A DNA stretch of 64,000 nucleotides from the NCBI GenBank assembly GCA_018819105.1, contig JAHJQV010000023.1, positions 1 through 64,000 on the forward strand, in the 5' to 3' direction. The stretch is from Gammaproteobacteria bacterium. GTDB taxonomy: Bacteria; Pseudomonadota; Gammaproteobacteria; Xanthomonadales; Wenzhouxiangellaceae. Position numbers and translations under genes: made by a program. Shown in pieces: positions 1-64,000 of this stretch; within the stretch, counting starts at the first letter, position 1, and the number at the start of each line of letters is the position of its first letter. The notes under the pieces were generated by a model, which worked only from the letters and a program-made list of their open reading frames with translations, was not told where the DNA came from and ran no database searches.

Positions 1-4
1 AGTC

Positions 5-89
5 GGAAAGCGCTTAGCCGCAAGGCATGGCTCGCAGGTCATGGCCATTCCATGGCCAAGAGCCATAACACAGCGGATGAGTGCTTTCC
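5..89. repeat. Nested stem-loop element A
   Basis: An 85-base palindromic element. The outer arms 5-14 and 80-89 pair at 9 of 10 positions. Inside, 18-21 pairs with 73-76, 27-32 pairs with 61-66, and 43-48 pairs with 52-57 around a TCC loop. The nested arrangement with small internal bulges looks like a folded RNA or a mobile palindromic repeat rather than a coding region. A second element with a similar core follows at 111-202. No function is known to me. Confidence 0.5.
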
Positions 90-110
90 GGCTCGCCCTG
101 CGGGAGCGCA

Positions 111-202
111 CCTGAGGCTGCATTACGGCGTTGCAATCCTGGTCAAGGGCTTGCCATTCACTGCCCAGACACTTCGATTCGCGTCTGTACTGCAGCCTCA
201 GG
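111..202. repeat. Nested stem-loop element B
   Basis: A perfect 12-base inverted repeat (111-122 and 191-202) encloses 68 bases. An inner GGGC/GCCC pair (147-150 and 163-166) brackets a loop that contains GCCATTC. Element A has the same GCCATTC string at its centre although its outer arms differ in sequence. The pair therefore looks like two copies of one structural family. It lies just upstream of the DksA-like gene, and about 40 bases separate it from that start codon. Confidence 0.5.
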
Positions 203-244
203 TATGTTCTGAATGTCACAGTATTTCCGGCGGGGTACACTAGT

Positions 245-607
245 GTGAACACCGACAAAGATCTGCAGCGCTTGCAGGCACAATTGCAGCAGGAGCTGGC
301 TGAGCTCGATGAAATTGCCGAGGATGCCGAGGCCGCAGCGGCGACGGTCGCGCTGGATCAGACCCGCATAGGTCGGCTCTCGCGCATGGATGCCATGCAG
401 GGTCAGGCCATGGCGCAGGCCACCAATGCCCGCCGCCTGGCCCGCGCAACCGCCGTCCGGGCAGCACTGCTACACCTGCAGTGCGGTGACTATGGACTGT
501 GTCTGGAATGTGGCGAGACCATAGCCAGCGGCCGTCTCCGGGTAAACCCTGCAGCCACGCTGTGCATCGCTTGTGCCGAACAGGCCGATCAGGGCAATGC
601 CTGCTGA
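245..607 (+). CDS. DksA/TraR-family zinc-finger protein
   Basis: A 120-residue protein from a GTG start. An N-terminal helical, Glu/Ala-rich coiled-coil segment (about residues 5-75) is followed by a four-cysteine zinc finger: CLEC at 86-89 and CIAC at 107-110. This is the layout of short DksA/TraR relatives, which bind in the RNA polymerase secondary channel and modulate initiation, often with ppGpp. The conserved RLSRMDAMQGQAMA stretch (from about residue 44) is typical of a stand-alone subfamily rather than true DksA. The GTG was preferred because everything upstream is the stem-loop element; an ATG at 131 would translate through it. There is no clear operon partner: 163 bases separate it from the next gene. 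Confidence 0.8.
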   Translation: MNTDKDLQRLQAQLQQELAELDEIAEDAEAAAATVALDQTRIGRLSRMDAMQGQAMAQATNARRLARATAVRAALLHLQCGDYGLCLECGETIASGRLRVNPAATLCIACAEQADQGNAC

Positions 608-770
608 GCCGGGATGGTGTCCGACACACCCTGGTATACCCCGCCGAGATGCAACTGATTCAGTCAGCGTTTATCAGTTGCTGGCAAACTGAAATCCATG
701 CATGCCGCTCATTGCGTGGCAGCAGCCGGTGGTATCATGTCGGGCTGACCAATCTCAACCTGCCACAGCG

Positions 771-3611
771 ATGTCTCAACCACAACCTATGCGCACAATG
801 ATGAATGTTATCAGTGGCCAGACCCGCCACCGCAGCGCTGCGGTGGCGCTGGCGCAGATGGGTTTCGTGCTGCTGTTGTTGTTGCTCGCAGGCTGTCGCA
901 GCGACGTGCCTCAGCCGGGCTACCAGTCCAGCGCTGCTGTGCTGCCCACCGGGGCGCTGGATGCCTCGCTGGCGCGACCACTGGCGTATCGTCTGCACAT
1001 GCAGATCGATCCGCGCCAGCCACGCTTCTCTGCCGAATTGGAGCTGGACATCGCCTTGCTGCAGCCCGATGACGGCATCTGGCTGCATGGCCAGAACATT
1101 GTGGTTGAGCACATTGCCCTGCGCGACAGTGACGTGGAGGTGGATTATCAGCAGCGCCATGCAAGCGGTGTGGCCAGGGTTGGTTTTGCCACCCCGCAAC
1201 CGGCGGGTGAACTCACCCTGCTGATTCGCTATCAGGCCGCGTTCGATGACAACCTGGCTGGCCTGTTCCGGGTACAGGAGCAGGGCGACTGGTATGCGCT
1301 GGCCAAATCTGAATCGATCCAGGCGCGCAAGTATCTGCCGGGTTTTGACCAGCCGGGCTTCAAGGCGCCGTTGCAGATCACTCTCGACATTCCCACTGGC
1401 CAGCAGGCCATCAGCAACACGCCGGCGTTCGCCCAAAGCGTGCTGGGTGATGGCATGACCCGCTGGCAATTCATGCCCACACCACCGATGCCGACCTATC
1501 TGCTGTCACTGGCGGTGGGGCCGTTCGATGTGGTGGAGTATCCGCCGATTCCGGCCAATGGCATCCGCGATCGCGAGATACCGCTGCGCGCAGTGGCCCG
1601 GCGTGGCAAGGCCGACGCCATGCGGCAGGTGATGGCGATCACTGCCGATTTTGTCAACATTCTGGAAACCGAACTGGGCGTGCCGTATCCGTTCCGCAAG
1701 CTGGATATCGTCGCCGCACCGGCCTGGCCCAGTGGGGCCACCGAGCTTTCGGCAGCCATCAGTTATCGGGAAGAGCGGCTGTTTCTGCCGGATGATGCAC
1801 CACCGGCGGCACGCCTGGGCATGCTCGGCATTCACGCCCATGAGTTGGCCCACATGTGGTTCGGCAATCTGGTCACACCGCCCTGGTGGGACGATCTGTG
1901 GTTGAAAGAGGGCTTTGCCACCTGGGCCACACCGCTGACCCTGCAGCGTTTTGAGCCGGAGCAAAGCCATGCGCTGAATGGTCTGCGGCGCAATTTTGCC
2001 GTGATGCAGGACGATGCGCTGGCCAGTGCCCGCGCCATTCGCGAGCCGATTGTGCGCAATGAAGACATCCGCAATGCCTACGATGGCATCACCTACAGCA
2101 AGAGTCAGGCTGTGCTGCACATGCTGGACAGCTACTTTGGCGCCGAGCGTTTTCGTGCAGCGCTGGGCGAGTATCTGCGTGAGTTTGCCCATGGCACAGC
2201 CGATGCCGATCAGTTTTACGCCAGCATTGCCGCCAGCATGCAGCAGCCCGAACTGATCACGACGCTGCGCAGCTTTGTCGAGCAATCCGGTGTGCCGGTG
2301 GTCAGCTTGGATGCCGCATGCAGCGCCATGGGCAGTGAACTGACACTGCAGCAGCACCGCTATGCGCCACTGGGTTCGGCTTTGCGTGCAGCACATGACC
2401 CGCTGGCGGTGGCATCGACGGCAACCGCCAGCGCCGCCGAACGCAGCTGGAGCATACCGCTGTGCCTGCGTTATGGCATCGCCGGCAACAGTTACCGGCA
2501 CTGCGCCCTGCTGACGGCACCTGAACAGAGCATGAGTCTGCCGCAGACGCAGTGTGCGGACTGGATCATGCCCAACGCGGCAGGCAGCGGATACTATCGC
2601 TGGCAGCTTGCGGACTCCGGCTGGCAGGCATTGCTGCAGCATTATGCTGCACTTGACGCCGGTGAAAAACTGGCCCTGATCGACAGTCTGCAGGCGGCGA
2701 TGGCAGCCGGGGAAGCGGATCTGGAGACCTTTTTGCAGCTGGTGGAAACCATGTTGCAGCAAGCGGACACCCAGCCACGTCAGGTCATGCAGGCACCGCT
2801 GACGGTGTTTGCCGACACGCTGCAGCGGGTGTTGCCGGCAGACCAGGCCAACACCTTGCGTGGGCGTCTGCAACGGCTGTATCGCGATATCGATGTCTGC
2901 AGCCAGGCCGGCGACAATAGCGATCAGCAGTTGCTGTGCCGCAGCATGCAGCAGTTTCGTGCTCTCACGCTCAACGACAGCCTGCTGCGGGCACAACTGG
3001 CAGACCGCGCGACGCGCTTTATCGGTCTGCATTCAGCACCGGTGCCGCAGGCGCTGGATGCTGATCTGTATGAACTGGCGCTGACGGTGGCGGTGCAGGA
3101 CATCGGCACGCGCTTTTTTGTCGCCCTGCAAAGTTTCGCTGCCGATTTTGATGATCCCCGTTTTGCTGCGGCAGTGCCGGTTGCGCTGGGTGCTATCAGT
3201 GACCCCGAACTGCTTCCGGCCGCCCAGGAGCTGCTGCTGCGGGCACCTGCTGACGAAACTGCCCAGGGTTTTCATCTGGGTCCGCGCGAGCGTTTTGACA
3301 TGATCATGAGCATGTTCCAGAACAGTGCGCTGCGCGCGCAGCACTGGTCCTGGTACGCGCAGAATCTGCCCCGGATCCTGCAGCTGATTCCGGAGCAGTG
3401 GCAGCGGCGCACGCCGGAGGCGGCTGCTGTGTTCTGTTCGGCGCAACAGGCTCAGGCTCTGCAGCAGCTGTTTGCGCGCCATGGCGATCTGGCACCCGGA
3501 CACGAACGCGCATTGGCGCAGACGCTGGAATCGATCCAGTTGTGTGCGGCCCTGCGCAAAGCGCTCACTGCACCCAATGCGGTGGCAGCCCAGCAGGCCG
3601 CCAATGGCTGA
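771..3611 (+). CDS. M1-family zinc aminopeptidase, predicted lipoprotein
   Basis: A 946-residue gluzincin. The zinc site is HELAH (His357, Glu358, His361) with the third ligand Glu380 in WLKEGFATW, exactly 18 residues on. The transition-state Tyr442 sits in ITYSKS. The exopeptidase motif, normally GAMEN, reads GATEL at 322-326: the Glu that holds the substrate amino group is kept but Met and Asn are changed. The N-terminus has a leucine run ending in a lipobox LAGC (Cys42), so it should be an acylated envelope protein rather than cytosolic PepN. The C-terminal 400 residues look like the helical ERAP-like domain of the family. Alternative starts at 789, 798 and 801 are possible; 801 would give a more usual signal-peptide length. 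The gene overlaps glmU by 8 bases. Confidence 0.88.
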   Translation: MSQPQPMRTMMNVISGQTRHRSAAVALAQMGFVLLLLLLAGCRSDVPQPGYQSSAAVLPTGALDASLARPLAYRLHMQIDPRQPRFSAELELDIALLQPDDGIWLHGQNIVVEHIALRDSDVEVDYQQRHASGVARVGFATPQPAGELTLLIRYQAAFDDNLAGLFRVQEQGDWYALAKSESIQARKYLPGFDQPGFKAPLQITLDIPTGQQAISNTPAFAQSVLGDGMTRWQFMPTPPMPTYLLSLAVGPFDVVEYPPIPANGIRDREIPLRAVARRGKADAMRQVMAITADFVNILETELGVPYPFRKLDIVAAPAWPSGATELSAAISYREERLFLPDDAPPAARLGMLGIHAHELAHMWFGNLVTPPWWDDLWLKEGFATWATPLTLQRFEPEQSHALNGLRRNFAVMQDDALASARAIREPIVRNEDIRNAYDGITYSKSQAVLHMLDSYFGAERFRAALGEYLREFAHGTADADQFYASIAASMQQPELITTLRSFVEQSGVPVVSLDAACSAMGSELTLQQHRYAPLGSALRAAHDPLAVASTATASAAERSWSIPLCLRYGIAGNSYRHCALLTAPEQSMSLPQTQCADWIMPNAAGSGYYRWQLADSGWQALLQHYAALDAGEKLALIDSLQAAMAAGEADLETFLQLVETMLQQADTQPRQVMQAPLTVFADTLQRVLPADQANTLRGRLQRLYRDIDVCSQAGDNSDQQLLCRSMQQFRALTLNDSLLRAQLADRATRFIGLHSAPVPQALDADLYELALTVAVQDIGTRFFVALQSFAADFDDPRFAAAVPVALGAISDPELLPAAQELLLRAPADETAQGFHLGPRERFDMIMSMFQNSALRAQHWSWYAQNLPRILQLIPEQWQRRTPEAAAVFCSAQQAQALQQLFARHGDLAPGHERALAQTLESIQLCAALRKALTAPNAVAAQQAANG

Positions 3612-5049
3612 GCACAGCGGCAGCGCGCCAGTGCATGTGGTCATTCTGGCTGCCGGCAAAGGCACACGCATGCGCTCGACGCTGCCGAAGGTGCTGCAGC
3701 CGCTGGCCGGTCGTCCGATGATCAGACACCTGCTGGCCTGCGTGCAGCAGCTGCAGCCGGCGCAGATTCACATGGTCCACGGCCATGGCAGTGAACCGTT
3801 GCAGGCCGAACTGGCGGAGCAGAAGATTGCCTGGGTGCTACAGCCGGAGCAGCGCGGTACTGGCCATGCGCTGGCCTGTGCCATGCCCGGTATTCCTGAT
3901 CATGCCAGCGTTCTGGTGCTGATGGCCGATCATCCGCTGGTGCCGCTTGAATTGCTGCAGAGCATGCTGGCTGCACCGCACCAGCTGGTGCTGGTGAGCA
4001 TGCAGTTGACTGATCCGGCTGGCTACGGACGCATCGTGCGCGATGACCAGGGTGAGTTTGCGGCCATTGTCGAGCAGGCCGATGCCAGCCCGCAGCAATT
4101 GGCCATCAGCGAAGTCAACAGTGGCATTTACCGTTTTCCTGCGGCCCCGCTGCGCGACTGGCTGCAGCAGCTTGCCGCCGACAACGCCGCCGGCGAGCAC
4201 TACCTCACCGATGTGCTGGCCATGGCGGTGGCCGCCAGCCAGCCGCCGCAGCTCATGCAGTGGCCGGACGCACAGTCGCTGCTGGGTGCCAACACGCAGC
4301 AGCAACTGGCCACGCTGGAGCGACACTATCAGCGGCAGCAGGCGGAGTTGCTGCAGCAACAGGGCGTACACCTGGCCGATCCGCAGCGCCTGGACATACG
4401 CGGACGCGTCAGCGTCGGCACTGATGTCAGCATTGATGTCAACGTCATCTTAAGCGGCGACTGCCGGCTTGGCGATGGTGTCAGCATCGGTCCCGGCTGT
4501 GTGCTGCACGATTGTCATATCGGGGCCAAAACCCGGGTGCTGGCGCACAGCGTGCTGGAAGACGTGCATTGCGGTGCTGCCTGCAGCATCGGTCCGTTTG
4601 CCCATTGTCGGCCGGGAACCCGGCTGGACGATGCGGTCAAAATCGGCAATTTCGTGGAAACCAAACAGGTAAGCATCGGCGCCCGCAGCAAGGCCAGTCA
4701 CCTCAGCTATCTGGGGGATGCCAATCTGGGGCAGCGTGTCAACATCGGTGCCGGCACCATCACCTGCAACTACGACGGCGTCAGCAAACATGTCACCAGC
4801 ATTGCCGACGATGTGTTCATCGGTTCCGACACGCAGCTGGTGGCACCGGTCAGCATCGGTCCAGGCGCCTTCATCGGTGCCGGCTCGACCATCACCCGCG
4901 ATGCGCCGGCTGCGCAACTGACGCTGAGCCGCAGTGCACAGAAGACCATCGCTGGCTGGCAACCGCCACGGCCTGAACCTGACCACGACACGGCTGCCGG
5001 GCAGCCGGGTTCGAAATCTTCGCCGCAGACGCAAAAGGAGCAAGACTGA
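3604..5049 (+). CDS. glmU: Bifunctional UDP-GlcNAc pyrophosphorylase / GlcN-1-P acetyltransferase
   Basis: GlmU acetylates glucosamine-1-phosphate and then uridylylates it to UDP-N-acetylglucosamine, the precursor of peptidoglycan and lipid A. The nucleotidyltransferase signature LAAGKGTRM is at residues 15-23. The C-terminal half is a left-handed beta-helix of hexapeptide repeats with the GNFVETK and NYDG motifs of the acetyltransferase site. At 481 residues it is about 25 longer than E. coli GlmU; the excess is a polar tail after the helix. The start overlaps the end of the M1 peptidase gene by 8 bases, and the stop overlaps the glmS start (TGATG), so glmU and glmS are translationally coupled. 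Confidence 0.96.
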   Translation: MAEHSGSAPVHVVILAAGKGTRMRSTLPKVLQPLAGRPMIRHLLACVQQLQPAQIHMVHGHGSEPLQAELAEQKIAWVLQPEQRGTGHALACAMPGIPDHASVLVLMADHPLVPLELLQSMLAAPHQLVLVSMQLTDPAGYGRIVRDDQGEFAAIVEQADASPQQLAISEVNSGIYRFPAAPLRDWLQQLAADNAAGEHYLTDVLAMAVAASQPPQLMQWPDAQSLLGANTQQQLATLERHYQRQQAELLQQQGVHLADPQRLDIRGRVSVGTDVSIDVNVILSGDCRLGDGVSIGPGCVLHDCHIGAKTRVLAHSVLEDVHCGAACSIGPFAHCRPGTRLDDAVKIGNFVETKQVSIGARSKASHLSYLGDANLGQRVNIGAGTITCNYDGVSKHVTSIADDVFIGSDTQLVAPVSIGPGAFIGAGSTITRDAPAAQLTLSRSAQKTIAGWQPPRPEPDHDTAAGQPGSKSSPQTQKEQD

Positions 5050-6881
5050 TGTGCGGAATCGTTGCCGGCTGCGCCCAGCGTGACATTACCGAAATCCTGC
5101 TCGCCGGACTCTATGCGCTGGAATATCGCGGCTATGACTCGGCCGGCATGGCCATTCTGGATGCCGACAATGTGCTGCAGCAGCGGCGCACGGCCGGCAA
5201 GGTGGCGGCACTGGAGCAGATCATTCGTCAGCAGCCGCTGTCCGGACAGACCGGCATCGCCCACACCCGCTGGGCCACCCATGGCCGACCGCTGACGCAC
5301 AATGCGCATCCGCACTACATCGATGAGCATCTGGCCATTGTGCACAACGGCATCATCGAAAACTACAGTGCCCTGCGCCGCGTGCTGGAACAGTCAGGCT
5401 GCCGGCTGCAGTCGGAAACCGACACCGAAATCATCGGTTGCCTGATCGCCGCGCGCATGGACGCCGGTGACGACCTGTTGGCGGCGGTGCGCGGCGTGCT
5501 GCCACAACTGCAGGGCTCCTATGCGCTGGCGGTGATGAGCACGCGCGAGCCGGGTGTGATTGTCGGTGCCCGTCATGGGCCGCCATTGCTGATCGGGGTC
5601 GGTTTCGGCGAGCACTATCTGTCCTCTGACGTGCACACGCTGTTGCCGGTGACCAATCGCATCGTGCATCTCGACGACGGCGATGTGGTGCGCATCGATC
5701 ATGCCGGCTGGCAGGTCAGCAATGTCGCCGGCGAACTACAAAGCCGCGAGATCTACACCAGTGAGCTGTCGCTGGCCAACACCGAGCGGGGCAGTTACCG
5801 GCACTTCATGCAGAAGGAGATCTTTGAGCAGCCGGATGCGCTGTCGCGCACGCTGGACGGTCGCATCAGTGACGACCACCTGCTGCCCGGTCTGCTGGGG
5901 CTGGATGCCGACGCCCTGCTGGCCAGGGTGGATAACGTGCACATCGTTGCCTGTGGCACCAGCTACCATGCCGGGCTGGTGGCGCGCTATCAGATCGAAC
6001 AGCTTGCCGGCATCAGCTGCACCGCCGAGGTGGCCAGCGAATACCGTTATCGCAGTCCGGTGGTGCCGCCAAACTGCCTGTTCGTGGCCATTTCCCAGTC
6101 CGGTGAGACCGCCGACACGCTGGCAGCGCTGGCACAGGCGTCCAAGGCCGGCTATCTGGCCACGGTGGCAATCTGCAATGTGCCGGAAAGCTCGCTGGTG
6201 CGGGCGGCGGATCTGCTCATGATGACCCGCGCCGGGCCGGAAATCGGCGTTGCCTCGACCAAGGCGTTTACCACCCAGCTGGTGGCGCTGCAGCTGTTGC
6301 AGCTGGCAATCATGCAGGCGCGTGGTGACCGTGCCGACACGCTGCCGGCACTGGTTGCTGATCTGCGTCGATTGCCGGATCTGGTGCAGCGGGCGCTGCA
6401 GCTCGATGATCAGGTCGAAGCCATGGCTGAAGCCTTTGCCGAGCGTCAGCACAGTTTGTTCCTGGGGCGCGGCAACCATTACCCGGTGGCGATGGAAGGC
6501 GCGCTCAAGCTGAAGGAGATTTCCTACATTCACGCCGAAGCCTATCCCGCCGGTGAGCTCAAACACGGGCCGCTGGCGCTGGTGGATGCCGACATGCCAG
6601 TGGTGGCGGTGGCGCCGAACAATCATCTGCTCGGCAAGCTGGTGTCCAACCTGGAGGAAGTGCATGTGCGCGGTGGCCAGCTGTTTGTCATTGCCGACCA
6701 TCACATCAGTGACAACATCTCCAGTCATGCCCGCGTGCTGGAAGTGGAGACCGGCAGCGACTGGCTGGCACCGGTGGTGCTGACGATTCCATTGCAATTG
6801 CTGGCCTATCACGTGGCACTGCTGAAGGGCACCGACGTCGATCAGCCGAGAAATCTGGCCAAATCTGTTACAGTCGAGTAA
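5049..6881 (+). CDS. glmS: Glutamine-fructose-6-phosphate aminotransferase
   Basis: GlmS makes glucosamine-6-phosphate from fructose-6-phosphate and glutamine, the committed step towards UDP-GlcNAc. The protein starts MCGIV, so Cys2 becomes the N-terminal nucleophile of the glutaminase domain; THTRW-like and HNGIIENY motifs follow. Two SIS sugar-isomerase domains fill the C-terminal half, with CGTSYHAG, SQSGETADT and the terminal NLAKSVTVE signature. The length of 610 residues is standard. A strong AAGGAG sits upstream of the ATG, inside glmU. No glmS ribozyme is present, as expected for a Gram-negative; control by GlmZ/GlmY-type sRNAs cannot be judged here. Confidence 0.97.
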   Translation: MCGIVAGCAQRDITEILLAGLYALEYRGYDSAGMAILDADNVLQQRRTAGKVAALEQIIRQQPLSGQTGIAHTRWATHGRPLTHNAHPHYIDEHLAIVHNGIIENYSALRRVLEQSGCRLQSETDTEIIGCLIAARMDAGDDLLAAVRGVLPQLQGSYALAVMSTREPGVIVGARHGPPLLIGVGFGEHYLSSDVHTLLPVTNRIVHLDDGDVVRIDHAGWQVSNVAGELQSREIYTSELSLANTERGSYRHFMQKEIFEQPDALSRTLDGRISDDHLLPGLLGLDADALLARVDNVHIVACGTSYHAGLVARYQIEQLAGISCTAEVASEYRYRSPVVPPNCLFVAISQSGETADTLAALAQASKAGYLATVAICNVPESSLVRAADLLMMTRAGPEIGVASTKAFTTQLVALQLLQLAIMQARGDRADTLPALVADLRRLPDLVQRALQLDDQVEAMAEAFAERQHSLFLGRGNHYPVAMEGALKLKEISYIHAEAYPAGELKHGPLALVDADMPVVAVAPNNHLLGKLVSNLEEVHVRGGQLFVIADHHISDNISSHARVLEVETGSDWLAPVVLTIPLQLLAYHVALLKGTDVDQPRNLAKSVTVE

Positions 6882-6950
6882 TCTATGGGTCTGTCTGCCG
6901 CAGCAGTGTGGCAGAGCCTGAACACACCACGATTCATCTGGAACGCTGTT

Positions 6951-7355
6951 ATGAAAAGACGCATCCGCGAGGAAGAAGAAGCCGAGATCAACATCACACC
7001 GATGCTGGACATCGTGTTTATCATGTTGATCTTCTTTATTGTTACGACTTCTTTCGTGAAAGAAAAAGGCCTGGAGATCGCCCGGCCGACGCAAAGCGAA
7101 CAACAGAAGGTGGATCAGGAAAATCTGCCCATCGTGGTGAAAATTGATCACCTCAGCACCATCAGGCTGAATGGTCGCGAAGTCGATCAAGCGGCCATGC
7201 GCGCAAATCTGGAGCGCGAGAACGCGGTGAAACCGAAAGCGCCACTGATCATTGCCGCGCACCCGGATGCCGAGACGCATGCACTGGTTGCGGTGCTGGA
7301 TGCCGCCAACATTGTCGGCATTCAGGGTGTCAGTGTGGCGACCACCAACCAGTAG
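6951..7355 (+). CDS. ExbD/TolR-family biopolymer transport protein
   Basis: A 134-residue inner-membrane protein with a basic/acidic cytoplasmic N-terminus, one transmembrane helix (about residues 18-40) and a periplasmic domain. The conserved membrane Asp20 in NITPMLDIVF is the proton-carrying residue that ExbD/TolR uses with an ExbB/TolQ channel. An earlier ATG at 6885 adds 22 residues but puts unrelated sequence before the typical start, so 6951 was chosen. No exbB, tolQ or tonB lies nearby; the gene follows glmS by 69 bases and is convergent with the kbp-like gene. Its motor partner must be encoded elsewhere. BtuB in this window is a potential client, by inference only. Confidence 0.9.
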   Translation: MKRRIREEEEAEINITPMLDIVFIMLIFFIVTTSFVKEKGLEIARPTQSEQQKVDQENLPIVVKIDHLSTIRLNGREVDQAAMRANLERENAVKPKAPLIIAAHPDAETHALVAVLDAANIVGIQGVSVATTNQ

Positions 7356-7360
7356 CGCTT

Positions 7361-7407
7361 TGACCTGCTGAGCAGGTCAGTCCGGCAATGTCGACAGCGG
7401 CATTGCC
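7361..7407. terminator. Paired hairpins between convergent genes
   Basis: Two stem-loops lie between the convergent exbD-like and kbp-like genes. The first is a near-perfect 19-base palindrome (7361-7369 with 7371-7379). The second pairs GGCAATG (7384-7390) with CATTGCC (7401-7407). Neither is followed by a T-run on either strand, so classical intrinsic termination is not certain. Confidence 0.35.
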
Positions 7408-7454
7408 GTAGGACAAGCCGCATTGCCAGCTGCGACTCAAAGCCGCATGGTTGA

Positions 7455-7949
7455 CTAGCCCGGAATCTGCAGTACCTGCCCGACCTTGATCCTGTCCGGA
7501 TCATCCAGCTGGTCACGGTTGGCTTCGAAAATCCTCATGTAATCACTGCCCTTGCCATAGTGCTGCTCGGCAATTTTCCACAGCGTGTCACCACTGACCA
7601 CGGTGTGGGTGCTGTCAGCACTGCTGGCGCTGCCCTGGTCACTGTGGCTGACTTCGGCAGCCGCGCTGCTGTCACCCACGGCTGCTGGCGCTGAACCTGC
7701 GGGTGCAGCGGGTCCGATCTGCATGTTGTCCTCGACCGATTGCAGCTGTGGAATGGCGCTGACCAGTTCGACAATGCGTTTGCGCTCGGCGGCGCTGGCC
7801 GCGTGACCGCCGATGGTCACTCCGGTACCGGTAAACTTGAAGGTCAGTGTGGACGGATCAATGCCGGCATTGCGCAACACCACGCTGGGCGGGGTCACGG
7901 TGTCGGTGCTGCCGGTCTTGTTCTTCTTGAGAAAATCAAACATGCCCAT
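7455..7949 (-). CDS. kbp: Kbp/YgaU-like BON and LysM domain protein
   Basis: A 164-residue cytoplasmic-looking protein that begins MGMFDFLKK. It has a BON-like domain (about residues 25-75, with FTGTGVTIGG), an Ala/Ser-rich linker, and a C-terminal LysM domain beginning HTVVSGDTLWKIAEQHYG. This is the architecture of E. coli Kbp (YgaU), a K+-binding protein of 149 residues that senses cytoplasmic potassium. The start at 7949 is supported by AGGAG eight bases upstream; a longer reading from 8051 has no such support. A K+-related role would fit with the kdp locus in the same window, but they are 40 kb apart and no shared control is visible. Confidence 0.85.
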   Translation of the reverse strand: MGMFDFLKKNKTGSTDTVTPPSVVLRNAGIDPSTLTFKFTGTGVTIGGHAASAAERKRIVELVSAIPQLQSVEDNMQIGPAAPAGSAPAAVGDSSAAAEVSHSDQGSASSADSTHTVVSGDTLWKIAEQHYGKGSDYMRIFEANRDQLDDPDRIKVGQVLQIPG

Positions 7950-7986
7950 GATGCGTGCTCCTGATGGCTGATGATCTGGTGGGTGA

Positions 7987-8532
7987 TTATTGCTGACTGG
8001 ATGAGATTGCCGCCGCCGCTTCGCCTGACTGCAGCCGGGCAAAGTGATCACGCAACTGGGTGATGCCGTCGCTGCGCGTGCCGGCGGCTGCAGCGCTGGC
8101 CACAGCCGCTTCCGGGCTGCTGCCCTGCTGCTGCAGATACAAGGCCGCAGCGATGCCGGCCCGATGTCCGCTGGCGCAGTGCAGCAGGACCTTGCCGGGT
8201 GCAGTCTGACTGATCACTGAGCTGATTCCGGCCATGGTCTGCGCGTCGGGCAATGCCCGCCCCATGGGCAGGTTGGTATAGCCCAGATCAAGCTCTGAGG
8301 CTGCCGTGCGCAGCATGTCGATGCCTTCAGCGGGTCGGCGCAAATCAATCACTGCGGTCACGCCAGAGGCTTTGAGCGCGGCAAGCTGGTCAGCGCTGAG
8401 CGTGCCGCTGGTGTAGAGACGGTCGCTGATGGCTTGCAGATTGCCGTTGTGGTCACTGGCAGCGCAAGTTGTGGCATGCAACAGACAGAACATGGCTGTC
8501 AGCAGGGTAATGAATGTAAATTTTTGTTTCAA
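7987..8532 (-). CDS. Secreted DUF442/dual-specificity-like phosphatase
   Basis: About 181 residues from a TTG start. An N-terminal signal sequence (LLTAMFCLLHA, cleaved near CAAS) leads to a domain with IDLRRPAEG and the loop HCASGHRAG. The Cys-X4-Arg spacing is that of the DUF442/beta-lactamase-hydrolase-like phosphatase family rather than the classical Cys-X5-Arg of tyrosine phosphatases. Substrate is unknown; periplasmic location is inferred. An upstream ATG at 8577 is in frame, but it lies at or upstream of the expected transcript start of the promoter at 8578-8606, so the TTG is preferred. The gene is 37 bases downstream of the kbp-like start and may not be in the same operon. Confidence 0.72.
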   Translation of the reverse strand: MKQKFTFITLLTAMFCLLHATTCAASDHNGNLQAISDRLYTSGTLSADQLAALKASGVTAVIDLRRPAEGIDMLRTAASELDLGYTNLPMGRALPDAQTMAGISSVISQTAPGKVLLHCASGHRAGIAAALYLQQQGSSPEAAVASAAAAGTRSDGITQLRDHFARLQSGEAAAAISSSQQ

Positions 8533-8577
8533 AACAATGATCTGTGCAGGCTGTGAACCAGGTGCCGAATGCTGCAT

Positions 8578-8606
8578 ACTATACTGCAATTGACCAAAGC
8601 TGTCAG
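8578..8606 (-). promoter_or_regulatory. Sigma70-like promoter for the phosphatase gene
   Basis: On the minus strand, CTGACA (8601-8606) is followed after 17 bases by TATAGT (8578-8583): five of six matches at the -35 box and optimal spacing. On the plus strand the overlapping TATACT (8580-8585) could serve the divergent M48 gene, although its -35 is poor. The placement argues that both divergent genes use the internal TTG starts at 8532 and 8629. Confidence 0.6.
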
Positions 8607-8628
8607 TCACGCACAACAGGATCAGTCA

Positions 8629-9462
8629 TTGCCACAACGCAGATTCACCCGTAGCTCAGCCAGGGCCGGCGGCAGATTCCGCCTGCTGCCGGTGCTGCTG
8701 TTTGCCATTTATGGACTGTATTACTATTTCAGCAATCAAGGCGAAGTGCCGCTGACCGGTCGCCAGCAACTGGTGGACATCAGTCGGGAACAGGAAGCTG
8801 CGCTGGGGCTGCAGAGTTATCAGCAGATTCTCGCGCAATCTGAGCTCATTCGTTCCGGTGCAGAGTATGCGCAGGTGCGCGAGATTGCTGCCCGCATTGC
8901 CGCAGCGGCCAGCGATGTGGATCCGGGCTTTGACTGGGAGGTCAGTCTGATCCGCTCCGATCAGGTCAATGCCTTCGCTCTGCCGGGCGGCAAGCTGGCG
9001 GTGTATACCGGCATTCTTCCGGTGGCCGAGAACGTTGATGGTCTGGCAGTGATCATGGGTCATGAAATTGCCCATGCCATCGCCCGTCATGGTGCCGAGC
9101 GCATGGCTTATCAGAAGCTGACGCAGTTGGGGTCGCTGGCGGCGGGCATGTCGGTGTCCGGCATGGATCCGGCCCAGCAGCAGATGCTTATGGCGGCGCT
9201 GGGCGCTGGTGCCCAGTATGGCGTTCTGCTGCCATTTTCCCGCGAACACGAGTCGGAAGCCGATTACCTGGGACTGATTTTTCTCGCCCGGGCCTGCTAT
9301 GATCCATCCGAGGCACCGGCCCTGTGGCAACGCATGTCAGCCAGTGGCGGACAGCGGCCGCCGGAATTCATGTCCACGCATCCCAGTGGCGAAACCCGCA
9401 TCAGGCAGTTTCAGCAGTGGATGCCGGAGGCACTTGAGATTTACCGCCAGCGATGCCAGTAA
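8629..9462 (+). CDS. M48-family zinc metallopeptidase (BepA/LoiP-like)
   Basis: A 277-residue periplasmic or inner-membrane-anchored peptidase. After a basic N-terminus comes one hydrophobic segment (LLPVLLFAIYGLYYYF). The zinc motif is HEIAH (His145, His149), with the third ligand Glu210 in EADYLG and a downstream STHPSGETRI motif, all standard for M48C enzymes that clean up outer-membrane assembly. The TTG start was chosen because AGGA lies 7 bases upstream and the ATG at 8569 precedes the -10 element. There is no lipobox and no TPR domain, so it is shorter than BepA. It is followed 55 bases later by dodecin. Confidence 0.85.
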   Translation: MPQRRFTRSSARAGGRFRLLPVLLFAIYGLYYYFSNQGEVPLTGRQQLVDISREQEAALGLQSYQQILAQSELIRSGAEYAQVREIAARIAAAASDVDPGFDWEVSLIRSDQVNAFALPGGKLAVYTGILPVAENVDGLAVIMGHEIAHAIARHGAERMAYQKLTQLGSLAAGMSVSGMDPAQQQMLMAALGAGAQYGVLLPFSREHESEADYLGLIFLARACYDPSEAPALWQRMSASGGQRPPEFMSTHPSGETRIRQFQQWMPEALEIYRQRCQ

Positions 9463-9517
9463 CATCATTATCAGCACACGTTGTGCATCAGAGTTCTAAC
9501 CAAGAGGAGTCGATACC

Positions 9518-9724
9518 ATGTCAGTAGCAAGAGTTACAGAAATCATTGCATCATCACCACAAAGCTTTGAGGATGCTGTCGAGAAAGGCATGCAGCGCGC
9601 CGCCAAGACACTGAAAAATGTCCGCAGCGGCTGGGTGGAAAGCCAAAAGGTGATGTGTGACGACAACGGCAACATCACCGAATTCCGGGTCAATCTGAAA
9701 GTGACTTTCGTGCTGCAGGACTGA
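9518..9724 (+). CDS. Dodecin, flavin-binding storage protein
   Basis: A 68-residue protein matching the dodecin family over its full length: MSVARVTEI at the start, the SFEDAVEKGMQRA helix, and the paired strands with W39 in RSGWVE, the residue that stacks against the flavin. Dodecins form hollow dodecamers that hold riboflavin, FMN or FAD and buffer free flavin. A good GAGGAG precedes the ATG. It stands between the M48 gene and the rhomboid gene, with which it is convergent. Confidence 0.93.
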   Translation: MSVARVTEIIASSPQSFEDAVEKGMQRAAKTLKNVRSGWVESQKVMCDDNGNITEFRVNLKVTFVLQD

Positions 9725-9774
9725 TGCGCTGACCCGATCAGACGTGCTGGCTTCCAGGTCGACGGGCGCAGTGC

Positions 9775-10458
9775 TCAGCGGCCTGGTCGCCAGCCCCATT
9801 TCAGCAGCAGCAGAAGTCCGAACAGCATGCCGCCCAGATGGGCGAAATGCGCCACACCCGGCATCATGCCGGTGACACCGAACAGCAGTTCGGCGGCTCC
9901 GTAGAGCACGACAAAATATTTTGCCTTGATTGGAATCGGCGGAATCAGCAGCACGATAACGCTGTTGGGGAAACGCAGGCCATAGGCCAGCAGCAGACCA
10001 AATACAGCACCGGATGCGCCAACCGTGGGATACACCTCGGCACTGCTGGAGGCCACCACCAGTTGCACCAGACCGGCACCAATCAGACAGGTGAAATAAT
10101 ACACGCCAAAGCGCCAGCGTCCCCAGCCCGCTTCCAGTGGCAGACCGAACAGAAACAGCGCAAACATGTTGAAAAAGATGTGCGTCACCGAGCCGTGCAT
10201 GAAGCCGTAGCTGATCAGTTGCCAGGGCGCAAACGGCGGCACTGCCATGCTGCTGTTGCCGACCATGATCTGCTCGGTGCTGCCCAGCGGCCACAACGCG
10301 AACCAGGCAAACATCATTTGCGCTGACATGCTGAGCAGAAACACCAGCACGTTGACAGCAATCAGGATAAACGCCAGTGGCACGCTACCGCGCGGACCGG
10401 GTGCTCGCGGCCTGTCGCTATCGGGGGAATTCGGCTGATACAATGGGTGTTTCCGCAA
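9775..10458 (-). CDS. Rhomboid-family intramembrane serine protease
   Basis: A 227-residue integral membrane protein with about six hydrophobic segments. The catalytic serine is Ser149 in GASGAVFG; the paired histidine is His207 in AHFAHLGGM; Asn97 in HIFFNMFAL is the expected oxyanion residue. These are the rhomboid dyad motifs in the right order and membrane context. The N-terminus is a short proline-rich cytoplasmic tail. Substrates are unknown. The gene is convergent with dodecin and divergent from the membrane-peptidase-like gene at 10592. Confidence 0.9.
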   Translation of the reverse strand: MRKHPLYQPNSPDSDRPRAPGPRGSVPLAFILIAVNVLVFLLSMSAQMMFAWFALWPLGSTEQIMVGNSSMAVPPFAPWQLISYGFMHGSVTHIFFNMFALFLFGLPLEAGWGRWRFGVYYFTCLIGAGLVQLVVASSSAEVYPTVGASGAVFGLLLAYGLRFPNSVIVLLIPPIPIKAKYFVVLYGAAELLFGVTGMMPGVAHFAHLGGMLFGLLLLLKWGWRPGR

Positions 10459-10591
10459 AACGGCTCGGACAGGACACTATGGTAGCAATTATCGACCACA
10501 GGCTGGTTGCGGTTTCATGCGGTCTGCAGTCTTGAACGGGGCGGCAGCATTTACCGGGCAGAAGACCGCCGTAGTAGAGGGACGGTGAGCA

Positions 10592-11332
10592 ATGCGGGCT
10601 AGCAGTGCGGTTTTCTGGGCGCAGCCGCTGCGCGATTACATCATGCTGCTGGAGCAGGGCAGCAGGCATTTCACCCTGTCGCGGCTGCTGTTGCTGCTGC
10701 TGACCGCGCTCGCCGGCTGGTGGCTGTACGTGCCCGCACACGAATTGCTGCATGCCTTCGGCTGTCTCTGGAGCGGTGGCGAGGTGTCGCGCCTGGAGCT
10801 GGCCCCGGAATATGGCGCAGCCTGGCTGCAGCGCCATTTTCCCTGGATCAGCGTCGGTTCGGACTATGCCGGTCAACTGACCGGATTTGACACCCACAGC
10901 AATGATGTCATTTATCTGATCACCGTGCTGGCACCCTATGTGTTGACCTTGTTTCCGGGCATGCTGTTGTGGACTTATGCTGTCAATGCCGACTGGCGGC
11001 GCAGCGATGTGTGGGCACTGACCGGCTTCAGCTTCAGCATGGTGGCAGCGCCGTTCATTTCCATTTTTGGCGACATGTATGAGGCAGCATCCATCGTCAC
11101 CACGCGCATATTGCGGCTGCTGGATGGTGGTGCCGATGTGCAACGCTGGCGCAGCGATGACCTGTTGCTGCTGATGCGTCAGCTGGCTGCCGACATCAGC
11201 GGACTGGATATGGTGATGCTGAGCGCCGGTTTGCTGCTGGCAGTGCTGCTGGCATGGTCGTTGTTCTGGCTCGGGCGACGACTTGCCGTGGCCACACTGG
11301 TCGTGCTGGCACAGCAGCGGGTTCGCACATGA
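10592..11332 (+). CDS. Integral membrane protein with HELLH zinc motif
   Basis: I do not recognise the family with certainty. The 246-residue protein has four or five membrane segments. HELLH (His50, Glu51, His54) lies at the end of the first segment, followed by GCLWSGGE, as in M50-type site-2 proteases where the HExxH sits in a membrane helix. A candidate third ligand (an Asp in a later helix, e.g. in SIFGDMYEA) is visible but not proven. The loop with LAPEYGAAWLQ and the DYAGQLTGFDTH segment look lumenal. It overlaps the next gene by 4 bases (ATGA), which makes a two-gene unit. It may be an intramembrane protease or a degenerate relative. Confidence 0.6.
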   Translation: MRASSAVFWAQPLRDYIMLLEQGSRHFTLSRLLLLLLTALAGWWLYVPAHELLHAFGCLWSGGEVSRLELAPEYGAAWLQRHFPWISVGSDYAGQLTGFDTHSNDVIYLITVLAPYVLTLFPGMLLWTYAVNADWRRSDVWALTGFSFSMVAAPFISIFGDMYEAASIVTTRILRLLDGGADVQRWRSDDLLLLMRQLAADISGLDMVMLSAGLLLAVLLAWSLFWLGRRLAVATLVVLAQQRVRT

Positions 11333-12174
11333 CTGGCGGTGGCAAACAGGTGCGAGTCATTCCGGCCTGGTCCGGCTGGCGCAGTCTGATGCAGGCCGGC
11401 GACCTGATAGGCCAGCACTGGCCGGTGTACCTGCAGGTGATGGGCTTGTGGCTGGCCATCTCATTGCTGCTGGGGGCGATTCCGGCCGGCAATCTGTTGT
11501 TGTTGCTGCTGGCACCACTGCTGCAGGGCGGTGTGATGCTGATGTTTGATCGTCAACTGCAGCATGGCAGACTGCAGGCGACCGACCTGTTCAGCATGTT
11601 CGCGCATGCCCAGCGCAATGTGCTGATCATGGCCATACTGTGGCTGCTGCTGGCGATGTTTGTCGTCATTTTGGTGGCCATGATGCCTTTTGCCGAGTTG
11701 CTGCAGTCAGTGCAGACGATCAGAACCCTGGAGGATCTGCAACAGCTTGAGCTGCCATCGCAACAGCTGCTGTGGATGCTCACGGCACTGTTTGCGGCCA
11801 TCGCGCTGGTGTCTATGCTGTGGTTTTTTGCCGTGCCGCGTATCGTGTTTGATCTGCTGCCGGCGGGCACCGCGCTGATCGACAGCCTGCGTGCCTGTGT
11901 GCGCAACTGGCGCGCGCTGTTGACCTTCGGCATGGCGTATCTGGTGATCGGCACCGCTGCGGTGATCATGCTGGTGATGATCAATCTGATCCCCGTTCTG
12001 CTGTTGGGAGAAACTGCCGCGATCGCGGTCTCGGAACTGCTGGTGGCTTTTTTGACCACGGCATTGCAGGTGCTCAATGTCGGTGGTATTTATCTGCTCT
12101 GGCGGCAGGTCTATCCGCGAGTGGATGCCGATGTCATGTCGGCGTCAGATGATGAAGCCCGCTTTTTAGCTTGA
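11329..12174 (+). CDS. BPSS1780-like polytopic membrane protein
   Basis: A 281-residue protein with about six hydrophobic helices (first at residues 25-65, last two near 190-260). A cytoplasmic N-terminus begins MTGGGKQVRVIPAWSGW. The pattern resembles uncharacterised BPSS1780/YciC-like membrane proteins, which have no assigned reaction. No catalytic motif is visible. The ATG overlaps the stop of the upstream HELLH protein, so both are probably co-translated and may work together. The C-terminal tail after the last helix is acidic (SASDDEARF). Confidence 0.65.
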   Translation: MTGGGKQVRVIPAWSGWRSLMQAGDLIGQHWPVYLQVMGLWLAISLLLGAIPAGNLLLLLLAPLLQGGVMLMFDRQLQHGRLQATDLFSMFAHAQRNVLIMAILWLLLAMFVVILVAMMPFAELLQSVQTIRTLEDLQQLELPSQQLLWMLTALFAAIALVSMLWFFAVPRIVFDLLPAGTALIDSLRACVRNWRALLTFGMAYLVIGTAAVIMLVMINLIPVLLLGETAAIAVSELLVAFLTTALQVLNVGGIYLLWRQVYPRVDADVMSASDDEARFLA

Positions 12175-12198
12175 GCCCGGCACGGTTGCGATGCGCAT

Positions 12199-12345
12199 AA
12201 AAAAGTGGCCCCGTGAGCAGGGGAGGACTCACGGGGCCGAGGCGATTCGGTAATTTTGGGGATTGACCGAATCTATGCTGATGGCGCCTAGGGAGTGAAA
12301 CGCCACCAACAGTGCATATGATGCACATTCGCTGTGAAAGTTTCG
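12199..12345 (-). ncRNA. Candidate structured small RNA, four hairpins
   Basis: Four stem-loops follow each other between the convergent upstream gene and comM. They are: 12312-12317/12321-12326; 12282-12286/12301-12305; 12244-12251/12266-12273 (perfect 8 bp); and 12207-12217/12228-12238 (perfect 11 bp). Read on the minus strand the last is followed by AC and six Ts, an intrinsic terminator. On that strand three loops carry CU-rich strings (CUCCCU, AUCCCCA, UCCUCCCC) that could mask Shine-Dalgarno sites. Upstream (12327-12430) is AT-rich, with only a weak promoter (TATACG). On the plus strand the same loops read GGGA and would look like CsrA/RsmA sites, but no terminator follows. The structure could instead be just the comM 3' end. 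Confidence 0.45.
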
Positions 12346-12434
12346 TATATTCAGATGCACTGAGATAAATTTTTACATAAGTTCAAACTAATGTATTAGC
12401 TTGGTCGCGTAAATATCGTCTTTTTTCCACCGTT

Positions 12435-12467
12435 AATCCGGATTGGTCATGAATAATCCGGAATGGT
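12435..12467. repeat. Short tandem repeat downstream of comM
   Basis: Two copies of a 13-base unit (12435-12447 and 12455-12467) differ at one position and are 20 bases apart. Each contains the near-palindrome AATCCGGATT. Together with flanking TTAA they could form a weak stem-loop. They may mark the comM 3' end; no other role is evident. Confidence 0.4.
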
Positions 12468-12493
12468 TAACCCGGCAATCTTTGATGGATGGT

Positions 12494-14023
12494 TCAATGA
12501 TGCTGTCTGAGGATGCGGCGGTAGTTGATCGCTTCGCTGAGGTGACGTGTGCCGATGCCGTCACTGGCATCAAGATCGGCGATGGTGCGGGCCACCCTGA
12601 GTATGCGTTGCCAGGCACGCGCGGACAGCTGCAGCTTGTCTGCTGCACGCTCCAGCAGTTGCTGATCCGGCGCAGTCAGAATGCAGTGTTCTCGCATGGC
12701 GGCTGAACTCAGCTGCGCGTTGCTGCAGGATTGTCGCTGCAGTTGCCGTTGGTATGCGTCCTGTACGCGCTGTCGCACCGCAGCGCTGGGCTCCCCGGCT
12801 GGTGCCTGCTGGTGCAGTTCGCGATGCGCCAGCCGCGGCACTTCAATCTGTATGTCGATGCGATCCAGCAGGGGCCCGGAAATCCGGCTGCGATAGCGCG
12901 CGATCTGCTCGCCGGTGCAGCGGCAGCGTGTGCTCATGGCATCACCGGCATAACCGCAGGGACAGGGGTTCATCGCCGCGATAAGCTGAAAGCGCGCCGG
13001 GAACTCGGCCTGACGCGCTGCCCTGGATATGGTGATGCTGCCCGACTCCAGCGGTTCGCGCAGCACCTCCAGCACACGGCGATCGAACTCCGGCAGTTCG
13101 TCCAGAAACAGCACGCCGTGATGCGCCAGCGAAATTTCTCCCGGCCGCGGGTGTGAGCCGCCGCCGACCAGGGCGACACCACTGCAGGTGTGGTGCGGAT
13201 GCCGGAAGCGGCGCTGCTTCCAGTGTTTGGGATGCAGCGGCTGACCACTGATGGAGGCCACGGCCGCAGCCTCCAGCGCCTGTTCGTCACTGAGTTCCGG
13301 CATGATGCCCGGCAAGCGGCTGGCGAGCATGGTTTTGCCGGTGCCCGGTGGCCCCACCAGCAGCAGGTTGTGACCGCCGGCGGCAGCGATCTCCAGAGCG
13401 CGTCTGGCCTGATGCTGTCCACGCACATCGGCAAGATCAGCGATTTCTGCCGTCACCATGGCAGCGCTGTCCGTGATCGCAGCTTCCAGTTCGTGGCAAT
13501 GTGGCAGCTGTTCGTGCTGGTGCAGATGAGCACACACCTGCAGCAGGCTGGCGGCGGCATAGCTCTCATGGCCGGTGACCAGCGCCGCCTCGGCAGCATC
13601 GGCTGCCGGCACAATCAGGGCATGATCGCATTTGGCCGCCGCCAGCACCGCTGGCAGGATGCCTCCGGTGGCGCGCAGATCGCCGCTGAGTGACAACTCG
13701 CCGAGGAACTCGTAGTGGTTCAGGGTTTCGGCATTGATCTGCCGCGATGCGGCGAGGATGCCGAGTGCAATGGCAAGGTCAAAGCGACCGCCATCCTTGG
13801 GCAGGTCGGCCGGTGCCAGTGACACCGTGATGCGCCGCGCCGGCACCTCGAATCCACTGTTCTGCAACGCTGCGCGCACTCGATCCTTGCTTTCCTTGAC
13901 CACCGTTTCCGGCAGCCCGACGATGGACATCTTCGGCAGACCACCGGCCAGATTCACTTCCACACTGACCGCCGGCGCATGGATGCCGACCTGCGCGCGT
14001 GACTGCACGATGGCCAGACTCAT
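12494..14023 (-). CDS. comM: ComM/YifB-type Mg-chelatase-like AAA+ helicase
   Basis: A 509-residue protein with the full ComM layout. An N-terminal Lon-like (ChlI) domain has the GLPETVVKESKDRV motif. The AAA+ core has Walker A GPPGTGKT (224-231) and Walker B GVLFLDELPEF. A zinc-knuckle-like NPCPCGY...CRCT insert precedes the C-terminal Mg_chelatase_C helical domain. In naturally competent bacteria ComM is a hexameric branch-migration helicase that extends recombination of incoming DNA; the family is broadly conserved also in non-competent species. It is encoded downstream of ubiK on the same strand, a common gammaproteobacterial order. Presence alone does not show competence. Confidence 0.95.
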   Translation of the reverse strand: MSLAIVQSRAQVGIHAPAVSVEVNLAGGLPKMSIVGLPETVVKESKDRVRAALQNSGFEVPARRITVSLAPADLPKDGGRFDLAIALGILAASRQINAETLNHYEFLGELSLSGDLRATGGILPAVLAAAKCDHALIVPAADAAEAALVTGHESYAAASLLQVCAHLHQHEQLPHCHELEAAITDSAAMVTAEIADLADVRGQHQARRALEIAAAGGHNLLLVGPPGTGKTMLASRLPGIMPELSDEQALEAAAVASISGQPLHPKHWKQRRFRHPHHTCSGVALVGGGSHPRPGEISLAHHGVLFLDELPEFDRRVLEVLREPLESGSITISRAARQAEFPARFQLIAAMNPCPCGYAGDAMSTRCRCTGEQIARYRSRISGPLLDRIDIQIEVPRLAHRELHQQAPAGEPSAAVRQRVQDAYQRQLQRQSCSNAQLSSAAMREHCILTAPDQQLLERAADKLQLSARAWQRILRVARTIADLDASDGIGTRHLSEAINYRRILRQHH

Positions 14024-14209
14024 GGCTGCTGGTGCCGGTCAGTGGGCATAGGCAGGCGCAGACTGCCGGAGCTGGCAGGACGCTGGCGCTGCTGGGTTTG
14101 CTGCTGGTTCATGCCAGCATCATGCCTGCCGCAAGGCGGCCTGTCGCTAGGAATTCAGCGGGGGTGACTGTAGGAAATCGACGCGCTCAGGCAGGCCTGC
14201 AGCAATCGT

Positions 14210-14877
<668 letters not shown>

Positions 14878-14880
14878 TTC

Positions 14881-15531
14881 TTACTTTAAGATCTGATCCA
14901 GCGCCTGACGCAACTGTGCCGCCCACCATGGCGCAATGCGTTGCGCGCGTTGACCGTGTTTCAGGTCTTCCAGTGCCTTGCCTGCAGGAGCCAGCAGGCT
15001 GGCCAGGTCAAAGCGGATGCGGCCGGCGGCGTCGACCACAATCAGTCCCGGCGTGCCCTTGACGCCGTACAGTGTGGCCACCTCATCACCTTGTGGATAG
15101 AGCACAAAACTGTAGCCGTGATTGTCCAGGTACTCAGCTGGCTCGCCATTTTCACGGATGCTGATCGCGTGCACCGTGACCCGGCCGTCGTACTCATCGA
15201 CAATGCTCTGCAGATGTGGCATCAGCTGTTTGCAATACGGGCACCACGTGGCCCAGAAGAAATAGATGTCGGTGCTGCCGCTTTCGCGTGGAAATGCGAT
15301 GTTCTCGCCAGCGCTGTTGGCCAGACTGAAGGCCGGGGCCTGTGGGTAGTCGATGTTAGCTGCACTGGTTTCGGTTGCAGCCGCGTTGGTCTGATTGGCG
15401 GCATCGTCGGCCGTTTCGCTGTCTGGCTGACAGCCGCTGAGCACCAGCAGCAACAGCACGAACCAGAGGCTGCGCAGAGGCGCTTGCTGCTGCAGTGCCG
15501 GCAGGGAAATGATGCGCTGCGGAAAGATCAT
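14881..15531 (-). CDS. TlpA-like thioredoxin-fold lipoprotein
   Basis: A 216-residue protein with a hydrophobic N-terminus ending in the lipobox LSGC (Cys34), a Thr/Ala-rich linker, then a thioredoxin/AhpC-TSA fold. The redox site is WCPYC (Cys97, Cys100) in FFWATWCPYCKQL, and the cis-proline motif GTPG is present (KGTPGLIV). It should act in the periplasm as a thiol-disulfide reductase or in cytochrome maturation. It lies 79 bases downstream of btuB on the same strand, separated by a strong hairpin, so it may be partly under the cobalamin riboswitch. Confidence 0.85.
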   Translation of the reverse strand: MIFPQRIISLPALQQQAPLRSLWFVLLLLVLSGCQPDSETADDAANQTNAAATETSAANIDYPQAPAFSLANSAGENIAFPRESGSTDIYFFWATWCPYCKQLMPHLQSIVDEYDGRVTVHAISIRENGEPAEYLDNHGYSFVLYPQGDEVATLYGVKGTPGLIVVDAAGRIRFDLASLLAPAGKALEDLKHGQRAQRIAPWWAAQLRQALDQILK

Positions 15532-15562
15532 GGGTTGGACTCCGGTAAGTGATTGATCTGGA

Positions 15563-15591
15563 AAGCAGACCCGCAAGCCGCGGGTCTGCTT
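15563..15591 (-). terminator. Hairpin between btuB and the TlpA-like gene
   Basis: A perfect 12-base stem (15563-15574 with 15580-15591) with a five-base loop. No long T-run follows on either strand, so it may act as an intercistronic processing or attenuation structure rather than a full terminator. Confidence 0.5.
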
Positions 15592-15610
15592 ACAGCAGGG
15601 TGGTTGCGCA

Positions 15611-17458
15611 TCAGGGCTGCCAGCGCAGACCAAGGAAGGCGGCCAGATCGCGCGTATTGAAGCCAACGGCCTGAGTGTAGTTGGCATCCAGCAGGTTGTC
15701 CACACGCGCTTCCAGTCGCCACTGCTCGGCCAGTTGCCAGCCGGCACGCAGGTTGAGCAGCACATAATCGTCCAGCGTGGTAGCAAAATCCTGCGCCTTG
15801 CCGCTGTAGAACAGCTCCAGACCCAGCCAGGAGCCGTTGCCGAACAGGCGATCCACACTCAGGCTGAGCTTTTCATCCGGGCGCCGCAACAGCTTGCTGT
15901 CACTGGTTTTGTCTTTGGGATCCTGCAGCGTGGCGGTGGCGCTGGCCAGCCAGTGTCTGTGCACAAACTGGTATTCCAGCTCCACCCCGGTGACTTCGGC
16001 CTGGGCGATGTTGACCGCCTGAAACTCGGGGCCGGAAAAGTCAATCAGGTCATCGATCTGCTGATGAAATCCGGTCAGATTGAGACGATGCTGCTGGTAA
16101 CTGAAGCGCAAGCCCAACTCGAAGGCATCGCTGGTCTCGGCTTCCAGTGCCGGGTTGCCGGCGAACTGGCCGGCAAAACCTGGCGAGAACAACTGATTGA
16201 ACGTCGGTGCGCGAAAGCCGCGGCCATAACTGGCGTGCAGCTGCAGCCGTTTGCCAAAGCGGTAGCCATAGGCCACTGAACCGGTCAGCTCGCTGCCGAA
16301 GCGTTCATCTTCATCCACGCGCACACTGGCATCCACGGCGTGCCCGGCATGACGCCAGTCGGCCAGGGCGAATGCGCCGATATTGTGCCGATTGTCGTCG
16401 AAATTGCCTTCATCCTCGCCCCATTCCTGGTAGGCATCGATCCCGGCACTGAGCCGCAGACGGGCATCAAGGCGCACCGTTGTGAGCCAGCTCAGCTGCA
16501 GGCGCTCTGAGTCGAAGGCGGTGCTGAAAAAGCCGAAATCGGAATCCAGATCGTCAATGTTATAGCTGATCCGGGTCTGATGCTGCCAGCGACCCTGGTC
16601 AAAACGATAGCCCAGCGCATAGGTCTGCTGGGTGCCGTCGGAAAGGCCCTGATCAAACTCGACCTCGGCATCGGTCAGCAGCGCCAGCCATTGCAGCTGA
16701 CCGTCTCCCAGCTGTACATCGCCGTTGATGCTGGCACCGAAGTTCTCGAAGCCATCATCGTCGGGATCAAAACTGAAGCCGTCGGCATTCTGCGCCGAGA
16801 AGCCGTTGCTGTCGCGCCAGCTCAGGCTGCCGCTGACCCGCGCCTGCTCGCCCGACCAGCCGGCGGCAGCACTGGCCTGGTACTGATCATCGCTGCCATA
16901 ACCCAGCCGCAGCGTGGGGGTGATTTCGCGTCGGGTGAAAATCTGGATCACCCCGCCGATGGCGTCTGAGCCATACACACTGGCGCGTGGGCCGCGCACG
17001 ATCTCAATGCGCTCGATCTGCTCCAGTGGCAGATTCTCGAACTGGAACAGGCCGCTGGTGGCGGACGCGACCCTCACCCCGTCAATCAGCACCAGCACCT
17101 GATTGGAGTTCGCGCCACGCAGAAAGACGCTGGTCTGTCCACCTGGGCCGCCACTGCGCACGATGTCCACACCGGCCTGCAGCCGCAGCAGCTCCAGCAG
17201 GCTCTGGGCCTGGCTGCGTTCGATCAGTTCGCGGTCGATCACCGCCATGCTGGTCAGGGTATCGGTCAGTGTCTGCTCACTGCGGGTGGCGGTAACCACC
17301 AGCGGATCCAGGGCATCGCTGCCACTGCCGGACTGCGCCATGGCTGCAGCACCGAGCAACTGGCAGCCGATCACGGTGGCCGTCAGCCAGCCTGAATACA
17401 GAGTATGAAAACAAAAAGATGGAACGCGGCGACTGGCCGCAAGATGATGGGATGACAT
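15611..17458 (-). CDS. btuB: TonB-dependent cobalamin receptor BtuB
   Basis: A 615-residue outer-membrane receptor. After the signal sequence a TonB box (PLVVTATR) precedes the plug domain (about residues 55-165, with VFLRGANSNQVLVLIDG and RGPRASVYGSDAIGG), then a 22-strand-type barrel with aromatic-rich strands ending in FLGLRWQP. Size and plug motifs match BtuB, which takes up vitamin B12. Assignment is strongly supported by the cobalamin riboswitch directly upstream. AGGAG lies eight bases before the ATG. It is followed by a thioredoxin-fold lipoprotein. Energy must come from TonB-ExbB-ExbD; only a lone ExbD is in this window. Confidence 0.93.
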   Translation of the reverse strand: MSSHHLAASRRVPSFCFHTLYSGWLTATVIGCQLLGAAAMAQSGSGSDALDPLVVTATRSEQTLTDTLTSMAVIDRELIERSQAQSLLELLRLQAGVDIVRSGGPGGQTSVFLRGANSNQVLVLIDGVRVASATSGLFQFENLPLEQIERIEIVRGPRASVYGSDAIGGVIQIFTRREITPTLRLGYGSDDQYQASAAAGWSGEQARVSGSLSWRDSNGFSAQNADGFSFDPDDDGFENFGASINGDVQLGDGQLQWLALLTDAEVEFDQGLSDGTQQTYALGYRFDQGRWQHQTRISYNIDDLDSDFGFFSTAFDSERLQLSWLTTVRLDARLRLSAGIDAYQEWGEDEGNFDDNRHNIGAFALADWRHAGHAVDASVRVDEDERFGSELTGSVAYGYRFGKRLQLHASYGRGFRAPTFNQLFSPGFAGQFAGNPALEAETSDAFELGLRFSYQQHRLNLTGFHQQIDDLIDFSGPEFQAVNIAQAEVTGVELEYQFVHRHWLASATATLQDPKDKTSDSKLLRRPDEKLSLSVDRLFGNGSWLGLELFYSGKAQDFATTLDDYVLLNLRAGWQLAEQWRLEARVDNLLDANYTQAVGFNTRDLAAFLGLRWQP

Positions 17459-17590
17459 GTGGTTCTCCTGTGCACACCCGCACGGTGCGGCAGGAAACGG
17501 CAGTCATCACGCCGGCAACAGGCCGACGCAACCGCCGGCAGCCCACCGCTGGCCGTAGTTCAAAGATTCATCGCGCAAACACGATGAACG

Positions 17591-17795
17591 CCAGTGCAGG
17601 CCGGTCTCCGGACTCATGATGGCTGGCAGGCGGTGAGCCTGCCAGCGACATTGCCAACCTTCCCGTGCAAGCACAGTGGCAGGGCTTGGGCACAAGGCCA
17701 AAAACCCAAGGCAAACAATCAATTACCGTTGCGGGGGCAGTGCCGGAATAAAGCTTTGTACAAGCTTGCACCGGCTTCCCGTTTCAACCAGTCAC
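17591..17795 (-). promoter_or_regulatory. Cobalamin riboswitch upstream of btuB
   Basis: On the minus strand the conserved blocks of the adenosylcobalamin riboswitch occur in order. GGTTGAAACGGGAA lies at the 5' end, followed by GCCCCCGCAACGGTAA. The B12-box region GCCACTG with GGGAAGG comes next, then AGTCCGGAGACCGGCCTGC at the 3' end. Between its end and the btuB ATG (17459-17590) lie two further hairpins, one just upstream of the AGGAG. That suggests B12 binding blocks translation initiation, lowering BtuB when the cofactor is plentiful. A -10-like TATCAT is at 17827-17832 on the minus strand, about 30 bases upstream. Confidence 0.95.
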
Positions 17796-17826
17796 GTCAA
17801 TGCGCTGACTGGTCACCTGCGGCAGC

Positions 17827-17832
17827 ATGATA
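17827..17832 (-). promoter_or_regulatory. Possible -10 element for the btuB transcript
   Basis: TATCAT on the minus strand is placed so that transcription would start just before the riboswitch. No convincing -35 box accompanies it. Confidence 0.35.
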
Positions 17833-17959
17833 ACATGCACCGGCAAGGGTAGGAGTCGGTCTTGCCGGGGTGAGTTGTGCAATAACGATTCGTCTGATGT
17901 TTGGAGGCTCACGTAGATCTGTGCTGGTTACAGATCCAATATATTTGCATGAGGATTAG

Positions 17960-18466
17960 ATGATGATCAGGAAAATGCTCCTTTTGGGTGTGTCGGTGCT
18001 GTTGTTGAGTGCCTGCGGCTCGTCGAGAAATGTGGTGATCGATCCGGTTCGGGAAGCTGCCGGTCCCTTTGCTTCTGTGCAGCTCAAAGAAGGTGAATCA
18101 ACCATAGATCTGGCGGCTGATGACAAGGCGTATTTTGAACAGAAAATGTCGGAATATCTGAGTCCGCATTTTGCTTTCGGCACCAGCAATGAGCTGCATA
18201 TTGTTTACAGCTTCATAGGTTTTGAGGAGGGCAGTAGAGGTAAGCGCTGGCTCGCCGGTGGTATTGGCAACTGGGGCGAGGGCAGCCTGGTGATTCAGAC
18301 ACAATACATGACTGCAGACGGTAAGATTCTGTCTACCATCAACACCGATGCCAGCATCAGTGGTGGTTTTTTTGGTGGCGACATTGAAAGCACATTCAAG
18401 AAAGCTGCGCGCAAGCTGTCGGATTACACGATTCAGCAGTTTGCTGCCAACAAGTCAAAGAAGTAG
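17960..18466 (+). CDS. Small DUF4410-like lipoprotein
   Basis: A 168-residue protein with a signal peptide and lipobox LSACG (Cys19). The mature part alternates strands and glycine-rich turns (LAGGIGNWGEG, ISGGFFGGD), ending in a basic helix KKAARKLSDYTIQQF. This pattern resembles DUF4410 lipoproteins, which have no assigned function. The gene is noticeably richer in A and T than its neighbours. It stands alone: a riboswitch-bearing leader lies on one side and yjbQ on the other, with an imperfect hairpin (18487-18517) in between. Confidence 0.65.
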   Translation: MMIRKMLLLGVSVLLLSACGSSRNVVIDPVREAAGPFASVQLKEGESTIDLAADDKAYFEQKMSEYLSPHFAFGTSNELHIVYSFIGFEEGSRGKRWLAGGIGNWGEGSLVIQTQYMTADGKILSTINTDASISGGFFGGDIESTFKKAARKLSDYTIQQFAANKSKK

Positions 18467-18486
18467 CGCAATCTGAATAGCAAACC

Positions 18487-18517
18487 CATTCAGGCCATGC
18501 ACTGTATGGTCTGAGTG
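18487..18517. terminator. Imperfect hairpin after the DUF4410-like gene
   Basis: A 12-base stem with G-U pairs (18487-18498 with 18506-18517) and a seven-base loop lies 20 bases after the lipoprotein stop. No T-run follows on the plus strand. Termination is possible but unproven. Confidence 0.3.
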
Positions 18518-18577
18518 AATTTGACATCGGCATTGCTGGCTTTGACCACGATGGGGCTTGCTGCCTATCATGTCCAT

Positions 18578-18991
18578 ATGCAGCATACGATTACAATCCA
18601 GACCATGGGTCGAAGTCTGATCAACATCAGCGATCAGGTGTCCGCTTTTTTGCCGCAAGCGAAGGCATCGACCGGCCTCTGCCATCTGTTTATCCAGCAC
18701 ACCTCGGCCTCTCTGCTGATCATGGAAAACGCCGATCCCGATGTGCTGGTGGATCTGGAGACCTTTATTGCGGAGTTGGTGCCGGATGGCGATCCACGCT
18801 ACCGGCACAGTGCTGAAGGCCCGGATGACATGGCGGCGCACGTGCGCTCGATGCTGACCAGTACCGATCTGAGCATTCCCATTACCGACGGCGCGCTGGC
18901 GCTGGGCACCTGGCAGGGCATTTACCTGTGGGAGCATCGTCAAGCCGCTCACACGCGCAAACTGGTGCTGACCATCATTGCCGTGGCTTGA
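18578..18991 (+). CDS. yjbQ: YjbQ family protein (UPF0047)
   Basis: A 137-residue single-domain protein matching the YjbQ family across its length: CHLFIQHTSASLLIMENADPDV near residue 35, GEGPDDM-like AEGPDDMAAH, and a terminal GTWQGIYLWEHR. Family members form trimers with a His/Glu-rich pocket and show weak thiamine-phosphate-synthase activity in vitro; the cellular role is not settled. The start at 18578 gives the usual length; 18515 would add 21 atypical residues. The 324 bases after it hold no recognisable gene, only the MITE-like element described at 19173. Confidence 0.88.
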   Translation: MQHTITIQTMGRSLINISDQVSAFLPQAKASTGLCHLFIQHTSASLLIMENADPDVLVDLETFIAELVPDGDPRYRHSAEGPDDMAAHVRSMLTSTDLSIPITDGALALGTWQGIYLWEHRQAAHTRKLVLTIIAVA

Positions 18992-19172
18992 TTGCTGGCC
19001 GGGCAGGCATGGTGCGCTTCGGCTGGTGATGAAGCGCCGGATAACTTGCTGCCGACGCAGCAACGCAAGGTTTATTCAGACCTCACGACTGCGGCCACCG
19101 CTGCATTCAAACTGTGCCGATCTGGCGGTTCAGGGGTACACCAGTCTGCGACGCGTATCAGTGCGCAGCTAG
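18992..19172. other. Non-coding stretch before the MITE
   Basis: No gene is supported here. A short open frame (TTG at 18992) continues in the yjbQ frame and runs into the MITE, but it has no Shine-Dalgarno site and no recognisable motif. It may be the debris of a gene disrupted by the element. Confidence 0.4.
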
Positions 19173-19332
19173 GAGCCTGTCGGATTTGACCGATCGTAGC
19201 GAGGGAAAGCCGGTTGGAGTCAGATTTTTCGATCTTTTGAGGCGAATAGTGAGCCTATGCAACGATGAAGATCGGAGAATCTGGCCCAATCCGGATTTTC
19301 TGCAGTAGATCAGTGTTAAGTCCGACAGGCTC
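19173..19332. mobile_element. MITE-like element with 18 bp terminal inverted repeats
   Basis: Terminal repeats 19173-19190 and 19315-19332 match at 16 of 18 positions (outer end GAGCCTGTCGGA). They enclose 124 bases with no open frame of note. Imperfect CTAG/TTAG at the two borders may be a 4-base target duplication. This has the form of a non-autonomous derivative of an IS. The right repeat overlaps the last codons and stop of the M48 peptidase gene, so the insertion replaced that gene's original end. Confidence 0.75.
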
Positions 19333-21274
19333 TTAGTGGCGGCATGGGCACATGAATGCTGGCGCAGTAGGCGCGCAGCAGCTCCAGTTCGCTGGAGCCT
19401 GCATGTTCGTCGAACAGAATGACCCTGAGCCAGGCCCGCACCAGCTGTTCCTTGGCTGTTGGTGACAGTTCATTGAGTGCCTGCAGGCTGCGCCGCTGAT
19501 CGGCAGCCCATTGCCGGCCACCACCGGGCCAGTAGTCGATCTTGCCGGTGTCGCTGAAGCCGATGGCGTCCAGTCCGGCCTGGCAGGCGGGCTCGGCCTC
19601 GGCGCGGCGCTGAGCATGACCAAACCAGGCCAGTGCCGCCATGCTGCTGTGCACCGCAGCCTTGCGCTGGGCCAGCGTTTTGTTGCCGTGCTCACGGCTT
19701 TTGCCCGGTGACTGGCTGTCATCCAGATACATCAGAATGATCTGCGCCAGGGCAAATTCAAACGCACTGATCTCGCCATCGGCCAGGCTCAGCTCACGAA
19801 TGGCATGGTGCAGCTGGCGCACCTCGGCGCGTGAGCGGTTCTTCAGCGCCGGCAGCGTGATCTCCAGCAGCGGCAGCTTGCGCGACTGCGCGATCAGGCC
19901 GTGGGCCTGCAGCAGGTTGGCGCATTGAGCGCGCACGGTGTCACCCAGCAAGCTGTGCAGGTGGGTCAACTGCTGTTCGCGGACATTGTCGTCGTCATCC
20001 AGCAGCATCAGCAGCACCATGGCCGGTGCCCACTCATGATGCCGGGCCGAGCGCAGCAAGGGCTCCGGGATGGATTCGGCCAGTGCCGCCACCGCCAGAA
20101 TGGCCTGCCATTGCGGATGCCCGATGTTCTCGATGATGCTGTCGGCGTCGAAGCGGAAGCCGGCGGGTTTTTCCTGCTCCTCTGTCTGTGCCGCACGTTG
20201 CTCACGTCGGGCTTCTTCGCGCTGCTGCACACGCTGCATTTTTTCTGCCAGGTCGGCCAGCTCACGCGGGTCGAAACCGGGCTCGATGGCGCGGATACGC
20301 TCAAGAATCGGCGGGTGGGTGGCAAACAGATGGCTGCTGTTGCCGGCACCGAACAGCATGTGCGAATATTCCTCGCTCTCATGATCCAGTCGCGAACCGG
20401 CGCTGCTGGCGGCAATTTTCTTCAGTGCGCCGCCGATGCCGTTGGGGTCGCGGGTGAACTGCACCGCCGAGGCATCGGCCAGGTACTCACGCTGGCGGGC
20501 GATGCCGGATTTGATCCAGCGGCCAAAGAACAGCCCGATGTAGCCCAGCGCAACCAGCCCCACCGCGATCAGCAGCACTGCTGCGGCGCCGTCATTGCGG
20601 CGGTTGCCACCGCTGAACAGATGCGCGTGGTGGAGGATTTTGCGACCGATCATGGCGATCACCAGAATGCCGAACAGAATGCCGATCAGGCGAATGTTCA
20701 GGCGCATGTCGCCGTTGAGAATGTGGCTGAATTCGTGGGCGATGACACCCTGCAGTTCACTGCGGCTGAGGCGTTCCAGCGTGCCGCGGGTGACCGCCAC
20801 GGCGGCATCGGCAGGGCTGTAGCCGGCGGCAAAGGCATTGATGCCGGCCTCCTGATCCAGCACATAGACCTCCGGCACGGCCACGCCCGAGGCCAGAGCC
20901 ATTTCCTCGACCACATTGATCAGCCGTCGCTGCAGTGGATCGCGGGTGTCCGGATCCACCCGGGTTCCACCCAGCTCCGAAGCCACCTGGCCGCCACCAC
21001 CACGCAGACTGGCAATGCGAAACAGGCTGGCCAGCCCCATGAAGGTGCCGGCACCCAGCCCGGTCGTGACCAGCAGACCCGCATTGTGCGCCAGAGTCTG
21101 CGGTGCCAGCAGGCTCATGGCCTGACCACTGGCGTCTCTGGGCACGCTGCCCAGCACCAGCATGGCCATCACGCTTAAGACAACGATGATCAGCAGCATG
21201 GCCAGACCAAACAGCAGCAGCAGTCTGCTGCTGAGGGTTTTCGCCTGCTGCTGACGGGCGAAGAAATTGTTCAT
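19316..21274 (-). CDS. Long HtpX-like M48 metallopeptidase, 3' end altered by MITE
   Basis: A 652-residue membrane protease. Two N-terminal membrane helices (about 17-42 and 60-85) precede the catalytic domain with HEFSH (His180, Glu181, His184) and a downstream REYLADASAVQFTR that supplies the third ligand. Two more helices lie near 195-250. True HtpX is about 290 residues; here an extra 300-residue cytoplasmic-looking region follows, with a charged linker (about 365-395) and a helical part containing LADGEISAFEFAL, reminiscent of TerB-like domains. The final residues RACRT and the stop are encoded by the inverted repeat of a MITE, so the native C-terminus has been lost or changed. It follows lemA, a common pairing. 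Confidence 0.85.
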   Translation of the reverse strand: MNNFFARQQQAKTLSSRLLLLFGLAMLLIIVVLSVMAMLVLGSVPRDASGQAMSLLAPQTLAHNAGLLVTTGLGAGTFMGLASLFRIASLRGGGGQVASELGGTRVDPDTRDPLQRRLINVVEEMALASGVAVPEVYVLDQEAGINAFAAGYSPADAAVAVTRGTLERLSRSELQGVIAHEFSHILNGDMRLNIRLIGILFGILVIAMIGRKILHHAHLFSGGNRRNDGAAAVLLIAVGLVALGYIGLFFGRWIKSGIARQREYLADASAVQFTRDPNGIGGALKKIAASSAGSRLDHESEEYSHMLFGAGNSSHLFATHPPILERIRAIEPGFDPRELADLAEKMQRVQQREEARREQRAAQTEEQEKPAGFRFDADSIIENIGHPQWQAILAVAALAESIPEPLLRSARHHEWAPAMVLLMLLDDDDNVREQQLTHLHSLLGDTVRAQCANLLQAHGLIAQSRKLPLLEITLPALKNRSRAEVRQLHHAIRELSLADGEISAFEFALAQIILMYLDDSQSPGKSREHGNKTLAQRKAAVHSSMAALAWFGHAQRRAEAEPACQAGLDAIGFSDTGKIDYWPGGGRQWAADQRRSLQALNELSPTAKEQLVRAWLRVILFDEHAGSSELELLRAYCASIHVPMPPLRACRT

Positions 21275-21350
21275 CGGCGCACCGTGTTATGGTTGGCCAG
21301 GCACATCGCGGTGCCGGTGATCAGGCTGCCAGCCTGCCGCCGACAGCGAT

Positions 21351-21935
21351 TCAGGTAAACGATACCTGCGGCGCTGTGCGTTTGGCCGGGTCTTCGATGT
21401 CCAGCAGTTCGGCCGGCTTGAAGTTGAACCAGCCGGCAAAGAAGTTGGCCGGAAAGCTCTCGCGCAGCACGTTGTAGTTCATCACTGCGTCGTTGAAAGC
21501 CTGACGCGCGAAAGCGACCTTGTTTTCGGTGGTGGTGAGTTCCTCGGAAAGCTGCATCATGTTCTCGTTGGCTTTCAGGTCGGGATAGGCTTCTGACAGT
21601 GCAAACAGACGCCCCAGCGCACCGGAGACACCCTGCTCGGCCTGAGACAGTTCCTGCATGGCAGCGGGATCGCCGGGGTTCTGCTTGGCCTTGGCGAGAC
21701 CGCTGACCGCCGCGTTGCGGGCCTGGATCACCGCTTCCAGCGTTTCCTTCTCGTGTTTCATGTAGCCCTTGGCGATCTCGACCAGATTCGGAATCAGGTC
21801 ATAGCGCCGGGTCAGTTGCACATCGATCTGCGCAAAAGCGTTTTCGTGCTGATTGCGGGCGGCAACCAGCCGGTTGTAGATGCTGATCGCATAAACCGCA
21901 GCGACCACGATGATTCCCAGTAATGCCCAGCCCAT
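21351..21935 (-). CDS. lemA: LemA family protein
   Basis: A 194-residue protein with one N-terminal transmembrane helix (GWALLGIIVVAAVYAISIYN) and a long helical bundle. It has the family signatures RRYDLIPNLVEIAKGYM and YPDLKANENMMQLSEELTTTENKVAFARQAFNDAVMNYN (the latter cited by its span, about residues 118-156). LemA proteins are membrane-anchored and are frequently encoded next to HtpX/M48 peptidases or TPM-domain proteins; the exact role is unknown. A GGAG precedes the ATG at 21935. A longer frame up to 22013 lacks such support. The M48 gene follows after 76 bases and is probably in the same operon. Confidence 0.93.
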   Translation of the reverse strand: MGWALLGIIVVAAVYAISIYNRLVAARNQHENAFAQIDVQLTRRYDLIPNLVEIAKGYMKHEKETLEAVIQARNAAVSGLAKAKQNPGDPAAMQELSQAEQGVSGALGRLFALSEAYPDLKANENMMQLSEELTTTENKVAFARQAFNDAVMNYNVLRESFPANFFAGWFNFKPAELLDIEDPAKRTAPQVSFT

Positions 21936-22120
21936 GATGTTCTCCACGGTGACGGAAAGTGGCTGTATTCTAGCAACATTTCCGCACCCACTGGCATGCT
22001 GAAAGTCATTCATTGCAATGCGTAGCAGCGATCAATGGCCGCAGTGAACTGCTATCGTCTGCTTGCAACATCGCGATCACGGTGTTGTCATTGACAGCAC
22101 ACACCCTACAGGTACAGACC

Positions 22121-23017
22121 ATGCAACTGACTTCCATCGAAGGCAACTCACAGCGACTTGACGGCGGTGCCATGTTCGGCAACGTGCCGCGGGCACTGTG
22201 GTCACGCTGGATCGAACCGGATGAGCGCCATCGCATTCCGCTGGCCTGCCGCTGCCTGCTGGTGCGCGATGATCAGGATCGCCATATTCTGCTGGAAGCC
22301 GGCATCGGTATCTTTTTCGACCCCAAACTGAAGGACCGCTACGGCGTGCAGGAAGACGAGCACGTGCTGTTGCAGTCACTGCAGCAGGCCGGATTAAGCC
22401 ATGAGGACATCGACGCCGTGATTCTCAGTCACCTGCACTTCGATCACGCCGGCGGCCTGCTCAGTGGCTGGAATGGCGAGGACAATCAGGGTCAGGCGCG
22501 AGCCCAGCAGCTGCTGTTTCCCAAAGCGCAGTTTTTTGTCGGTGCGCAGCACTGGCAGCGGGCGCAGGACCCGCATCCGCGCGACCGTGCCTCGTTTGTC
22601 CCCGAACTCAACCGCTTGCTGCACGATTCCGGGCGCGTGCAGCTGGTCAGCGGCGATCATCACGACTGGCTGGGCGAGCGCTTTCGTTTCAGCTACAGCG
22701 ACGGCCACACCCCGGGGTTGATGCTGACAGAGTTACGCGGCAAAGATGATCGCGGCGGCATGGTCTACTGCGCCGATCTGATCCCCGGCCGTGCCTGGGT
22801 GCATCTGCCGGTGACCATGGGCTACGACCGCTACCCGGAGCGCCTGATCGACGAGAAACAGCGTTTTCTGGACGACAAGCTGGCGCGTGATGTGCGCCTG
22901 TTCTTCACCCATGACCACGCCTGTGCCAGTGCAGCGGTGAGCCGCGATGAGCAGGGCAAATACATCACCGTAAACGAGCGGAAAAGCCTGTGTGCTATAG
23001 AGTTGTGTGATTTGTAA
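22121..23017 (+). CDS. Metallo-beta-lactamase-fold hydrolase
   Basis: A 298-residue cytoplasmic protein with the binuclear metal motif HLHFDH (His104, His106, Asp108, His109). Further ligand positions follow in GHTPG (SDGHTPGLM) and in the CADLIPG and FFTHDH segments. This arrangement fits the glyoxalase II/lactonase-like branch with a substrate that cannot be deduced from sequence (quorum lactone, ester or thioester). It starts after a 185-base divergent region shared with lemA. The gene is isolated: the next gene ends against it on the opposite strand. Confidence 0.82.
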
Positions 23018-23022
23018 ATAAG

Positions 23023-24843
23023 CTATAAATTTGCGTCCACATCGCTGCACAGTGGCGCTGTGGTGGTGTCAAGCAGTCGCTTGAAAGCGTGCTGGTGAAA
23101 ACCGAATGGTTCAATCAGATCAAAGCTGATATTGAGCTCATCACAACCGACCACGTTAATGGTAGCCTGACCTACAGCAGTCTGCTCTGCATCCAGACCG
23201 GGATCAGGCACAAGAAATGACAGTCCTGATGACAGATTGAGATCAATCGTGGCTGTTACATTGCCGTCAACAATTGGTATTGCACCTGCCATCCATACAG
23301 GCACGCCATCGGTGTGTGCGAGCAAAGCAAGAAACAGAAAGCGTCTGCCATCGGGCACAACCGCAGTGTTGATCTGTACACCGGTGCGATTGAAGGCATC
23401 GTTGTTCCAAATGCCTGCAAGTCGTTCTGATACAGTTGGCAAATGAGTAAAGTGATACAGCGCTGTCAGGTTGGTCTGTCGATCTTTGGCAAAGGCAAAA
23501 ACCGACTGGTTGGCCATCCCGCGTTGACTCACCACGCGCAGTAAGTCCATATCGTATGGCCTGATCACGGTGACCAAAGCATTGTCGATGATTTTGCTTA
23601 CCCTGCCGCCACTGTTGGCCATAAAGTAGTCAACACCGTCGAGGTTTACGATGTCGCCGGGATCCTGAATGGTGCCATCGATGAGCGTGGCCAAGGGTTC
23701 ACCTACGAGATTGAAATCGCTGTCAAAACGCAGCAACAGTGGTGGTGGCGGTGGTGATATCGGTGGCAGTATTGCAGATGGGCCTAAAGCAGCCGTGGCG
23801 TAGATCTGGTCAATGCTGCTTCGGAGGTTGGTCAATATGAAGCCAGATAATTCGGTACCTTGCAGCGTCAGTGCAGTGGGTATCAGCGCTGTGGTGGCAG
23901 GATCAAATTCGAATATCTGCGTGTCTTCTGTTGCCTGGCTGTTGATGGAGACTGACCTAAACAGCAACAGTCGATCCTGGAACCGCAGTCGACTGAGCAG
24001 GCGATCACTGGCATCGTGCAGCAGTGTCGGCAGTGTCAGCAGTTGCTGATTGCCACCGGCATCCAGGCTGATCGCCTGGCTAATGTCAGCTGCGAGGTCG
24101 ATGGTTTCATACAGGCATTTTGATCCGACGTTATCGCCGTGACCGCGGATGAACTCGAACAAGGGTGCTTCCAGGTGCACTGTCTGCACCTGGCCAGCAC
24201 GAAAGTGCACGATGCTACGACGATTGGATAAGCCCTCGTCGTTGCTGGCGAAAACATAAAAATTGTTGTCATCGATGGCACACAAAGTTCGCAGATCCGG
24301 ATTGATGATGGGGATCACTGCGGTGCCAGACTGGGTGCCGTCACTGATGGCCAGATGCTCGCTAAAGTCATCACTTTGAGCGCTGGCTCGTACTTTAATC
24401 AGCAGTCGTCCAGGAGTCACTTGCAAACCCAGGTCAATTGAGGACTGTGGCAAATCAAGCTGCAACGCCTTGCGCGTGTTGGCCGCAGTGCCATCACTGC
24501 GCCAAAGTTCAACAATCTCAGCTTGCTGAAGGCCGCCAATTCGTCTGAAGAAATAAAGTTCTTCATTGAACGCCATCATCAAATCTCGGCTACTGTTGCC
24601 CGGCACCACCCGGTCTGCCAGCTCCAGCGTGCCTGTAGCGCTGCCATCAGAGACTTGTAAAACCCCATCGCGGCGGACAAAGAAGACCCGCTCGCCGATG
24701 ATTCTGGTTGCAGAAAACGGTGGTGCCGAGTTTTGTCCAGTGATGACTCCAACACGATTGAACACCTGTGCTGTTGCGGTAATGTTCAATAACAAAAGCA
24801 TTGTTGTCAGCGAAAGACAGGTTGAGACTCTGTTTAAATGCAT
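23023..24843 (-). CDS. Secreted protein with ELWxxDGT-type repeats
   Basis: A 606-residue protein with a Sec signal peptide (LSLTTMLLLLNITATA). The first part carries propeller-like repeats with the pattern ELWRSDGT, VSDGSATGTLEL and AISDGTQSGTAV, each pairing a Trp/Ser-Asp-Gly-Thr core. These recall the ELWxxDGT repeat of secreted proteins, often combined with anchoring or sorting domains. A proline-rich loop (residues about 360-372) interrupts the middle. The C-terminal 130 residues form a separate beta-rich module ending with two cysteines. No catalytic motif is seen. Base composition is visibly more AT-rich than the flanks, which suggests acquisition or relaxed selection. Confidence 0.6.
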   Translation of the reverse strand: MHLNRVSTCLSLTTMLLLLNITATAQVFNRVGVITGQNSAPPFSATRIIGERVFFVRRDGVLQVSDGSATGTLELADRVVPGNSSRDLMMAFNEELYFFRRIGGLQQAEIVELWRSDGTAANTRKALQLDLPQSSIDLGLQVTPGRLLIKVRASAQSDDFSEHLAISDGTQSGTAVIPIINPDLRTLCAIDDNNFYVFASNDEGLSNRRSIVHFRAGQVQTVHLEAPLFEFIRGHGDNVGSKCLYETIDLAADISQAISLDAGGNQQLLTLPTLLHDASDRLLSRLRFQDRLLLFRSVSINSQATEDTQIFEFDPATTALIPTALTLQGTELSGFILTNLRSSIDQIYATAALGPSAILPPISPPPPPLLLRFDSDFNLVGEPLATLIDGTIQDPGDIVNLDGVDYFMANSGGRVSKIIDNALVTVIRPYDMDLLRVVSQRGMANQSVFAFAKDRQTNLTALYHFTHLPTVSERLAGIWNNDAFNRTGVQINTAVVPDGRRFLFLALLAHTDGVPVWMAGAIPIVDGNVTATIDLNLSSGLSFLVPDPGLDAEQTAVGQATINVVGCDELNISFDLIEPFGFHQHAFKRLLDTTTAPLCSDVDANL

Positions 24844-24971
24844 AATAAATCCCTGTGAATACAGTTCTCGTCAACCAGTCGATACTATTACGAAACACCT
24901 AATACTACAAGCATTCTGCCTGGCAAGTACCAATGACGTTTTGAACAAATGTCTCCTGGTAGTTCAGTTGC

Positions 24972-25736
24972 TTATTTCTCCGCGACCACAATCAGCCGTT
25001 CGGCATCCAGATCGTAGTCGCGACCGTCCCAGCTACCATAACACTGCACTGAGCTGAAACCGGTCTGCTGCAGCAGCTGCTGCAGTTCGGCGGCACTATA
25101 GATGAAATGCGTGAAGCGGGCTCTGGCCACGCTGTCGTCGGCCCGCACCAGCAGCCAGTCCACCTCCATACGTGTCATGTCATCAAGCAGCAGCGGGCGG
25201 GTGATGAGCAGGCTGTCGTCGGCAAACTCGTCGGCGTGTACCGGCTGCAGTTCGCGCAGCAGGGTTTCCTTGCCGGCGACATCAATCACCAGATGACCGC
25301 CCGGTCGCAGGTTGTGGTGGCTGGCCTGGAGCACCGACCGGTTGTCCTCGGGGGTGTCGAAATAGCCGAACGATGACCACAGACAGACCACCAGATCAAA
25401 GGCCTGTGTACTGCGATAGCTGCGCATGTCGGCCTGCTCGATGTTGATGTCCAGATCGTCGTGCGCGGACGCATTGTGCTGCTGCAGATGCTCGCGCAGA
25501 CGCTGCAGCAGAAACGGGCTGGTATCGATGGCGGTGACGTCACAGCCACTGCGTGCCAGCGGCAGACTGTGGCGTCCGGGGCCACAGCCCAGATCCAGCA
25601 CATGCTGCGGCATCAGCCCGAGCAGATTGAGCAGCGCTGCGACATCGTCCTCGCCGCGCTGAAAATCTGCGGCAGAGAACATACAATGATAAAAGTCCTG
25701 CCACAATTGCTCATCCAGATACCAGGGGTTGTTCAT
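24972..25736 (-). CDS. Class I SAM-dependent methyltransferase
   Basis: A 254-residue cytosolic enzyme with a Rossmann methyltransferase core. Motif I is LDLGCGPGRHSLPLA (about residues 48-62), the acidic ribose-binding strand is VTAIDTSPFLL, and motif IV-like FDLVVCLWSSFGYFD follows. The N-terminus (MNNPWYLDEQLWQDFYHCMF) is typical of small-molecule methyltransferases of unknown substrate. It is divergent from the PF10023 gene by 93 bases that hold short tandem repeats. The substrate cannot be named from sequence. Confidence 0.82.
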   Translation of the reverse strand: MNNPWYLDEQLWQDFYHCMFSAADFQRGEDDVAALLNLLGLMPQHVLDLGCGPGRHSLPLARSGCDVTAIDTSPFLLQRLREHLQQHNASAHDDLDINIEQADMRSYRSTQAFDLVVCLWSSFGYFDTPEDNRSVLQASHHNLRPGGHLVIDVAGKETLLRELQPVHADEFADDSLLITRPLLLDDMTRMEVDWLLVRADDSVARARFTHFIYSAAELQQLLQQTGFSSVQCYGSWDGRDYDLDAERLIVVAEK

Positions 25737-25750
25737 GGTTTGCTTACTCG

Positions 25751-25839
25751 GGGTTTGCCCATTCTGGGTTTACATGCACTGGGTTTACTTGCACGGGCCA
25801 CACTCGTTCGGGCCATACTCGATCGGGTCATGTCCGCCC
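25751..25839. repeat. Degenerate 15-base tandem repeat
   Basis: Six GGG-initiated units begin at 25751, 25766, 25781, 25795, 25810 and 25825 (periods 15, 15, 14, 15, 15). The second and third share GGGTTTAC and TGCAC; the fourth and fifth share GGGCCA and ACTCG. The array spans the leader and the first codons of the PF10023 gene, and in its frame it encodes a five-residue hydrophobic periodicity. It may affect the start or expression of that gene. Confidence 0.5.
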
Positions 25840-27062
25840 GTCGGGCGCTTGCGGCGTGCCTGGTTTGCATGACGATGTCTGTGCGCATACAAGCTGCGGA
25901 TTCTGGCCGGGTCGCCCCATTGTCCCTGATCACCATGGTTTTGGCCATGCTGCTGTTGCCAGGCTGCATGAGTGTGCGCTGGGGCCTGCAGGCGGTGGAC
26001 GGGCAAATGGATGTGCTGGCGCGCCGCAGCAACATCGATAAACTGCTGGCCGACCCGCACACCCCGGACAGTTTGCGCGAGAAACTGCGCCTGGCGCAAT
26101 CCATTCGCGAATACGCTGTGCACGAACTGGGTCTGCCGGATACGGACAGCTATCGCAGCTATGCCGATCTGGGGCGTTCTGCAGCGGTATGGAGCGTGGT
26201 GGCCGCGCCGGCGGATGCGCTGCAGCCAAAAACCTGGTGTTTTCTGTTTGTTGGCTGTCTCGCCTACCGCGGCTGGTTTGATCCACACGACGCCTGGCAC
26301 GAAGCACGCCTGCTGCAGCGCCGGCAGGGGCTGGATGTGATGGTGAGCCCGGCCACCGCGTATTCCACGCTGGGCTGGTTTGATGACCCCCTGACCAACA
26401 TCATGCTGGAGTACCCGGCCCCGCAACTGGCTCAGTTGCTGTTTCATGAAATGAGCCATGAACAGCTCTATCTCAAGGGTGACACCGCCTTCAACGAGGC
26501 CTATGCCACAGCGGTGGCCGAGATCGGCGTGGCGCGTTGGCTGGACTCGCGCAATCTTGCCGCCAGTGCCGAGAACTATCGCCAGCAGGCGCAGGTGGAT
26601 GCCATGGTGGACGGCTGGATTGCCGCTGCCCGTGAACAACTGCTGCGCATTTACCAGGCCCCCGGTACCGCGGAGCAGAAAGCGCTGGGAAAACAGGGCG
26701 TGATCGCCGCGCTGCGTCAGCGCTGGCTGGCGGCCATGCTGCACAGCCAGCCGGGCAGCCTTCTGCATACCGGTCTGCGGCGCTGGCGCGGTTGGTTTGC
26801 GCAACCGCTGAACAATGCGCATTTTGTCCTGCATGCCACCTACCAGCAGGGTGTGCAGCGTATGCTGCGGTTGTATGCCGACCTGGATGAAGATCTGCCG
26901 GCCTTCTACCGGGCAACTGCAGCCATGGCCGAGTGGTCTGTTGCACAGCGGGCCACATGGCTGGCCGCCACAACCAGTGCTGAAGCATCCATGCCAGATG
27001 TCTCGTCGCAGGCTGCATCTGCGCAACGGGCTGTGCAGCAAGGCGGGCAGCGCTTACAATAA
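25830..27062 (+). CDS. PF10023-type putative aminopeptidase lipoprotein
   Basis: A 410-residue protein with a hydrophobic segment ending in lipobox LLPGC, then a domain typical of the putative aminopeptidase family PF10023 (DUF2265): QSIREYAVHELGLPDTDSY, an AYSTLGWFDDP stretch, and the zinc motif HEMSH (His206, Glu207, His210) with Glu223 in DTAFNEAYAT as third ligand. Biochemistry of the family is poorly known; peptidase activity is inferred from the gluzincin motif. The start is uncertain. Frames open upstream through the tandem repeat, and an ATG at 25935 closer to the lipobox is possible. It ends 7 bases before lptD. Confidence 0.8.
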   Translation: MSARRALAACLVCMTMSVRIQAADSGRVAPLSLITMVLAMLLLPGCMSVRWGLQAVDGQMDVLARRSNIDKLLADPHTPDSLREKLRLAQSIREYAVHELGLPDTDSYRSYADLGRSAAVWSVVAAPADALQPKTWCFLFVGCLAYRGWFDPHDAWHEARLLQRRQGLDVMVSPATAYSTLGWFDDPLTNIMLEYPAPQLAQLLFHEMSHEQLYLKGDTAFNEAYATAVAEIGVARWLDSRNLAASAENYRQQAQVDAMVDGWIAAAREQLLRIYQAPGTAEQKALGKQGVIAALRQRWLAAMLHSQPGSLLHTGLRRWRGWFAQPLNNAHFVLHATYQQGVQRMLRLYADLDEDLPAFYRATAAMAEWSVAQRATWLAATTSAEASMPDVSSQAASAQRAVQQGGQRLQ

Positions 27063-27068
27063 GGCGCT

Positions 27069-29315
27069 TTGATCCACGGATACGGCATTTTGTCCCAGCG
27101 CCACCCTTTTCCGCTCATTGTCATTGCGCTCAGCGGCTTGCTGCTGTTGCCGTCCGCGGGACTGGCCCAGTTCAGTGGCGCTGCCGGCAACGAGGGCGCA
27201 TCGCTGCCGGCGATCTGCAATGTGGATGTGCGCACGCGCCGTGCCGGGCCGTCGCCGAACCGGGCCGATGCCCCCTTTTACCTGAACGCCGAGGAAGCCG
27301 ATCTGCAGCGTTTTGGCGAGTCACTGTTTGTCGGTGATGTGCTGCTGGAACGGGCCGATCAGCGCCTGGCCACGCGGCGTCTGATCTATGATCGCAGCAT
27401 TGGCCAGGTGGTGGCGCCGGAGGCGCTGCGCTACAGCGATCAGGATTACATCATCGAGGCGGCCAATGCGGTGTATTACCTGGACGATGCCAGCGCCGAA
27501 CTGGTGGATGTGGATTTTCAGGTGGCCGGCAGCACTGCCAATGGCAGGGCCATGCGCATTTTTCTGGAAACAGGCGGTGTGGCGCGGGTTACCAGTGCCG
27601 AGTTCACCACCTGCCCTGGCGAGCATCCGGCCTGGGAGCTGTCCGCCAGCCGTATCAGACTGGATCAGGAACAGGGCGTCGGTGTGGCGCGCAATGCGGT
27701 GCTGCGCTTCAAGAGCGTGCCCATCTTCTACACGCCGTGGATCAGCTTTCCGCTGGATGACCGGCGCAAAAGCGGCTTTCTCTATCCGTCGCTGAGCACC
27801 ACCTCGGAAAACGGCTTTGGCATTTCGGTTCCGTATTACTGGAACATCCAGCCGAACATGGATGCCACCATCACCCCGCGCCTGCTTACCGAACGCGGAG
27901 CTGCACTGGGTCTGGAGTACCGCTACAAGACCCGGCGCAGCAGCGGTGTGCTGGATGCCGATTATCTGCCCGATGACGACAAGCGCGATGGCAGTGACCG
28001 TTATCGGTTGCGCACCATCGCAGGTTACCGACTGGCGTCGCGCTGGAACGCCAGGATGGATCTGCGCCATGTCAGTGATGACGATTACTTCCTCGATTTC
28101 GGCGGCAACATCAATGAAACCACGATTCCCTTCCTGCGCAGTTCCCTGATCGTCACCGGCAGCGGTCGGTTTTGGAACCTGCGCATGACCGCAGACGCCT
28201 TCAACTCGCTGGATTCCAACCGCAACCCGGCCAGCGAGCCGTATGACCGGCTGCCACGGGTGGAGCTCGATGCGCGCTGGCCGCTGTTGCGTGACCTGGA
28301 TCTGACCATGGATGCCGAAGCGGTGTATTTCAGTCGTGGTACCGGGCCGACTGGTGGTCGCCTGGATCTGATGCCGGCACTGGAGTGGCGCTATGAGCAG
28401 CCGGGCTGGTATCTGGCACCCAAGCTGGCCTACCGGCTCACCAGTTATGTGCTGGAACAGACCCAGGGCACGGATTTCGAGGCCGATCAGAACCCGTCGC
28501 GGGCACTGCCGATCGTCACTTTCGACACCGGCATGGTGTTTGAGAAACGCCTGCGCAGCGGCAATCGCTGGACGCTGGAGCCGCGCCTGTTTTACGCCTA
28601 CGTGCCGTTCGAGGACCAGTCCGACATTCCGGATTTCGACAGCGCATTGCTGACCTTCGGATTGAGCCAGATTTTTACCCCGAATGCTTTTGCCGGGGCC
28701 GATCGTCAGGCCGAGGCCAATCAGTTGTCATGGGGACTGACCTCGCGCTTCATCGATTCCGACAGTGGCCGCCAGTATCTGGATGTGACCGTGGCCCAGA
28801 CGTTCTTTTTTCGCGATCAGCGGGTGACGCTGCCAAATCAGCAGCCAACCGAATTCGACAGCTCACCGGTGCTGGCCGAGGTCAACTGGCGACCATTCGG
28901 CAATTGGGCGGCCACCGCCGGACTGCAGTATGATCCGGAGGACGAGGAAGTCGATGTGGGTTTGCTGGGGGTAAACTATCAGAACAGCCAGAACCTGCGC
29001 GTGCAGGCCGGTTACCGTTTTCGCCGCAATCAGGTTGACCAGTTCGACATCCGCATCCGCTATCCGGTATCGAGAAACTGGCGCCTGTTGGGACGGCTGA
29101 ACTACTCCATCCGCGACGATACCACGCTGGAAACCGTGCTGGGCTTTGAATACGAGAGTTGCTGCTGGGCCTTGCAACTCATTGGCCGACAGTTTGTCAA
29201 TGCACGTGATGGCGGTGACCAGACCGGCGTGTTTCTGGAACTGCACCTGAAAGGCCTGGGCAGCATCGGTCGTAACCCGTATGACCTGTTCGGCATCAAC
29301 CAGCGCCAGTTTTAA
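27069..29315 (+). CDS. lptD: LPS-assembly outer-membrane translocon LptD
   Basis: LptD, with the lipoprotein LptE, inserts lipopolysaccharide into the outer leaflet. The 748-residue protein has a signal peptide (ALSGLLLLPSAGLAQ), an OstA-type jelly-roll (about residues 70-200, ending in YTPWISFPLDDRRKSGFL) and a large C-terminal barrel. The four cysteines that form the essential disulfides are visible: Cys50, one in FTTCPGEHP, and the adjacent pair Cys698-Cys699 in YESCCWAL. The start is a TTG (27069 or 27090). surA follows, as in many gammaproteobacteria. Confidence 0.96.
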   Translation: MIHGYGILSQRHPFPLIVIALSGLLLLPSAGLAQFSGAAGNEGASLPAICNVDVRTRRAGPSPNRADAPFYLNAEEADLQRFGESLFVGDVLLERADQRLATRRLIYDRSIGQVVAPEALRYSDQDYIIEAANAVYYLDDASAELVDVDFQVAGSTANGRAMRIFLETGGVARVTSAEFTTCPGEHPAWELSASRIRLDQEQGVGVARNAVLRFKSVPIFYTPWISFPLDDRRKSGFLYPSLSTTSENGFGISVPYYWNIQPNMDATITPRLLTERGAALGLEYRYKTRRSSGVLDADYLPDDDKRDGSDRYRLRTIAGYRLASRWNARMDLRHVSDDDYFLDFGGNINETTIPFLRSSLIVTGSGRFWNLRMTADAFNSLDSNRNPASEPYDRLPRVELDARWPLLRDLDLTMDAEAVYFSRGTGPTGGRLDLMPALEWRYEQPGWYLAPKLAYRLTSYVLEQTQGTDFEADQNPSRALPIVTFDTGMVFEKRLRSGNRWTLEPRLFYAYVPFEDQSDIPDFDSALLTFGLSQIFTPNAFAGADRQAEANQLSWGLTSRFIDSDSGRQYLDVTVAQTFFFRDQRVTLPNQQPTEFDSSPVLAEVNWRPFGNWAATAGLQYDPEDEEVDVGLLGVNYQNSQNLRVQAGYRFRRNQVDQFDIRIRYPVSRNWRLLGRLNYSIRDDTTLETVLGFEYESCCWALQLIGRQFVNARDGGDQTGVFLELHLKGLGSIGRNPYDLFGINQRQF

Positions 29316-29376
29316 CCAGTAACCATACGGACGATTAATGATGATGCAAGCACTACACCTGATCCGGATCGAGACC

Positions 29377-30699
29377 ATGAATCGATTGGCGCCTGGCCTG
29401 CTGGCCCTGCTGCTCACAGTACCTGTTCTGGCCCAGGAAAACGACAATGGTGACGTCGTCATCGAGGCTGAGAATCTGCTGCCGACAGGCACCGATGAGA
29501 TTGATCGCATCGTGGCCATTGCCGAGGACTCGGTGATTCTGGAAAGTGAGCTGCAGATGAGCATGAAGGGCGTGCTTGACCAGATTGCCAAGCGTGGCGG
29601 TGAGCAGCCGCCCATGGATCTGCTCAGGAAGCAGGCGCTGGAGCGCATGATCATGACCAAGCTGCAGGTGCAGCGGGCGCAGGAGACCGGCATCCGCATC
29701 GCCGAATCCGAAGTCGATCAGGCACTGGCCAATGTCGCGGCGCAGAATCAGATCACCATCCTGCAGCTGCGTCAGGCGCTGGAACAGGATGGCTTCGAGT
29801 TTGTCGATTTCCGCGAGGAATTGCGTGACGAGTTGACCATCAACCGCATGCGCGAGCGGGTGGCGGACTCCATGCCGGACATCACCGACACCGAAATCGA
29901 GATCATGCTGGCCTCTGAGCGTGTTGGTGGCGAACAGTATGACCTGTCCCACATTCTGATCGCGGTGCCAGATGGGGCCACGCCGGCACAGGTGGCCGAG
30001 GCACAGGAGAAAATCGATGAGGTTTACGATAAGCTGAACAAGGGCCTGGAATTCGCTGCGGCGGCGATCAGTTACTCCGACGCCCAGGATGCGCTGGAGG
30101 GCGGGCGCATCGGTCTGCGTAACATCAACACCATGCCCACGGCATTCAGTGATGCGCTGGAAAATCTGGAACCGGGTCAATTTACCCGGCCACTGCGCAG
30201 TCCGGCCGGCTTTCATGTCATGTATCTCAATGACATCCAGTCGCAGAGCCAGATCATCATCGACGAGACCAAAGTGCGACATCTGATGGTGGCGACCAGC
30301 GATCTGATGGATTCCGAGGAAGCCTATGAGCGCATTGTCGATCTGCGCGACCGCTGGCGTCGAGGTGACGCCAGCTTCGAGGAACTGGCCAGGGAGCATT
30401 CCGATGACACCATGACCGCCAATCTGGGTGGTGACATGGGCTGGGTGCAGCCGGCCCAGTACGGCGAGCGCATCAAACAGATCATCGAATCGCTGGACAT
30501 CGGCGAGGCCTGTGAGCCGTTTCAGGATGAGTCCGGCTGGCATGTCATGCTGCTGGAAAACCGGCGCCGGTCTGATGTCACCGATCTGGCTTTGCGGCGG
30601 CAGGCTGAGCAGATCCTGAAGCAGCAGAAGTCAGAGCGTGAATACGAGACCTTCCTGCGCCAGTTGCGCGATGAATCCTACGTAGAAATTCGCGGCTGA
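29377..30699 (+). CDS. surA: Periplasmic chaperone/peptidyl-prolyl isomerase SurA
   Basis: SurA escorts unfolded outer-membrane proteins, including LptD, to the BAM complex. The 440-residue protein has a signal peptide (MNRLAPGLLALLLTVPVLAQ), an N-terminal SurA helical domain (about 45-165), two parvulin PPIC domains (first from YDLSHILIAV, second from KVRHLMVAT) and a C-terminal helix. The ATG at 29377 gives a compact signal peptide; 29338 would add 13 residues. The order lptD-surA-pdxA is conserved and joins the chaperone to its major client. Confidence 0.96.
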   Translation: MNRLAPGLLALLLTVPVLAQENDNGDVVIEAENLLPTGTDEIDRIVAIAEDSVILESELQMSMKGVLDQIAKRGGEQPPMDLLRKQALERMIMTKLQVQRAQETGIRIAESEVDQALANVAAQNQITILQLRQALEQDGFEFVDFREELRDELTINRMRERVADSMPDITDTEIEIMLASERVGGEQYDLSHILIAVPDGATPAQVAEAQEKIDEVYDKLNKGLEFAAAAISYSDAQDALEGGRIGLRNINTMPTAFSDALENLEPGQFTRPLRSPAGFHVMYLNDIQSQSQIIIDETKVRHLMVATSDLMDSEEAYERIVDLRDRWRRGDASFEELAREHSDDTMTANLGGDMGWVQPAQYGERIKQIIESLDIGEACEPFQDESGWHVMLLENRRRSDVTDLALRRQAEQILKQQKSEREYETFLRQLRDESYVEIRG

Positions 30700-30744
30700 G
30701 GTGGCGGTCACCGGCCCTGCAGTGACCCGGCTGGCGGATCGACA

Positions 30745-31767
30745 ATGCTGCTGCTGACTCCGGGAGAGCCGGCCGGCATCGGGCCGGAGCTGGTGATCAG
30801 AATGGCGGCGCAGGCACAATCGCTGGATTGCTGCGCCATCGCCGATCCCGCCCTGCTGCAGCGTTGTGCGCAGCGCCTCGGTGTGGCAGTGGAAATTGTG
30901 CCGCTCAGCATTGACCGGTTGCAAGGCCTGCCGCCCGGCGGTGCTGGCCGTCTGCTGGTGTTGCCGCAGGCCATGCCGGGTGAGGAAACACCGGGCCAGC
31001 CGCAGGCCCGGCATGCAGCCTATGTGCTGCAGTGCCTGGATCTGGCAGTGGACCTGTGTCGGCAGGATCCTACCCGACGTGCGCTGGTTACCGGGCCGGT
31101 GCACAAGGCCGTCATCAACCGTGCCGGCTTCCCGTTCAGTGGTCACACCGAGCACATCGGTGCCCGCTGCGAGGTGGCGCAGACGGTGATGATGCTGGCC
31201 GACGATGACTTGCGTGTGGCGCTGCTGACCACCCACATTCCGCTTGCAGCGGTGCCGGCTGCCATCACCGGCAATCGGCTGCGGCGTTGCCTGCACATCA
31301 TCGTCAGACATTGCCGGGAGCGTCTGGGCATCACCCATCCCCGCATCCGCGTGCTGGGGCTGAATCCGCATGCCGGTGAAGACGGCTATCTGGGCCGTGA
31401 GGAACTGGATGTGATCAGGCCGGTGCTGCAGGAGTTTGCCGATCCGTCCGTTACCCTGCAGGGGCCGGTGCCGGCAGATACCGCATTCGCCCGCAACGAG
31501 CGTAGCGACTTCGATGTGATCCTGGCCATGTACCACGATCAGGGGCTGACCCCGCTCAAGGCCGAGGGCTTTGGTCGCATCGTCAACATCACGCTCGGGC
31601 TGCCCATCGTGCGCACCTCGGTTGATCACGGTACTGCCCTGGATCTGGCTGCACTGCCGGCCTGCGCACCGGCGTCGCAGCGGGCCAGACTGGACTCGCT
31701 GCAGGCCGCTGTGGCCGAGGCGCAGCGGCAGTTGCAGGTGCTGCAACGCCAGGCAGCGGCCGGGTGA
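30745..31767 (+). CDS. pdxA: 4-hydroxythreonine-4-phosphate dehydrogenase
   Basis: PdxA oxidises 4-phosphohydroxy-threonine in the DXP-dependent pyridoxal phosphate pathway. The 340-residue protein opens with the hallmark TPGEPAGIGPEL and contains the metal-site FSGHTEHIG, the GLNPHAGEDG motif and the AMYHDQGLTPLK and RTSVDHGTALD C-terminal motifs. Length and motif order are normal. Its stop overlaps the rsmA start region (GTGATG), so the two are translationally coupled. Confidence 0.96.
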   Translation: MLLLTPGEPAGIGPELVIRMAAQAQSLDCCAIADPALLQRCAQRLGVAVEIVPLSIDRLQGLPPGGAGRLLVLPQAMPGEETPGQPQARHAAYVLQCLDLAVDLCRQDPTRRALVTGPVHKAVINRAGFPFSGHTEHIGARCEVAQTVMMLADDDLRVALLTTHIPLAAVPAAITGNRLRRCLHIIVRHCRERLGITHPRIRVLGLNPHAGEDGYLGREELDVIRPVLQEFADPSVTLQGPVPADTAFARNERSDFDVILAMYHDQGLTPLKAEGFGRIVNITLGLPIVRTSVDHGTALDLAALPACAPASQRARLDSLQAAVAEAQRQLQVLQRQAAAG

Positions 31768-32552
31768 TGGACACGGCGCATCGCGCGCGCAAACGTTTCG
31801 GGCAAAACTTTCTCGTCGACCAGAGTGTGGTCGATCGCATTGTGCTGTCGTTGCGGTTGCAGCCGCAGCAACGGCTGGTGGAAATTGGACCCGGTCACGG
31901 TGCCCTCACCGAGGCACTGCTGGATGCCGGTGCCGATCTGCTGGTGATTGAACTGGATCGGGATCTGGCTGCGGCGTTGCAGCGACGCCATGCTGGCAAT
32001 CCGCGTCTGCAGATCATTCAGGCCGATGCGCTGAAAGTGGATCTGTCAGCACTTGACGAGCAACCGTTCCGGCTTATCGGCAATCTGCCCTACAACATTT
32101 CTTCTCCTTTGCTGTTCCATTTCGCCGCCCATCATGGTGCCTGGACCGATGCCCACCTTATGCTGCAGCGCGAGGTTGCCGAACGCCTTGCGGCGAGTCC
32201 CGGTGACAGCAGTTATTCCCGCTTGTCGGTGATGATGTCACTGTACGCGCACACCGAGCTGCTGTTCGAGGTGCCGGCACAGGCATTTTCGCCGCAGCCA
32301 AAAGTGGTTTCCGGCGTGGTCAGGCTGACCCCGAGACAGCCGGAACTGCAACAGGTCGATGCCCGCCAGGCCTTTTCCGAATTTGTCCGCAACGCATTTG
32401 CGCAGCGCCGCAAGACCCTGGCCAACAACCTGCGTGGCCGACTTGACCGCGATGCCATCAAGGCGCTGGACATTGATCCGGGCGTGCGTCCACAACAGCT
32501 GGATCTGGATCAGTTCCTGCGCCTGTTCGCAGCCTGGCAGGCAGGTCAGTAA
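31767..32552 (+). CDS. rsmA: 16S rRNA dimethyladenosine transferase RsmA/KsgA
   Basis: RsmA dimethylates A1518 and A1519 in helix 45 of 16S rRNA as a late 30S checkpoint. The 261-residue protein has KRFGQNFLVD at its start, SAM motif I EIGPGHG (39-45), the catalytic NLPYN and the VRNAFAQRRKTLANNL C-terminal motif. The ATG at 31767 overlaps the pdxA stop by one base; a GTG three bases earlier is an alternative. apaG normally follows here in enterics but is missing. Confidence 0.96.
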   Translation: MDTAHRARKRFGQNFLVDQSVVDRIVLSLRLQPQQRLVEIGPGHGALTEALLDAGADLLVIELDRDLAAALQRRHAGNPRLQIIQADALKVDLSALDEQPFRLIGNLPYNISSPLLFHFAAHHGAWTDAHLMLQREVAERLAASPGDSSYSRLSVMMSLYAHTELLFEVPAQAFSPQPKVVSGVVRLTPRQPELQQVDARQAFSEFVRNAFAQRRKTLANNLRGRLDRDAIKALDIDPGVRPQQLDLDQFLRLFAAWQAGQ

Positions 32553-32630
32553 ACCTGCCACCATGACGCTGCTTGACTGTGCCCACAGTCGGGTTAAGCT
32601 GTAGCGTTTCCAAGCATTGGCCAGACACTG

Positions 32631-33443
32631 ATGAGCATCTACGCCATCGGCGACATTCAGGGCTGTTACAGCGCCTTTCGCAAACTGCTGGACAAGATTC
32701 GCTTTGATCCGGCGTCAGACCAGCTGTGGCTGGTTGGCGATCTGGTGAACCGTGGCGGCAAGTCACTGGAAGTGCTGCGGCTGGTGTATGCCTTGCAGGA
32801 CAGTTGCATCAGCGTGCTGGGCAACCACGATCTGCATTTTCTGGCTGTGGCCAACAACACCAAAAAGCACTCGCACAACCCGGAGCTGCATGAGATTCTG
32901 CGTGCCGATGACGGCCAGTTGTTACTGAACTGGCTGCAACAGCGACCACTGCTGCACGTGGATGAACATCTGCGCATGATCATGGTGCACGCCGGCATCG
33001 CCCCGGACTGGGATCTCCCGCTGGCAAAAAAACTCACCCGCAAGGTGCAGAAAACCCTGCAGGGCAAGCGCGCCAAGGAGTTACTGGACAAGATGTACGG
33101 CAATCGTCCTGCGCGCTGGAGTGCTGATCTGAAGTGGCTGGAGCAGCGTCGCGCCATCATCAACGTGTGTACGCGGATGCGCTTCTGTCGAGCCGATGGC
33201 AGTCTGGATTTCACCGCCAAGGGACCGCCCGCTTCGGGCAAGAAGGGCAGTCGTCCCTGGTATGAGCTGCCACGCAGGACCGCCGACCACACCATCCTGT
33301 TTGGACACTGGTCAGCGCTGGGCCTGTATTTTGGTCACCAGGTGGTGTGTCTGGATTCCGGCGGTGTGTGGGGGAACAAGCTCACGGCCATGAGCCTGGG
33401 TGAGGATTTTCGCCTGTGGCAGGTCAAAGGTCAGCATGGCTGA
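32631..33443 (+). CDS. apaH: Symmetrical Ap4A hydrolase
   Basis: ApaH splits diadenosine tetraphosphate into two ADP and can remove Np4-caps from RNA. The 270-residue protein carries the metallophosphatase motifs GDIQGC (7-12), GDLVNRG (36-42) and GNHDLH (64-69), followed by a VHAGI motif and the late GHWSALG, the standard PPP-family order. It follows rsmA after 78 bases; apaG, which sits between them in E. coli, is absent. A bidirectional hairpin lies just downstream. Confidence 0.95.
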   Translation: MSIYAIGDIQGCYSAFRKLLDKIRFDPASDQLWLVGDLVNRGGKSLEVLRLVYALQDSCISVLGNHDLHFLAVANNTKKHSHNPELHEILRADDGQLLLNWLQQRPLLHVDEHLRMIMVHAGIAPDWDLPLAKKLTRKVQKTLQGKRAKELLDKMYGNRPARWSADLKWLEQRRAIINVCTRMRFCRADGSLDFTAKGPPASGKKGSRPWYELPRRTADHTILFGHWSALGLYFGHQVVCLDSGGVWGNKLTAMSLGEDFRLWQVKGQHG

Positions 33444-33465
33444 TTTCCCGGCAGGGGGCTTGCAG

Positions 33466-33490
33466 AAAAAAGCCCGCCTGAGGCGGGCTC
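33466..33490 (-). terminator. Intrinsic terminator, mainly for the minus-strand lipoprotein
   Basis: GCCCGCC (33472-33478) pairs with GGCGGGC (33482-33488) around TGA. On the minus strand the stem is followed by six Ts, a strong terminator for the Ala/Glu-rich lipoprotein gene. On the plus strand only a weak T-rich tail follows apaH. Confidence 0.85.
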
Positions 33491-33529
33491 TTCATGCTCA
33501 TTGAGCACTGCTGAGGGCGACGATGACAA

Positions 33530-34042
33530 TCAGTTGTCGTCGTCGTCAGTGGCTTCCTCAACAGCATCGCCGGCTTCTGCAGCCGCGTCCTCAGCTGCTG
33601 CAGCGGCCTCGTCCATTTCCTGTGCTGCAGCATCCGCCGCTGCGGCACCTTCCTGCTGCAGTTCATCGGCGGTCTGTTCCAGCTGGTCAGCTGCCTGATC
33701 CATCATTTCTGCGGTTTTCTCACGCGCCGCAGCGCTCATTTCGGCTGCGCCTTCACGGGCACTCTGCGCCGCTTCGCTGGCGGCTTCACTGGCGTCGGCG
33801 GCGGCTTCGCGCATGTTGTCCATGGCAGCATCGCCCGCTTCACCGGCAGTCTCGGTGGCATCTTCAAAGCCGGCACTGATCTCGGCCCCGGTTTCTTTGG
33901 CCGCTTTCGCCACGTCCTCGGCAGCCTGTCTGGTCTGCTCCAGCGCCTGCTCGGCCTTTTCTTCGGCCTGATCGGCCTGTTCCTGGCAGCCACTCAGCAG
34001 CAGCAGTGGCAGCATTGCAATCGTGATGATGATCTTGTTCAT
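33530..34042 (-). CDS. Ala/Glu-rich low-complexity lipoprotein
   Basis: A 170-residue protein with a clear lipoprotein signal (MLPLLLLSGCQ, Cys19). The rest is nearly all helix-forming Ala, Glu, Asp and Gln in heptad-like runs, so it is probably a long coiled coil that extends from the membrane. It ends in a stretch of acidic residues and Asn. It resembles Lpp-like or stress-related tether proteins in style only; no family can be named. AGAGG precedes the ATG at 34042. It is transcribed alone, with its own terminator at 33466-33490. Confidence 0.7.
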   Translation of the reverse strand: MNKIIITIAMLPLLLLSGCQEQADQAEEKAEQALEQTRQAAEDVAKAAKETGAEISAGFEDATETAGEAGDAAMDNMREAAADASEAASEAAQSAREGAAEMSAAAREKTAEMMDQAADQLEQTADELQQEGAAAADAAAQEMDEAAAAAEDAAAEAGDAVEEATDDDDN

Positions 34043-34160
34043 GGTAAACCTCTGCAAGTTTCAGGGTGTCACCAAGTCTAACGCATTGATGTGTTGAAAG
34101 GTATGACAGCTTGTCAACTTTGGCACACGGCCAGAAAGGTGCGGCCGCGTGCTGCGGCGA

Positions 34161-34832
34161 TCATTCCGCTGCAGCGGCATCGCGCATGGCCTGAATGACC
34201 TCGGCATAATGGTCTGCGCCGAAGATGGCGGATCCGGCCACAAAGGTGTCGGCACCGGCGCTGGCGATGTCGGCAATATTACCGGTCTTGACGCCGCCGT
34301 CGACCTGCAGCCGGATGTTGTAGTCGGTGGCATCAATGCGCTCGCGCACGCGGCGGATACGATCCAGCACATTGCTGATGAACTGCTGGCCGCCAAAGCC
34401 GGGGTTGACCGACATCATCAGCACCAGATCCAGGTCATCCAGCGTATCATCGAGCCAGTTCAGCGGTGTTGCCGGGTTCAGTGCCAGGCCGGCGCGACAG
34501 CCAGCGTCGTGGATGAGCTGGATGCTGCGATCCACATGGCGGCTGGCTTCCGGATGGAAACTGATGGAATCGGCACCGGCCTCGGCGAATCGGCTGATCA
34601 GATCGTCCACCGGCTCGACCATCAGATGCACATCAATCGGTGCCTTGATGCCATGCTTGCGCAGGGCGCTGCACACCAGCGGGCCGACGGTCAGGTTGGG
34701 CACATAGTGATTGTCCATGACATCAAAATGAATCCAGTCGGCACCAGCGGCCAGCACTTTGTTGACCTCATCGCCGAGACGGGCAAAATCGGCGGACAGA
34801 ATGGAGGGGGCGATGATGACGGATTGTTTCAT
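34161..34832 (-). CDS. rpe: Ribulose-phosphate 3-epimerase
   Basis: Rpe interconverts ribulose-5-phosphate and xylulose-5-phosphate in the pentose phosphate pathway. The 223-residue TIM barrel has the signatures [52 protein letters not shown] and [10 protein letters not shown], which carry the metal-binding and catalytic Asp/His residues. It lies 41 bases downstream of djlA on the same strand, in an AT-rich gap that may contain a promoter. Confidence 0.97.
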
Positions 34833-34873
34833 GGCAAGTATCTGATTGTATTATAAAAAAGATTCTGACAAGC

Positions 34874-35701
34874 TCAACGGAAACCGCGTTGCTTGCGCAG
34901 CTTGTCGTAGGCCGCGCGCACTTCACGCACGCGCTGATCGGCGTAGTCGCGCATGGTTTTTGGCACGTCGCGGCCGGACATCTTGTCCGGGTGATACTGT
35001 GACATCAGTTGCCGATAGGCTTTCTTGATGTCCTGATTGCCGGCCTGCTTGCTGATGCCCAGCACCTGATAGGGATCCGGCTCCGGGGCACTGTTCTGCG
35101 GGGCGTACTGGCGGTGACGCATGCTGATCAGCCGGTCAAGTTCGGCGACCCCCAGCCGCAATGCGCTGGCAACACGTTCCAGGATCTGCCGCTCGGCCGC
35201 GCTGATGGCACCATCGGAGAGGGCACCGTTGAGCAGTATTTCCAGGAACAGTTTGCGCAAGTGCGGCATGGTTTGGGTCATGGCTGCGAACGGGGCCAGC
35301 TCGCTTTCCAGCGGATAGTTGCTGCTTTTGCCGAGACGGAACTGGCTGATGGCCATTTTGCGCTGTTGTGCATTCAGACGCAACTGCCGCATGAGCTGTT
35401 CGGCAACCCGAATCTCTGCCTCCGACACCTTGCCATCGGCCTTGGCCAGGTGGCCGAGACAGCCGAATAGCGCGGCTTGAAACACCTGCTGTGCCTTGCG
35501 ATTGAACGGCGTGAACTGAAACCGGGAGCCACTGCCGTGGCCGGCATTGCCGCTGATGTGGCGGATACTGTTGTCCAGCCACCAGCCGGCCAGCAGTCCC
35601 AGCAAGGCCCCCAGTGGGCCTTTGCTGAACAGGCCGACAAAAAATCCGATCAGCTTCCACACGACATCAATCCATTGTTCAATCAGCGCCAAAGAAAGCA
35701 T
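34874..35701 (-). CDS. djlA: Membrane-anchored DnaK co-chaperone DjlA
   Basis: A 275-residue type III membrane protein. One N-terminal Gly-rich helix (GPLGALLGLLAGWW) is followed by a TerB-like helical domain (about residues 70-175) and a C-terminal J domain with the HPD motif in YHPDKM. This is the DjlA layout. DjlA stimulates DnaK at the inner membrane and, in E. coli, links to the Rcs capsule response. It is divergent from purC. Confidence 0.95.
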   Translation of the reverse strand: MLSLALIEQWIDVVWKLIGFFVGLFSKGPLGALLGLLAGWWLDNSIRHISGNAGHGSGSRFQFTPFNRKAQQVFQAALFGCLGHLAKADGKVSEAEIRVAEQLMRQLRLNAQQRKMAISQFRLGKSSNYPLESELAPFAAMTQTMPHLRKLFLEILLNGALSDGAISAAERQILERVASALRLGVAELDRLISMRHRQYAPQNSAPEPDPYQVLGISKQAGNQDIKKAYRQLMSQYHPDKMSGRDVPKTMRDYADQRVREVRAAYDKLRKQRGFR

Positions 35702-35766
35702 ATTGTCGCAGATTCGTGCTGGTATGACCGCCTTCCAGGCGTATCGGTCAGGCCGGTCAAAGCCGC

Positions 35767-35795
35767 CACTGCAATCGTGGTGGCAAGGCTATAAT
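35767..35795 (+). promoter_or_regulatory. Promoter with consensus -10 upstream of purC
   Basis: A perfect TATAAT at 35790-35795 lies 30 bases before the purC ATG. The expected -35 position (35767-35772, CACTGC) matches poorly. No PurR-box palindrome is obvious in the 123-base divergent region shared with djlA. A short direct repeat ACCAGCGATCA flanks the start codon. Confidence 0.5.
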
Positions 35796-35824
35796 GCCAG
35801 CAGGCATCGACCAGCGATCACCCC

Positions 35825-36748
35825 ATGAGCTCATCAACCAGCGATCATTCCGCCCTCAACCCAGTCATGCCAGCACCGGATCTGCCGCTGCTGTATCGGG
35901 GCAAGGTGCGTGATGTGTATGCCGTTGACAATCAGCATCTGCTGATGCTGGCGAGCGACCGGCTGTCGGCGTTTGATGTGATTTTGCCGGATGCGATCCC
36001 CGGTAAAGGTGAGATCCTGACCCAGTTGTCCAATTTCTGGTTTGCGCGCACCGCCGCGCTGCAGGCCAATCACCTGACCCGGGTGGCGCTCACCGACATT
36101 CTGCCAGCAGATCAGGCGCAGGCATTGCAGCGCCGCGCGGTGGTGGTCAGGCGTTTGCAGCCGTTACCGGTAGAAGCCATTGTGCGCGGTTATCTGATCG
36201 GCTCCGGCTGGAAAGACTACCAGGCCAGCGGTGAACTGTGCGGCATCGCGCTGCCGGCAGGCTTGCGGCTGGCGCAACAGTTGGCAGAACCGCTGTTCAC
36301 TCCCTCCAGCAAGGCGCAGCAGGGGGCGCATGATGAAAACATCAGCTTTGCCAGGATGGTGGAACTGATCGGCAGCGAACTGGCGCAGGCCGTGCGCGCA
36401 GTCAGTCTGGCGCTGTATCAGCACGCTTTCGCCCATGCCTGGGAGCGCGGCATCATCATTGCCGACTGCAAGTTCGAGTTCGGGCTGGATGCGCAGCAGC
36501 AGCTGGTCCTGATGGATGAGGTGTTCACCCCGGATGCGGCGCGCTTCTGGCCCCGCGATGCATGGCAACCGGGGCACAATCCGCCCAGTTATGACAAGCA
36601 GTTTGTTCGTGATTATCTGGAAACGCTGGACTGGAACAAGCAACCGCCGGCACCACACTTGCCGGCTGCGGTCATCGCCGCAACTCTGCAGCGCTACCAG
36701 CAGGCCTACACGCTGCTGACCGGTGAGCCATGGAAGGGGCAGGCATGA
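35825..36748 (+). CDS. purC: SAICAR synthetase, long form
   Basis: PurC condenses CAIR with aspartate in purine synthesis. The 307-residue protein has RGKVRDVY, ASDRLSAFDV, EAIVRGYLIGSGWKDY, SSKAQQGAHDENISF and the late IADCKFEFG, where most homologues have Thr in place of Cys. At 307 residues it belongs to the longer form found in many non-enteric gammaproteobacteria and in eukaryotes, versus 237 in E. coli. It overlaps the following DUF962 gene by 4 bases. Confidence 0.96.
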   Translation: MSSSTSDHSALNPVMPAPDLPLLYRGKVRDVYAVDNQHLLMLASDRLSAFDVILPDAIPGKGEILTQLSNFWFARTAALQANHLTRVALTDILPADQAQALQRRAVVVRRLQPLPVEAIVRGYLIGSGWKDYQASGELCGIALPAGLRLAQQLAEPLFTPSSKAQQGAHDENISFARMVELIGSELAQAVRAVSLALYQHAFAHAWERGIIIADCKFEFGLDAQQQLVLMDEVFTPDAARFWPRDAWQPGHNPPSYDKQFVRDYLETLDWNKQPPAPHLPAAVIAATLQRYQQAYTLLTGEPWKGQA

Positions 36749-37227
36749 GCAAGAACCTGCAGCAATGGCTGGATGATTATGGCGTCTGTCACCAGCACCC
36801 GCTCAACAAGCGCATCCACTGGCTGTGTGTGCCGCTGATCGTCTGGAGCCTGCTGGCCCTGCTCTGGCTGCTGCCCTTGCCTATGGCATCGCTGTTGCCG
36901 GCGCTGCTGCAGCCGCTGGCCAATGTTGCCACGTTGCTGATCGCTGTGGCCAGCATCTATTACTGGCGTCTGGCACCCAGGCTGGCGCTGGGCATGCTGC
37001 TGTTCAGCGCGCTGGCGCTGTGGGCAGGCATGCAGCTGGCGGTCTGGCTGGCGCTGCCGTCGTGGTTGTTGCCTGTGGTGGTGTTTGTGCTGGCCTGGAT
37101 CGGGCAGTTCATCGGACACCATATCGAAGGCAAAAAACCGTCTTTCTTCAAGGATCTGCAGTATCTGCTGATCGGGCCGGTCTGGTGTCTGGAGCATCTC
37201 TACCGGCGGCTTGGCGTCGGTGGCTGA
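36745..37227 (+). CDS. DUF962/Mpo1-like membrane protein
   Basis: A 160-residue protein with four hydrophobic helices. It matches the DUF962 pattern: NKRIHWLCVP near the start and IGHHIEGKKPSFFKDLQYLLIGPVW near the end (about residues 126-150), with paired histidines that could bind iron. The yeast relative Mpo1 is an Fe(II) dioxygenase in 2-hydroxy fatty-acid alpha-oxidation; the bacterial role is unproven. It overlaps the purC stop (ATGA) and is followed closely by a lipase-like gene, a hint of lipid metabolism. Confidence 0.82.
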   Translation: MSKNLQQWLDDYGVCHQHPLNKRIHWLCVPLIVWSLLALLWLLPLPMASLLPALLQPLANVATLLIAVASIYYWRLAPRLALGMLLFSALALWAGMQLAVWLALPSWLLPVVVFVLAWIGQFIGHHIEGKKPSFFKDLQYLLIGPVWCLEHLYRRLGVGG

Positions 37228-37243
37228 AGCAGGGCTGAGTAAC

Positions 37244-38662
37244 ATGCTATGGCGAACGCTGCACGGTCTGTTGCCAATTCTGCTGCTGTGGCTGCTGGCT
37301 GCTTGCAGCAGCGAGATCAGGCCGGATCTGCAGCGCTTGTATCAGCTCAGCAACGCTGCCGAACAACCGCCGGTGATCATTGTTCCGGGAATACTCGGCA
37401 GTCGGCTGGCAAGGATTGACGACGGCGAGGAGGTCTGGCCAGGTTCGCTGTGGCAGCTGATGTTTTCCGATTATGATGCGCTACGCTTGCACATCGACAG
37501 TCGCCATCCGGCTCCGGAGGCCGGTTTGCAGCAGGTCACCGGCATTACCGATCAGGTGGCCGGGCGCGACTTTTATGGTTCCATCATCAATATCCTGCGC
37601 CTTGCTGCGGGTTATCTGCCGGGGCAACCGGGTCAGCCGGCGCGCAAGGGTGAGCGGCGCTATTACGTGTTTGCCTACGACTGGCGGCAGGACAACCAGA
37701 TCAGCGCGGTCAAGCTTGGTGAGCTGATCGAGCAGATCCGTGCAGATTACGGCAACCCCAAGCTCAAGGTGGACATCATCGCGCACAGCATGGGCGGGTT
37801 GATCACGCGTTACTACCTGCGCTACGGCGCGCTGGATGTGCTGGAGCGCAACGATTTTCCGGTCACGCTGGAGGGCGCGCGCAAGGTGCGGAGGGTGGTG
37901 CTGCTGGGTACGCCGTCGATGGGCTCGGTGAATTCGGTGCGCTCGTTCATTGGTGGTTTTGATGTCGGGCTGACGCAAGTACCGACCGATATCCTGGCCA
38001 CCTTTCCCAGCGTCTATCAGCTGTTTCCGCATGCCCTGGTGGACTGGATCATCAGCGAAAACGGCACGCCACTCAAGCGAGACATCTACAGTCGGCGCAT
38101 CTGGGAGCGGTTTCAGTGGTCGGTGTTCAATCCGGATGTGCAGCAGAAAGTACGCCAGCGTGTGCTCGATACCGGCGCTGCCACAGAGGCTGCCGAGGAT
38201 TACCTGCAGCACTTGCAGGCATTTTTTGGCCGCCAGCTGGAGCGGGCACGACGCTTCAGCTGGTCACTGACGGTGCCGATGCCTGAGGTGCCCTATGAGA
38301 TGGTGGTGTTTGGCGGTGACTGCTCGCTGACGCCAGCTCGAATTCTGGTGGAAAAGACAGCCACTGACTTTGCTGTCCGGCTGTGGCCGGATGAAGTGCA
38401 AAACCGTGTGCCAGGGGTGGATTATGATCGCCTGATGCTGGAACCGGGTGACAGCACGGTGACCAAGGCCTCACTGCTGGGCCGGGTCACGCTGGATCCT
38501 TCGGTGCCCAGACATGAATACAGCTTTTTTCCCGCCCGCTACCCGATATTCGTGTGTGAAGATCATGAGCATTTAACGCAGAACCTGACTTTTCAGGACA
38601 ACCTGCTGCATTTTCTGCTCAGTCGTGATGCCGAAACAGCCATGCAGACAAGTCAGGAGTAG
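37244..38662 (+). CDS. LCAT-like lipase/acyltransferase lipoprotein
   Basis: A 472-residue alpha/beta hydrolase with a lipoprotein signal (LLLWLLAACSS). The early VIIVPGILGSRL motif is the LCAT/PDAT-type oxyanion and lid region. The nucleophile is Ser182 in AHSMGG, and a late HEHLTQNLTF stretch could hold the catalytic His. Members act on phospholipids or neutral lipids, as lipase or acyltransferase; the substrate here is unknown. The ATG at 37244 gives a compact signal; a TTG at 37211 is also open. It is only 16 bases after the DUF962 gene. Confidence 0.82.
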   Translation: MLWRTLHGLLPILLLWLLAACSSEIRPDLQRLYQLSNAAEQPPVIIVPGILGSRLARIDDGEEVWPGSLWQLMFSDYDALRLHIDSRHPAPEAGLQQVTGITDQVAGRDFYGSIINILRLAAGYLPGQPGQPARKGERRYYVFAYDWRQDNQISAVKLGELIEQIRADYGNPKLKVDIIAHSMGGLITRYYLRYGALDVLERNDFPVTLEGARKVRRVVLLGTPSMGSVNSVRSFIGGFDVGLTQVPTDILATFPSVYQLFPHALVDWIISENGTPLKRDIYSRRIWERFQWSVFNPDVQQKVRQRVLDTGAATEAAEDYLQHLQAFFGRQLERARRFSWSLTVPMPEVPYEMVVFGGDCSLTPARILVEKTATDFAVRLWPDEVQNRVPGVDYDRLMLEPGDSTVTKASLLGRVTLDPSVPRHEYSFFPARYPIFVCEDHEHLTQNLTFQDNLLHFLLSRDAETAMQTSQE

Positions 38663-38709
38663 TTGTCACACTGGCGCTAAGCGCACTGCAACGCTGCACT
38701 GTGCGGCGA

Positions 38710-39096
38710 TTACTCGTCGACAAATTCCGTGTAGGCGTCGGCGTCCATCAGCTCATCCAGCTCACTCTCATCGCTGACGTTGATGGCAAACAGCCAGCCA
38801 TCGCCATAACAGTCGGTGTTGACCAGGTCGGGTGAATCCTCCAGATCGCTGTTGATGGCGGTGACTTCGCCACCGACCGGGGCATAGATGTCCGACGCCG
38901 CCTTGACCGATTCCACCACGCCACAGGCATCACCCTGGCTCAACTCGTCGCCTTCGCCCGGCAGCTCCACAAACACCAGTTCACCCAGCTGGGCCTGGGC
39001 ATGATCGGTGATGCCGACGCGCCAGTGGCCGTCGTCCTGCTGCTCCAGCCACTCATGGCTCTCGGTGTACAAAAGGTCTTTTTTGATCTCGCTCAT
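38710..39096 (-). CDS. gcvH: Glycine cleavage system H protein
   Basis: A 128-residue lipoyl carrier. The attachment site is Lys65 in [16 protein letters not shown], and the opening YTESHEWLE is diagnostic. GcvH shuttles the aminomethyl group from glycine between GcvP, GcvT and lipoamide dehydrogenase. It follows gcvT by 31 bases. gcvP is not in this window, so the operon is either split or continued elsewhere. Confidence 0.96.
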
Positions 39097-39127
39097 GTCA
39101 GATCCTTGCTTAATGCATGCTGATGAA

Positions 39128-40252
39128 TCATGTTTCTATCCCAGGCATGATCTGGCCGCGGCGCACAAACACCGGCTTGACCACCCGTGCCGGGATTTTT
39201 TTGCCGCGGATTTCCACCATCACCTCGTTGCCGATGTTGCGATTGACCCGCGCCCTGCCGATTGGTTTGCAGATGGTCGGTGAAAACGTCCCGCTGGTCA
39301 ATACCCCGAGCAGCTCATCGTCTGCAGAAAAGACCTGATAGCCGCTGCGCAGCACATTGCGCTGGTCCAGCACCAGGCCAACGACCTTTTCCGCCACGCC
39401 ATCATCGCGCTGCTTTTGCAAGGCTGCGCGGCCGTTGAAAGCGCGTTCAGAAGGCTCCCAGGCCACGGTCCAGCCCAGCCCGCATTGCAGTGGCGTGACC
39501 GACTCATCCATGTCCTGTCCATACAGGCTCATGCCGGCTTCCAGCCGCAGGGTATCTCTGGCACCGAGGCCGCAGGGGGTGACGCCGGCATCCAGCAGGC
39601 TCTGCCAGAAAGTCGTGGCTGCGGCGGCATCGAGCATGATCTCAAAGCCGTCCTCTCCGGTATATCCGGTACGGGCGATGCAGTAGTGGTCATCCCGCAG
39701 CACGGAAAAAGGCTTCAGCGCCTTGATCTGCGCGCCCAGACTGGGCAGCTGATGGAGCAGTTGCGCTTCGGCTTCCGGTCCCTGCAAGGCGATCAGCGCC
39801 AGCTCGCTGCGCTGGCTGATCTGCAGCTTGCCCGCGGCAAAGTGCTGCGATTGCTGTTGCAGCCAGTGCAGGTCCTTTGCCGCGGTCGCTGCGTTCACCA
39901 CCAGGCGGTAGTAATCCGCTTCCAGCCAGTAAACGATAAGGTCATCGAGGATGCCGCCCTGCTCATTGAGCATGCACGAGTACAGTGCCTTACCGGGCGC
40001 CTCCAGCTTGTCGATGTTGTTGGCCAGAAGCCGGCGCAGAAAGGCCGCTGCCTCGGCGCCGGTGATGTCGACGATACACATGTGCGAGACATCGAACATG
40101 CCGGCATGTCGGCGCACGGCATGGTGTTCGGTCATCAGCTCGGTATAACGGGTCGGCAGCAGCCAGCCGGCAAATTCGGTCATCTGCCCGCCGGCGGCAA
40201 GATGGGCATCGTACAGCGGTGTCTTGCGTGCTTCGCTCATGGTTTGACTCAT
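39128..40252 (-). CDS. gcvT: Glycine cleavage system T protein (aminomethyltransferase)
   Basis: A 374-residue folate-dependent enzyme that releases ammonia and passes the methylene group to tetrahydrofolate. Motifs include [20 protein letters not shown] near the start, [35 protein letters not shown] and a late [17 protein letters not shown], as in the family. The ATG at 40252 or 40240 is possible; both fall just after the OsmC-fusion stop. There is no visible glycine riboswitch upstream because the preceding gene abuts. Confidence 0.95.
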
Positions 40253-40256
40253 TCGA

Positions 40257-41495
40257 TTAAAGTTCTGCTGCCAGTTCGCTGCGCACCCTGATTTCGTTTT
40301 CCAGCGTGCGGTGCACCGGGCAGCGGTCGGCGATCTCCAGCATGCGCTCGCGCTGGGCCTCGCTGAGCTCACCGCTGATGCGGATGCGGCGCTGCAGCAC
40401 ATCGATCTTGCCATCGCTGCGCTGGCAGTCCTCGCAGTCGCTGGCGTGAATGCGATCATGGCTGACATGGCACTGCACTTCGCTCACCGCCAATTCCTTG
40501 TGCCGGGCATACATGTTCAGCGTCATCACGGTGCAGGTGCCCAGTGCGGCGCACAGATGGGCATACGGATCCGGGCCCAGATCCTTGCCGTGCATGCGTA
40601 CCGGTTCGTCTGCCATCCAGTCATGCTGACCGGCCCGTACGCGGCAGGTGAAACCGTCGGCGGTGCGTCCACTGACCAGCGCACCGTTGATGTGATCATG
40701 CTTGGCTGATGCGTCATCTGCATCTGCATTCTGCGCATCAGCATGCAGATAGCGTCTTGCCCAGTTGGCGATGATCAGGCCGGCGTATCTGGAATCGGCA
40801 GGATCGCTGAGCAGGTGGTCGGCCTGATCCAGGCTGATGAAGCTTTTCGGGTGGCGCGCCGCCATGAAGATGTTCTGGGCATTGTCCACACTGACGGTCT
40901 TGTCCAGTGGCGCGTGCAGCACCAGCAGCGCCGGTCGCATGTTTTTCAATCCGGCGATGACATCCTGCTGCCGTATGTCGTCGACAAAATCCTGTTTGAT
41001 GCGGAACGGGCGTCCGCCCAGATTGACGAACGCGGCCCCTTCATGTTCGATGGCAGACAGGCTCTCGGCCATATGGTGCAGCACATGAGCGGCTTCGGCC
41101 GGTGCATTGATGCTGGCCACCGCCCGACAGCTGTCCAGCTGCTGCGCGGCAGCCAGTGCCGCAGTGCCACCCAGCGAGTGACCGACAATGACCTGCGGGG
41201 CCTGATGTTCCTGTGCCAGCCAGTCGGCGGCGGCCAGCAGATCAGCAACATTTGCGGAAAAGGCGCTATCGGAAAAATCACCCTCGCTGTCACCCAGGCC
41301 GGTGAAATCAAAGCGCAGCACGGCGATGCCCTGATCGGCCATGGCACGGCTGATGTGCACTGCGGCACGGATTTTTCTGGTGCAGGTAAAACAATGGGCA
41401 AACAGCGCAAAAGCGCGTGGCTCGCCGCCATCCGGCAGTTCCAGATCGCCGCTCAGGGTATGTCCATCGCGGCTGGGAAACTCGACTCGGCTCAT
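40257..41495 (-). CDS. Alpha/beta hydrolase-OsmC fusion protein
   Basis: A 412-residue two-domain protein. Residues 1-255 form an alpha/beta hydrolase with the nucleophile elbow GHSLGG and a late acid/His region (HLLSDPADSRY). Residues about 270-412 form an OsmC/Ohr-like domain, with Cys in CAALGTCTVMTL and CPVHRTL as the candidate peroxidatic pair. Such fusions occur in several bacterial groups. The OsmC half suggests organic peroxide reduction; the hydrolase half may supply or clear an ester substrate. Its stop lies 4 bases before the gcvT start. Confidence 0.88.
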   Translation of the reverse strand: MSRVEFPSRDGHTLSGDLELPDGGEPRAFALFAHCFTCTRKIRAAVHISRAMADQGIAVLRFDFTGLGDSEGDFSDSAFSANVADLLAAADWLAQEHQAPQVIVGHSLGGTAALAAAQQLDSCRAVASINAPAEAAHVLHHMAESLSAIEHEGAAFVNLGGRPFRIKQDFVDDIRQQDVIAGLKNMRPALLVLHAPLDKTVSVDNAQNIFMAARHPKSFISLDQADHLLSDPADSRYAGLIIANWARRYLHADAQNADADDASAKHDHINGALVSGRTADGFTCRVRAGQHDWMADEPVRMHGKDLGPDPYAHLCAALGTCTVMTLNMYARHKELAVSEVQCHVSHDRIHASDCEDCQRSDGKIDVLQRRIRISGELSEAQRERMLEIADRCPVHRTLENEIRVRSELAAEL

Positions 41496-41594
41496 GCGCT
41501 ACTCCTTGAGGACAGGGTGGTGATGCTCATGACAGCATTTTAAGGCATCTGCAGACTGCCATCCTGATGTTCTGGACAACAGCCGAGGCATCGA

Positions 41595-42335
41595 TCACCA
41601 GTTCAGGCTGTCGCAGTAGCCCAGTTTGATGAGCGCCTCACCGTAGCGGTGTTTGAATGTGCGCTTGATCGCAGGGGTGAAAAAATCACGCCATTGACCA
41701 ATTCTGCTGCCCGAACGTGCATGTTGTTGCATCGCGCTGTGTGCGGCCACGTTCTTCAGCGCCAGACTATCAGCAATGCTGGCAGCCTGGTCAGCCATGT
41801 CTTCATCGAAGCCATACCACTCGAACAGATGCTTAAAAGTGGCCCGCTCATCACCCAGTATATGCTCGTACCGAAGCTCCAGAATCTCTGCGTCGCCGTA
41901 GTCCCAGCTAGCCATGCGATGGATGGCTGCGCCCGCAACATGATTCAGTTCATAGAGCAGACCATCTTCCTGATTCAGGTCGAGCAAATGCTGTTGATAA
42001 GACACATCCGCAGGCAGTGAAACATTGACAGGATTGGGTTTTGCGCACCATTCTTCATCTGTCTTGAGGTGATAAAAATAAGCTGATATCAGTAAATCAC
42101 GCGGATCACGGATGACATGGCTGCCACGATAGCTGCTCACATTATCTAGCAACTGGCGTTCTTTGATGAGGCTGTGGGGATCCAGCAGCAAGTCTGTGTC
42201 TGGCATGATCTGGCTGTCATTGTGCAGATACTGCAGTTTCATCGAGTGGGATTCTGCGAACGTCTTGTAGACGTTGTAAAAATAAAACGTCAGGCATTTG
42301 TGGTAGCAGCTATGAAACAACAGGCGGTCAGACAT
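41595..42335 (-). CDS. Sulfotransferase-family protein
   Basis: A 246-residue protein with the P-loop-like start FHSCYHKCLTFYF in the 5'-phosphosulfate position and VIRDPRDLLISAYFYHL in the 3'-phosphate site, the two PAPS signatures. The PAPS loop is unusual (the usual Lys-Ser/Thr-Gly pattern is replaced by His-Lys-Cys-Leu-Thr). A C-terminal RIGQWRDFFTPAIKRTF is typical of the fold. The likely acceptor is a glycan or other surface molecule, not inferred further. The gene is more AT-rich than its neighbours and stands alone, divergent from the adenosyltransferase gene. Confidence 0.72.
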   Translation of the reverse strand: MSDRLLFHSCYHKCLTFYFYNVYKTFAESHSMKLQYLHNDSQIMPDTDLLLDPHSLIKERQLLDNVSSYRGSHVIRDPRDLLISAYFYHLKTDEEWCAKPNPVNVSLPADVSYQQHLLDLNQEDGLLYELNHVAGAAIHRMASWDYGDAEILELRYEHILGDERATFKHLFEWYGFDEDMADQAASIADSLALKNVAAHSAMQQHARSGSRIGQWRDFFTPAIKRTFKHRYGEALIKLGYCDSLNW

Positions 42336-42526
42336 GAGACGACATCAGTAGCGGACTATGCGCACATTGTAAACAAACCGTTGCAGTAGTTGCTCTGTGT
42401 TGCGCGATAGGATGATCAGGCATGACGCAAGCTGCGCCGCCTGATGTTGTCTGCATTGTGGACCAAAGCACACACAGTCCGGTCCGGTGACTTGCGCTGG
42501 ATCGCTTTCGCACCGAGAATACGACC

Positions 42527-43075
42527 ATGGGAAATCGCTTATCCAAAATCTATACCCGTACCGGTGATGCTGGCAGCACCGGGCTTGGTGATGGCAGTCG
42601 CGTGGACAAGGATGGTGCGCAGGTCGAGGCCTTCGGAGCCGTGGACGAGTGCAACAGTGCCATCGGTGTATTGCGCGCCTATCTCGCCCACGCCGAGGTG
42701 GATGCCTGTCTGGAGAAAGTTCAGCACCAGCTGTTCGATCTGGGGGGCGAGCTGTGCATGCCGGGTCATCAATTCATCAAGCCGGAGCAGGTGAGCTGGC
42801 TGGAGCAACAGCTGGACGGCTTCAACGACAGCCTGCCGCCGCTGCGTGAATTCATACTGCCCAATGGGCCACCAGTGGTTGCCCATGCACATCTGGCCAG
42901 AACCATCTGCCGGCGCGCCGAGCGCAGACTGTGGACGCTGCATCGGCAGCAGCCATTGCAACCGCCGCTGCTGCAGTATCTCAACCGTTTGTCGGATCTG
43001 CTGTTTGTCATCGCCCGCGTGCTGGCACAGGCAGCGGCCGCCAGTGAGGTCATGTGGGATCATGAGCGCCGCTGA
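42527..43075 (+). CDS. PduO-type ATP:cob(I)alamin adenosyltransferase
   Basis: A 182-residue enzyme that attaches the 5'-deoxyadenosyl group to cob(I)alamin, making coenzyme B12. It has the ATP-binding TRTGDAGSTGLGDG near the N-terminus, AVDECNSAIG, and the CRRAERR catalytic arginines, as in MMAB/PduO. It is the second B12-linked gene of the window, 25 kb from the riboswitch-controlled btuB. It overlaps the next gene by 14 bases. Confidence 0.94.
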   Translation: MGNRLSKIYTRTGDAGSTGLGDGSRVDKDGAQVEAFGAVDECNSAIGVLRAYLAHAEVDACLEKVQHQLFDLGGELCMPGHQFIKPEQVSWLEQQLDGFNDSLPPLREFILPNGPPVVAHAHLARTICRRAERRLWTLHRQQPLQPPLLQYLNRLSDLLFVIARVLAQAAAASEVMWDHERR

Positions 43076-44096
43076 AGCTGCCGCTGCGCTGGCCATCTTC
43101 AGCCATCCAGACTGTCTGCGTCATCAGCCACCAGCGGGTCATCCGGAGAGTCCGGAGCGGCTGCGAACGGTGCTGACAGCACTGGAGCTGATGCCACATC
43201 TTGCCCGTCGCGATGCCCCGCTGCCGGAACCACAGTGGCTGCAACTGGCGCACCGGCAGGACTATCTGGACTTGCTGCAGAGACATCAGCAAAGTGTGCT
43301 GGCAAGCAGCGATCCACAACGCATCGAGGCGCTGGATGAGGACACCTGGCTGGGTCGATACTCGCTGCCGGCAGCGCTGCGCTGTGTCGGTGCCGCCTGC
43401 GCCGCCGTCGATGCAGTGCTGGACGACCAGGATCCGGTGTGTCGAGCCTTCTGCGCCGTGCGTCCCCCCGGGCATCATGCCGAACGTCAGCGTGCGATGG
43501 GTTTCTGTTTTTATGCCAGCACCGCGATTGCAGCCCTGCATGCGGTTGCGAAGCACGGGTTGGCACGCGTGGCGCTGGTGGATTTTGATGTGCATCAGGC
43601 CAATGGCAGTGCCGATGTGCTGGCCGGGAACGAGCACATCATGCTGTTCGATACCCATCAGGCAGAGCTGTTTCCATTCATGCCGCCACGCGCCGATGCG
43701 GCCGCCAACATCGTTTCCGAAGCTTTGCCGCAGGGCTGTACCGGTGATTATTTCCGTACCATCTGGCGCTTGCAGCTGTTGCCCAGGCTGCGAGACTATG
43801 CACCTGAACTGATCATCATCTCGGCCGGATTCGATGCCCACCAGTTGGATCCACTGGCACAATGCGCTCTGCAGGGCGACGATTTTGTCTGGCTGACGCA
43901 GCAGTTGATCGACATCGCCAGACAAAGCTGTGGGGGGCGCATCGTTTCCAGTCTGGAAGGTGGCTACCATCTGGATGCGCTGGCTGAATGTGTCAGCGCG
44001 CATGTACAGGCCATGGCGGGCGAATCCGTGGCAGCGGCTGGCTTTGAGCTCACCGGTGTGCCCGGTACCGAAACCGCGCTGATCGGCAGAGACTGA
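43062..44096 (+). CDS. Histone-deacetylase-fold amidohydrolase
   Basis: A 344-residue arginase/deacetylase-fold protein. The RPPGHHAE pair of histidines and GFCFY are at about residues 136-155. The zinc ligands Asp and His occur in DFDVHQANG, and the third Asp in SAGFDAHQLDPL; LEGGYH is late. The second His of the usual DVHHGNGT is Gln, and Gly is Ala, as in class-IV-like members. Substrates of bacterial members include acetylated polyamines and small amides; none is implied here. The start overlaps the adenosyltransferase stop. Confidence 0.85.
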   Translation: MSAAEAAAALAIFSHPDCLRHQPPAGHPESPERLRTVLTALELMPHLARRDAPLPEPQWLQLAHRQDYLDLLQRHQQSVLASSDPQRIEALDEDTWLGRYSLPAALRCVGAACAAVDAVLDDQDPVCRAFCAVRPPGHHAERQRAMGFCFYASTAIAALHAVAKHGLARVALVDFDVHQANGSADVLAGNEHIMLFDTHQAELFPFMPPRADAAANIVSEALPQGCTGDYFRTIWRLQLLPRLRDYAPELIIISAGFDAHQLDPLAQCALQGDDFVWLTQQLIDIARQSCGGRIVSSLEGGYHLDALAECVSAHVQAMAGESVAAAGFELTGVPGTETALIGRD

Positions 44097-44149
44097 ACCG
44101 AACCACTGCTTGACAGTCGCAAGCTGCAGGTCATCTGCAAGGAAACACC

Positions 44150-44875
44150 ATGAGCCAGAATCATTCCGCACCGGCCGATTACAGCGATCTGCGGGCGCTG
44201 TTTTTGAACTGCACGCTGAAGCAAACGCCTGAGCTGTCACACACCCAGGGCCTGATCGACATTGCCACCCACATACTCGATGAGCATGACGTGGCCTGGG
44301 AGGTGTTGCGGCCGGTGGACTTCAACATTGCCAGTGGCGTGTACCCTGACATGACCGAGCACGGCTGGGCACGCGATGACTGGCCTGAGATCCAGGCAAA
44401 GGTGATGGCCAGTGACATTCTGGTGGTGACCACACCGATCTGGCTGGGCGACAAGTCCTCGGTCTGCACTCAGGTCATAGAACGGCTGTATGCCAATTCC
44501 GGCCTGCTGAATGAAGCCGGACAATACGCCTACTACGGCCGTGTCGGTGCTTGTCTGATCACCGGCAACGAAGATGGAGCCAAGCATTGTGCCATGAACG
44601 TGCTGTACTCACTGCAGCATCTTGGCTATGTGATTCCCCCGCAGGCCGATGCCGCCTGGCTGGGTGAGGCCGGTCCCGGGCCTTCCTATCTGGACGAGCA
44701 TTCCGGTGGCCCCGAGAACGACTTCACCAATCGCAACACCACCTTCATGACCTGGAATCTGCTGCACATGGCGCGCATACTCAAGGACGCCGGCGGCATA
44801 CCCGCACACGGCAACCAGCGCTCGGCATGGGAAGCCGGTTGTCGCTTTGATGCACCCAACCCTGAACATCGCTGA
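44150..44875 (+). CDS. NADPH-dependent FMN reductase/flavodoxin-fold protein
   Basis: A 241-residue flavodoxin-like protein. It has LFLNCTLKQTPELSHTQGL in the phosphate-binding loop position and ILVVTTPIWLGDKSSVCTQVIERL in the flavin-contacting position (about residues 86-110). The C-terminus is long and polar. Members reduce quinones, azo dyes or iron using NAD(P)H, or act as modulators; none can be named. It ends at a strong bidirectional terminator. Confidence 0.83.
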   Translation: MSQNHSAPADYSDLRALFLNCTLKQTPELSHTQGLIDIATHILDEHDVAWEVLRPVDFNIASGVYPDMTEHGWARDDWPEIQAKVMASDILVVTTPIWLGDKSSVCTQVIERLYANSGLLNEAGQYAYYGRVGACLITGNEDGAKHCAMNVLYSLQHLGYVIPPQADAAWLGEAGPGPSYLDEHSGGPENDFTNRNTTFMTWNLLHMARILKDAGGIPAHGNQRSAWEAGCRFDAPNPEHR

Positions 44876-44899
44876 GATGATGGTGCCGGTATCGGGCAC

Positions 44900-44928
44900 A
44901 AAAAAACCCGGCTCAGCCGGGTTTTTTT
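44900..44928. terminator. Bidirectional intrinsic terminator
   Basis: CCCGGC (44907-44912) pairs with GCCGGG (44916-44921) around TCA. It is flanked by seven As on one side and seven Ts on the other, so it terminates the flavodoxin-like gene on plus and dps on minus. Confidence 0.93.
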
Positions 44929-44946
44929 GTTGCTGTGCTGGTCGCT

Positions 44947-45417
44947 TCAGCTGTCCAGCATGCTGCGCAGCATCCACGCGGTTTTTTCATGGAACTGCAT
45001 GCGCACGGTGAGCAGATCGCAGGTCGGTTCATCACCGGCGGCATCGGCAGGCTTGAAAGCCTTGCGCGCAGTCTTGGCGACGCGTTCGTGACTGGTGACC
45101 AGGTTGCGCACCATCTGCTCGGCTGCCGGATGTCCATCCTCTTCCTCGATCACGGTCAGTTTGGAGAACTGCTTGTAAGATCCCGGTGCAAAATGACCCA
45201 GTGCGCGGATGCGTTCGGCGATTTCATCGACCGCCTCGGCCATTTCGGTGTAGTGCTCTTCAAACAGCTCATGCAGTGACTTGAACTGGGGCCCGGTTAC
45301 ATTCCAGTGGTAGTTGTGGGTTTTGATGTACAGGGTATAGGTGTCGGCGAGCAGGTGCGCCAGACCATCAGCGATGTTTTCGCGTTCCTGTTCAGACAAT
45401 CCGATTTCGATTTGCAT
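44947..45417 (-). CDS. dps: Dps-family ferritin-like DNA protection protein
   Basis: A 156-residue miniferritin. The dinuclear iron site residues are visible in HNYHWNVTGP, LHELFEEHYTEM and the following Asp and Glu in AVDEIAERI, in Dps order. Dps dodecamers oxidise iron with peroxide and store it; DNA binding depends on basic tails, which here are weak at the N-terminus and somewhat basic at 120-130. The ATG at 45417 follows AAGGAG with six bases of spacing; earlier ATGs are too close to that site. A strong promoter with an OxyR-like site lies upstream. Confidence 0.93.
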   Translation of the reverse strand: MQIEIGLSEQERENIADGLAHLLADTYTLYIKTHNYHWNVTGPQFKSLHELFEEHYTEMAEAVDEIAERIRALGHFAPGSYKQFSKLTVIEEEDGHPAAEQMVRNLVTSHERVAKTARKAFKPADAAGDEPTCDLLTVRMQFHEKTAWMLRSMLDS

Positions 45418-45458
45418 GTGCATCTCCTTCATAGTATGAGTGAATCAGTATGCTAATT

Positions 45459-45487
45459 ACTATAGCGAATATCTATTTATATATCAA
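45459..45487 (-). promoter_or_regulatory. dps promoter
   Basis: On the minus strand TTGATA (45482-45487) and TATAGT (45459-45464) are separated by 17 bases, an excellent sigma70 match, about 40 bases upstream of the dps ATG. Confidence 0.75.
45462..45476. promoter_or_regulatory. OxyR-like half-site in the dps promoter
   Basis: ATAG-N7-CTAT (45462-45476) has the spacing of an OxyR tetramer half. The second half is poor (AGCA instead of ATAG), and the site overlaps the -10 and spacer, not upstream of -35 where OxyR usually activates. This would suggest repression or coincidence. Confidence 0.4.
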
Positions 45488-45508
45488 ATCGATTAAAGCT
45501 AATCGATT
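45487..45508. promoter_or_regulatory. Palindrome at the dps -35 region
   Basis: AATCGATTA (45487-45495) and its exact complement TAATCGATT (45500-45508) are separated by AAGC. The 22-base perfect palindrome abuts the -35 box and is a likely operator, for an unknown regulator. Confidence 0.5.
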
Positions 45509-45520
45509 GATAGGAATTAG

Positions 45521-46099
45521 CTATGGGAGCGGTCGCTCAAGCATGCTGTGTTGTATGATCTGTTGCCATGGAAACAGCGGTCCCGGATCCATTTTCCTTC
45601 TCACCTGAACATTGGGATTGTCGCTGGCGATTACCAGTCGCTGATCCAGATCTTCATGCCCGGCAATCCAGCTCAATGCCGGCAGCTGCAACTGCAGTTG
45701 CTGCAACAGTGCCAGCAAGGCGGCCATCTGGGCCGGCGGATAGGGGTCGGTCATCTGCTGCGAGCGACTGTGCAGCCAGTCCGGATATCGTCCACGATTG
45801 ACCAGCTCGATGCCGACGCTGTGTCGATTGTGACCGCTGACGTGGTGGGCGATGCGCTGCAAGGGCACATATTGCTCAATGCGTCCATCCACATCAATGT
45901 AGAAATGACCGCTGTTGCCGGTTTGCGATGACTGATAGTGAATCAGCTCGCCGTATTCACGTGCCGTGGCCAGATCGGGTGTCTCCGTGCAATGGATGAC
46001 CACGCCGGTGATGCTGGCAATATCCCGGATCTCCAGGCGCTCCACATAGGGCAGCGGATGTGTGGCGATGGCCATGTTCATCAACAGCGTCCAGAGCAT
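45521..46099 (-). CDS. AmpD-like N-acetylmuramoyl-L-alanine amidase
   Basis: A 192-residue amidase_2-domain protein. The zinc ligands fit VVIHCTET, the AHHVSGHNRHSVGIEL motif (His) and a late AGHEDLDQR (His) with the following Asp/Lys in RRKMDPGPLFPW, as in AmpD. AmpD recycles 1,6-anhydromuropeptides or hydrolyses periplasmic peptidoglycan; the short, weakly hydrophobic N-terminus (LWTLLMNMAIA) may or may not be a signal. It is the last gene of a contiguous four-gene minus-strand operon, 6 bases after the amidohydrolase. Confidence 0.85.
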   Translation of the reverse strand: MLWTLLMNMAIATHPLPYVERLEIRDIASITGVVIHCTETPDLATAREYGELIHYQSSQTGNSGHFYIDVDGRIEQYVPLQRIAHHVSGHNRHSVGIELVNRGRYPDWLHSRSQQMTDPYPPAQMAALLALLQQLQLQLPALSWIAGHEDLDQRLVIASDNPNVQVRRKMDPGPLFPWQQIIQHSMLERPLP

Positions 46100-46105
46100 G
46101 GCCGG

Positions 46106-47548
46106 TCAGTCCGGCTGGCCAGCTTGCCTGTCGGTTGCGTGCGCAGCGGCGATGTCAGTGAGCCAGCCATCGAGCTGCGCGCGGTCATACCAGATGCCGG
46201 CTCTGGCCACAGCGAGAATGCGGCTGCTGTTGCTGATGTTATCCAGCGGGTTGGCTGCCAGCAGCAACAGATTGGCCGGTGCGCCTGGAGTCAGAGTGCC
46301 GAAGCCCTGCAGTCGCTGTTTCTGATACGGGCGCAGGCGCTGTTGCAGGTCATCACGCTGCAGATAGCGGCCGACATTGACGGTGGCAGTGGCCAGTGCC
46401 TGATAGGGTGTCAGGCCGGCATTGACCAGCGCCTTAAGCTCCCGGTGCACGGAAAAACCGGCAACGTTCATCAGTTTCGGAGCATCCGAGCCCAGCAGCA
46501 GGCCGGCACCGGCTTCCTGCATAGCCTTAACCAGCATTTCGCGCATGGCCAGTATGCGGGTGCGATCAAGGCTGCTGGACTGCTCGCGAATGGCCCGGAT
46601 CGATTGCGCCCACAGAGCCCGAGTGTCGGCATCGACGTAACGCATGGCATCCCTGGCCAGCATGGTGTCGATGGACTGACGTCCCAGGGCGTTGTTCAGC
46701 ATGGTCAGCGTGGGCACGTTCCAGACCTCGCTTGCGGCGGTCAGTGCCGCCAGTTCGGGCAATTTGCGGTAATCGATGTTGGGTGCCAGCGCGACCCCGT
46801 AAAAACCCTGATCGCGATTGGCCAGGGGGCTGTTGTCCAGCAGCGCGGCGCGTGCATAACCATCCAGGTGTTCAATGGAAGCCTGGCCGGAATCCAGCAC
46901 CTCGCTCAAGCCGGCTTCTTCGGTAACATGACCCAGAAACGGCATCTGCACCTGTCTGCTGGTGCGCACGATGGTGTTGAAATGGCTGCGGCTGAGGCCG
47001 GGGTGAATGCGAATGAAATCATAGCCGGCGTTGCGCTGCTGCAACACCATGTCCCGTGCCTCACCGCGCGAGCGCACCGACTGCCCGCTCAGCGAGGGGC
47101 CGGCCACCAGCAGTTCGGGACCGGGCCGGTCACCGCTGGCGATGTCGGCGCGGATCTGCAGATGACCGGGCTCACCCAGCATGCTGCGCGCCAGCACAAC
47201 ACCATTGGCCAGCAGCAGCCGCAGCGTGTCATCAATGGTCGAGTTGCTGCCGTTGCCCGCAAGGCGGGGCGAGGCAAGATGCGCATGCATTTCTGCCAGC
47301 CCGGGCAGCAGCCAGCCGCCAGCGGCATCAATGCGCTCAATCTCATCGCTGGCATCGATGCTGCCGGCAGGCTCGACGCGCACGATGAGATTGTCAATGA
47401 CCAGCACATCGTGGGCGCGCAGCACCCGTTCGCTGTCCATCGGGATGACGTTGGCGTTCTCGATCAGCCAGTCGGCGGCATTGCCGGCAAAGGCATACAG
47501 CAACAGACAAACAGTGCACAGTTCCTTGCGCAGTGGCAATGGCATCAT
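46106..47548 (-). CDS. Secreted amidohydrolase-family protein
   Basis: A 480-residue metal-dependent hydrolase with a Sec signal (CTVCLLLYAFAGNA). The metal motif AEMHAHLAS (His-X-His) is followed by a carboxylate or His in GHVTEEAG and HLDGYAR, and by LLLGSDAP with the catalytic Asp near residue 355. The C-terminal FGTLTPGAPANLLLL is the usual amidohydrolase closing strand. Substrate is unknown; secreted relatives act on dipeptides and imides. It overlaps the DUF2333 gene by 4 bases and precedes the AmpD-like gene. Confidence 0.83.
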   Translation of the reverse strand: MMPLPLRKELCTVCLLLYAFAGNAADWLIENANVIPMDSERVLRAHDVLVIDNLIVRVEPAGSIDASDEIERIDAAGGWLLPGLAEMHAHLASPRLAGNGSNSTIDDTLRLLLANGVVLARSMLGEPGHLQIRADIASGDRPGPELLVAGPSLSGQSVRSRGEARDMVLQQRNAGYDFIRIHPGLSRSHFNTIVRTSRQVQMPFLGHVTEEAGLSEVLDSGQASIEHLDGYARAALLDNSPLANRDQGFYGVALAPNIDYRKLPELAALTAASEVWNVPTLTMLNNALGRQSIDTMLARDAMRYVDADTRALWAQSIRAIREQSSSLDRTRILAMREMLVKAMQEAGAGLLLGSDAPKLMNVAGFSVHRELKALVNAGLTPYQALATATVNVGRYLQRDDLQQRLRPYQKQRLQGFGTLTPGAPANLLLLAANPLDNISNSSRILAVARAGIWYDRAQLDGWLTDIAAAHATDRQAGQPD

Positions 47549-48588
47549 CCCTGATCAAGCAGCTGCCGCAAATCTATCACAGCGGCGTTGGCGCGGGCAA
47601 TGTAGTTGGCCATGGCCAGGGAATGATTGGGAAACATGCCGAAAGGCGCACCATTGAGAATCATCAGCGAATGAATCGGCTGTTGCGTGGCCTCCAGTTC
47701 GCGGATGATCTGTCGAAAGCCGACCATGGCATTTTTGTCATTCAGCACCTGAGCGAAATCCAACTCCATGGCGCGCATGATGTGAATCAGCGCCCAGGCC
47801 GTGCCGCGCGCCTGGAAGAACACGTCATCAATCTGCAGCCACGGTGTTTTGACTGCCACTTCGGCACTGGCACCAGGCCCACTGACCGCACTGGCATCGC
47901 CACTCAGATCGGTGTTCAGACGGCGCTGGCCAATGCTGGCTGACAGCTGCTGGCTGATGTTGCCGAGGCGTTTCTCTACCTGACCCAGGTATTCCTCCAG
48001 GTTGTCGGCGCGGGCAAAAAACTGCGCCTGACTGTCGTCGCGATCGCTCAACTGCAGCAGATAGGCTTGCAGCGCGTGATGGGCTTTGCGGTACTGGCTT
48101 TCGGTGGAGGGCAACCACCAGGAGGCATGATCGAAATGCAGTGCCGGGTCGGCTACTGCCAGATGGCTGTTCTCGCTGGACTGGGTCTGCGAACGGCTGA
48201 TGTCGTTGCGCAGCACGCGCACCAGATCCCGGGCCTGCAGCAGCACACCGTATTCCCAGTTCGGCATGTTGTCCATGAACACGAACGGTGGCAACAGATC
48301 GTTGCTCAGATAACCCCCGCGCTTGTGCAACAGAGAGTCGATCAGATACAGCAGCGTGCTGGTGGTGGCTGCGCCGGTGACCTCGGCCGCCGTCGCAGCC
48401 TGGCTGTTGTTGAGCAGCTGTTGCTGCACAATGCTGCCGATGCGCTGGGCGGGAGGCTCGCGACTGGCCCAGAACATCACCACCGACAGCAGCAGCAGCA
48501 ACAGCAGCACGGACAGGCTCAGCCAGCCGCGCCGTCCGGCCAGTAGCCACAATGCCGGTGCCGTCAGCCATTGGCGAATTCTGTTCAT
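47545..48588 (-). CDS. DUF2333 membrane-anchored protein
   Basis: A 347-residue protein with one N-terminal membrane helix (SLSVLLLLLLLSVVMFWAS) and a large periplasmic helical domain, matching DUF2333 over the full length (RGGYLSNDLLPPFVFMDNMPNWEYG, about residues 89-113, and the late MILNGAPFGMFPNHSLAMANYI). The family is restricted mainly to gammaproteobacteria and has no known function. The start at 48588 is embedded in the stop of the upstream gene, and its own stop overlaps the amidohydrolase, so the genes are coupled. Confidence 0.85.
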   Translation of the reverse strand: MNRIRQWLTAPALWLLAGRRGWLSLSVLLLLLLLSVVMFWASREPPAQRIGSIVQQQLLNNSQAATAAEVTGAATTSTLLYLIDSLLHKRGGYLSNDLLPPFVFMDNMPNWEYGVLLQARDLVRVLRNDISRSQTQSSENSHLAVADPALHFDHASWWLPSTESQYRKAHHALQAYLLQLSDRDDSQAQFFARADNLEEYLGQVEKRLGNISQQLSASIGQRRLNTDLSGDASAVSGPGASAEVAVKTPWLQIDDVFFQARGTAWALIHIMRAMELDFAQVLNDKNAMVGFRQIIRELEATQQPIHSLMILNGAPFGMFPNHSLAMANYIARANAAVIDLRQLLDQG

Positions 48589-49259
48589 TGTTGTGGTCTC
48601 CTTGCTTCCGCGGGCGCTTGCTGCGCCCGTGCAATCAGTCCGCTGGATGTCACCATGATGCGGTAACTGGCACCATCGCGCATGGGCAAGTAGGCGGCCG
48701 AGCCATAGCGGGCATCCAGCAATGGCAACCATTCCGGCATCCATCCGGCCAACTGGTTCAGTTCTGGCAGCGGCAGCGGCGACACATCAGCCGTGATGCG
48801 GGTGAGATCAATCACCGAGCGCGGCCGATTGAGCTCGTCTTCGTGAGCCTGATAGCGACCGCTGAGACGTTCCAGACGATAGTAAGGCTGCAGATCCAGC
48901 AATCGCGTCCACAATTGCCACTTGATGAACTGCGCCTCAATGCGGAAGTCATCGCCATCGAGCATGAACGTGCCTGTGCGGCCATCGGCGTCGCTGAAAC
49001 GCACCAGCCAGGACTGCTCGCCCTTGCCGGTAAACTCCAGCCGTGCTGCCAGCTGCTCCTGATCAAGCAGATGGTATCCCTGCAGTGCGGCGGCGACCAG
49101 CGTGATGAAAAGACCCAGGGTGATCGGCAGCAGTGCGAGCAGACACAGGCTGCAGCCATGCAGCAGCGCCCGATGCCGGCGCAGATGGTATACCCCACGC
49201 CAGATCATCAGCAGCCCGAGAACGGCCAGGCAGATGGCGATGACGGTTGAAGTTGGCAT
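48585..49259 (-). CDS. Uncharacterised two-helix membrane protein
   Basis: A 224-residue protein with two N-terminal helices (about 5-22 and 35-60), joined by a basic segment RGVYHLRRHRALLHG, and a mixed alpha/beta periplasmic part ending in a Gln/Ala-rich tail. The WLVRFSDADGRTGTFMLDGDDFRIEAQF stretch (about residues 84-111) is beta-rich. It resembles membrane proteins annotated as cation/multidrug efflux-like, but I cannot confirm a family. It is the first gene of the operon continuing to the DUF2333 gene through a 4-base overlap. Confidence 0.6.
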   Translation of the reverse strand: MPTSTVIAICLAVLGLLMIWRGVYHLRRHRALLHGCSLCLLALLPITLGLFITLVAAALQGYHLLDQEQLAARLEFTGKGEQSWLVRFSDADGRTGTFMLDGDDFRIEAQFIKWQLWTRLLDLQPYYRLERLSGRYQAHEDELNRPRSVIDLTRITADVSPLPLPELNQLAGWMPEWLPLLDARYGSAAYLPMRDGASYRIMVTSSGLIARAQQAPAEARRPQQ

Positions 49260-49518
49260 GGCAGTTTGTTGCAGCTCCGTTGAGCAAGTGCGCTGCCGGC
49301 AGTATACAACGACAGGTGCTGTCTGCCGCAGTGCATCTAGCGCTGTTCACTGGATCAGTACATGCTATCTGTGCCGGCCGGAGCGTGGGTCTGCTGCCTT
49401 GCTGCGCCGCAGGGAAATGACGAAATTGTTACGCGATCGGCCGTCTTCGCATCTAGAACTGTTATGCCCGCCGTCCTTAAACTGCACTCCGTCATTCACT
49501 TCACTGCTGGTGATTTTT

Positions 49519-49599
49519 ATGGAATACATCTTACTGGCCCTGATCCTCTGGCTGTTCGGTTACCTGCTCTACGCCATGTTGCGTCCAGAGAGGTTTTAG
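49519..49599 (+). CDS. kdpF: KdpF small membrane subunit
   Basis: A 26-residue single-span peptide (YILLALILWLFGYLLYAML ending in RPERF). The GYLLYA core and the basic end match KdpF, the peptide that stabilises the KdpFABC potassium pump. It is the first gene of the kdp operon. The 259 bases upstream (49260-49518) hold no gene; I see no convincing KdpE box or sigma70 promoter there, although one must exist. Confidence 0.85.
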   Translation: MEYILLALILWLFGYLLYAMLRPERF

Positions 49600-49601
49600 T
49601 C

Positions 49602-49682
49602 ATGGCCATGGTTGCTGTGCTGATTCTGCTGGCCCTGTTTGGCCTGTGCTTTCTGTTCATTGAGTGGGGAGATAAGCTGTGA
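49602..49682 (+). CDS. Second 26-residue Kdp-linked micropeptide
   Basis: A 26-residue open frame (MAMVAVLILLALFGLCFLFI then EWGDKL) starts two bases after the kdpF stop and overlaps the kdpA GTG by 4 bases. It predicts one transmembrane helix followed by a charged tail. AGAGAGG in the end of kdpF lies about 8 bases upstream. Similar tiny peptides occur next to kdpF in other bacteria as far as I recall, but I know of no functional study. It is not KdpF itself. Confidence 0.6.
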   Translation: MAMVAVLILLALFGLCFLFIEWGDKL

Positions 49683-51388
49683 ATGAAGTCATTCTCATTT
49701 ACATGGCAGCGCTGCTTCTGGCGTGGCCATTGGGGCGCTATCTGGCATCCATCTATGCCATGGAACCGGGGCCTTCTGACCGGATTTTCGCTGCCTTTGA
49801 AAACAGACTGTATCGCTTCATCGGCGTTGACCCGCAGACATCGATGAGCTGGAAGCAGTATGGCAAATCGATCCTCAAACTGCACCTGATCATCGCTGTG
49901 CTGGCACTGGCGGTGCTGATGCTGCAGGGATGGTTGCCATTGAACCCGGACGCCATCGGCGACATGAGCTGGGATCTGGCTCTGCACACGGCAGCATCGT
50001 TCATCACCAACACCAACCAGCAGCATTATTCAGGTCAGGCCCAGCTTTCCTATTTTGCCCATATGTTTGCCATCGTCAGCATGCAGGTGATCACCCCGGC
50101 GGCCGGTATCGCCGCACTGGTGGCAATATTGCGGACCGCGTTTGCCCGCCGTGATGCCAGCGCATTGACCGCCGACGGTGCGGTAGTCGTGGGCAATTTC
50201 TATGTTGATCTAGTGCGCACGATTGTGCGGGTGATGTTGCCGATCGCATTGATCACCGCATTGCTGCTGTCCTGGCAGGGCGTGCCCAACACGATGCACG
50301 GTGCGTACGTCGCCACCCCAGTGGACCGCACGGCCGAGCTTGCCGAACAGCGCATTCCGGTCGGCCCGGTGGCGCCGATGGTGGCGATCAAACAGATCGG
50401 AACCAATGGCGGTGGCTGGTATGGTCCCAACAGTTCCGTGCCGCTGGAGAATCCGACACCGATCTCCAATTTCATTGAAACAGTCGCCATCGTACTGATC
50501 CCGATGGCGCTGGTGTTCATGACTGGCCACCTGACCGGCCGGCGAAACCTGGGGCTGATGATCATGGGCATGATGCTGATCATGTCGGCGGCATTGACAA
50601 CCCTCAACATCTGGTCCGAAAACCAGCCCAACGCCGCGTTTGCCGGATTGGCCGCAGCGGGGCCGAACATGGAAGGCAAGGAGGTGCGCTTTGGTGCCAC
50701 GGCGACTGCCTTGTGGGGCAGTTTCACCACCCAGACCTCCAACGGGTCGGTCAATGGCATGCATGACTCGTTCAATCCGATCGGCGGTGCCACGCTGTTG
50801 ATGGACATGTTCATCAACGCCACCTTTGGCGGTGCCGGCGTGGGGCTGATCAATTTCCTCATTTTTCTTTTGCTGGCGGTGTTTCTCGGCAGTCTGATGG
50901 TGGGGCGCTCGCCAGAGTTATACGGGCGGGCGCTGGAAGCCAAAGAGATTAAGCTGATTTCGATCACGCTGCTGTTGCAACCGGTGCTGATTCTTGCACT
51001 GAGTGCCATCACGGTGGCCATACCCGGCCTGGCGCAGGTTTCCAACCCCGGCTTTCACGGTTTGAGTCAGGTGCTGTACGAGTACACTTCAGCGTTTGCC
51101 AACAACGGCTCCGGTTTTGAGGGTCTCGGTGACGACACGCCATGGTGGAATGTCAGCTGTGCGGTTGCCCTGATACTGGGTCGTTTCATTCCCATTCTAG
51201 CGCCGCTGGCGCTGGCGGCCATGCTGGCCGGCAAGCGCGTGGCACCGACGAGTTCCGGCAGTCTGTGCGTGGAAACACCAACCTTCGCCTTGTTAACGCT
51301 GGGCGTGATCGTGTTGTTCGCCCTGCTCAGCTTTTTCCCGGTGCTGGCGCTCGGCCCGCTCGCCGAGCAGCTCACCCTGGCCGGCTGA
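49679..51388 (+). CDS. kdpA: K+-transporting ATPase subunit A
   Basis: KdpA is the K+ channel-like subunit of the KdpFABC pump. The 569-residue protein has about ten helices and four selectivity-filter loops, seen in [39 protein letters not shown] and [14 protein letters not shown]. The start is a GTG with GGGGAG upstream. KdpA is the gene before kdpB in the standard order. Confidence 0.97.
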
Positions 51389-51404
51389 TTCTCTGGAGAT
51401 TCTC

Positions 51405-53432
51405 ATGCAACATGCACGCAAATCATTGAAGTTACTGGATGGCGCAACGTTCAGTCGGCTGGTATCCGAATCGCTGCTGCGGCTCAATCCGCACTGGCTG
51501 GCACGCAACCCTGTCATGTTCGTGGTCGCGGCAGGCACCCTGGTGACACTGTGTCTGACCGTCGCAGATCTCATCGCCGGCCGTCCATGGGGGTTTACCC
51601 TGGCCATCACCATAATTCTTCTATTCACGGTGTTGTTTGCCAACGCCGCCGAGGCGTTGGCCGAGGCGCGCGGTCGGGCGCAGGCGGAAAGCCTTCGCTC
51701 CACCCGTGAGCAACTGGTGGCCAGGCGGCTGCTCGACGATGGTAGTGAAGAGCAGGTGGCGGCCACTGATCTGCGCATCGGAGACCGGGTAAGGGTGCTG
51801 GCAGGCGAGCTGGTCCCGGCCGATGGCGAGATCGTTGAGGGTGCTGCCAGCATCAATGAATCGGCGGTGACCGGCGAATCAGCTCCGGTGTTGCGTGAGG
51901 CCGGTACGGACAACAGCGGTGTCAGTGCTGGCACCAAGCTGTTGTCGGATAGCATCGTGGTGTCAGTGTCGGTGGCGTCGGGTCAGTCATTGCTGGACAG
52001 AATGATTGCCCTGGTGGAAAGCGCAAAACGTCAAAAGACGCCGAACGAAATTGCGCTGACCGTGTTGCTGTCTGCACTCACCATGGTGTTTCTGATGGTG
52101 GTGACCACGCTGGTGCCGTTTGCCTCATTTGTTGGCGGTGCCGCCTCGATCCCGGTGCTGGTTGCACTGCTGGTTTGTCTGATTCCCACCACCATCGGTG
52201 GCCTGCTGCCTGCCATCGGCATTGCCGGCATGGATCGTGCCATGCGTGCGAACCTGGTCGCAAAGTCGGGCAAAGCGGTGGAGGTGGCCGGCAACATTGA
52301 CACCTTGCTGCTGGATAAAACCGGCACCATCACGCACGGTGACCGCCAGGCCAGCGACTTGCTGGCAGTGTCCCAGTGCGCGCCGCACCGTCTTCGCGAT
52401 GCCGCTTTGTTGGCGTCCCTGTCGGATCCTACACCGGAGGGCAAATCCATCGTCGGTCTGGCCAAACAACACGGTGCGGTGCTGACAGCAGATGAGGCAA
52501 CCCGATTTGTGCCTTTCTCCGCCAAAACCAGGCTGTCCGGCGTTGATCTGCCGGATGGACGGCGCATCCGCAAAGGTGCGCCGGACGCGATTCGCCGCTT
52601 CGTCACCGAGAACGGCGGCAGCTATCCCGATGAAACGACAGTGCTGGTCGAGCGCGTGGCCCGCGGTGGCGCCACGCCGCTGGTGGTGGCAGAAGATGCC
52701 AAAGTGCTGGGCGTCATTCCGTTGTCTGACATCATCAAGCGAGGCATCAAGGAAAGATTCCAGCGCCTGCATAAGATGGGCGTGCGCACCGTGCTCATCA
52801 CCGGTGACAACCCGCTCACCGCCGCAGCCATTGCTGCCGAAGCCGGGGTGGCAGACTACATTGCCGAAGCCACGCCAGAGGACAAGCTGGAATACATCCG
52901 CAAGGAACAGGCACATGGACGTCTGGTGGCGATGATGGGCGATGGCACCAACGATGCCCCGGCGCTGGCGCAGGCCGATCTGGGCCTGGCCATGAACTCC
53001 GGCACCCAGGCCGCCAAAGAGGCCGGCAACATGGTGGATCTGGACTCGGACCCGACCAAACTGCTGGAAGTGGTGGAGATTGGCAAACAGCTGCTGGTAA
53101 CCCGCGGTGCGCTCACCACGTTTTCGCTGGCGAACGATGTGGCGAAGTATTTCGTCATCCTGCCCGCCATTTTCATCGCCACCGTACCCGCCATGCAGGC
53201 GCTGGACATCATGCAGTTGAATAGCCCGGCCACGGCGGTGCTGGCAGCGATCATCTTCAATGCGCTGGTGATTCCGGCGCTGGTTCCGTTCGCCCTGCGC
53301 GGGGTCAGCATACACGCCGGCAGTGCCGATTCGCTCCTGCGTCGCAATCTGTTGATTTACGGCGTGGGTGGATTGTTGCTGCCATTTCCGGCGATCAAGC
53401 TGATCGATCTGGGCCTTGGCCTGTTTATCTAG
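51405..53432 (+). CDS. kdpB: K+-transporting P-type ATPase subunit B
   Basis: KdpB hydrolyses ATP to drive KdpA. The 675-residue P1-type ATPase has the actuator TGES motif ([10 protein letters not shown]), the phosphorylated Asp304 in DKTGT, the hinge [10 protein letters not shown] and about seven helices. The intramembrane CLIPTT motif, containing the conserved Pro, is present. It is placed 16 bases after kdpA. Confidence 0.97.
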
Positions 53433-53441
53433 GAAACTGTC

Positions 53442-54059
53442 ATGAGAATTACTGCAAGCAAAGCGGAAACAAAAGCCAGCCCGCGTGCAGACGCGAACTG
53501 GTTCCATGCCATGCGTGCAGCGCTGCTGCTGATGCTGTTGTGCGGCGGAGTGTATCCGCTGCTCACGGTGTCGCTGGGCACGCTGATGTTCCCCCATCAG
53601 GCCACCGGCAGCCTGATTGAACGCGACGGCAAGCTGATCGGCTCAGCCCTGGTGGGCCAGCCGTTTGCGGCACCGGGCTATTTTCACAGCCGTCCTTCTG
53701 CGGCCGGATACGATCCGTTTGCCGTCGCCGGATCCAACCAGGCACCCAGCCATCCGGATCTGCGCCAACGTGCACAAGGCACTTCAGCCGATCTGGCGGC
53801 AAAGCATGGGGTGGCGCCTGCATCCTTGCCCGTTGATCTGATCGCAGCATCCGGTTCCGGGATCGACCCGCACATCAGCCCGCCCGCAGCCAGCCTGCAG
53901 ATTGATCGCATCGCAGAGCACCGCGGCATGGCGAGGGATGCGATTGCCGAACTGGTCGCAGATCACGTGGAGCCGTCGGTGCTGGGCATACTTGGGCAAC
54001 CACGGATCAATGTATTGCAGCTGAACCTGGCACTGGATGCCATGACGGAGACACAGTGA
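53442..54059 (+). CDS. kdpC: K+-transporting ATPase subunit C
   Basis: A 205-residue single-span protein with an N-terminal helix (ALLLMLLCGGVYPLLT) and a periplasmic domain with YFHSRPSAAGYDPF, SGSGIDPHISPPAA and LGQPRINVLQLN, the KdpC family signatures. The stop overlaps the porin start by one base. It completes kdpFABC. Confidence 0.96.
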   Translation: MRITASKAETKASPRADANWFHAMRAALLLMLLCGGVYPLLTVSLGTLMFPHQATGSLIERDGKLIGSALVGQPFAAPGYFHSRPSAAGYDPFAVAGSNQAPSHPDLRQRAQGTSADLAAKHGVAPASLPVDLIAASGSGIDPHISPPAASLQIDRIAEHRGMARDAIAELVADHVEPSVLGILGQPRINVLQLNLALDAMTETQ

Positions 54060-55168
54060 TGAAATTGACTTTAGCAAACCATTTGTGCCGCTTCACGCTG
54101 CTGCTGACGGGGCTTGGCATGGCCATGGCTGTGCCAACCGCGTCAGCTCAAGATGACGATGAAAACGGCTTTTCTGTCAGCGCTTTTGCCGACTTTTACT
54201 ACGGTTACGATTTCAACGATCCGGCCAGCAAAAGGCGGCCTGATTTTCTATTCAATCACACCAAAAACGATGAGCCGGAGCTGAATCTGGGACTGTTAAC
54301 GCTGTCTGCCAGAGGCGATCGGGTGCGGGCAAATTTGGGCCTGATGAACGGCACCTACGCCACCCAGAACCTGGCAGCAGAACCGAGTTGGGCTGAGTAT
54401 GTGTTTGAGGCCAATGTCGGATTCGCCCTGAACGCCGAGCGCAGCGTGTGGCTGGATGTGGGCATTATCCCCTCGCACATCGGCTTTGAAAGCGCGATCT
54501 CGACTCAGAATGCCACCTTGTCGCGCTCGATCTCGGCAGAAAACTCGCCGTATTTTCTCACCGGTGCCAACCTCAACTGGGCGATCAATGAGCAGTGGTC
54601 AGTGGCTGGCTTGATGGTTACCGGCTGGCAACGGACCAAGCCGGTGGACGGCAATTCCCTGCCCAGCTTCGGTACCCAGGTAGTGTACCGACCCAGTGAG
54701 ACGGTGAGTTTCAACTGGAGTACATTCATTGGCACCGACGACCCGGACGAAACCCGGCGCATGCGCTATTTCAATAATTTCTATGTGCAATACGCCGCCA
54801 CCCAACGGGTTGATCTCACCGTGGGCTTCGACATTGGTGCACAACAGAAATTCAAGGGCTCAGGCAGCTATGACCTGTGGTGGACACCCACTGCTATAGT
54901 AAGCTATCAGCTCACAGATCAATGGGCGGTGGCCATGCGCATGGAATACTTCAGGGATGTCAACGAAGTGCTGGTGAACAGCGTCACCGGGCGCGGTATC
55001 GGTGTCTGGGGGGTTTCCTGGAACATCGACTGGCGTGCCAGTGATAACGTCATGTTGCGCCTGGAGACACGCTGGCTGAACAACCGCGAGCCAGTGTTCG
55101 AGCGCGAGGACGGCACGCTGAACGACGACAGCGGTTCGCTGCTGGCTTCGGTGGCATTCGAGTTTTGA
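54059..55168 (+). CDS. Outer-membrane beta-barrel protein (BBP2/OmpL-like) in the kdp operon
   Basis: A 369-residue protein with a signal peptide (LLLTGLGMAMAVPTASA) and regularly spaced amphipathic strands. It ends in VAFEF, with the C-terminal Phe of outer-membrane barrels. The DFYYGYDFNDPA, LGLMNGTYA and PSHIGFESAISTQNATLSRS strings match the beta-barrel porin-2 family (PF07642-like) as I recall it. It lies between kdpC and kdpD with a one-base overlap, so it is probably expressed with the pump and could admit K+ across the outer membrane. Specificity is unproven. Confidence 0.8.
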   Translation: MKLTLANHLCRFTLLLTGLGMAMAVPTASAQDDDENGFSVSAFADFYYGYDFNDPASKRRPDFLFNHTKNDEPELNLGLLTLSARGDRVRANLGLMNGTYATQNLAAEPSWAEYVFEANVGFALNAERSVWLDVGIIPSHIGFESAISTQNATLSRSISAENSPYFLTGANLNWAINEQWSVAGLMVTGWQRTKPVDGNSLPSFGTQVVYRPSETVSFNWSTFIGTDDPDETRRMRYFNNFYVQYAATQRVDLTVGFDIGAQQKFKGSGSYDLWWTPTAIVSYQLTDQWAVAMRMEYFRDVNEVLVNSVTGRGIGVWGVSWNIDWRASDNVMLRLETRWLNNREPVFEREDGTLNDDSGSLLASVAFEF

Positions 55169-55210
55169 GGCCGAGGCCACCGCCGATGCACCGGAACTGG
55201 CGCTGAAGTA

Positions 55211-57904
55211 TTGCCTGTGAGCCACACCAGCGACCACGATGCGCACACCGACATCGATCCCGATGCGCTGTTGCAGCAAACCCAGAGTGAGGGCCGGGCC
55301 TGCCTGAAGATTTTTCTGGGCGCATCACCGGGTGTCGGCAAAACCTACAAGATGCTGCAGGCGGCCCAGGAGGCACGACAGGAAGGCAAGGACATCGTCA
55401 TCGGCATCATCGAAACGCACGGACGCCGTGAAACCGAGGCGCTGTGTGAAGGATTGGATGCCGTCCCGCTTATGGCGCTGGAGTACCGCGGTGCACATTT
55501 TCGCGAGATGGATCTCGATGCGATCATCCGGCGCGCACCGGCGATTGTACTGGTGGACGAGCTCGCGCACCGCAACGTGCCGGGCACGCGGCATCCGCGT
55601 CGCTACCAGGACATCGAGGAGTTGCTGGAGCATGGCATAGATGTCTGGACCACGGTCAATATCCAGCATCTGGAGAGTCTCAACGATGTGGTCGCTCGCA
55701 TCACCAGTGTGCGCATGCGCGAAACCGTGCCGGATACGCTGCTGAGCAAGGCCCGCGATGTGGTGCTGGTGGATCTGACCCCGCGTGAGCTGATCGAGCG
55801 CCTGCAGCAGGGCAAGGTGTATGTGCCCGAGCAGGCGCGCGCGGCGCTGGACGGGTTTTTCAGTCCGACCAACCTGGCCGCGTTGCGCGAGCTGGCTTTG
55901 CACACTGTGGCTGAACGCATCGATCGCGATGTGCGCGAGGTCATGCGCAGCAAGGGGGTGGCCGGACCGTGGCCGGTGCGGGCGCGGATTGTTGTAGCCA
56001 TTGACGGCATCGGCAACGCCGAAGAACTGGTGCGTCTGGGTATGCGCCTGGCCGAACGCCGGCGTGCGCCATGGAGCGTGCTGTTCGTGGATCGTGGCGA
56101 CATCAATGCCGAGCAGCAGGCTGCGGTCGAGCATGCCTTCGAACTGGCCGAAAGGCTGGGTGGCGAAACCGTCACGCTGCGCGGGCATGATCCGGTGGAG
56201 GAACTGCTGGCCTATGCACGCGATCAGAATGCTACCACGCTGGTGCTCGGACGCAGTCGACATCGGGTCATGGCCGGCATTTTCGGCCGCACCCTGACCC
56301 AGCGCCTATTGCGTCGTGGTGAAGATTTCGAAATCACCTTCGTGCCATCGAAGCTTGCAAAACACGGTCGCCGGCAACGCCGTCAGCGTCGTTTCGAGCC
56401 GATCAGCCATTACCGTTTTGCGTTGCTCGTGGTGGCTATGGCGACGCTGTTCTCGGCGGCCATTCTGCCACTGCTGCCACTGGCGAATTTGTCTCTGGTC
56501 TACCTGACCGCTGTGCTGATGGTCGCGGTACGCACGGCAACCCGACCGGCGCTGTTGGCGGCGGTGCTGAGTGCACTTGCCTACAACTTCTTTTTCACCG
56601 AGCCGCGTTATACCTTTGTCATCCAGCGCACCGACGAACTGGTCACGGTGGTTTTTTTCCTCATCATGGCGGTGATCGGCGGGCAACTCGCGGTGCGCCT
56701 GCGCAACCAGCTGCTGGCCTTGCGCAGCACCAGCGAACAGACCCAGACGCTGCTGACACTGAGTCGCAAACTGTCGGCAGCGGTGGATCTGCATTCTGTG
56801 TACAACGAGGCCAGCATAGTGATCGCCGGTCAATTGCATGTGCCGGTGATCATACTGATTCCGGGAGACGGCGAACGACTGGTGCCGGCGGCGTGCACGC
56901 ATCGGGACTTGGCCGTAGACGAAAAGCTGATGACAGCGGCACAATGGGCATACGATCATCACCAGCCAAGCGGTGCCCAGACCGACGCTTTGCCGGGTTG
57001 TGACTGGCGATTTCTGCCATTGCTGATCGAGCCGGAATGTTTCGGTGTGATCGGCATGCAGCGGCCGGAGCAGAAATTTCACAGCGAGCAACTGGCAATG
57101 ATTGATGCGCTGGTGGTGCAAATCACGCTGGCGATCGAGCGAACCCGGCTTACTGCCAGTCTGGAGCAGGCGAAAGTGGCAGAAGAAACCGAACGGTTGC
57201 GCTCGGCACTGCTGTCATCGGTGTCGCACGATCTGCGCACACCACTGGCGTCGATGATTGGTGCTGCCAGCAGCCTGCAGTCGCTGGACGACGCGCTGTC
57301 GGCCGACGATCGCAAGGAGTTGCTGGATGCCGTGGTCAGTGAGGGTGAACGGCTGAATCGTTTTATCCAGAATCTTCTGGACATGACCAGGCTGGGCAAT
57401 GGCACGCTGAATTTGAACCGCGACTGGATCGGTATCGACGATCTGGTCAACTCCGCCATTCGCCGTACCCACGATCTGCTGCGACATTGTCAGCTGATCC
57501 GTCAGCTACAGCCCGGGCTGCCGTTGCTGTTCGTCAATGCTGCGCTGATTGAACAGGTGCTCGTCAACGTGCTGGAGAATGCGGCAAAATTCTCACCTGC
57601 CGGTGGTAGGGTCACGCTGACGGCAAAAGTTATTGACCAGGAATTGCTCATCACCGTGACCGACCAGGGGCCGGGCATTCCTGAGGAGCAGCGTGAAAAG
57701 GTGTTCAACATGTTCTTTACCGGCGGCGAAGGCGATCGCAGCAAGTATGGCAGTGGTCTCGGCCTGGCCATCTGCAATGGCATGATCGGTGCCCATGGCG
57801 GCAGCATCGAGGCACTGCCGGGGCTCGATGAAGTCGGCACCACCATTGTCATCAGGCTGCCACTGCGGGATTCGCCCGATCAGCGCCACGCGGAGGCGTC
57901 ATGA
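55211..57904 (+). CDS. kdpD: Sensor histidine kinase KdpD
   Basis: A bifunctional kinase/phosphatase for KdpE. The 897-residue protein has the KdpD N-domain with Walker A GASPGVGKT (37-45), a universal-stress-protein-like domain (about 255-380), four membrane helices (about 400-500), a GAF-type region, then HisKA with His673 in SVSHDLRTPLASM and a HATPase domain (ENAAKFSP, DQGPGIP, GSGLGLAIC). The TTG at 55211 or the GTG at 55217 is the start. The stop overlaps kdpE (ATGA). Confidence 0.95.
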   Translation: MPVSHTSDHDAHTDIDPDALLQQTQSEGRACLKIFLGASPGVGKTYKMLQAAQEARQEGKDIVIGIIETHGRRETEALCEGLDAVPLMALEYRGAHFREMDLDAIIRRAPAIVLVDELAHRNVPGTRHPRRYQDIEELLEHGIDVWTTVNIQHLESLNDVVARITSVRMRETVPDTLLSKARDVVLVDLTPRELIERLQQGKVYVPEQARAALDGFFSPTNLAALRELALHTVAERIDRDVREVMRSKGVAGPWPVRARIVVAIDGIGNAEELVRLGMRLAERRRAPWSVLFVDRGDINAEQQAAVEHAFELAERLGGETVTLRGHDPVEELLAYARDQNATTLVLGRSRHRVMAGIFGRTLTQRLLRRGEDFEITFVPSKLAKHGRRQRRQRRFEPISHYRFALLVVAMATLFSAAILPLLPLANLSLVYLTAVLMVAVRTATRPALLAAVLSALAYNFFFTEPRYTFVIQRTDELVTVVFFLIMAVIGGQLAVRLRNQLLALRSTSEQTQTLLTLSRKLSAAVDLHSVYNEASIVIAGQLHVPVIILIPGDGERLVPAACTHRDLAVDEKLMTAAQWAYDHHQPSGAQTDALPGCDWRFLPLLIEPECFGVIGMQRPEQKFHSEQLAMIDALVVQITLAIERTRLTASLEQAKVAEETERLRSALLSSVSHDLRTPLASMIGAASSLQSLDDALSADDRKELLDAVVSEGERLNRFIQNLLDMTRLGNGTLNLNRDWIGIDDLVNSAIRRTHDLLRHCQLIRQLQPGLPLLFVNAALIEQVLVNVLENAAKFSPAGGRVTLTAKVIDQELLITVTDQGPGIPEEQREKVFNMFFTGGEGDRSKYGSGLGLAICNGMIGAHGGSIEALPGLDEVGTTIVIRLPLRDSPDQRHAEAS

Positions 57905-58629
57905 AGCAAGCTGCGGCGTTCGCCAGAATTCTGCTTGTCGACGATGAAGCGCAGATCCGCAGGTTTCTGCGCATCAGTCTGAAAAGTCAGGGCTATCAGG
58001 TGATGGAAGCCGAAACGGCCGCTCGCGGCATTGAGCTGGCGGCATTGGAGTCACCGGATCTGGTGGTGCTGGATCTGGGGTTGCCAGATGCTGATGGTCA
58101 GGCGGTTCTCAGCGAGGTGCGGCAGTGGTCAACGGTGCCAGTGATGATCTTGTCGGTCAGATCCTCGGAAACAGAAAAGGCCACCCTGCTGGATGCCGGT
58201 GCCAATGACTATGTCACCAAGCCATTCGGAATTCAGGAGTTTCTGGCACGGGTAAGAAATCTGCTGCGCTTGCCCCGCTCAGCAAAAAGCGTGGACATCA
58301 CCGCCTACGATGATGGACAACTGCAGGTGGATGTGGTCAAACATCTGGTGTTCATGCGCGGTGAACCGGTGCATCTGACGCGCAAGGAATTTGCCATTTT
58401 GAAGATGCTGGTGATGAACCCCGGACAGGTGATTACCCAGACCCACATGTTGCGTGAAATCTGGGGGCCGACACATGTTGGCGATACCCATTACCTGCGC
58501 AACTTCATCGGCCGCATCCGACAGAAAATCCACGATGACATCGTCGACCCAAGGTATCTGCAGACGGAACCAGGCATTGGTTATCGCTTCATTGATAGGC
58601 GTGACGAGAGCAGACAGGACAGGCATTGA
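57901..58629 (+). CDS. kdpE: Response regulator KdpE
   Basis: A 242-residue OmpR-family regulator. The receiver domain has DDE near the start, the phospho-acceptor Asp58 in LVVLDLGLPDADG, and the Lys in DYVTKPFG. The C-terminal winged helix includes HLVFMRGEPVHLTRKEF and YLRNFIGRIRQKI. KdpE activates the kdp operon on K+ limitation. It overlaps kdpD by 4 bases, which makes a single unit with the pump. Confidence 0.96.
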   Translation: MKQAAAFARILLVDDEAQIRRFLRISLKSQGYQVMEAETAARGIELAALESPDLVVLDLGLPDADGQAVLSEVRQWSTVPVMILSVRSSETEKATLLDAGANDYVTKPFGIQEFLARVRNLLRLPRSAKSVDITAYDDGQLQVDVVKHLVFMRGEPVHLTRKEFAILKMLVMNPGQVITQTHMLREIWGPTHVGDTHYLRNFIGRIRQKIHDDIVDPRYLQTEPGIGYRFIDRRDESRQDRH

Positions 58630-58646
58630 GCCTGGCAATAGACCAA

Positions 58647-58674
58647 TTCAGACATTCTGCTTATCGCATATAAT
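58647..58674 (+). promoter_or_regulatory. Promoter of the S9 peptidase gene
   Basis: A perfect TATAAT (58669-58674) lies 16 bases after TTCAGA (58647-58652, four of six). It is upstream of the S9 peptidase start at 58746. Confidence 0.6.
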
Positions 58675-58745
58675 GGTTTTGCTGTGCCATTGCGCCAGCA
58701 TGGGAATCCCGCCAGTCCTGCCAACCACGCAATCGGATCGATCCA

Positions 58746-61190
58746 ATGTTGTACTGCAAAACACGTTTTCTGGCCCTGAGTCTTTCGCTGCTGACGCTGT
58801 CTTTGATGTGGTCTGACCGGGCAACGGCGCAAGCCGCTCAGCCGGTTGCGGCTGCGGTGGATAATCAACTCTCACTGCAGCAGATCATGGCCGATCCGCA
58901 ATGGATCGGACATCCGGTGGAGCAGGCCTGGTGGTCTCCCGACGGTGCGATGATTTACTATCGCCAGCAGCGCTCAGACAGCAGTCTGCGCGATGTCTAC
59001 GCGCTTGATCTGCATTCCGGCGGGCGTGCCCAGCGGCTGCCGGATGCGCAGCGGGCAAACATCAATGATCAACAGCCGGTCTTCGACGACGAGGCACGGC
59101 ATGCCCTTTATCTGCGTCAGGGTGATGTCTGGCTGTTTGACCGCACAGACGGCAGCCAGCGGCCGCTGACCATGACGGCCGCCGCCGAACAGCGGCTGCA
59201 GTTCAGCGCCGATGGCACGGCAGCGCTGTATCAGCGCGACAACGCCTGGTACATGATGTCACTGGATGATGGAGTCGAGCGGCTGGCTGCAGATCTGCGC
59301 AGCGAAGACGACCCGGATGCCGAACAGGAGCAGGATCTGCTGCAGCAGCGCCAGCTGGACCTGTTTTCGACCCTGCAGAAACTGCAGCAGCAGCGCGAGG
59401 CGCAATCGGCACAGGATAAGGCACTGCATGCCGCCGCCGAACAGGTGGCAGCGCAACCATGGTATCTGGGCGAACAGAATAAGCTGGTGGGCAGCAGTCT
59501 GGCCCCGGATGGCCGCCACATGCTGGTGGTGACGACCAGTGCCACAGCCGATGCCGGCAGGCGCGGCAAGATGCCCGATTATGTCACCGCATCGGGTTAT
59601 GTCGATGTGGAGGATGTGCGCACGCGGGTGGGCGCAAACACGCCGTCGGCACAGCAGTTGTGGCTGCTGGATCTGCAGCAGCGACAGCAGTATGCGCTGG
59701 ATCTGTCGGTGTTGCCCGGCATTGACACGGATCCGCTGGCCGATTTGCGCAAGCAGCAGGAGCTGCCGGCGCTGGAAGGTCTGCGTGATGTCACCGTCAC
59801 CGGCATGCAATGGCATCCGTCTGGCGGTCAGGTGGCCGTGCAGCTGGAAGCGGTCGATAACAAGGATCGCTGGATTGCCACCGTGGATTTTTCCACCCGG
59901 ACCCTGCAGCCCCGGCATCGGCTCACCGATCCGGCCTGGATCAACTGGTCATTCAACGACTTCGGCTGGCTGCCGCAAGGCCAGGCCACAGCTGCGGTGG
60001 AGGTGCTGTGGTATCTGTCGGAAGAATCCGGTTATGCGCATCTGTACACGCTGGCGCTGGATCGCAGCAAGCCGCGACAGCGCACCAGTGGTAACTGGGA
60101 AGTGTCATCGCCACAGCCGCTGCGCGACGGTTCCGGTTTTTATCTCATTGGCAATCGGGAGCAAGCGGCCGAGTACGAGCTTTACCGGCTGCAGTTGAGC
60201 GGTGCCGAGCAGCGTTTGACACAGCTCAGTGACCTGGATGGCGTGGAGGGTTTCACCCCGTCGGCAGTCAGTCAGCAGATTCTGTTGCAGTACTCAGGCA
60301 GCTATCTGCCAAGCCAGCTCGCCCTGATTGATGTGGCGGCGGGTACCACCACGCGGCTCACCGATACCCGCACACAGACATTTGCCGCGCTGCCGTGGCA
60401 GCCGCCACAACTGGTGGCCGTGCCGTCGCAGCACGGTGCCGGTCAGCCGATCTGGTCCAAGCTGTATCTGCCGGATTTTGCGCAACATCAGGGCCGACGT
60501 CCGGTGGTGCTGTTTGTCCATGGCGCCGGCTACACGCAGAACACACATTTGCGCTACCCGTATTATTTTCGCGAACAGATGTTCCACAATCTGCTCACCG
60601 CGCGCGGCTATATCGTACTGGACATGGATTACCGCGCCTCGGCCGGGTACGGGCGTGACTGGCGCACGGCGATCTATCGGCAGATGGGCCATCCGGAACT
60701 GGAGGATCTGCTCGACGGCATTGACTGGCTGGCGGCAAATTATCCGGCCGACCCGCAGCGGGTCGGCGTCTACGGTGGTTCCTACGGTGGGTTCATGACG
60801 CTGATGGCGATGTTTCGTGCGCCCGACCGCTTCACAGCCGGTGCCGCGCTGCGCCCGGTGACCGACTGGACGGCCTACAATCATCCCTACACGTCGAACA
60901 TCCTCAACACGCCGGAACTGGATCCGCAGGCCTATCGCAGCTCATCGCCGATTGATCACGCCGACGGTCTGCAGGGACATCTGCTGATCGCCCACGGCAT
61001 GCTTGATGACAATGTGTTTTACCAGGACTCGGTGCGTCTGGCGCAGCGTCTGATCGAATTGCGCAAGGATCACTGGGAGCTGGCCAGCTATCCGCTGGAA
61101 GCACACGGTTTTGAGCATTCCGACAGCTGGTACGACGAGTACCGGCGGATCCTGTCGCTGTTCGAGCGTACCCTCAATGCGCCGCGCTGA
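58746..61190 (+). CDS. Secreted S9 (DPP IV/prolyl oligopeptidase-like) peptidase
   Basis: An 814-residue enzyme with a Sec signal (LSLSLLTLSLMWSDRATA). The first 560 residues form a beta-propeller; an insert around residues 195-245 is rich in Gln, Glu and Leu and likely helical. The catalytic domain has the nucleophile Ser679 in GGSYGG, the Asp in GMLDDNV and the His in LEAHGFEH, the S9 order, plus HGAGYTQN as the oxyanion region. It probably cleaves dipeptides after proline in the periplasm. The stop abuts the degQ stop on the opposite strand with no gap. Confidence 0.92.
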   Translation: MLYCKTRFLALSLSLLTLSLMWSDRATAQAAQPVAAAVDNQLSLQQIMADPQWIGHPVEQAWWSPDGAMIYYRQQRSDSSLRDVYALDLHSGGRAQRLPDAQRANINDQQPVFDDEARHALYLRQGDVWLFDRTDGSQRPLTMTAAAEQRLQFSADGTAALYQRDNAWYMMSLDDGVERLAADLRSEDDPDAEQEQDLLQQRQLDLFSTLQKLQQQREAQSAQDKALHAAAEQVAAQPWYLGEQNKLVGSSLAPDGRHMLVVTTSATADAGRRGKMPDYVTASGYVDVEDVRTRVGANTPSAQQLWLLDLQQRQQYALDLSVLPGIDTDPLADLRKQQELPALEGLRDVTVTGMQWHPSGGQVAVQLEAVDNKDRWIATVDFSTRTLQPRHRLTDPAWINWSFNDFGWLPQGQATAAVEVLWYLSEESGYAHLYTLALDRSKPRQRTSGNWEVSSPQPLRDGSGFYLIGNREQAAEYELYRLQLSGAEQRLTQLSDLDGVEGFTPSAVSQQILLQYSGSYLPSQLALIDVAAGTTTRLTDTRTQTFAALPWQPPQLVAVPSQHGAGQPIWSKLYLPDFAQHQGRRPVVLFVHGAGYTQNTHLRYPYYFREQMFHNLLTARGYIVLDMDYRASAGYGRDWRTAIYRQMGHPELEDLLDGIDWLAANYPADPQRVGVYGGSYGGFMTLMAMFRAPDRFTAGAALRPVTDWTAYNHPYTSNILNTPELDPQAYRSSSPIDHADGLQGHLLIAHGMLDDNVFYQDSVRLAQRLIELRKDHWELASYPLEAHGFEHSDSWYDEYRRILSLFERTLNAPR

Positions 61191-62561
61191 TCATTCCAGC
61201 ACCACGCGATAGCCGCGCCGGCCACGCTGGATCTGCAGTTCGATCGGGCGACTCTGGTCCACCTGCTCGGCGATCCGGCGCAGGCTGGGCATGTCCACCA
61301 CGCGCACCCGATTCAGGCCGGTGATGACATCGCCTGGTCGCAGACCGATCTCGAAATTGCGGCTGCCGGGCTCCACCTCCTCGATCAGCACACCAATGCT
61401 GCCACTGCGCTCGGAGAGATCGTCCAGGGTCAGTCCGCGCAACAGTCGGTGCAGTTCATCACCGGGCACATGGCGGTTGTCGGGAATCGCCGTGGTTACA
61501 GTAATACGGCGCGGTTTGCCGTCGCGCAGCAGCTGCAGGCTGATGCGTTCACCCAGCGGTGTCAGGCCCTCTATGTTGTGAAACATCTGGCCGTTGCTGA
61601 CCGGCTTGTCGTCGGCCTGCACAATGATGTCGCCAACCTTGAGCCCGGCCTGCTGCGCCGGTGAATTGGCAAACACGCGTTTGATCAGCACCCCATTGCG
61701 GTTGTCCAGCCCGAAGCTGTCGGCCAGTTCGCTGGTCAGATCCTGTACCTCAACGCCGATGCGGCCACGTCTGACCACGCCATTGGCGACCAGCTGCTCC
61801 ATGACCAGCGCCGCCATGTCGATGGGAATGGCAAAGCCGATGCCGACATTGCCGCCGCTGGGGGTGAAGATGGCGGTATTGATGCCAACCAGCTCACCGC
61901 GCAGATTGATCAGTGCGCCACCGGAATTGCCCGGATTGATGGACGCATCGGTCTGGATGAAATTCTGGAACTCCAGCCGGTTCAGCGCCGCCCGTCCCAG
62001 TGCCGAGACGATGCCGGATGTCACCGTCTGTCCCAGTCCAAACGGGTTGCCCACGGCGACCACGAAGTCACCGACCTTGAGTTCGACCGCAGTCTGCATG
62101 GGCAGCGCCTGCAGGGTTTCACCGGCGGGATCGATACGGATCACGGCGACGTCGGTGGCCTCATCACTGCCCACCAGTTCGGCACTGAAGCTGCGGCCGT
62201 CGTTGAGGTTGACGGCAATGTCGTCGGCCGCATTGACGACATGGTGATTGGTCAGGATCAGGCCGCGCTCGGCATCGACGATGACGCCGGAACCGAGACT
62301 GCGGGAAACCCGCTCGCGGGGGATGTTGGGCAGATCAAAGAAGCGCCGGAAGAACGGGTCGTTGGCGAACGGGCTTTGCACCTGCACCCTGGTTTCAGTG
62401 TAAATATTAACCACCGAGGGGGTGACCTGCTCCAGCACCGGAGCCAGTGACGGCAAGGGCTGGCCGTCGACGCTGGCAGGCAGGGCGGCATGGCTGCCGC
62501 CGGGCAAGGCGCTGGCCAGCACAAACAGCGTGCAGAGGGTGAAGCTGAAGATGGCTCTCAT
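61191..62561 (-). CDS. degQ: DegQ/DegP-family periplasmic serine protease
   Basis: A 456-residue HtrA protease with a signal peptide (TLCTLFVLASALPGGSHA). The triad is His107 (TNHHV), Asp137 (DEATDVAV) and Ser213 (GNSGGAL). Two PDZ domains follow (first near GRIGVEVQDL, second near GVLIEEVEPGS). The short LA loop suggests DegQ rather than DegP. It degrades or holds misfolded envelope proteins. A 315-base region upstream separates it from the HNH gene. Confidence 0.95.
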   Translation of the reverse strand: MRAIFSFTLCTLFVLASALPGGSHAALPASVDGQPLPSLAPVLEQVTPSVVNIYTETRVQVQSPFANDPFFRRFFDLPNIPRERVSRSLGSGVIVDAERGLILTNHHVVNAADDIAVNLNDGRSFSAELVGSDEATDVAVIRIDPAGETLQALPMQTAVELKVGDFVVAVGNPFGLGQTVTSGIVSALGRAALNRLEFQNFIQTDASINPGNSGGALINLRGELVGINTAIFTPSGGNVGIGFAIPIDMAALVMEQLVANGVVRRGRIGVEVQDLTSELADSFGLDNRNGVLIKRVFANSPAQQAGLKVGDIIVQADDKPVSNGQMFHNIEGLTPLGERISLQLLRDGKPRRITVTTAIPDNRHVPGDELHRLLRGLTLDDLSERSGSIGVLIEEVEPGSRNFEIGLRPGDVITGLNRVRVVDMPSLRRIAEQVDQSRPIELQIQRGRRGYRVVLE

Positions 62562-62876
62562 GGTTCGGTTCCAGTTGCTTTGACTGTCGATGGCCCCGGC
62601 AGTGGTCGCCGGACGTGCTTTGCTGTGACCGACTGTGCCGGAGCTGGTTCAGCCACGGCATGGCGGGATGCGGACAAAGCTCGGCACACGGCGCATCGTT
62701 GTGAGCGTATAGTTGAGGACATGCAGGCAAAATCCAAACAGGCCACGGCCACCTGTGCTGTGTTCCGGAGATGCAACGGCAGGTATGGGCAGACAGCGGG
62801 CAATTGTCACGACGCTGTCATCTGCAGCGGCTAATGTGTTGCGGGATGTTAAATTGCTTGCAATTCCTGCAGAAAT
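62562..62876. other. Intergenic stretch between degQ and the HNH gene
   Basis: No gene is supported in these 315 bases. A short palindrome (62852-62857 with 62860-62865) lies just before the HNH start. Divergent promoters are expected here, but no clear -35/-10 pair was found. Confidence 0.5.
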
Positions 62877-63557
62877 ATGGAACATATGCTTATGCAATGC
62901 GCTAGTGAACACAATATGTTGTGTCATGACGATACGCATACACCCGTCAGACAGAACCTCAACCAGCAGGTTTTGCGCACTGATGTCTCCGGCATGCCGC
63001 TGGAATGGATCAACTACCAGGAAGCCGTGCGGCTGATCTGCCTCGATCGCATCGCCTATTCGCTGGGTGGCATCATCTACACGCTGCACGGTGGCATCAA
63101 CGCGCTCAGTGGTCGCCAGAGCACGCTGGATGTCAACGCCATTCTGGCCACCAACGGCCAGCACCCGGTCAGCCATCTGTTTGCCAAAGGCTACACCCCG
63201 CCGTTGAGCAATCGTGCCCTGTTCCGCCGCGATCAGAACATCTGTCTGTACTGCGGCCAGCAGTTTCTGGACCGCGATCTGTCCCGCGATCACGTCAAGC
63301 CGGTGAGCCAGGGCGGCCGCGATGTCTGGTCCAACGTGGTGACCTCGTGCAAACGCTGCAACAATCACAAAGCCGGTCACACCCCGGAGCAGGCCGGCAT
63401 GCAACTGCTGGCGATCCCGTTCGTGCCCACGCATGCGGAGTTCGTTTACCTGCAGGGGCGCCGCATTCTTGCCGACCAGATGGAGTTTCTGCTCAGTCAC
63501 TTTCCACGCAACAGTCGTCTGCGCGAACGTTTGCAACTGCAAGCCACGAAACGCTGA
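62877..63557 (+). CDS. HNH endonuclease
   Basis: A 226-residue protein. The C-terminal HNH domain has two zinc-binding CxxC pairs (Cys123/Cys126 and Cys158/Cys161), catalytic Asp138-His139 in SRDHVKP, and Asn153, with the following CNNHKAG. The N-terminal part (VLRTDVSGMPLEWINYQEAV) is typical of stand-alone HNH proteins of gammaproteobacteria, with no cognate mobile element visible. The true start is uncertain: ATG at 62877, 62886, 62892 or 62916 are in frame. An exonuclease gene begins 5 bases later, suggesting co-expression. Confidence 0.88.
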   Translation: MEHMLMQCASEHNMLCHDDTHTPVRQNLNQQVLRTDVSGMPLEWINYQEAVRLICLDRIAYSLGGIIYTLHGGINALSGRQSTLDVNAILATNGQHPVSHLFAKGYTPPLSNRALFRRDQNICLYCGQQFLDRDLSRDHVKPVSQGGRDVWSNVVTSCKRCNNHKAGHTPEQAGMQLLAIPFVPTHAEFVYLQGRRILADQMEFLLSHFPRNSRLRERLQLQATKR

Positions 63558-63561
63558 ACCG

Positions 63562-64000
63562 GTGCCGGTCAACGCCACCTCACAGACGCTGTATCTGGTT
63601 GATGCCAGCATTTATATCTTCCGTGCCTGGTATTCGGTGCCGCCGGAATTCAGCAATGCAGCCGGTGAGCCGACCAATGCCGTGTACGGCTTTGCCGGCT
63701 TTCTTTGTGATCTGCTGGAAACCCAGCAACCGGCGCATATCGCCATCGCCTTCGATGAGGCACTGGAAAGCTCCTATCGCAATGACATCTATCCAGCCTA
63801 CAAAGCCAACCGGGAACCGGCGCCGGAGCAGTTGCTGCGCCAGTTTGCCTGGTGCCGGCAGATCGCCGAACTGCTGGGCATACCCTGCTACAGCGACAAG
63901 CGCTATGAGGCCGATGATCTGATCGCCAGTATGGCCCTGCAGGGTCGCGCCAGCGATCTGCGCATCAACGTCATCTCCGCCGACAAGGATCTGACGCAGA
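63562..64000 (+). CDS. 5'-3' exonuclease (PolA N-terminal/Xni-like), partial
   Basis: The gene runs off the window end; 146 residues are visible from a GTG start. LYLVDASIYIFRAWYSVP is the N-terminal exonuclease motif, with VAFDEALES, KANREPAP and YEADDLIA later, as in the flap exonuclease family (Xni/ExoIX or the polA 5' domain). The metal-binding Asp and Glu residues are retained. It could be a stand-alone exonuclease or the start of polA; the remainder is needed to tell. Confidence 0.88.
   Translation, partial: MPVNATSQTLYLVDASIYIFRAWYSVPPEFSNAAGEPTNAVYGFAGFLCDLLETQQPAHIAIAFDEALESSYRNDIYPAYKANREPAPEQLLRQFAWCRQIAELLGIPCYSDKRYEADDLIASMALQGRASDLRINVISADKDLTQ

Follow-up and report, generated by a model that had tools for sequence, protein, structure and literature searches.

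The analyzed stretch of DNA (64,000 nucleotides, hereafter the window) carries the comM gene (Mg-chelatase-like) on the minus strand at 12494..14023 and a convergent ORF without a Pfam match on the plus strand at 11254..12174. The gap between them, from 12175 to 12493, contains a candidate small RNA (sRNA) gene on the minus strand, which probably encodes an RNA of about 113 nt with three C-rich hairpin loops and has a stress-type promoter of its own. The predicted RNA occupies positions 12199..12311 (minus strand), as indicated by a covariance model match (model R1) and by the folding z-score, with an inferred 5′ end accurate to ±3 nt. The comM gene is its upstream neighbor on the same strand, and the comM stop codon is located about 183 nt ahead of the predicted RNA start; the ORF at 11254..12174 forms the other flank. 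An earlier reading made from the sequence only (the sequence-only reading) had the hairpins filling the whole gap up to comM, whereas they occupy only part of it. Further along the window, a cobalamin riboswitch aptamer was found at 17582-17835 on the minus strand (98 bits, far above the cut-off).

Secondary Structure and Terminator of the Predicted RNA

The MFE of the minus strand was −62.3 kcal/mol, compared with a mean of −35.4 kcal/mol for shuffled sequences (z = −8.18), and none of the 200 shuffles was as good; the fold of the plus strand was much weaker in the shuffle test (z = −3.12). Three stem-loops were modelled on the minus strand, and compensatory changes were found for all ten modelled pairs of SL1 (12276..12311, loop CACUCCCU; 48 sequences), all ten of SL2 (12244..12273, loop region AAUCCCCAAAA) and 10 of the 11 of SL3 (12207..12238, loop CCUCCCCU). 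The SL3 stem is that of an intrinsic terminator, being followed on the minus strand by AC and then by a T6 tract (12199..12204, read from the sequence), and it had the top score among the seven terminator-like sites in the 3.5 kb scanned, in agreement with the earlier assignment of the last hairpin as a terminator. The RNA loops contain CUCCC, UCCCC and UCCUCCCC, that is, the loop sequences previously read on this strand.

Of the four consecutive hairpins proposed in the sequence-only reading, these three were retained and one was rejected. The rejected hairpin, GUGCAUCAUAUGCAC (12312..12326, minus strand), is the first of that series; it overlaps TCATA and spans the promoter −10 region, and even within the genus it is not conserved. 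The genus has one other species, which carries GGTGCATCATAGTGG at this site; there no hairpin is formed, and the promoter letters are kept. Since this segment belongs to the promoter and not to the RNA, the RNA start was placed near 12311 instead of 12345.

Covariation and Transcribed Strand

Among 48 homologues, compensatory changes on both sides were present in 30 of 31 pairs, 95.3% of the base-pair cells were paired, and the covariation score was 0.674, versus 0.226 after shuffling and at most 0.14 when the partners were slid, with the reservation that fitting this alignment to the model biased it towards the modelled structure. When 22 sequences, that of the window among them, were aligned independently with MAFFT, 20 of the 29 predicted pairs still had compensatory changes. 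The loops proved to be conserved among relatives, with CCC kept in all three of them in 46 of the 48 homologues.

On the minus-strand reading, the base-pair cells included 131 GU and 23 AC; because GU cells far outnumbered AC cells, the minus strand was fixed as the transcribed one. The covariance models matched this strand only, and GGA was found in just one of 144 loops of the transcribed strand. These data bear on the second option of the sequence-only reading, in which a plus-strand RNA of the RsmY/CsrB type would act as a sponge, offering GGA in its loops to the CsrA/RsmA protein. The loop complements do read GGGGA, GGGGAGGA and AGGGAG, and the likeness to RsmY/CsrB sponges consists in such GGA hairpin loops, which are located on the complementary strand, whereas the promoter, the terminator and the wobble pairs all belong to the opposite one. 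Given the weaker plus-strand fold and the lack of a terminator on the plus strand, in addition to the strand bias of the wobble pairs, this option was rejected as extremely improbable. For the other option, a minus-strand regulatory RNA with CU-rich, anti-Shine–Dalgarno-like loops and a terminator, strong support came from covariation, from the conservation of the loops and from homology to a family around sX13.

Promoter Analysis

The consensus for RpoE (sigma-E) promoters is GGAACTT followed by TCTGA. Directly upstream of the predicted RNA, an RpoE/ECF-type promoter was identified on the minus strand, with the −35 element GAAACTT at 12338..12344 and the −10 element TCATA at 12317..12321, separated by a 16-nt spacer. 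The −35 element is kept in all four comM-linked relatives and reads GGAACTT or GAAACTT across the family, in which the spacing is 16–17 nt; relatives have GGAACTT-N16/17-TCTCA, TCTGA and similar sequences at this site. The GAAACTT-N16-TCATA sequence starts 106 nt ahead of the terminator stem, at the near-fixed distance that is also found in the R1 family.

Promoters were scored with an outside RpoE consensus (maximum 12), and dinucleotide shuffles served as the control. The mean score for 42 loci was 10.26 of 12, versus 7.98 in the shuffles, with 32 of the 42 at p ≤ 0.05, and the promoter-to-terminator distance was nearly constant across these loci. The promoter is located upstream of the region covered by the covariance model and therefore played no part in finding the homologues. 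The window promoter departs from the consensus in two respects (GAAACTT for GGAACTT and TCATA for TCTGA) and taken alone had p = 0.015; the 3.1 Mb genome contains just four instances of the strict pattern GRAACTT-N16/17-TCNNA, one of them at the RNA locus. A simple scan of the minus strand revealed no sigma-70 promoter, both sites found being on the plus strand.

The rpoE gene was above the curated cut-off in all 21 genomes searched, including the source genome. The promoter of an autoregulated rpoE was considered as a guide to the local sigma-E consensus and discarded, as no RpoE-type promoter was found upstream of the source genome's own rpoE. On the promoter sequence, the RNA at the window locus is most likely induced by envelope stress via RpoE.

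The promoter is also of importance for a third option of the sequence-only reading, namely, that the RNA is just the 3′ UTR of comM with its terminator or an sRNA cut from the comM transcript. This would be consistent with the position of comM about 183 nt upstream on the same strand, with the last hairpin, which would stop read-through, and with the presence of the RNA behind comM in four genomes. However, it is the promoter directly upstream that is conserved, while the remainder of the gap between comM and the RNA is not; in most relatives, homologues with the same promoter are found behind polA and have no link to comM, and in two genomes the RNA is on the strand opposite to polA. A 3′ UTR of comM was consequently rejected as the primary identity of the RNA, for which it is improbable, and would be at best a side effect, although some read-through from comM may occur.

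Distribution of the RNA in the Family and Its Relocation

By DNA searches, the RNA was detected behind comM in the other member of the genus (92% identity) and in the sister genus (two species, 72–73% identity), whereas in the other genera searched behind comM it was not comM-linked. In genera g2, g3, g6 and g7 of the family, a strongly conserved RNA of the same type is located behind polA, and in g5 genomes the RNA is placed elsewhere, in some of them on the polA contig. No RNA was found behind polA in the genus of the window (g1) or in its sister genus g4, either by reading the downstream regions or by model search. In the source genome, the site downstream of polA that is occupied by the RNA in relatives seemingly holds an IS30-type transposase reading frame, as judged by eye.

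For covariance model R1, 18 polA-linked RNAs from the family were used, and every comM-linked copy was left out. The sequence-only reading had suggested a covariance search with an alignment from related genomes as a check; in the source genome, R1 gave a single match, at 12200-12323 (61.1 bits, E = 1.3 × 10−15); the three other comM-linked copies scored 44.7–59.4 bits. Because R1 matches the comM-linked RNA although it was made without comM-linked copies, this RNA is assigned to the polA-linked family. The simplest history consistent with this distribution would be a relocation of the RNA from polA to comM in the common ancestor of g1 and g4. Structure, strand, conservation of loops and promoter, homology and relocation are all shown by the sequence.

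Several g6 genomes contain a second C-rich hairpin RNA, for example at G006:C4:70640-70765 (plus strand), with sigma-70-looking TTGACA...TACAAT upstream; in G006, it adjoins a tRNA gene. This is possibly another, differently controlled C-loop sRNA.

Comparison with sX13

No Rfam family matched the region at the gathering threshold. At a low threshold, sX13 (RF02232) matched over the whole length with 18.2 bits (E = 0.26; cut-off 50 bits), and the window was the best sX13 match in the whole source genome; the other low-threshold matches, to snoRNAs and a miRNA, were dismissed as chance, sX13 being the only one that made sense. The sX13 RNA of Xanthomonas is 115 nt long, has three C-rich loops, represses mRNAs with G-rich motifs near the start codon, is Hfq-independent, and reaches higher levels under high salt, at 37 °C and in minimal medium (PMC3771888). 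That paper confined it to Xanthomonadaceae and placed it invariably behind polA; its authors noted C-rich-loop sRNAs in distant bacteria and raised the question of whether relatives of sX13 are encoded at the polA locus elsewhere among bacteria (PMC3771888).

Like sX13 (about 115 nt), the window RNA has three stem-loops, each ending in a C-rich apical loop, and the third of these stem-loops is the terminator. Most relatives of the window RNA are located behind polA, as is sX13, whereas the window RNA itself differs in place (behind comM, with none behind polA) and in its score, which is far below the sX13 cut-off. A further difference is the clear RpoE-type promoter, since consensus scoring revealed no clear sigma-E promoter match at true Xanthomonadaceae sX13 copies. 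Across the order, the sX13 model detected sub-threshold RNAs in many families, and most of these RNAs immediately follow polA. The window RNA is very probably a relocated and diverged relative of Xanthomonas sX13, which is its nearest named family; the polA-linked family to which it belongs would include sX13 and ErsA or border on them. The hfq gene, a target of sX13 in Xanthomonas, was considered as a conserved target and set aside, as a G-rich start region is absent in the genus of the window (no GGGG at the ribosome-binding site); hfq was the one orthologous target examined, and short G-rich motifs arise by chance too frequently to point to targets across the genome.

Two Xanthomonadaceae-like genomes (G037 and G048) have a second, shorter C-rich-loop RNA candidate, which scored 39 bits with the broader model R2 and lacks a sigma-E-type promoter.

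Putative Relatives Across Gammaproteobacteria and Comparison with ErsA

Of 274 genomes sampled from the class Gammaproteobacteria, 104 had a match (E ≤ 0.001) to the broader covariance model R2, which was derived from the 48 homologues. The class was recognised from named relatives (Pseudomonas, Thiocapsa and Microbulbifer) and from Xanthomonadaceae-like genomes in the order of the window; in Thiocapsa and Microbulbifer, R2 places the RNA behind polA. At the 75 R2 loci examined, the promoter score was at least 10 in 79% of cases, compared with 2% of shuffles, polA was present within the fetched flank at 44 loci, and the spacer was 16 in 54 of 59 class-wide promoters. At each of the 17 top class loci tested, the RNA had no Rfam match at the gathering threshold. 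Tandem copies of C-loop RNAs were observed behind polA, four in one case (G229:C33:13148-13900, minus strand) and three in another (Endozoicomonas sp. G2_2, 2891-3519), each with its own GGAAC-type promoter.

In all three of the Pseudomonas/Stutzerimonas polA loci, weak R2 matches (19.6–21.4 bits) fell on the Rfam family Pseudomon-1/ErsA (RF01719), which itself had no match at E ≤ 10 in window positions 12150-12500. ErsA is reported to lie between polA and engB and to require sigma-22, which in Pseudomonas corresponds to sigma-E (PMC5819304, PMC8575079). It shares with the window RNA and its relatives the RpoE-type promoter geometry and the C-rich loops (the last two hairpins of ErsA), and its polA–engB locus resembles the polA linkage of these relatives. 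As for the RpoE/AlgU-type control reported for ErsA, the sequence of the window promoter would fit it, and rpoE is present. Unlike the window RNA, ErsA is 132 nt long and has a long unstructured U-rich domain that replaces the first C-rich hairpin; Hfq dependence has been reported for some of its targets. Two other kinds of polA-locus RNA were compared by description and by the Rfam non-match, which revealed no sequence relation. Spot 42 needs Hfq and regulates carbon metabolism; the alpha-r7 sRNAs likewise have three stem-loops with C-rich motifs at the polA locus (PMC3771888).

Convergence might account for the C-rich three-hairpin RNAs seen in different families, in which case the window RNA would be analogous, but not homologous, to sX13 and ErsA. 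The occurrence of C-rich-loop sRNAs in distant bacteria (PMC3771888) is compatible with this, as are the R2 matches in other classes (up to 44 bits) and the overlap of R2 with the Burkholderia anti-hemB RNA (RF02837); because of these two observations, weak R2 matches may be analogues. Nevertheless, convergence is hard to square with the common three-hairpin order, the fixed-distance promoter and the polA linkage across families, and the within-family match has an E-value of 1.3 × 10−15, so that this explanation is considered unlikely. The anti-hemB overlap was observed at G507:C1:531347-531457 (plus strand), which may be a further relative or an analogue. On balance, we lean towards the view that an ancient RpoE-controlled sRNA with three C-loops, ancestrally located behind polA, extends through much of Gammaproteobacteria, with sX13 and ErsA as its lineage-specific forms and the window RNA as a relocated copy.

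Discussion

The locus is very likely that of an independent sRNA gene with an RpoE-type promoter and three C-rich hairpins, similar to sX13 and ErsA, which has been relocated behind comM and whose product would repress mRNAs through loop pairing. According to this proposal, envelope stress would activate RpoE, the RpoE (sigma-E, ECF-type) promoter would drive a transcript of about 113 nt terminated by SL3, and the RNA would accumulate; its C-rich loops would then pair with G-rich ribosome-binding sites and block the translation of several mRNAs. Repression through loop pairing is proposed because it is known for Xanthomonas sX13, and sigma dependence because it is reported for Pseudomonas ErsA, in both cases together with the conservation described above; for the window RNA, transcription, RpoE dependence, the pairing mechanism and an action on target mRNAs are inferred.

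The kind of RNA is known from sX13 and ErsA. What appears to be new is that an sX13-like RNA occurs far outside Xanthomonadaceae, scores below the Rfam threshold, carries an RpoE-type promoter and has moved from polA to comM; a putative class-wide series linking sX13 to ErsA is new as well. In a literature search of limited reach, no paper naming both sX13 and ErsA was found, and 'downstream of polA' together with 'sRNA' led to the sX13 paper only.

The question of the sX13 authors concerning the polA locus would thus be answered by a wide series of relatives that probably share one trigger, the RpoE envelope-stress promoter. In the genus of the window, promoter, loops and structure have been kept after the departure from polA. 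The proposal predicts that many bacteria for which a sigma-E small RNA has yet to be described share an envelope-stress output directed at G-rich ribosome-binding sites, and, if it is true, sX13 and ErsA, so far studied separately, would be two forms of one RNA.
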